From a virus, in IMG/VR virus record IMGVR_UViG_3300027763_002157, positions 1 to 21,677 of that record: a stretch of 21,677 nt of DNA; one strand, given 5' to 3'. Under the pieces are notes generated by a model, which worked only from the letters and a program-made list of their open reading frames with translations, was not told the DNA's origin and did not search any database. Below are positions 1 through 21,677 of this stretch, piece by piece. Every line of letters begins with the position of its first letter. Within the stretch, counting starts at the first letter, position 1. Both the position numbers and the translations under genes were made by a program.

Positions 1-172
1 ATTTGCCAACACGTTTCATACCCAGTGTTGCGTCCTGTTAAGGATAGTGGCAATCATGTCTCTGCTACTGCTCAGAAGTTCCTTCCCTGCGACACGGAGT
101 CCAGTTATTGGGTACCTAGTTTAACTTGCCGGTACAGGCATTATCAGTAGTGTCTTAGTGGCTAGTGCCAAT
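1..172. other. Gene-poor, G+C-richer segment; possible structured RNA or tail of a gene
   Basis: No convincing gene is seen here. Counting bases 1-170 gives 81 G or C (about 48%), clearly above the A+T-rich phage genes around it. Short perfect stems are visible: 7-12 with 25-30, 33-36 with 41-44, 127-130 with 137-140, and 159-162 with 167-170. The plus frame beginning at base 1 is open up to a TAG at 148-150 (49 codons), so it could be the C-terminal end of a plus-strand gene entering from the left, but its codons are rich in G/C third positions and the peptide is not one I recognise. No tRNA T-loop, no tmRNA end and no group I intron core were found. A structured non-coding RNA is one option; I cannot decide. 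Confidence 0.3.
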
Positions 173-601
173 TTAAATTTTGTTTATGATATGTGATCCG
201 TGGACGCGAACGGATATTTGGCCATTGTAGTAATCTGTTGTTTCTAAAACTTTTCTATCGAATTGTTCTTTTGCTTCTAAGTATGAAGTATGAGCCTTGG
301 ATGTGCAGTAGTGTAAAATCTCACGAGTGAAATTTTCTTTGCCTAGTGTGGTAACGTCTTTAGATAATTCATCACTACTCCCGTAGTAATCTCTCCAGTC
401 AGAATCAACCTTTGAACGAATTTTCTTTTTCTTTTTAATGCCATTTTTTTGCTTGACAACCTTGTAACTTGTCTTTGCAAACTTTGCCAATTTTTTGCCT
501 ATGTATTTGCGGCCTGTGACTGTATTGGTAATGAGATAAACAAAACCAACACAGTCCTCAGGAAGTTCTTCTATTAAAGCACCTTGGTAAAGCCATGTCA
601 T
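173..601 (-). CDS. GIY-YIG endonuclease, SegE-like (free-standing)
   Basis: A 142-residue protein with a GIY-YIG nuclease motif near the N-terminus: GFVYLITN (residues 19-26) followed by GRKYIGKK (30-37). A lysine-rich stretch lies at about 51-63, then conserved blocks SDWRDYYGSS and LGKENFTREIL, and a C-terminal YLEAKEQFDRKVL segment. This arrangement is typical of the SegE-like putative homing endonucleases of T4-like cyanophages. Such enzymes nick or cut DNA at long sites and can spread their own gene between co-infecting phages. It is the last gene of the minus-strand series, 6 bp after the small basic protein gene. No Shine-Dalgarno is evident. The start codon lies in a 7-bp hairpin (600-620) that may restrict translation. 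No intron core was seen beside it, so I read it as free-standing. Confidence 0.85.
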   Translation of the reverse strand: MTWLYQGALIEELPEDCVGFVYLITNTVTGRKYIGKKLAKFAKTSYKVVKQKNGIKKKKKIRSKVDSDWRDYYGSSDELSKDVTTLGKENFTREILHYCTSKAHTSYLEAKEQFDRKVLETTDYYNGQISVRVHGSHIINKI

Positions 602-620
602 CAGTTTTTATTTAACTGAT
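600..620 (-). promoter_or_regulatory. Hairpin enclosing the GIY-YIG gene start codon
   Basis: Perfect 7-bp inverted repeat, arms 600-606 and 614-620 with a 7-base A/T loop. It spans the stop codon of the small basic gene and the ATG of the nuclease gene. T4 uses start-site hairpins to restrict translation of some genes, including the homing endonuclease I-TevI; a similar role here is inference. The minus strand across the loop also reads GTTAAATA, one mismatch from the late octamer, 7 bases before the ATG. Confidence 0.45.
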
Positions 621-817
621 AACGCCGCTTTCTCTTCGGTGATTTCTTTACGACGTTGCTTGACAAGTTTGGCAACTTCTTGCAATGCCTTACGAGCACG
701 GCCAGCGGCTGCCTTAACTTTTTTAGTCGTGAACTTTTCGTTTTCTTCAATATACAATTGGAATTGTTTAACAAGTTCTTCTTGTGTATTGATTGGAGTT
801 GTGTTTTCTTCTGTCAT
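608..817 (-). CDS. Small lysine-rich, possibly histone H1-like DNA-binding protein
   Basis: A 69-residue protein with an acidic/polar N-terminus (about 1-27) and a strongly basic helical second half rich in Lys, Arg and Ala (TTKKVKAAAGRARKALQE, then KLVKQRRKEI). The alternating Ala/Lys/Arg pattern resembles small Hc1/histone H1-like proteins annotated in T4-like cyanophages, which are assumed to bind nucleic acid. No catalytic motif is visible. The gene begins 4 bp after the gp46 stop and a GAGG lies about 11 bases before the ATG, in the end of gp46, so it is probably co-transcribed with the recombination genes. Function is not established; binding to DNA is inferred from composition only. 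Confidence 0.75.
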   Translation of the reverse strand: MTEENTTPINTQEELVKQFQLYIEENEKFTTKKVKAAAGRARKALQEVAKLVKQRRKEITEEKAALSVK

Positions 818-821
818 AATT

Positions 822-2597
822 TTAAGCCTCTACCATTTCTATATCTGTATTGAATGTTGTAAAGCCATTCTCTTTTACTACTTGTAATATGTTATTTACA
901 CGCCCCACCAGTTCATCACGGTGGCTGATTAAGAAGATATTTTTCCGATTTTCTCTAGACATCTTTTTAAGGATACCCAAAGAATTATCAACACCATTGG
1001 CGTCCATACCACTGTCAATCATTTCATCAATAAACAACAAATTGATTGGCCTATTTAAACTTTCATAGACATCTCTAAATGCCCACGACAAGCCTAAAAT
1101 AAGTCTATTACGTTCACCTCGACTCAAGTTATCAAAATCAAACTCTTGTCCAAGTTGTGTAATATCTACTTCTAAGTCACTGCGGAATTTTACTTCATGC
1201 GGTAAACTCAGCTTTTCAAGATAATATGCCAGTCTGTGATTCAAGTAACTCAAGTTCTGTTCAATAATACGCTTACGAATAAAACTATCCTTACTGGTCA
1301 ACAGTTTAAGCAAAAACTCTTGATGTTCATTTAACTTTGTCAATCCATTAATACTGTCAAAGTTAATTTCTTCCAAAGCACTGATTTTCAAATGTTCTGC
1401 TTGTTCAACATAAGGATCAATGTCTAGTGCTCTACGTTCAAATTGATCCTGTGCTGTTTCCAATGTGCTCTTATGATTAACTGCATCATCAATATTACTA
1501 TAACGAACAGTTGGTGCTCTTCCCAGCTTACCTAAACCGGCAATGTCTTCTGTAACTTTAGCTAATGCAGATTCTTCTTTTGCTAGATCTTCTTTTAGAC
1601 TAGCAACAGCACTGTGAATCTCTGCCATCATTTCTTCTTGCTTAGTGTCGTGAATGTCTTGACCACAAGCATGACATTGATGTGCTTCTGCTTTAGTTTT
1701 AGCACTTTCCAATTTCAATAAATTATTTTTTAATATTTTGATTGCACTTTGATGTGCTGCCAAATCTTTATTATATCGTTTTAATTCTTTTTCGTTGGCC
1801 TGCCATAATGCCAGTGCCTTATGATTTTCTAATTCCACTGCAATATCAATGTTCATTAGTTCATTAATACTGGCAGCAAGTTTTTCTAAATCGTCTTGTT
1901 GTTTCGTTTGCCAAAGACGACTACGACGTTCCAAATCTTCAATAGAGGTTTTAATTTTAGTGTTTGCATCACCAATGGCTTTGATTCTATATTCTTCTTC
2001 TTTGATTGCATCTTTAGTGTTCTTTATTAAATCTTTAAGCAAAGTTGCCTTTTCACTGAGTTGAGTAATGCCCAATAACTGTTCAATAATATCTCTTTGG
2101 TCATTGGTTTTTAAACTAAGAAAAGGTTCTGTGTAAGTGTTGAGAGCAACAATATGTTTGAACATATCGTGACCCATGCCAAGTATACGTTCAATGTCTG
2201 CCTGCGTCTCTTTGTTTTCACCTTGCTGTTCTTCAGTCTCAAGACTGTCGGTTTCCTTGTCATCAACAATGAAACGCAAGACATTAGGTTTACGTCCACG
2301 TTCAATACGATAACTATGTCCTTCGCAATCAAACTCACAAGTGACTAACATATGCTTGTTGTTAGTTTTATTGATTAAGTTATCTTTACGAATATTAGTT
2401 AAAGCATTACCATATAATACATAGCTCAATGCATTGACTATGGTGGTTTTACCAGTACCATTACGACTACCATCACCACCAAGATCCATGTTATTACCTA
2501 AGACTAAAGTAAGACCATGTTGGTCAAATTTCAATGCTTGTGTAACATTGCCCACGCTGAGAAAGTTTTTAACTGTAAGAGTTTTTAATTTAATCAT
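822..2597 (-). CDS. gp46: gp46 recombination endonuclease subunit (SbcC/Rad50-like ATPase)
   Basis: A 591-residue SMC/Rad50-type ATPase. Walker A is at about 44-52 (SRNGTGKTT), followed by long coiled-coil arms interrupted by a zinc-hook CHAC at 308-311. The ABC signature LSRGE starts at 491, Walker B FIDE lies at about 522-525, and the switch histidine SHRDE near 559. With gp47 it forms the Mre11/Rad50-like complex that resects DNA ends and drives recombination-dependent replication in T4. It follows gp47 (9 bp between stop and start). No Shine-Dalgarno is visible before the ATG; instead a sigma70-type promoter ends just upstream (2606-2635), predicting a leader of only about 0-4 bases. The start MIKLKTLTVKNFLS fits the family's usual N-terminal strand before Walker A. 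Confidence 0.95.
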   Translation of the reverse strand: MIKLKTLTVKNFLSVGNVTQALKFDQHGLTLVLGNNMDLGGDGSRNGTGKTTIVNALSYVLYGNALTNIRKDNLINKTNNKHMLVTCEFDCEGHSYRIERGRKPNVLRFIVDDKETDSLETEEQQGENKETQADIERILGMGHDMFKHIVALNTYTEPFLSLKTNDQRDIIEQLLGITQLSEKATLLKDLIKNTKDAIKEEEYRIKAIGDANTKIKTSIEDLERRSRLWQTKQQDDLEKLAASINELMNIDIAVELENHKALALWQANEKELKRYNKDLAAHQSAIKILKNNLLKLESAKTKAEAHQCHACGQDIHDTKQEEMMAEIHSAVASLKEDLAKEESALAKVTEDIAGLGKLGRAPTVRYSNIDDAVNHKSTLETAQDQFERRALDIDPYVEQAEHLKISALEEINFDSINGLTKLNEHQEFLLKLLTSKDSFIRKRIIEQNLSYLNHRLAYYLEKLSLPHEVKFRSDLEVDITQLGQEFDFDNLSRGERNRLILGLSWAFRDVYESLNRPINLLFIDEMIDSGMDANGVDNSLGILKKMSRENRKNIFLISHRDELVGRVNNILQVVKENGFTTFNTDIEMVEA

Positions 2598-2605
2598 GAA
2601 TATAT

Positions 2606-2635
2606 ATTATACGTGAAGTCCGTTGTAAATGTCAA
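2606..2635 (-). promoter_or_regulatory. sigma70-type promoter for gp46 (P46)
   Basis: Minus-strand TTGACA at 2630-2635, 18-bp spacer, TATAAT at 2606-2611. Both hexamers are perfect. The predicted start is near 2599, two bases before the gp46 ATG. The -10 box overlaps the gp47 stop codon (2607-2609), so gp46 can be transcribed separately from gp47 with almost no untranslated leader. Confidence 0.7.
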
Positions 2636-3626
2636 TCAGTGTTTGGCAATCTACCACTTCACTTTCAATGGCTGTGAGTTGTTGTATAACGATTTGATCC
2701 ACAGATTCAAAATGAACATCACCGCTCCAATCCTGTGCATGTTCTTCTCGTTTAGCTGGAATCAAACTAATCTCACGTAATTTATATTCTTCCTGCCAAC
2801 TTTCTTTTAAGAAGTTTGCTTCTTCAAAACTAATGTCAGCATCGCAGGTAACACGTAAAAATGAATTAGCATCCATGTATTTTGTTGGATCATCAATCAA
2901 TCTTGTAAGATCAATAGTTTTAAATTTTGGAGCATTAGGCCAAGCAATATATTTTGGTTGTCCACCAAACTCAAGAACCATCATACCACGATCATCATCC
3001 CAAGCATCAGCATAGTTGTGTGGGAAAGCATTACCAATGTAACTGACATTACCGCTGTGTTGTCTCATATGGAAATGTCCAGAAAAAACTTTTTCTTGAT
3101 TAGGGAAGTGCCCACTATTCAATCCACCATGATCCGGCATGGCAACATTGGCATTCATTTTAAAGTTAGGAAGTTCGAAATGACCAAACACATAGCGACT
3201 CTGCAATCTCTTCATGCTTGTCCACTCCTCACCAACTAACCACGGAACAAGACTAACGTCTCCTTCAGTGTAAATGTCATTTACCAAAACTACGTTTTTT
3301 TGATTTTTGATAAATGGAATACTTGTCAAGTCACGTTTCTCACGATAATATAAATCGTGATTGCCAGCAATGAAAAAGAAACGTTCAAAGTGTTTGCTGA
3401 TATAATCAATGGCTTCAACCGTATAGTTCAATGTACTGACATTGACAGTGGCACGATGATGATGCCAGTCGCCCATAAAGATCGCTGTGTCACAATCTTG
3501 TTTTTTTGCTTCGGCGCAGAACCACTTAACAAAACCCATGCAATCATCATTATGGGCTTTGCTGTTTTGTCTCATACCAAAGTGAATGTCTGTGAAGACT
3601 GCTGCCTTCTTAAACATATCTGCCAT
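2607..3626 (-). CDS. gp47: gp47 recombination endonuclease subunit (SbcD/Mre11-like nuclease)
   Basis: A 339-residue calcineurin-like metallophosphoesterase. The metal-binding motifs appear in order: D13-I-H15, GDWHHH (52-57), AGNHD (87-91), GHF around 148-150 and GHFH (183-186). This set is diagnostic for Mre11/SbcD nucleases. It would pair with the gp46 ATPase encoded just downstream to process DNA ends for recombination and replication restart. The chosen ATG has an AAGGA ribosome binding site five bases upstream, whereas the second in-frame ATG (residue 4) has none. The gene starts one base after the stop of the 73-residue gene, suggesting co-transcription with gp55. Confidence 0.95.
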   Translation of the reverse strand: MADMFKKAAVFTDIHFGMRQNSKAHNDDCMGFVKWFCAEAKKQDCDTAIFMGDWHHHRATVNVSTLNYTVEAIDYISKHFERFFFIAGNHDLYYREKRDLTSIPFIKNQKNVVLVNDIYTEGDVSLVPWLVGEEWTSMKRLQSRYVFGHFELPNFKMNANVAMPDHGGLNSGHFPNQEKVFSGHFHMRQHSGNVSYIGNAFPHNYADAWDDDRGMMVLEFGGQPKYIAWPNAPKFKTIDLTRLIDDPTKYMDANSFLRVTCDADISFEEANFLKESWQEEYKLREISLIPAKREEHAQDWSGDVHFESVDQIVIQQLTAIESEVVDCQTLIDIYNGLHV

Positions 3627-3627
3627 A

Positions 3628-3849
3628 TTATTCCTTACTTGGTTTTAATGCATTGGCCTTTGCAGCCTTGTCTGCTTTGCGTTTTGCTATTGCTTCTTGC
3701 CACAACAAATCGGCATTTTTATTAATCTCTTTTATTATTCTTTTGTCTTTAGCCGAAGTTAAACTGTCTAAACTTCTGTCTTTAGTCCTAGTTACTGCTA
3801 ACTTTTCTGTACCAGTAATATGATGATCAATTATTTTACCTTTTGACAT
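3628..3849 (-). CDS. Small basic protein of unknown function
   Basis: A 73-residue, charged protein with a lysine-rich C-terminal half (KRKADKAAKANALK at about 57-70). No domain is recognised and no cysteine pair or membrane segment is present. It lies between gp55 and gp47 with spacings of 3 bp and 1 bp, so it is almost certainly part of the same transcript. An AGAGGA lies about 10 bases before the ATG. The coding reading is supported by tight packing on both sides and codon use like its neighbours. A role alongside late transcription or recombination is possible from position only. Confidence 0.7.
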   Translation of the reverse strand: MSKGKIIDHHITGTEKLAVTRTKDRSLDSLTSAKDKRIIKEINKNADLLWQEAIAKRKADKAAKANALKPSKE

Positions 3850-3852
3850 TGA

Positions 3853-4719
3853 TTAGAAATCCTCTGTTTTAAGATTAGCGATACGTTCACGTTCGTCGCG
3901 CATCATTGTTTCGTGTTCAAACTGTCTAGTGAAACTTGGACTGCTGCCTGTTTGAATTAACAAGTCATCTCGTATCATTTGATTTTTCTTTTCAATGTTT
4001 AAAATACGTGTAAAGCTATTGTCAATGGCTGCTGTATAATAAGCAAATGGATTTTGTGATTTTGATTCATCAAACTGTAGTCCAATCTGACTTAGTTGTA
4101 GCAATGCTTGAGAGCGCATCTCGTCTACATAAGTATAGCCACGCCAGTTAAATCTCATGCTGTAACGTTCGCAGAGTAGCATATAGCTCTTGGCTAATTT
4201 TTTTGTTATTTCACCATCCAAACAAAATTCTCCAGTTTCGACATCACCTCGCCAGTGACTTTTGCCTACACATACAAGTTTGTCTTCTCCGTCAATGGTT
4301 TCAAACTTAAAATGTTGAAATGGGGGGAAGTTACATTTACTGTGATGATCTCCTCGATTCTTGGGAGTTTTTTTACGTCCTGGTTCAAGTGGAACATGAT
4401 CATGTGTCATAATTCTAAATATGACATCAGTTTTTAAGACTTTTTTGTAGTCAATTTCAACTTCTGCTAGTTTAGTTTTTGGATTAATCTTTTGAGCTTC
4501 TGCCAATGCTAATTGACTGAGGCGCAGGGCCTTAGTTCGTTTAGCATCAGCAATAGTTCTGATATTGATTTTATCCACACTAGGTAAGATCAAATCGTAG
4601 TCACAATATTCCGGTTTGGAATAACTACTGTACTTGTTCTTACTTAAATGAATTTCTTTTAACAGTTCTTTATTAGTAAGATACTGTTTTGCTAAGGGGT
4701 TTGCTTGTGATGTTGCCAT
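3853..4719 (-). CDS. gp55: gp55 sigma factor for late transcription
   Basis: A 288-residue protein when started at the ATG at 4719. The C-terminal third (about 172-246) carries the region-2-like core, with NWRGYTYVDEMRSQALLQ and FDESKSQNPFAYYTAAI, equivalent to T4 gp55's FNFSGYT and FDETKYKNPHAYIT segments. It directs host RNA polymerase to NATAAATA late promoters, such as those found here at 4788 and 16790. The N-terminus NPLAKQYLTNKELLKEIHLSK matches cyanophage-type gp55, which is longer than T4's 185 residues. The frame stays open to an ATG at 4779, but those 20 extra codons hold a sigma70 promoter and have no ribosome binding site, so I chose 4719. It appears to be translated from a leaderless mRNA. 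Confidence 0.92.
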   Translation of the reverse strand: MATSQANPLAKQYLTNKELLKEIHLSKNKYSSYSKPEYCDYDLILPSVDKINIRTIADAKRTKALRLSQLALAEAQKINPKTKLAEVEIDYKKVLKTDVIFRIMTHDHVPLEPGRKKTPKNRGDHHSKCNFPPFQHFKFETIDGEDKLVCVGKSHWRGDVETGEFCLDGEITKKLAKSYMLLCERYSMRFNWRGYTYVDEMRSQALLQLSQIGLQFDESKSQNPFAYYTAAIDNSFTRILNIEKKNQMIRDDLLIQTGSSPSFTRQFEHETMMRDERERIANLKTEDF

Positions 4720-4725
4720 AGAGTA

Positions 4726-4755
4726 ATAATAACACATTTTTATTACCGATGTCAA
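4726..4755 (-). promoter_or_regulatory. sigma70-type promoter for gp55 (P55)
   Basis: Minus-strand TTGACA at 4750-4755, 18-bp spacer, TATTAT at 4726-4731 with an extended -10 TGT just before it. With the -10 box ending at -7, the start falls at 4719, the A of the gp55 ATG, predicting a leaderless mRNA and deciding the start codon. Confidence 0.65.
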
Positions 4756-4787
4756 GTCTTTTTCATTATAACTATACATTATTTTGC

Positions 4788-4795
4788 CATAAATA
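4788..4795 (+). promoter_or_regulatory. T4-type late promoter octamer (L1)
   Basis: CATAAATA on the plus strand, matching the NATAAATA late consensus of T4-like cyanophages (T4: TATAAATA). It ends 5 bases before the ATG at 4801. Because T4 late octamers occupy about -13 to -6, transcription should begin at the A of the ATG. No Shine-Dalgarno precedes the gene. It heads the baseplate operon 4801-11640. Confidence 0.75.
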
Positions 4796-4800
4796 CTAGT

Positions 4801-5448
4801 ATGAGTGTATATTTAAAAGCAACCAATCCTATAGGCGGACTTGACAAATTAGTATTTCCGTTCACGCCTCAGATTGAGTATAGCACTGATGTCAAGTATG
4901 ATATGTATAATACCACACATACAAATTATCAATTAAATGGATATACTAGAACCGACAACCCAGTTATTGGCATGACTTGTAAGTTCAGTGCTCACACAAC
5001 TGAGCATTTTAAAATCAGTGAATTTGCACTTCGTTTTCTGCGAACTTATACTAAAATGAATTATGGTAGACAGGATAATGACAGAGGTCAACCTCCCAGA
5101 ATACTAAGATTTTTTGCACATGGCAATAGTCTATTTAATAATGTTCCAGTGGTAATTAATAAATTTTCAATGACATTTCCCGAAGATGTTGATTATGTAA
5201 AAGGAACAATTGGAAGTACTGGAGATTCAATAACTAAAACGGATGTAGTGAGATCAACACAGGTTCCCAGTGATCAGTTGGCAAAAAAACAAGTAAGTGA
5301 AAACAGTGTAAACGGTGAAATATATTTACCAATTTTATTTTCAATTAACATCGGCTTGCTAATGCAACAAAATATGTATAATGCAGTCACCGAATTTAAG
5401 TTAGAAGATTTTGCTCTAGGAAAATTAAGTAGCAAAGGATATATTTAA
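4801..5448 (+). CDS. Baseplate/tail-tube junction protein, gp48/gp54/gp19-like
   Basis: A 215-residue protein, first gene of the central baseplate operon. The sequence has segments typical of tail-tube-fold proteins of T4-like marine phages: TKMNYGRQDNDRGQPPRILRFFAHG (in the 80-110 region) and VINKFSMTFPEDVDYVKG (about 119-136), which look like strands of the tube-like fold. T4 gp48 and gp54 cap the baseplate and start tube polymerisation, and are related to gp19. This protein is shorter than gp48 and gp54 (over 300 residues) and longer than gp19. Exact assignment is uncertain; position directly before gp53 and the hub genes supports a baseplate role. It is preceded by a late octamer and no Shine-Dalgarno. 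Confidence 0.8.
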   Translation: MSVYLKATNPIGGLDKLVFPFTPQIEYSTDVKYDMYNTTHTNYQLNGYTRTDNPVIGMTCKFSAHTTEHFKISEFALRFLRTYTKMNYGRQDNDRGQPPRILRFFAHGNSLFNNVPVVINKFSMTFPEDVDYVKGTIGSTGDSITKTDVVRSTQVPSDQLAKKQVSENSVNGEIYLPILFSINIGLLMQQNMYNAVTEFKLEDFALGKLSSKGYI

Positions 5449-5450
5449 TC

Positions 5451-5765
5451 ATGCAAGGTAAATCAAAACCAATTTACAATAATCGAAGTTTTCTTAAAAA
5501 CACTGAGTACAAAAACTTTTATCTAGACACTAGCAAATTACCACCAGTGTCACTAACAGTGGGTGATCAAGTACAGGTTCCACCTGAATGTGAAAATAGA
5601 ATTGATCTGTTTAGTTATCAACAATATGGTTCTAGTAGATTATGGTGGGTCATTGCACTGGCCAACGCTGATATTATCAAAGATCCCACTTGGGATTTTA
5701 AATCTGGTATGATAGTATTTGTTCCTCGAGATGCGAATTTAACTTCTAGCACAGGAGGAATCTAA
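5451..5765 (+). CDS. gp53: Baseplate wedge protein gp53-like
   Basis: A 104-residue protein whose central region NRIDLFSYQQYG-SSRLWWVIALAN-DIIKDPTWDF (about 45-85) matches the gp53/LysM-like fold of T4-like baseplate wedges. In T4, gp53 binds between wedges and helps lock them around the hub. This copy is about half the T4 length, keeping the conserved core and little else. A GxxIxVP-type ending (SGMIVFVPR) closes the LysM-like unit. It starts two bases after the preceding stop with AAAGGA about 12 bases upstream, and its TAA overlaps the next ATG (TAATG). A generic LysM protein attached to the baseplate is the alternative. Confidence 0.75.
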   Translation: MQGKSKPIYNNRSFLKNTEYKNFYLDTSKLPPVSLTVGDQVQVPPECENRIDLFSYQQYGSSRLWWVIALANADIIKDPTWDFKSGMIVFVPRDANLTSSTGGI

Positions 5766-6418
5766 TGACTACGCCGGTGTCGAGTCTTTTTGGACCAAGA
5801 GAATTGTTCGGAAGATCGTATCATCAAGGTATTGATTATGCAACTCCTATTGGCAGTCCTATATATAATAATAAAGAATTAAGAGTGGTATATGCAGGTG
5901 AACAAAAAGGATTTGGTAATGTGGTCAGAGCCGTTGATAATCAGGGAACAGAATATATATTTGGACATTTAGATAGTATACCACAGGGAACCAAATTTGG
6001 TGCTACATTACCAGCCGGAAGTCTTATTGCTCACACAGGAAACTCTGGAGATAGCACTGGAGCACATCTACATTATGAAATAAGACAAGGTAGACCTCCC
6101 AAATCAGTTGATCCACTAACTACTATAGATCCTACAACTGGTAAACCTTATGAATATAATGCTACATTTGAGCAAGGTGGTTCATCATTGAGAAACAGCA
6201 CAGCAAAGAAAGATCCAAATTACACTGCTCAAGGAAAAGATTCTGGTCAAGTACCTTCAGTAGATGCCAGTGGCAGAAGAAATTCTGCAGGAGATCAGCG
6301 TGTTCAAGGTAAAGATACTGCTCCTGCGTTAAAAGGACAACAGCCAGTTATGCCAAGAACAAGTCCAAGAACTGTGACAATTAGAATAAATCCTTTATTG
6401 AAATTAGGCGACAAATAA
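5765..6418 (+). CDS. M23-family zinc metallopeptidase, tail-associated peptidoglycan hydrolase
   Basis: A 217-residue protein with a lysostaphin-type M23 domain in residues 15-110. The zinc and catalytic residues are visible: H20-xxx-D24, H68 in FGHLD, and H101-L-H103 after the glycine-rich NSGDSTGA. M23 enzymes cut peptide cross-links in peptidoglycan. The C-terminal half (about 120-200) is low-complexity, Gly/Ser/Lys rich, ending in a short segment with SPRTVTIRINP that may anchor it in the baseplate. No signal peptide is seen and it lies inside the baseplate operon, so it is most likely a virion-borne tail lysin rather than an endolysin. A strong GGAGG sits six bases before the ATG. It probably does the wall-penetration job of the gp5 lysozyme domain of T4. 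Confidence 0.88.
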   Translation: MTTPVSSLFGPRELFGRSYHQGIDYATPIGSPIYNNKELRVVYAGEQKGFGNVVRAVDNQGTEYIFGHLDSIPQGTKFGATLPAGSLIAHTGNSGDSTGAHLHYEIRQGRPPKSVDPLTTIDPTTGKPYEYNATFEQGGSSLRNSTAKKDPNYTAQGKDSGQVPSVDASGRRNSAGDQRVQGKDTAPALKGQQPVMPRTSPRTVTIRINPLLKLGDK

Positions 6419-9405
6419 TGGCACATACATATTATACACGATTAACATTAGTACACCCTCAGGCAGCAAGTTTATTGGATCCTAGAATGGGCGTAGTCAT
6501 TGCTGAAACAGCAACAACTGGTAGATTTATATTGTCAGATATGTCATGGGAAAGTGCAGTAAGTCCAAATGCACTTACAACTGTGGCATTCAATACCACT
6601 GGTGATTTAAAAATTATTGAACCTTTGGGCATGAGTTTATTTGATTATATTCGTGCCGCGGCCTTTGAAGTGGGCATAGAAAATCACATTGATTCTAGAT
6701 TCTTATTGGAAGTGGAAATATTAGCAGAAGACTTTCTTAGTGGCAAACAAGATAGTCCTTACAAATATATATGGCCCATTATGTTCATTGCCAGTGAAGT
6801 TAAAAGTAGTCTCACTGAGCGAGGCACAGAGTATAATATTAAATTTGCACATACTGGGGGTCATGCACAAACTGATCTGGTACAACCAATTAAAGAAACT
6901 ACAACCATTAAAGGTGTTAAAAATCTTAAAGAATATTTTGAAAAACTTCAGCAAACATTAGAAGAACGAGAATTTAAATATGCTGCCGCAAGACAAAAAG
7001 CAGGTGGCAAAGATGTACCAGGTGGCAAAAATCCTGCAAGTAAAGATGATTATCATGACGAGTATCACTTCATATTAGAACCGCGTTTGGAAGATCCTGG
7101 TTATGAACTTACAACTAAAGGTCCTGCGGATAAAGGTGTACAAGGTGCATGGGATATTAGAAATTTATTCACAACTAAAATTTGGAACATAACTACTCGT
7201 CCTGGAACAACCATCATGCAACAGATAACAAATGTCATGATGAGCTGTAAAAAGATTTCAGATTTATTGCCTGGTAGACCAAAACCTGCAACTGCTGATG
7301 CCAGCGGAAGCAGTGATCGTAGCACTAAAAATATGAAAGATATGTTGGGAACAGTTTATCAATTCTTTAGGGTAGAAACTTACAGCGTTTATAAATTGTA
7401 TGATTATATCAGAGGACGTTATGCAGTAAAGCATGTATTCTTAATATATTTGGCTGATCAGCCAAATATGTTTCAATATCCTGATGAAATAGATTTGTTA
7501 AACAGTTTAAGTAACAAAGATAAAGTTGAGCTAAAATTAAAATATTATATTCAAGAAGGTTTATTAGAAAAAATTTATTATCATAATTACACTGGTTTGA
7601 ACAGTGACATATTAAAAGTAGATCTACAGTTTAATCAAACTTATTCGTTGCCTACATTTGCACAAGTTTGGGCAGATTATGGAACCGCAGGTCCTGGTAT
7701 GATGAATATACAAAACTATAATAAACGTACCAGTGCATTTGTGCATAGAGATGATAAAGGTGTTAGGGTTGCTATTGCTGATTTAAGAGCTGCCAAGGCC
7801 AATAATCAACAAGCACTCAAAGACATGCAAGACGACAAAGGTAATTTAAAAGATATTACTTCTACTGGAGCACAAAAAATTCAACGTAGAAAAGACTATG
7901 AAGCGTTGCAAAAGAAAATAAAAGACATTGACAATGAATTAAAAAAACGAGAACAAGAATTAGCAACTATTAGTATTCCTGCTAAACAAGCAAACGCAAT
8001 TAATAGTAGAGCAGAATTATTAGATGCTCTTAAAGGAAGCTATGCCGAAGACATTGATTTTGTAGATATTTTAGAAAAACAACAAGCCATTGATTTCCCT
8101 AGTCTTCGTGCTAGAATGGAAATAAGTGCCATTGACGAATCCATAGAAACCATACATTCTGAAAATGAACGTCTCATGGAAAAGATTTTTGCAGTTCAAT
8201 TAAGCCCTAGAGATTTAATGGAATTAGAATTAGAAATCATTGCAGATCCTTATTGGCTGGGTGTTCCAAATGTTATTCTTCAAGGTAAAATAAATTTAGA
8301 TAAAATAAAATTTCCTGAAAAAACTTCAAAGGCAATTAAAGGCAAACTAAATGAAGTAATGCCTAAAATAGATCCTAGCTGGAATAATAAAACGCCAGTT
8401 TGGGGTAACTATGGTGTGGCGCAGAAATATGCAGGTAGTTCATTGATTTACTTTAACACTCAAGTACCTGACAACAAATTTGATAAAAACGATATGCTGA
8501 TATTCAATCCCAACGATCAAATTGTGGGTATATACATGGTTAAATTTGTAACTAATGAATTTAAAAACGGTTTATGGACACAAAAATTAAAAACAGTTAG
8601 AGATCCAACTATTCCCAGTTATGTGCTACCTCGAGGTGTAACTAATGAAATGGCATTCGAACAATATATGAATGATGTAATAGAAAGCCCAGTAAGAGCC
8701 ATTGACAAATTAAATGAGTTGAAAAAAGAAGCAGAAAAAGAAAGAGACAGAGAAAAGGGCACAGCCAACATGGCACCAGTTCCTGGTACAGAACCTCCTA
8801 AGAACACAAAGTTAAGTACTAAAATGAGTGATGCTTTATCAAAACAAAAAGAATTATTGGCTGCAGATCCTGCTCCACCTGTCAATGACCCGGTTGCGGC
8901 AGCAAAAGCATTGATGAAAGCGCCAGGTTCTACAATGAGTAAATATGAAGCATATGATATTGCTAAAGCCAAGTACATTGAGGAAGTCAATGCAAATGCG
9001 GCACACATGGAAAAAATAAACAAACAGGCCTACGATGAAGCAAATGTCACTAATGTTAAACCTTATGATGCTAAAACAATATCCAGTCTAGCTAGTACAC
9101 GCAGTGGCAACGGTGGATTGGAAGCATGGAAAACCAGTGCGGATTATAATGGTAATACATCAGTAAAAAATAATGCCGCATCAAGTAATAATCCCACTGG
9201 CATTGGCTACGACAATGAGTCTGACAAATATTATCGATATAGTAACTTTGAAGACGGCATGGCTGCTGCCAATGAATATTATAATTATGGCAATGCAGTT
9301 AAGCCAGTTGGCAATCAAGGATCAGACAGATTATTGTTACCAGCAGATGTTAAAGCAGATCAACAATTAGAATATATTAAAAATAAATTGAAAGGTGGCA
9401 AATAA
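6418..9405 (+). CDS. Large baseplate hub/structural protein (gp27-like ends, tentative)
   Basis: A 995-residue protein between the M23 peptidase and gp5. The N-terminus (1-170) is beta-rich, with SDMSWESAVSPNAL and SLFDYIRAAAFEVG segments that recur in marine T4-like phages. A second beta domain at about 605-735 has DPYWLGVP and VGIYMVKFVTNEFKNGLWTQKL, resembling the C-terminal barrel of gp27/gpD-type hub proteins. Between them is a charged helical, probably coiled-coil stretch (about 445-545). The C-terminal 250 residues are low complexity, Lys/Ala/Asn rich. In T4, gp27 binds the gp5 spike and forms the hub ring; the gene order here fits that. The hub assignment rests on position and weak fold-level resemblance. 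TAATG overlaps link both neighbours. Confidence 0.75.
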   Translation: MAHTYYTRLTLVHPQAASLLDPRMGVVIAETATTGRFILSDMSWESAVSPNALTTVAFNTTGDLKIIEPLGMSLFDYIRAAAFEVGIENHIDSRFLLEVEILAEDFLSGKQDSPYKYIWPIMFIASEVKSSLTERGTEYNIKFAHTGGHAQTDLVQPIKETTTIKGVKNLKEYFEKLQQTLEEREFKYAAARQKAGGKDVPGGKNPASKDDYHDEYHFILEPRLEDPGYELTTKGPADKGVQGAWDIRNLFTTKIWNITTRPGTTIMQQITNVMMSCKKISDLLPGRPKPATADASGSSDRSTKNMKDMLGTVYQFFRVETYSVYKLYDYIRGRYAVKHVFLIYLADQPNMFQYPDEIDLLNSLSNKDKVELKLKYYIQEGLLEKIYYHNYTGLNSDILKVDLQFNQTYSLPTFAQVWADYGTAGPGMMNIQNYNKRTSAFVHRDDKGVRVAIADLRAAKANNQQALKDMQDDKGNLKDITSTGAQKIQRRKDYEALQKKIKDIDNELKKREQELATISIPAKQANAINSRAELLDALKGSYAEDIDFVDILEKQQAIDFPSLRARMEISAIDESIETIHSENERLMEKIFAVQLSPRDLMELELEIIADPYWLGVPNVILQGKINLDKIKFPEKTSKAIKGKLNEVMPKIDPSWNNKTPVWGNYGVAQKYAGSSLIYFNTQVPDNKFDKNDMLIFNPNDQIVGIYMVKFVTNEFKNGLWTQKLKTVRDPTIPSYVLPRGVTNEMAFEQYMNDVIESPVRAIDKLNELKKEAEKERDREKGTANMAPVPGTEPPKNTKLSTKMSDALSKQKELLAADPAPPVNDPVAAAKALMKAPGSTMSKYEAYDIAKAKYIEEVNANAAHMEKINKQAYDEANVTNVKPYDAKTISSLASTRSGNGGLEAWKTSADYNGNTSVKNNAASSNNPTGIGYDNESDKYYRYSNFEDGMAAANEYYNYGNAVKPVGNQGSDRLLLPADVKADQQLEYIKNKLKGGK

Positions 9406-10910
9406 TGGGCAGCGGTAATATTGCAAATCCTTATGGTAATGCCAGGACTCCCAAGAGCTATAATGAAAATGCCAATAACAACGGCAAGGCTAGAAGTCCT
9501 GGTGTATATGTCGGTATAGTGAAAAAGAACAATGATCCACAAAACATGGGTCGTTTAGAAGTCTATATAAAAGAGTTTGGTGGAGATCCACAGTTAGAAA
9601 AATCTTGGATAACTGTAAGCTACGCAAGTCCGTTTGCCGGTTCAACTAGTATATTTGATCAAGGTGCAAACGTCACTGAATATGAAGATACAATGAAAAG
9701 TTATGGCTTTTGGGCAGTCCCTCCAGATTTAGACGCACAAGTTCTTGTAGCTTTTAATGCAGGTAAGGTAACTGACGGGTATTGGTTTGCATGTTTATAT
9801 CAACGAGGAACACAGGTTAGTGTACCAGGTATACCTTCTAAAAATACACACGGTGGTAAAAACAAACCAGCAGCTCCAAAAAATAAACGAGACTCAAATC
9901 CAGATTTAGAAAAATATGTAGAGCATAAGCCCATGAGCAATGCGCTAAAAAAACAAGGTTTGGAAAAAGATTTATTAAGAGGATTGACCAGTAGCAGTGC
10001 AACCAGAGAAACTCCCAGCAAAGTAGTGGGCATACTAACTCCAGGGCAACATCAATTTGTCATGGATGATGGCGATAAGGATGGTAATAATAAACTGATC
10101 AGACTTCGAACTACCAACGGCACACAATTATTATTAGACGATGCTGGTGGGCACATTTATTTAATTACTAAGAATGGTGAAAACTGGGTTGAACTCAGCA
10201 ATGATGGGGCGATTCACATATATGGTGGCAACGATATAAACATAAGAAGTAAAAGTAATATTAACTTATACGCAGATAATGATGTTAACATAGAAGCAGG
10301 CAGAACTATTAACATGAATGCCAAAGAAGGTAATTTACAAATTCAAGCCGCAGGTGATCTTAATTCAACAGTTCAAGGTAGTACTAGACTCACCAGCGTA
10401 CTCAGTAGTCACATATACAGCGGTACAGCACACTATGAAACAGCAAATGTTATTCATATGAATGGTCCGGATGCTGAATTGGCAGCGGCAATTCAACAGT
10501 ATAAACTAGCGGTGAATCAAGGAGTAACTGAAAGTATATGTAGTGTGGTTCCAGAGCGTGAACCGTGGTCTGGTCACAGTGGTGCAATCAACCCAGTTGG
10601 TCCAGGTAATCAACAAATGAAAACAGATCCCAAACCCAACGAGACTCCTAGAAAACCAGAAGAAAAAGAACAGGGCGCACCTATTAGTACTCCTAGTGAA
10701 AAACAAGATGAAGTTGATTTAGCAGATGCCACTGCCAGCGACAAAGCCATTGGTGCAATTAAGAAAAGCAATGGATATAATCCAGTAAATACAAATGATG
10801 CAGGCACACAAAGTGGAGGCTATGGCAGTGATATGATTAATAATTCAACAAACACAACTGATAACATTACATTACCTACCGGTGATGTTGTTGGCACAAG
10901 ATTAGGTTAA
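9405..10910 (+). CDS. gp5: gp5-like baseplate hub/spike protein lacking the lysozyme domain
   Basis: A 501-residue spike protein. An OB-fold domain occupies about 33-131 (SPGVYVGIVKKNNDPQNMGRLEVYI and the later GYWFACLYQ), as in gp5 and VgrG. After a linker, residues 229-350 form repeats of the trimeric beta-helix type (GGNDINIRSKSNINLYA-DNDVNIEAGRTINM), the membrane-piercing needle. The T4 gp5 lysozyme domain that sits between these two parts is absent; the linker (about 145-225) is Lys/Pro/Ser rich with no EGxxLxxY or TxGxGH motif. The C-terminal 120 residues are disordered-looking. Lysis of the cell wall is probably supplied by the M23 peptidase encoded two genes upstream. Its start overlaps the previous stop (TAATG). 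Confidence 0.9.
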   Translation: MGSGNIANPYGNARTPKSYNENANNNGKARSPGVYVGIVKKNNDPQNMGRLEVYIKEFGGDPQLEKSWITVSYASPFAGSTSIFDQGANVTEYEDTMKSYGFWAVPPDLDAQVLVAFNAGKVTDGYWFACLYQRGTQVSVPGIPSKNTHGGKNKPAAPKNKRDSNPDLEKYVEHKPMSNALKKQGLEKDLLRGLTSSSATRETPSKVVGILTPGQHQFVMDDGDKDGNNKLIRLRTTNGTQLLLDDAGGHIYLITKNGENWVELSNDGAIHIYGGNDINIRSKSNINLYADNDVNIEAGRTINMNAKEGNLQIQAAGDLNSTVQGSTRLTSVLSSHIYSGTAHYETANVIHMNGPDAELAAAIQQYKLAVNQGVTESICSVVPEREPWSGHSGAINPVGPGNQQMKTDPKPNETPRKPEEKEQGAPISTPSEKQDEVDLADATASDKAIGAIKKSNGYNPVNTNDAGTQSGGYGSDMINNSTNTTDNITLPTGDVVGTRLG

Positions 10911-10911
10911 T

Positions 10912-11640
10912 ATGGCAACAGAAATGTCTACTTTTTTATCTGCGGCGACATTTGAAGAGTTTGATAAAAAACTTGGAGAAGCTGCCGCGGCAACTGCGGC
11001 ACTGAGTAAAGGCGTTGCGGATATTCCAGGTTTGACTGGAACAACTGTTACTGAAAAAAATCTCATTAATAATTTAACTAATGGTATTAGTCCTGCACAG
11101 GCTAATAATATGTTGGCAAAGGATATTGTTAGTAATGAAGCATCTGTGAAGAAAACTTTGGCTTCTACAGGCGTGACCAAAATTCCACAAAATGTTTTTG
11201 ACGGGTTGGTTAGTTTTCAAAATCAAGTTGGCGATATAAGCTATGCATATATTGGTGGCAGTAAAATAGATCTAACAGGTTTATATCAAAATGGTGAATG
11301 GGATAAAGCGGCAAGTTTTATTGCCGCTGATGAAAGAGATCGTCCTAGAAGAATACGAGAAGCATTGATGATAGTCAGTAACGACTATGGCCCTGATGTT
11401 GACGAGGTATCAATTATTAGGCAGGGATTAGACAATGCCAATGAGCTAATAGCCAAAAGCAAGTTAAACGAACAAACAGGTGATCCTGCCACGGATCAAC
11501 AAGTATTGGCAGCCGCCACAAATTATATTAAAGAAACTGGTAAGACTGTGCCTAATCAAAGTTTTGCTATTAGTTTGGCTGCAGATAACAATGAATTACA
11601 AGAGCTGGTCAATCAAACTGCTGGCCCTTGGCCATATTAA
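10912..11640 (+). CDS. Degenerate GH24 (T4 lysozyme-like) domain protein, probably inactive
   Basis: A 242-residue protein. Residues about 58-155 match the C-terminal lobe of GH24 lysozymes: GISPAQANNMLAKDI aligns with T4 lysozyme GVITKDEAEKLFNQDV, NVFDGLVSFQNQVGD with the central SLDAVRRAALINMVFQMGE helix, and GEWDKAASFIA plus RPRRIREALM with KRWDEAAVNLA plus PNRAKRVIT. The N-terminal catalytic part (the EGxxLxxY Glu and the TxGxGH strand) is missing: residues 1-57 are an Ala-rich helix without a suitable Glu/Asp/Thr set. It therefore looks like a non-enzymatic structural relic. It follows gp5 by one base. T4 carries a GH24 domain inside gp5, so this may be that module, detached. The alignment is by eye. 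Confidence 0.7.
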   Translation: MATEMSTFLSAATFEEFDKKLGEAAAATAALSKGVADIPGLTGTTVTEKNLINNLTNGISPAQANNMLAKDIVSNEASVKKTLASTGVTKIPQNVFDGLVSFQNQVGDISYAYIGGSKIDLTGLYQNGEWDKAASFIAADERDRPRRIREALMIVSNDYGPDVDEVSIIRQGLDNANELIAKSKLNEQTGDPATDQQVLAAATNYIKETGKTVPNQSFAISLAADNNELQELVNQTAGPWPY

Positions 11641-11642
11641 AA

Positions 11643-12011
11643 TCAGCGTTTTAGAAAAGGTGTTAGTTCAGGACTAGTCCAACCTTCTGGTTTAAGAACT
11701 TTGCCATCTTCACGTTTTCGAACTTTGCCGGTTGTTGGATCAATTTTAGCAAAGTTGGTTCGCATAACTTCTTTCCATGCACCTTCGCCATCAAAACCTG
11801 CACTATGAATGGCACCAATAGTAACAACTAAAATATCAATTAGTGCATCTAGTTGTTCAACTAAGTCATTGGCAGCAACTGCTTCTTTAAGTTCTGTGTG
11901 TTCTTCTTCAATGAGATTCAAATACATTTTGTATTGAGAAATAGAATACGCATCGACTTTTTGGTCACATGCAGTCATAAATCGTTCTTGATCTTTAAAA
12001 GGGTTTGTCAT
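11643..12011 (-). CDS. MazG-like all-alpha NTP pyrophosphohydrolase
   Basis: A 122-residue protein with the metal-binding pattern of all-alpha NTP pyrophosphohydrolases: EEHTE (36-40) followed by EQLDALIDILV (52-62), which supplies the E-xx-D and second Asp ligands. A conserved C-terminal region has FAKIDPTTGKVRKREDGKVLKPEGW, as in phage and bacterial phosphoribosyl-ATP pyrophosphohydrolase-like proteins. MazG-like enzymes remove pyrophosphate from NTPs or dNTPs; in phages they may alter nucleotide pools or alarmone levels. The frame is open further upstream, but the ATG at 12011 overlaps the previous gene's stop (ATGA), so I chose it. It is the last gene of its operon and converges with the baseplate operon with two bases between stops. 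Confidence 0.85.
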   Translation of the reverse strand: MTNPFKDQERFMTACDQKVDAYSISQYKMYLNLIEEEHTELKEAVAANDLVEQLDALIDILVVTIGAIHSAGFDGEGAWKEVMRTNFAKIDPTTGKVRKREDGKVLKPEGWTSPELTPFLKR

Positions 12012-12244
12012 CTTGTTAGTTCTTCCATAAAAGCTTCGTGTATAGGCTGATGTGATACAGCTTTTAACCATCCATTGTTAATGCATTCGGCGATGATTAA
12101 CTTATATTCTCTGGGACATTTATTATCGATTTGAAATCCTGCTCTTGGCACAAGGCTAATACCATCAGGACAAAAATGAAAATCGTTCATTCCTGAATGC
12201 CAAGTTTTAAATGTAATTTTAGGTGTTGAATAAGTAATTGTCAT
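12008..12244 (-). CDS. Conserved-looking phage protein of unknown function
   Basis: A 78-residue protein, not recognised. It has a beta-like first half (MTITYSTPKITFKTW, FCPDGISLVPRAGFQID) and a helical second half (REYKLIIAECINNGWLKAV). Two cysteines in the first half and one in the helix do not form a clear metal site. ATGA overlaps with both neighbours (12241-12244 and 12008-12011) show it is a translated member of the operon. No function can be assigned from sequence. Confidence 0.75.
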   Translation of the reverse strand: MTITYSTPKITFKTWHSGMNDFHFCPDGISLVPRAGFQIDNKCPREYKLIIAECINNGWLKAVSHQPIHEAFMEELTR

Positions 12245-12477
12245 TTTTTAAGATTTTCCATGACTAGTTGTTCGGCATCCTGCTGTCTGCGTTGTTTGTC
12301 GAGTTCAACTGCTTTGATAAACATCATATCAACCAGTTCTGCCATGAGCTTTTTACCAGGAGATTCTAAATGTGAATATCGGGAATCAATATGACTGACA
12401 TAAGATTGTTCTCGGTTTCTAATCGCAGCCATCAACTGTGCGGCAAGTACCGATCCAATTTCGCTTTCAGTAAGCAT
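12241..12477 (-). CDS. Small helical phage protein of unknown function
   Basis: A 78-residue mostly helical protein beginning MLTESEIGSVLAAQLMAAIRNRE and ending in a Gln/Arg/Lys-rich helix. The reading frame is open upstream to 12708, but that stretch overlaps the 104-residue gene in another frame and reads like non-coding sequence. The ATG at 12477 has AAGGA seven bases upstream and lies four bases after the preceding stop, so it is the real start. No domain is recognised. It is coupled to the next gene by an ATGA overlap. Confidence 0.75.
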   Translation of the reverse strand: MLTESEIGSVLAAQLMAAIRNREQSYVSHIDSRYSHLESPGKKLMAELVDMMFIKAVELDKQRRQQDAEQLVMENLKK

Positions 12478-12481
12478 AATA

Positions 12482-12796
12482 TTATCCTTTTTTAAGTGCT
12501 TCGAGGAACGCAATCTTTCCAAGTTCAGCTCCAAAGTCCTCGTCACTGCCAATAATATGTAAGCTCGTATAGTGACGATCCGTTCTTTGATCGTAGTGAC
12601 TAATTTCAACAATTTTGCCTCCTGAAGCATTGTAAACTGTAAATCGTAAAGGCTCGTTTTCACTGCCCAGTGTTTGACTGTGATGGACACGACTGCTAAT
12701 CGTAGCATTCATTTTTCTATCAGAATAAGAGTCAGGTTGAGTACTTTCTGAAGAAAAGATAAAGTTGTGTAATTTATTTCGTAGCCAATTTTTCAT
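12482..12796 (-). CDS. Conserved T4-like marine phage protein, unknown function
   Basis: A 104-residue protein starting MKNWLRNKLHNFIF, a basic amphipathic N-terminus, followed by a conserved beta-rich part (LRFTVYNASGGKIVEISHYD, 50-69) and a short C-terminal helix with GSDEDFGAELGKIAFLEAL. I recall similar small proteins in T4-like cyanophages without an assigned function. It has no catalytic motif. Its start overlaps the previous stop (ATGA at 12793-12796), so translation is probably coupled. Confidence 0.78.
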   Translation of the reverse strand: MKNWLRNKLHNFIFSSESTQPDSYSDRKMNATISSRVHHSQTLGSENEPLRFTVYNASGGKIVEISHYDQRTDRHYTSLHIIGSDEDFGAELGKIAFLEALKKG

Positions 12797-12996
12797 AAAA
12801 CTCTTCCGGTAACTTCGTAGATTAGAGTATCTAGTTCACTTTGGTAATCTTGTCCTAGTCTACGTTTTTCATAGATAGTAGTAACTAAACTAGAATTATT
12901 GAAACCACCGATAACTTCTCCACGAAGTTCAAGTTCTTCAACTAAGTCGTCTGTGTCAAAATCTGATAGATCAACATCAACTGTAACATAAGTCAT
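12793..12996 (-). CDS. Small acidic phage protein, unknown function
   Basis: A 67-residue acidic protein with DVDLSDFDTDDLVEELELRG at 7-26 and a C-terminal helix (RRLGQDYQSELDTLIYEVTGRVL). The SDFDTDDLVEEL pattern recurs in small proteins of T4-like phages; function is unknown. It overlaps both neighbours through ATGA junctions, supporting real translation. The high acidity could suit a protein-binding or DNA-mimic role, but nothing here shows that. Confidence 0.75.
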   Translation of the reverse strand: MTYVTVDVDLSDFDTDDLVEELELRGEVIGGFNNSSLVTTIYEKRRLGQDYQSELDTLIYEVTGRVL

Positions 12997-13208
12997 AAGT
13001 ATTCCTCGTAGATTTTTTTAGCAATTTCGCTGGCAACACATTGAGCACGATCTAAATCGTGTGTAGTGTGAGTGCATCTGTTATAAGTTTTTGGATCAGC
13101 CATAATTTGCATAATGTCTTCTACAATTAATTTTGCAAATAAATCGTGATCAAAATTTGAGTAAGGGTTATAGCATTTAAGTGCTAGTTCTTTAATCTTT
13201 GTATTCAT
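12993..13208 (-). CDS. Small phage protein, MN-IKELA type, unknown function
   Basis: A 71-residue protein beginning MNTKIKELALKCYN and continuing FDHDLFAKLIVEDIM. Proteins with this N-terminal pattern (MNxxIKELAxxA, then FAELIVxEC) are common in T4-like phages, sometimes in several copies, with no known function. It is the first gene after an internal sigma70 promoter (13238-13265) and has AAGG eight bases before the ATG. It overlaps the end of the preceding gene by 17 bases, so it may be both read-through and independently transcribed. Confidence 0.75.
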   Translation of the reverse strand: MNTKIKELALKCYNPYSNFDHDLFAKLIVEDIMQIMADPKTYNRCTHTTHDLDRAQCVASEIAKKIYEEYL

Positions 13209-13443
13209 GTAAAGCCTTGATATCTTCGTGTTTTACTATTATAACATGATATACTTGCTTGTCAAACTTAATTGGCAAATCTAAATGCACACTAATCCGA
13301 GGACCTTCTATATGATTAATCACAGTATCGTTGCCAACCGTTCCAATAAATGGAATTTTATTCCAATAGCCAAATACTCTATCACCAATATACCATGTTG
13401 GCTTATATCCAATTCTTTCAAAGTAGTCAGTTTGATTGCCCAT
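13192..13443 (-). CDS. Conserved phage protein, unknown function
   Basis: An 83-residue, beta-rich protein: YFERIGYKPTWYIGDRVFGYWNKIPFIGTVGNDT followed by GPRISVHLDLPI and VIIVKHEDIK. The GDRVFG-WNKIPFIGTVG segment looks like a small SH3-like or KOW-like barrel, and closely similar proteins occur in T4-like cyanophages as hypotheticals. Its start shares bases with the DNA ligase stop (TAATG at 13441-13445) with GGGGAG ten bases upstream. It contains the promoter for the next gene within its coding sequence. Confidence 0.78.
   Translation of the reverse strand: MGNQTDYFERIGYKPTWYIGDRVFGYWNKIPFIGTVGNDTVINHIEGPRISVHLDLPIKFDKQVYHVIIVKHEDIKALHEYKD
13238..13265 (-). promoter_or_regulatory. Internal sigma70-type promoter (P13208)
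   Basis: Minus-strand TTGACA at 13260-13265, 16-bp spacer, TATAAT at 13238-13243 with extended -10 TGT. It lies within the 83-residue gene and would start near 13231, giving a 23-base leader with an AAGG before the ATG at 13208. It would add transcription of the small-gene/MazG operon beyond read-through from ligase. Confidence 0.65.
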
Positions 13444-14759
13444 TACAATTTCTCCCCTGCTTCAAAACCTCGGAAACGTAAAAATCTAGGAAAACGCAGA
13501 CTATATGTACCATCTTGATTTTGTGTAATAGCATCTGCTCTTACTTCAACCACTGTTCCAAACAGTGAATTACGATTAGTCCAAAAGTTGCTCCTATCGA
13601 GATCACTAAAACCGCTACCGCAATTGACTTCAATATATCGCCCTCCATCGTCTCCGGCGCAGATAAGTGCGCCCAATCGTCCTTCATTTCTTCCTGTTCC
13701 TTCTTCGACACCTTGTACCTCCAAACTTACTTCAATAAAAGGCTTTAGTTTCAACCAAGCATGACTTCGCTTGCATTCATAAGGAGCCAAAGGATCCTTA
13801 ATCATAATGCCTTCATAGCCGCCTTCGATGGCCAGTGCATTAATTTCTTTATATTTTTGTTGACCTGATTCAGAGTCCAAATCAACTAGTTCTTGACCCA
13901 CCATTGTTACATTAGGCAAAGAGTTTTGATGATGAAGCATGAACTCTTTTAAATGATTGCTACGAAATTCTTGGGTAGCGTTCCAGGTTCCTTGTTCAAA
14001 ATGAACCAATGGAATACAATCAAACAAATGTAGAATTGCATCTTCTGCATTAACATCGCTTTTACGATGTACTTGTTTCATCAAATCTTGGAAACTGCTT
14101 GACATAATCTCACCATCAAAGACCCAAGGCTCTAACAGCGTATCTGTGATAGATTTAAACTGCTCTGCTATGTGAGGAAAGTTAACAAGCTCTTTACCAT
14201 TGCGACTAAACATGTTGACGCGACCATCAGGGTACACTATAGTGATAACACGAACACCATCAAGTTTAACCTCGATAAGTCTAGATCCTCGGACCTTAGC
14301 TTCATGATTAGCACTATCATGGGCAAGCTGACAGCCAAAAACTGGAATAGCATAGTCAGTATATTTCTTCTCCACAACCTTGTTGATTGTTTTTTCACTG
14401 ACACCACAGCGTAGATCTTTGATAAGGATGCGACGATACCAACCATTCCATTGTGCATTAGTACAGTTTGACATTAACTGATCAATGGTACTCCGAGCAA
14501 GGTTACCAGTGATACTGCGATTAACAAAACCAGTGATGATAAGTGTAAATGAGTCCCAATCAACACCAGGGCCATCAGGCCCACTGCGTTCTGGAACTTG
14601 TTTAATACCAAATGTAATGGTGCTGTCTAAGGCAAGACGACAGCCTTCAAAAAATTCATCATTGCCTGCTTCAGCTTGGGCAAGGATAATTTGTTCTTTG
14701 TTAGTGCGAAGATTGTGATCTTCTAAACTGCTGATAACATAATAGCAAGGATCAAACAT
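13443..14759 (-). CDS. gp30: ATP-dependent DNA ligase (T4 gp30-like)
   Basis: A 438-residue ATP-dependent ligase. Motif I is EVKLDGVR with the AMP-accepting lysine at 165. Motif III appears as FDGEIMSS, motif IV as YEGIMIKDP and motif V as WLKLKP. The first 150 residues form a helical N-terminal DNA-binding domain and the C-terminus has the OB-fold (motif region FPRFLRFRGFE). It seals nicks during replication, recombination and repair, and is slightly shorter than T4 ligase (487 residues). A GGAG lies six bases before the ATG. The promoter upstream is nested in a terminator (14775-14818), giving this gene its own controlled start. It heads a minus-strand operon with seven genes. Confidence 0.95.
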   Translation of the reverse strand: MFDPCYYVISSLEDHNLRTNKEQIILAQAEAGNDEFFEGCRLALDSTITFGIKQVPERSGPDGPGVDWDSFTLIITGFVNRSITGNLARSTIDQLMSNCTNAQWNGWYRRILIKDLRCGVSEKTINKVVEKKYTDYAIPVFGCQLAHDSANHEAKVRGSRLIEVKLDGVRVITIVYPDGRVNMFSRNGKELVNFPHIAEQFKSITDTLLEPWVFDGEIMSSSFQDLMKQVHRKSDVNAEDAILHLFDCIPLVHFEQGTWNATQEFRSNHLKEFMLHHQNSLPNVTMVGQELVDLDSESGQQKYKEINALAIEGGYEGIMIKDPLAPYECKRSHAWLKLKPFIEVSLEVQGVEEGTGRNEGRLGALICAGDDGGRYIEVNCGSGFSDLDRSNFWTNRNSLFGTVVEVRADAITQNQDGTYSLRFPRFLRFRGFEAGEKL

Positions 14760-14774
14760 TTAGTCTCCAAAAAA

Positions 14775-14810
14775 AAATCTCTATGCCATATTATAACAGC
14801 ATAGAGATTT
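14775..14810 (-). terminator. Rho-independent terminator upstream of ligase, overlapping its promoter
   Basis: Perfect 12-bp inverted repeat, arms 14775-14786 and 14799-14810, loop of 12. On the minus strand the stem is followed at once by a run of T (nine in a row counting the stem end), so it should stop transcripts coming from the DUF2061/kinase operon. The plus-strand side lacks a T-run. The loop contains the -10 box of the ligase promoter. Confidence 0.82.
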
Positions 14811-14818
14811 TGTGTCAA
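14790..14818 (-). promoter_or_regulatory. Consensus sigma70 promoter for DNA ligase (P30)
   Basis: Minus-strand TTGACA at 14813-14818, exactly 17 bp, then TATAAT at 14790-14795 with extended -10 TGT. All twelve hexamer bases match. The spacer is one arm of the terminator stem, so transcripts starting near 14783 lack that arm and cannot form the hairpin. Confidence 0.82.
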
Positions 14819-14850
14819 TTAATGATTTTTAATCATTGTCTGTGACAATT
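14811..14850. repeat. Inverted repeat framed by a direct repeat, operator-like
   Basis: TGTGTCAATT (14811-14820) and TGTGACAATT (14841-14850) match in 9 of 10 bases and flank a perfect 7-bp inverted repeat (14821-14827 and 14831-14837, loop TTT). The first repeat contains the ligase -35 box. This resembles a protein-binding operator, but no regulator is known. Confidence 0.4.
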
Positions 14851-14859
14851 ACAGCAACT

Positions 14860-15060
14860 TTATCGACCCCAACTAACTTTATTCCATACTCGTTCATGAC
14901 ACCAAAACAAAAATATTTTGGTAACGACTTCAGTTATCGCAATTCCGCCAGCTAAAGCAAGTTCTCCGGTTATCAGCCAACTTATAATAAATGTGTCAAC
15001 TGTACCGGTTACTCGCCAACTAATTGCTTTGGCTAAACTGCGTGTGGGTGTATCACTCAA
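14860..15060 (-). CDS. DUF2061 small membrane protein
   Basis: A 66-residue protein matching the DUF2061 family: RSLAKAISWRVTGTVDTFIISWLITGE (7-33) then the second hydrophobic span with ITEVVTKIFLFWCHERVWNKV (42-62). Two membrane helices are expected. In bacteria this family is often found next to or fused with adenylylsulfate kinase genes; here it directly follows a protein with a CysC-like kinase domain. The start is a TTG at 15060, overlapping the preceding stop by eight bases; no in-frame ATG fits, and the family motif begins only a few residues in, so the TTG is credible. Function of the family is not known; a sulfate or membrane role is inference from context. Confidence 0.85.
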   Translation of the reverse strand: MSDTPTRSLAKAISWRVTGTVDTFIISWLITGELALAGGIAITEVVTKIFLFWCHERVWNKVSWGR

Positions 15061-15895
15061 GGCCTAAACTCTTTCTAATTTTAGTAGCACTGACGTCTGT
15101 TATATTTTTATCAAATGTTTCTTCTTCGATTTTGTAACCAACATCTCTGCCATATGTAATATTTACAATATTTGGAACAACTTGGATTTCATATTGCCCT
15201 TGATATACCATGTCCAAATCACGACGAATAAATGATTTTACCTTTTCAATTTCAAATGGATTGCTTCCTTGCCAACCTTGACAGTCTCGAATTTGAATAA
15301 CAACTTGTCCAGTTTTGGTAATGGCACGTTCAAATAATGCACGATGACCTTCGTGCCAAGGTTGCCAACGACCCAACATCTGCACCGTAGGTTTTTTCCA
15401 ATCAAACACAGGACGTCTGCGATTGTCTAAAATGTGTGAAGCAATAAACTCGCCCCATTTTTCTGCCTTTTGTTCTGTGATTCTAAAATCATATTGTTCA
15501 GGAGTAATAAATGCTTTATTAGTGTCTTCATAACGGCCTTTGTCAATAGTATCAACCCAAACAGTCCAATCTGCTTTAAAGTTGTTACGCATTTCTACTA
15601 ATGGTGCAACAAAGTCACAGATAACATAATCTACATCTGTCATGCTATCAGCCAGTTCTCGCATACGCAGACTTTGGCGAACTCGGCCTTCTGTACTGAA
15701 GTCCCAGTCATTGTATTTCTTACGCACATCATCGGCATTTAACCAACCAACTTTGACTTTCCTAAAAGGTGTCAGTGAAGTTTCATTAATTTTATAAGCA
15801 TCTTGTAAATGGTCAACAATATGTTGTGCCAAATATGTCTTACCAGCTCCAGGTAAGCCCATTATTAGTATTCGTTTTGGTGTATTATTCATCAT
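15053..15895 (-). CDS. Bifunctional CysC-like P-loop kinase / HxGH nucleotidyltransferase
   Basis: A 280-residue fusion. The N-terminal P-loop kinase has Walker A GLPGAGKT (13-20), NADDVRKKYNDWDFS (53-67) and an ICDFVAPLVEMR segment (92-103), resembling adenylylsulfate kinase. The C-terminal domain begins about 168 with GRWQPWHEGH (175-184), the HxGH nucleotide-binding motif, and ends with SATKIR (269-274), the ISxTxIR-type motif of cytidylyl- and NMN adenylyltransferases. GRWQPWHEGH is close to the GRFQPFHxGH of NadM-type enzymes, so an NAD-salvage role (kinase plus adenylyltransferase, NadR domains in reverse order) is one option; an activated sulfate or sugar reaction is another. Start ATG 15895 overlaps the previous stop; AGGA lies about seven bases upstream. 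Confidence 0.85.
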   Translation of the reverse strand: MMNNTPKRILIMGLPGAGKTYLAQHIVDHLQDAYKINETSLTPFRKVKVGWLNADDVRKKYNDWDFSTEGRVRQSLRMRELADSMTDVDYVICDFVAPLVEMRNNFKADWTVWVDTIDKGRYEDTNKAFITPEQYDFRITEQKAEKWGEFIASHILDNRRRPVFDWKKPTVQMLGRWQPWHEGHRALFERAITKTGQVVIQIRDCQGWQGSNPFEIEKVKSFIRRDLDMVYQGQYEIQVVPNIVNITYGRDVGYKIEEETFDKNITDVSATKIRKSLGLE

Positions 15896-16097
15896 AGTGA
15901 TGATCCTGCATTAAATCTTGCCGTTTTCTATACAACATTGATAGTTCATCTTTGAGTTTAAGTTTTTCTTTTTTAAGTGTTTCTACTTGATATTCATCCC
16001 ATGATTTTTGGGAAAGAATTTGTTCAAGTTGTCTTGCCAATTGAGTGTGTCTGTTGTCCACAGTTCTGATATGATGTTCGAGAGAGTCGATGTCCAT
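15885..16097 (-). CDS. YdcH/DUF465-like small coiled-coil protein
   Basis: A 70-residue helical protein: MDIDSLEHHIRTVDNRHTQLARQLEQ, then VETLKKEKLKLKDELSML. This matches the DUF465 (YdcH) pattern of a helical hairpin with DNRH and the L-KKEKL-LKDE signature. Function of the family is unknown. A frame open to a TTG at 16130 exists, but the ATG at 16097 has an AAGGAG six bases upstream, so I start there. It is the first gene of the operon with the kinase fusion and DUF2061, and its stop overlaps the kinase start by 11 bases. Confidence 0.8.
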   Translation of the reverse strand: MDIDSLEHHIRTVDNRHTQLARQLEQILSQKSWDEYQVETLKKEKLKLKDELSMLYRKRQDLMQDHHYDE

Positions 16098-16123
16098 TTT
16101 AATCTCCTTAAAAACCGCCATAG

Positions 16124-16152
16124 TTGACAATATATATTTAAGGCTGTATAAT
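16124..16152 (+). promoter_or_regulatory. Consensus sigma70 promoter for the HNH gene
   Basis: Plus-strand TTGACA at 16124-16129, exactly 17 bp, then TATAAT at 16147-16152. The predicted start is near 16159, 34 bases before the ATG. The promoter gives the HNH gene early expression independent of the late operon that follows. Confidence 0.75.
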
Positions 16153-16179
16153 TGTTTTTACGGGCAACCGATTTATAAG

Positions 16180-16187
16180 ATTAAATA
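16180..16187 (+). promoter_or_regulatory. Weak late-promoter-like octamer before the HNH gene
   Basis: ATTAAATA has one mismatch to NATAAATA and lies exactly 5 bases before the HNH ATG, the same spacing as the two good late octamers at 4788 and 16790. The A/T-rich surroundings make a chance match quite possible. Confidence 0.35.
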
Positions 16188-16192
16188 AAAAT

Positions 16193-16732
16193 ATGAGTGA
16201 TGTATTACTTTTAAACAGCGATGGTACTCCACTATCAATGTTACCACCCAGTGTCATTGATTGGACTTATGCCATCAAACTAGTTTATCTAAACAAAGTA
16301 TCTGTGGTCAAAGAGTATGATGATTGGGTAGTTCACAGTCAAAAATTAGCAATTCCTGTGCCCAGTATCATTATGACCAAGCGTTATGTGCGTCCAAAAA
16401 ATAAAGTATTGTTTAATCGTAAAATGGTTTATCTTCGTGATAATTACACTTGTCAATACTGCGGAGAACAATTTCAAGCCAAAGATTTGACATTAGATCA
16501 TGTACAGCCAAAAAGCAAAGGCGGTAATAGTTCATGGAGTAATTTAGTTACATGTTGTGGTACATGCAATTGGCTTAAAGGTGCCAAAGCTATAGAGCCA
16601 TTGACCAAGCCCAAAGAACCCAGCTATTGGCAAATGGTCAAAGTTGTTAAACAACATAATCCTTATCACATGAGGGATCCCGCCTGGGCAGAATATCTAG
16701 GCTATGAACAACCAAGGCAAGCAACAGGATAA
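16193..16732 (+). CDS. HNH endonuclease, stand-alone
   Basis: A 179-residue protein with a zinc-stabilised HNH domain: C87-QY-C90, LTLDHVQPKSKGG (99-111) carrying the catalytic D102-H103, N117 in WSNLV, and C122-GT-C125. The N-terminal 75 residues (VLLLNSDGTPLSMLPPSVIDW) match a family of 5-methylcytosine-restriction-like HNH proteins common in marine bacteria and their phages; a role in DNA cutting is expected, target unknown. It is the only plus-strand gene in its neighbourhood and has its own sigma70 promoter and terminator. No ribosome binding site of note precedes the ATG; a weak TAAGA lies 15 bases upstream. Homing, host-DNA degradation or a packaging-related role are all possible. Confidence 0.88.
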   Translation: MSDVLLLNSDGTPLSMLPPSVIDWTYAIKLVYLNKVSVVKEYDDWVVHSQKLAIPVPSIIMTKRYVRPKNKVLFNRKMVYLRDNYTCQYCGEQFQAKDLTLDHVQPKSKGGNSSWSNLVTCCGTCNWLKGAKAIEPLTKPKEPSYWQMVKVVKQHNPYHMRDPAWAEYLGYEQPRQATG

Positions 16733-16733
16733 T

Positions 16734-16756
16734 AAAAGGCACTTAATGTGCCTTTT
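16734..16756 (+). terminator. Rho-independent terminator after the HNH gene
   Basis: Perfect 9-bp stem, arms 16734-16742 and 16748-16756, loop TTAAT. The right arm ends in TTTT; the left arm begins AAAA, so it could also work on the minus strand. It starts two bases after the HNH stop and isolates that gene from the late operon starting at 16803. Confidence 0.85.
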
Positions 16757-16789
16757 ATATTGACTTATTATCTACATACATTATTCCAT

Positions 16790-16797
16790 AATAAATA
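16790..16797 (+). promoter_or_regulatory. T4-type late promoter octamer (L2)
   Basis: AATAAATA matches NATAAATA and ends 5 bases before the gp25 ATG at 16803, exactly as at 4788. The predicted start is the A of the ATG. No Shine-Dalgarno precedes gp25. It heads the gp25-gp6 operon. Confidence 0.75.
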
Positions 16798-16802
16798 CAT
16801 GT

Positions 16803-17189
16803 ATGAGAGTCTTTAAAGGTTATAGTACAGTGGGCAAGGAATGGGGCAACTTCAAAATCTATGATATTGAGCTTGCTAAACGTGATCTGCTCAATGAAAT
16901 GTACACTCGTAAGGGTGAAAGATTAATGAGTCCCGAATACGGTTATATTGTATGGGATTTACTATTTGATCCATTAACTCATGAATTAGTAGACTACATT
17001 AGAGGGGATACTCTGCGAATAATCAGCAGAGATCCTAGACTAGAACTTAATACATTAGACGTTACCGAGGACGTTGATTTACAGACATTAACAGTGAAAG
17101 TAATTTTGAATTATGTTCCCACTGCGACAATAACTGATTTAGTAGCAGTTTTTTCCAGAGACATAGCTTCAAATAAACTACAAGGATAA
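16803..17189 (+). CDS. gp25: gp25 baseplate wedge protein
   Basis: A 128-residue protein of the GPW/gp25 family. The hallmark RKGERLMSPEYGYIVWDLLFDPL (36-58) contains the conserved ERxMxPExG motif, followed by a two-strand C-terminal part (LQTLTVKVILNYVPT). gp25 joins gp6 to the inner wedge and is related to sheath C-terminal handshake domains, so it helps start sheath assembly. It is the first gene of a late operon and appears leaderless. It is separated from gp6 by four bases. Confidence 0.95.
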   Translation: MRVFKGYSTVGKEWGNFKIYDIELAKRDLLNEMYTRKGERLMSPEYGYIVWDLLFDPLTHELVDYIRGDTLRIISRDPRLELNTLDVTEDVDLQTLTVKVILNYVPTATITDLVAVFSRDIASNKLQG

Positions 17190-17193
17190 GGCA

Positions 17194-20100
17194 ATGCCAA
17201 AAGCAATTAGACAAGAAAACTTATACGGTGCAGAAGATTGGAGTATAGTATACAGCAGTTTTAAAAATGCTGAATTTACCAGCTACGATTTTGATACATT
17301 GCGTGACAGCATGGTTGGCTATATGCAAGTTAACTATCCAGAAGAGTTTAATGATTACATTCAAAACAGTGAATTTATTGCATTATTAGACTTGGTAGCT
17401 TATGTAGGACAAAACCTGGCATTCCGCATGGATTTAAATGCTAGGGAGAATATTTTAGATACAGCAGAGAAACGTGAAAGTGTGCTACGCATTGCACGTA
17501 TGCTGTCTTATAAACCAAAACGTGTTCGTCCTGCTCAAGGATTTTTAAAAGTAACAAGTGTTATTACCACTGACCAAATCATTGATAGTACAGGTGCCAA
17601 CTTGGCCAACAAAACAGTACAATGGGGCAGTGACACCAGCGAGTTAGAATATGAACGTTTTATTAGAATTCTAAATGCGGCATTCAGTGATAATAATAAA
17701 TTTGGCACACCTGTGAAAAGATCAGTGAACAACGAATCTAGTAACATATTTGAAATATATCAATTTAATAATACAAATTTAATAACTAATTACTCTACCA
17801 GTGCTTTAGTAGATGGCATTGATTTGAATTTTGATTTGCTGCCTATTGATATTGATGCTTCTGGCTTTATTACGCAGTCTGAACCAGACTATCAAAATGC
17901 ATTTAGTGTCATGTATAGAAATGATGGCAAAGGAGTCGGTAGCTCAAAAACTGGATTTTTCTTTTTAGCCAAACAGGGTTATATTACTAGTACCATTGAA
18001 TACATATCTACCCCAGTGGCTAATGCAGTAATTGATTTGCCACAAACAGAAAATATCAGCGAAGAAGATTATTTTGTACAAACAGTTGATCAATACGGTA
18101 CTGTATTAAAAACTTGGACAAGAGTTGGAAACTTAGATTTTTCAAATATTGTAGTTAATGAACAAAACGGTGTTAGCAAAGACATTTATGAAGTGATATA
18201 CAGCGACAACGACATCACCAGTATCAAATTTGGTGACGGTACATTTACAAATGTTCCTACTGGGTATATTCGTATTTGGTATAGAACAGCGGAAAATAGT
18301 TTTATCAAAGTTCGATCTGGTGAAATTAATAATGTTATATTTGATATTACATACAATAATGCCAACAATCAAAGTCAAACATTGACCATGGTATTAGAGT
18401 TGCAGGACAATATGGTCACTGGACTTCCTGCAGAGTCATTAGCTGAAATCAAACAAAACGCACCGGAAGCATTTTACAGTAAAAATAGAATGGTCACAGG
18501 TGATGACTATAATGGTTTCTTACCAACATTAAACAATGATGTATTGTTTATGAAAGCTGAAAACAGAACATTTAGTGGACACAGTAGAAATGTTGATTTA
18601 AAAGATCCCACAGGTAAGAGTAGACCATTAATGGAATTTGCCGATGATGGATATTTGTATAGCACAGAATATACTAAGAATTTTTATATTGCAGATGACA
18701 CAAGTCGTCGCACAGTTGATCTACTAGACGAATATATTGAAAATAAACTCAGTGATATTAGCTTGTTGAATTTTTACTATGGTAAATTGAACTTAGATGG
18801 ACAAACTAACTCAACTAATTTTGACTTAGTTAACATGGGTAAGACTGCCTGGCATACAACATTAAAAACAGAAATTCCCGCTGGACAGGAAAATTTAACT
18901 GGAATTCAAGTAAACAGCATTAACACCGATGACCCATGGGATAGTTTTGACATCGGCGGCGGTATGATTCAAATTAACAATGAATTATTCAGTTATAGAG
19001 GGATTGACAAAAATACCAACACATTCACTGGTATTTCTCGTGCCCGCCAAGGAACTAAATTAGGATTACATACTCCAGGCACTGTTGTTTATAAAGTCTA
19101 TGATTATAGATGGAATTCTGCATATTATGATATAACCAGTTCTAATGGTTTTGTATCTGAATCTAAATATAACCCAACTCCACAGAAGTTGGGATTTACT
19201 ACCAGCGGTCCGTTGCGAACAGTGCGCCCAGGAAGTTTTATTAAATTTGAAGATAGTAATGGTGTGTTTACTTGGTCTACTATATTAGATATCAAAGGCG
19301 ATGGCTTGGGTTTAGAAAATAGTTCTTATGTTTACACAGGTCTATTAGCCAATGGCATGGGTCCAGTAGAAATTAGTAAATCAATTGTTGATGATCAAGT
19401 TATACGAAGTATCATACCTGCATTTACTAGAGTCTTTGATGACACAACAAGATCTACTTTAATGGAAAAACTAGAAGATAAAAAAAGTTTTGCTTTGAAA
19501 TTTGATAATCAAACGCCTAAGTGGACTATTATTCCAGATACTACTGTCATCAATTTGACCAGTGCTTTTGACACTAAAGACGATAGCACAGGTTGGTTGA
19601 TATATGTAAAAAGAGAAACAGCAGGTTGGACAGCAACAATACGACAACTTGATTATGTTTTTGGCAGCGAAGAATTAATTCGTTTTTATAATATTAATTT
19701 TGCAACAACTTTTAATCCCAGCTTTCAAAATGTAAGTAAAGATTCAATTACCGTGTTGGGATTAGTTGAAGATACTGCAACTAAAAAATTAAAATTAGCA
19801 GAAAAACAAACATATAGAATCAGCGGATACTATGTTTATGATGATGGTTACACTGATAACAGTAAAGTTAAAGTCACACCCATTGACATGGACAATGACT
19901 TCTTACCAGATGACCCTCGTCACTTTTTAAATATAGTTGAGAATAATCAAATTGCATTAATTAACTATGATGAGGGAGATTTTAGTTATAATATTCCTGC
20001 AGAGCTATCAACTACTAAACCTATTCTAAAAAAAGTAAATGGCAAGATGTCATTGCCGTTTAAATGGAATCATGTTGTAGAAGCAGATCAAACATTGAAT

Positions 20101-20670
20101 CCTAGTTTAACTAATATCATTGACGTCTATGTATTGACTAAAAGCTACAATGAAGAGTATGTTGTTTGGAAACGCAAAAATAATACAAAAACGGCGGCGC
20201 CGTTGCCGGCAACCACAGAAGAACTGAGAACTAGTTTTTCTAATTTACTGAGTTATAAAATGATGACAGATGAAATTATATTTCATCCTGTTAAATTTAA
20301 ACCATTGTTTGGAACATTATCTGCTTCACAGTTTCAAGCACAGTTTAAAGTAGTTAAGAGTATGAAAAGCAAACTCACTGACAGTGAAGTTAAAAGTAAA
20401 GTAGTAAATGCCATTGACATATTCTTTACTCCAGGAAATTTTGGATTTGGTGAAATATTTTATTTTACAGAATTGGCTGCATATCTACACTCAAGTTTAA
20501 GCAATGATCTAAGCAGTGTGGTCATTGTTCCAATCAGTGCTGAAGGACGATTTGGTACATTATTTCAAATACAACCAGACAGAAATGAAGTAGTAACCAG
20601 TGTGGCAAGTGTAAATGACATCATTGTTATAAACGAAATCACTGACAACAATATTAGGATCGGCAAATGA
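17194..20670 (+). CDS. gp6: gp6 baseplate wedge protein (long marine form)
   Basis: An 1158-residue protein whose N-terminal region (YGAEDWSIVYSSFKNAEFTSYDFDTLRDSMVGYMQVNYPEEFNDY and EFIALLDLVAYVGQNLAFRMDLNARE) is typical of gp6, the wedge component that forms the inner iris of the T4-like baseplate. T4 gp6 has 660 residues; here extra beta-rich blocks are inserted, for example DDPWDSFDIGGGMIQINNELF to GISRARQGT at about 578-621. The C-terminus keeps LTDSEVKSKVVNAIDIFFTPGNFGFGEIFYFTEL, matching the gp6/gpJ-like end. An AAGG precedes the ATG. The next gene overlaps its stop (ATGA at 20667-20670). Confidence 0.92.
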   Translation: MPKAIRQENLYGAEDWSIVYSSFKNAEFTSYDFDTLRDSMVGYMQVNYPEEFNDYIQNSEFIALLDLVAYVGQNLAFRMDLNARENILDTAEKRESVLRIARMLSYKPKRVRPAQGFLKVTSVITTDQIIDSTGANLANKTVQWGSDTSELEYERFIRILNAAFSDNNKFGTPVKRSVNNESSNIFEIYQFNNTNLITNYSTSALVDGIDLNFDLLPIDIDASGFITQSEPDYQNAFSVMYRNDGKGVGSSKTGFFFLAKQGYITSTIEYISTPVANAVIDLPQTENISEEDYFVQTVDQYGTVLKTWTRVGNLDFSNIVVNEQNGVSKDIYEVIYSDNDITSIKFGDGTFTNVPTGYIRIWYRTAENSFIKVRSGEINNVIFDITYNNANNQSQTLTMVLELQDNMVTGLPAESLAEIKQNAPEAFYSKNRMVTGDDYNGFLPTLNNDVLFMKAENRTFSGHSRNVDLKDPTGKSRPLMEFADDGYLYSTEYTKNFYIADDTSRRTVDLLDEYIENKLSDISLLNFYYGKLNLDGQTNSTNFDLVNMGKTAWHTTLKTEIPAGQENLTGIQVNSINTDDPWDSFDIGGGMIQINNELFSYRGIDKNTNTFTGISRARQGTKLGLHTPGTVVYKVYDYRWNSAYYDITSSNGFVSESKYNPTPQKLGFTTSGPLRTVRPGSFIKFEDSNGVFTWSTILDIKGDGLGLENSSYVYTGLLANGMGPVEISKSIVDDQVIRSIIPAFTRVFDDTTRSTLMEKLEDKKSFALKFDNQTPKWTIIPDTTVINLTSAFDTKDDSTGWLIYVKRETAGWTATIRQLDYVFGSEELIRFYNINFATTFNPSFQNVSKDSITVLGLVEDTATKKLKLAEKQTYRISGYYVYDDGYTDNSKVKVTPIDMDNDFLPDDPRHFLNIVENNQIALINYDEGDFSYNIPAELSTTKPILKKVNGKMSLPFKWNHVVEADQTLNPSLTNIIDVYVLTKSYNEEYVVWKRKNNTKTAAPLPATTEELRTSFSNLLSYKMMTDEIIFHPVKFKPLFGTLSASQFQAQFKVVKSMKSKLTDSEVKSKVVNAIDIFFTPGNFGFGEIFYFTELAAYLHSSLSNDLSSVVIVPISAEGRFGTLFQIQPDRNEVVTSVASVNDIIVINEITDNNIRIGK

Positions 20671-21677
20671 GTAAACAAGTAAAAAAACCTGCCCAACTAA
20701 CTCCTGCTAAAGTTAGTAATATAAATTTATTACCCAGCGGATTATCCACAGACCCTAATAAAAAAATGTTAGACTCCAGCCTAGACGTGATGTCTAGCAA
20801 AGGGCAGATACTACCGTTTAAAGAAACCTATGGTACTAGAGTAGCTAGTAACAAAATAGAAGAATTCTTTAAAGTAGAAAGTGATCAAGTTCGACGAGAA
20901 AGTCAAGGCAATAATATGTTGGTGCTTAAAAAAAGCGACGACACTTATCTTGGCAAAGTTTCTTACTATGATATTGATAACTATTTTAATATCAAAGGCA
21001 GTCAATTAAAAGACGGAGTAGTTTTAGATAAAAATATTAACGTATTGGATCTTCCAGTAGATCCTATTAAATTAGCAGACTACAGTTCATATTATTGGTT
21101 AACTGATGATTTACCACCTTGTAGAATTCATTTAAATTCTACAAAATTTTCTATTGTCAATGATTTGTTAGGTAAACCATTTATAACTATTAAAGATGAT
21201 TCTATCAATCGTGAATTAGAATTACAAAATGGCATGGTTGTATATTTTACTGGTGCCATTGATACTGAATACAGAACCTTTAATGAAATATCTGCAGGTA
21301 ATTTTATTCCCGGCAAGAGTTATACAATTACGGAATTAGGCACCACTGATTTCACTGCAATAGGTGCAAGTGATAATACAGTTAAGTTAGGATTCACTGC
21401 AACTGGTGCAGGCTCTGGAACTGGTAAAGCAATAAATGAAGAGATAAAAGCATATTACGTTTATGGTGTGGGGAAAAGTATAGGTTTGTTTCTTAAATCA
21501 AAATTAGAAATAAGAACTCCTATAAGTGGTTTAGAAAAAAGACCATGGGACCAATACGGAAATACTTTTGATTATCCTAAATCTTCTTGGGACGACAGCG
21601 AATGGGACGGTAGTAATATGACTACTGAATTTGTTGAATATGTTGTGCAAGAAAAATATACTAATAATGCCAACCAT
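20667..21677 (+). CDS. Large virion structural protein, 3' end beyond window
   Basis: The first 337 residues of a gene that runs off the right edge; the frame has no stop. It begins MSKQVKKPAQLTPAKVSN and contains YYWLTDDLPPCRIHLNSTKF. At about 216-255 is an ITELGTTDFTAIGASDNTV-type unit ending GTGKA, a small beta module that recurs, sometimes many times, in large tail and fibre proteins of marine T4-like phages. In T4 the gene after gp6 is gp7, a wedge protein; position suggests an equivalent, but I see no direct gp7 match in this part. Translation is coupled to gp6 by an ATGA overlap. Confidence 0.8.
   Translation, partial: MSKQVKKPAQLTPAKVSNINLLPSGLSTDPNKKMLDSSLDVMSSKGQILPFKETYGTRVASNKIEEFFKVESDQVRRESQGNNMLVLKKSDDTYLGKVSYYDIDNYFNIKGSQLKDGVVLDKNINVLDLPVDPIKLADYSSYYWLTDDLPPCRIHLNSTKFSIVNDLLGKPFITIKDDSINRELELQNGMVVYFTGAIDTEYRTFNEISAGNFIPGKSYTITELGTTDFTAIGASDNTVKLGFTATGAGSGTGKAINEEIKAYYVYGVGKSIGLFLKSKLEIRTPISGLEKRPWDQYGNTFDYPKSSWDDSEWDGSNMTTEFVEYVVQEKYTNNANH

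Follow-up and report, generated by a model that had tools for sequence, protein, structure and literature searches.

The octamer CATAAATA (4788-4795, plus strand) in the window, that is, the whole 21,677-nucleotide stretch of viral DNA analyzed here (IMG/VR record IMGVR_UViG_3300027763_002157), is very likely a T4-type late promoter that would place the transcription start on the A of the ATG at 4801-4803, so that the mRNA of a baseplate operon would carry no leader. The assignment of the start comes from the position of T4 late octamers, at -13 to -6 (PMC2988020), as the earlier note had also stated, combined with the gap of 5 bp observed here. Under the proposed scenario, host RNA polymerase carrying the gp55-like sigma factor encoded by the adjoining gene would read the octamer; the first transcribed base would be the A of ATG 4801, an exact position that is predicted by carrying the -13 to -6 rule over from T4; and the ribosome would presumably bind the 5'-terminal AUG without Shine-Dalgarno (SD) pairing to start the first gene. 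Two further genes of the window would be expressed in this way, gp25 at 16803 and, probably, the HNH gene at 16193, as would a minority of late and early genes throughout the jumbo-phage clade to which this virus belongs.

The baseplate operon, its promoter and related loci in the window

The octamer, a gp55-type -10 element predicted to span -13 to -6, is followed by the discriminator CTAGT (4796-4800, plus strand; predicted -5 to -1), with a pyrimidine at -1, and then by the start codon, the A of which is the predicted transcription start. The first gene (4801-5448, plus strand; predicted leaderless) encodes a virion structural protein (phrog_12050, E 8e-38) of a family that was found in every clade contig tested, and the remainder of the operon (5451-11640, plus strand) encodes a wedge subunit, a metallo-endopeptidase, a structural protein, a hub/tail lysozyme and an endolysin-like protein. 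That the octamer ends 5 bp before the ATG and that there is no SD, both pointed out in the earlier note, is readily confirmed from the sequence: AGGA, GGAG and GAGG are absent upstream of this gene as well as the gene at 16803. Alternative starts for the first gene can be ruled out, given that no in-frame start exists upstream of 4801 and that the next in-frame ATG, GTG or TTG is located 34 codons downstream, within the conserved protein.

This organization is kept in all 20 of the 20 close relatives that possess the intergenic region (some of these loci are near-duplicates), with ATAAATA in 15 of them and CTAAATA, the a/gC octamer variant known from Aeh1, in the other 5. The five bases between the octamer and the ATG vary freely in the relatives (ctagt, atgat, ctgac, tcatt, tctat, taggt and others) at constant length. 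In the more distant relatives (55-66% identity in gp55), this locus mostly has a leader or no exact octamer, which confines the trait at the first gene to the close clade. Upstream of the octamer, the block AACTATACATTATT (4770-4783, plus strand) is conserved, and a similar block precedes the octamer at 16790; in the relatives, a block like TACATTATT is kept just upstream of the octamer both at the gene divergent from gp55 (4770-4783) and at gp25 (about 16770-16784). T4 late promoters have been described as lacking a conserved upstream sequence (PMC7892883).

The second octamer, AATAAATA (16790-16797, plus strand; ATAAATA at 16791-16797), is followed by CATGT and the ATG at 16803, which bears out the identical spacing reported previously for this site. 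The gene in question (16803-17189, plus strand; predicted leaderless) encodes the baseplate wedge protein gp25 (PF04965, 2.6e-8), and its orthologs show the 5 bp gap in six further contigs of the clade, with one more having a gap of 6 bp. A degenerate late octamer, ATTAAATA (16180-16187, plus strand), lies 5 bp before ATG 16193 of an HNH endonuclease gene (16193-16732, plus strand), with the same arrangement in the relative G001, so that this gene is a candidate for a third leaderless late start. Because the region 16124-16192 contains both a sigma70-type promoter (at 16124) and the degenerate octamer at 5 bp, the HNH gene may be expressed throughout infection. Elsewhere in the window, a sigma70-type promoter, a leader and GGAG precede the DNA ligase gene (14759-14818). 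For the gene at 173-601, the best PHROG is labeled NAD synthetase but homing endonuclease families match too, and this annotation may be mistaken.

The window comes from a T4-type jumbo phage. The phage encodes its own late sigma factor of the gp55 family, and octamers of the TATAAATA/NATAAATA type lie upstream of its late structural genes. A nucleotide search of a phage collection recovered no relative of the window and nothing near it among the named phages; environmental contigs with 55-94% identity were recovered by a translated gp55 search, and the longest of these, at 230-330 kb, are of jumbo-phage size. By gp55, the nearest named phages are PA5oct and its kin (49% identity).

Octamer spacing across the clade

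The spacing between octamer and ATG in relatives, which the earlier note had singled out as the observation that could overturn its reading, was surveyed in ten contigs of the clade (the window, G001-G007, G009 and G010), in which open reading frames of at least 50 codons were called by a simple longest-first rule and the gap separating each ATAAATA from the called gene's first in-frame ATG was measured. Allowing for the simplicity of the gene caller and for the partial non-independence of octamer sites from related contigs, 57 of the 364 non-identical ATAAATA sites are located exactly 5 bp before the ATG of a called gene. The relatives thus do have a preferred spacing, and the reading in the note passes this check. 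Across the same sites, the gap falls at 4-8 bp in 96 cases, at 9-14 bp in 7 and at 15-45 bp in 150, and 95 sites have no ATG of any called gene within 60 bp. The spacing thus forms two classes: either the start codon is located at the predicted transcription start or there is a leader long enough to accommodate an SD. Most of the other octamer-led genes of the clade have a leader of 10-40 nucleotides, usually with an SD.

Several features set the short-spaced class apart. An SD is found in only 1 of the 96 genes with the octamer at 4-8 bp vs 99 of the 150 long-spaced genes (Fisher p 8e-29). A pyrimidine occupies -1 in 56 of the 57 sites at 5 bp compared with 441 of 887 starts overall (p 2e-15), and in 18 of 18 sites at 7-8 bp, with no such bias at 4 and 6 bp; RNA polymerase prefers a pyrimidine-purine step at +1. 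It might be that a U at -1 also aids translation by itself. The codon at offset 5 is ATG in 60 cases, GTG in 1 and TTG in 3, a bias that is expected for leaderless starts in most bacteria; leaderless mRNAs are known to favor AUG and to bind 70S ribosomes (PMC9031893). Hence the short-spaced genes combine a -10 element at leaderless spacing, lack of an SD and ATG as the start codon, and on these sequence features, together with the pyrimidine at -1, the leaderless message proposed in the earlier note appears well supported.

Could this pattern be explained in any other way? With a window that is 64% A+T and contains just two copies of the motif, the simplest objection is that an AT-rich heptamer happens to lie near an ATG. 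This is extremely improbable, and the earlier note had already called chance unlikely from the two sites alone: ATAAATA is actually under-represented in the 21.7 kb of the window (2 occurrences vs 10.5 expected), and both copies lie 5 bp before the ATG of a homology-supported gene. Moreover, the pattern recurs in the ten contigs and in pelagiphages. Across the 364 sites, an ATG is found at offset 5 in 68 cases compared with an average of about 4.8 for the offsets 9-14 (binomial p about 3e-55, uncorrected for relatedness). Matched controls exclude chance AT-richness: of the 21 orders in which these seven letters were arranged, ATAAATA alone produces a peak (17.9% in nine contigs; 1.7% for the next best), and under single substitutions some excess is kept only by GTAAATA, CTAAATA and TTAAATA, that is, changes in the first position, and by ATAAGTA, with a pyrimidine before the ATG in nearly all of these substituted octamers.

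A subtler alternative accepts the late promoter but has the first gene translated mostly from longer transcripts started upstream, or via another SD-free, leadered route, with the 5 bp spacing reflecting compaction between divergent genes. The intergenic region indeed spans only 81 bp and also contains the gp55 promoter, and the conserved block at 4770-4783 upstream of the octamer could be taken to point in the same direction. However, the plus strand of the region between gp55 and the first gene yielded no sigma70-type site, many loci without a divergent gp55 neighbor have the same fixed spacing, and compaction leaves the depleted interval at 9-14 bp, the loss of the SD and the pyrimidine rule without explanation; we consider this possibility very unlikely. 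A modest but real probability, albeit still a low one, attaches to an ultra-short leader, with transcription starting 1-3 nucleotides away from the A of the ATG, which functionally would still amount to SD-free initiation at a 5'-AUG. The starts of bacterial promoters are known to wobble, the 18 sites at 7-8 bp all have a pyrimidine at -1, and, among the pyrimidine-purine steps of the long-spaced promoters, the most frequent one places the purine at position 5, rather than 6, past the octamer, so that a leader of 1 nucleotide, or a shift of the start by one, is possible. Against such an offset, the sharp mode at exactly 5 bp and the pyrimidine that almost invariably precedes the ATG suggest that the A itself is the start. 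Initiation on this A, directed by the T4-type late promoter, is the most probable reading.

Host-type promoters and a possible two-class programme

The gp55-like late sigma factor gene (3853-4719, minus strand; phrog_12791 5e-74; phrog_234 9.5e-23) is divergent from the first gene of the operon, with 81 bp between them. The longest gp55 frame begins at 4779 and its extra 20 codons overlap the promoter; the actual start most likely is 4719, judging from the relatives, which align from residue 1 of the protein that starts there. A sigma70-type promoter, TTGACA-18-TATTAT (4726-4755, minus strand), is located 6 bp before this ATG, with matching spacing of 5-7 bp in G001, G002 and G004-G007, and the gp55 message, too, is predicted to be leaderless. 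Because the gp55 promoter is also at leaderless spacing, the single 81 bp intergenic region seems to give rise to two divergent leaderless messages, that of the late sigma factor from a host-type promoter and that of the baseplate operon from a late one. Another sigma70-type promoter, TTGACA-18-TATAAT (2606-2635, minus strand), lies 8 bp before ATG 2597 of a gp46-like gene, for which no leader or one of 1-2 nucleotides is predicted, and is kept at 5-8 bp in seven clade contigs. In the clade at large, promoters of the form TTGAC-17/18-TAnnnT peak at 5-8 bp before the ATG (35 sites), with 2 sites at 10-15 bp.

The sigma70-type promoters thus show the same dichotomy of short and long spacing, which rules out a strategy confined to late genes. 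The suggestion in the earlier note that the virus follows a different late strategy therefore holds in part. The contrast with T4 is real, in that T4 and KVP40 have no octamers at 4-8 bp, but only some of the late genes are predicted to be leaderless, and the label of a separate late strategy does not apply, given that most gene-preceding late octamers of the clade come with leaders and that the early, sigma70-type promoters share the leaderless spacing.

We would tentatively propose, at somewhat less than even confidence, that in the T4-type jumbo-phage clade and, separately, in pelagi- and methylophages, a two-class translation programme is built into promoter placement, with a leaderless subset of messages produced from both sigma70 and gp55 promoters, including the late sigma mRNA and the baseplate operon, and the rest leadered, usually with an SD. 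Speculatively, such a programme could favor leaderless messages as ribosomes change in the course of infection, for example, via phage-encoded bS21 or IF3. The bS21 protein is encoded in G002, G009, G010, PA5oct, HTVC008M and Mosig; IF3 was detected in one relative only, G002 (IMGVR_UViG_3300046786_000304, 217302-217759), with bS21 directly after it, and a phage-encoded S1 was sought but not found. Should fusion of promoter and start codon prove routine in relatives of T4, a major lineage of lytic phages would mix leaderless and SD-led late translation. Nature would then offer plenty of leaderless genes that are open to testing, and a simple rule would become available for recognizing late promoters and the true starts of genes, both in jumbo phages and in pelagiphages. 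A literature search, incomplete in its coverage, so that an earlier description might exist, turned up no description of leaderless late mRNAs in T4-type phages.

Comparison with known systems

T4 late transcription is a textbook system, the messages of which have leaders. The T4 late promoters, which depend on gp55, gp33 and gp45 and carry TATAAATA, resemble those described here in the octamer itself, the a/gC variant included, in the structural genes served and in the gp55-like sigma factor, which in the window is encoded by the adjoining gene. They differ in that the octamer in T4 is never less than 12 bp from the ATG of a called gene and that T4 and KVP40 usually have leaders with an SD, whereas about a quarter of the clade octamers are located at 4-8 bp, without an SD. 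In the spacing survey, no octamers at 4-8 bp were found in T4, KVP40, S-PM2 or Syn9; P-SSM4 has three such sites and PA5oct has two. The T4-like phages Cr30 and phiM12 have no sites with the octamer 5 bp before an ATG.

In bacterial leaderless (TA-led) genes, about 10-12 bp separate the -10 box from the start codon downstream (PMC3160421), and here, too, the placement of the -10 element puts the transcript start on the start codon in the absence of an SD. Unlike these genes, the clade employs a phage late sigma element in addition to a host-type sigma70 element, and the predicted leaderless genes are structural and replication genes of a lytic phage.

The Pseudomonas phage PA5oct (Arenbergviridae) shares the divergent orientation of the gp55 gene and a structural gene but differs in that only 2 of its 145 octamers are at 5 bp and the gene beside gp55 is leadered. 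For one of these two sites, the annotated start coincides with the predicted leaderless start, 144985, and the protein is annotated as seen by mass spectrometry; for the other, the annotated start is 15 nucleotides upstream of the predicted one.

The arrangement is not unique to this virus because two pelagiphages and a methylophage, all Kyanoviridae, show it as well: ATAAATA precedes the ATG by 5 bp in 8 genes of HTVC008M, 6 of Mosig and 3 of Melnitz, baseplate wedge genes included. In these three phages, the 5 bp peak is specific to ATAAATA (17 of 143). The annotated starts of HTVC008M coincide with five predicted leaderless starts (19456, 31132, 49760, 18916 minus and 16007 minus), as do the database starts of three Mosig genes and one Melnitz gene. 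The HTVC008M gene at 31132, annotated as a baseplate wedge subunit and with its octamer at 5 bp, is a distant match to gp25 of the window (39% over 38 residues, E 0.004). An earlier attempt at late promoter prediction in pelagimyophages failed (PMC7029224); ATAAATA at 5 bp before an ATG likely marks the late promoters of the pelagi- and methylophages. Compared with the present clade, HTVC008M, Mosig and Melnitz are smaller phages of another family, and HTVC008M favors ATAAATAG.
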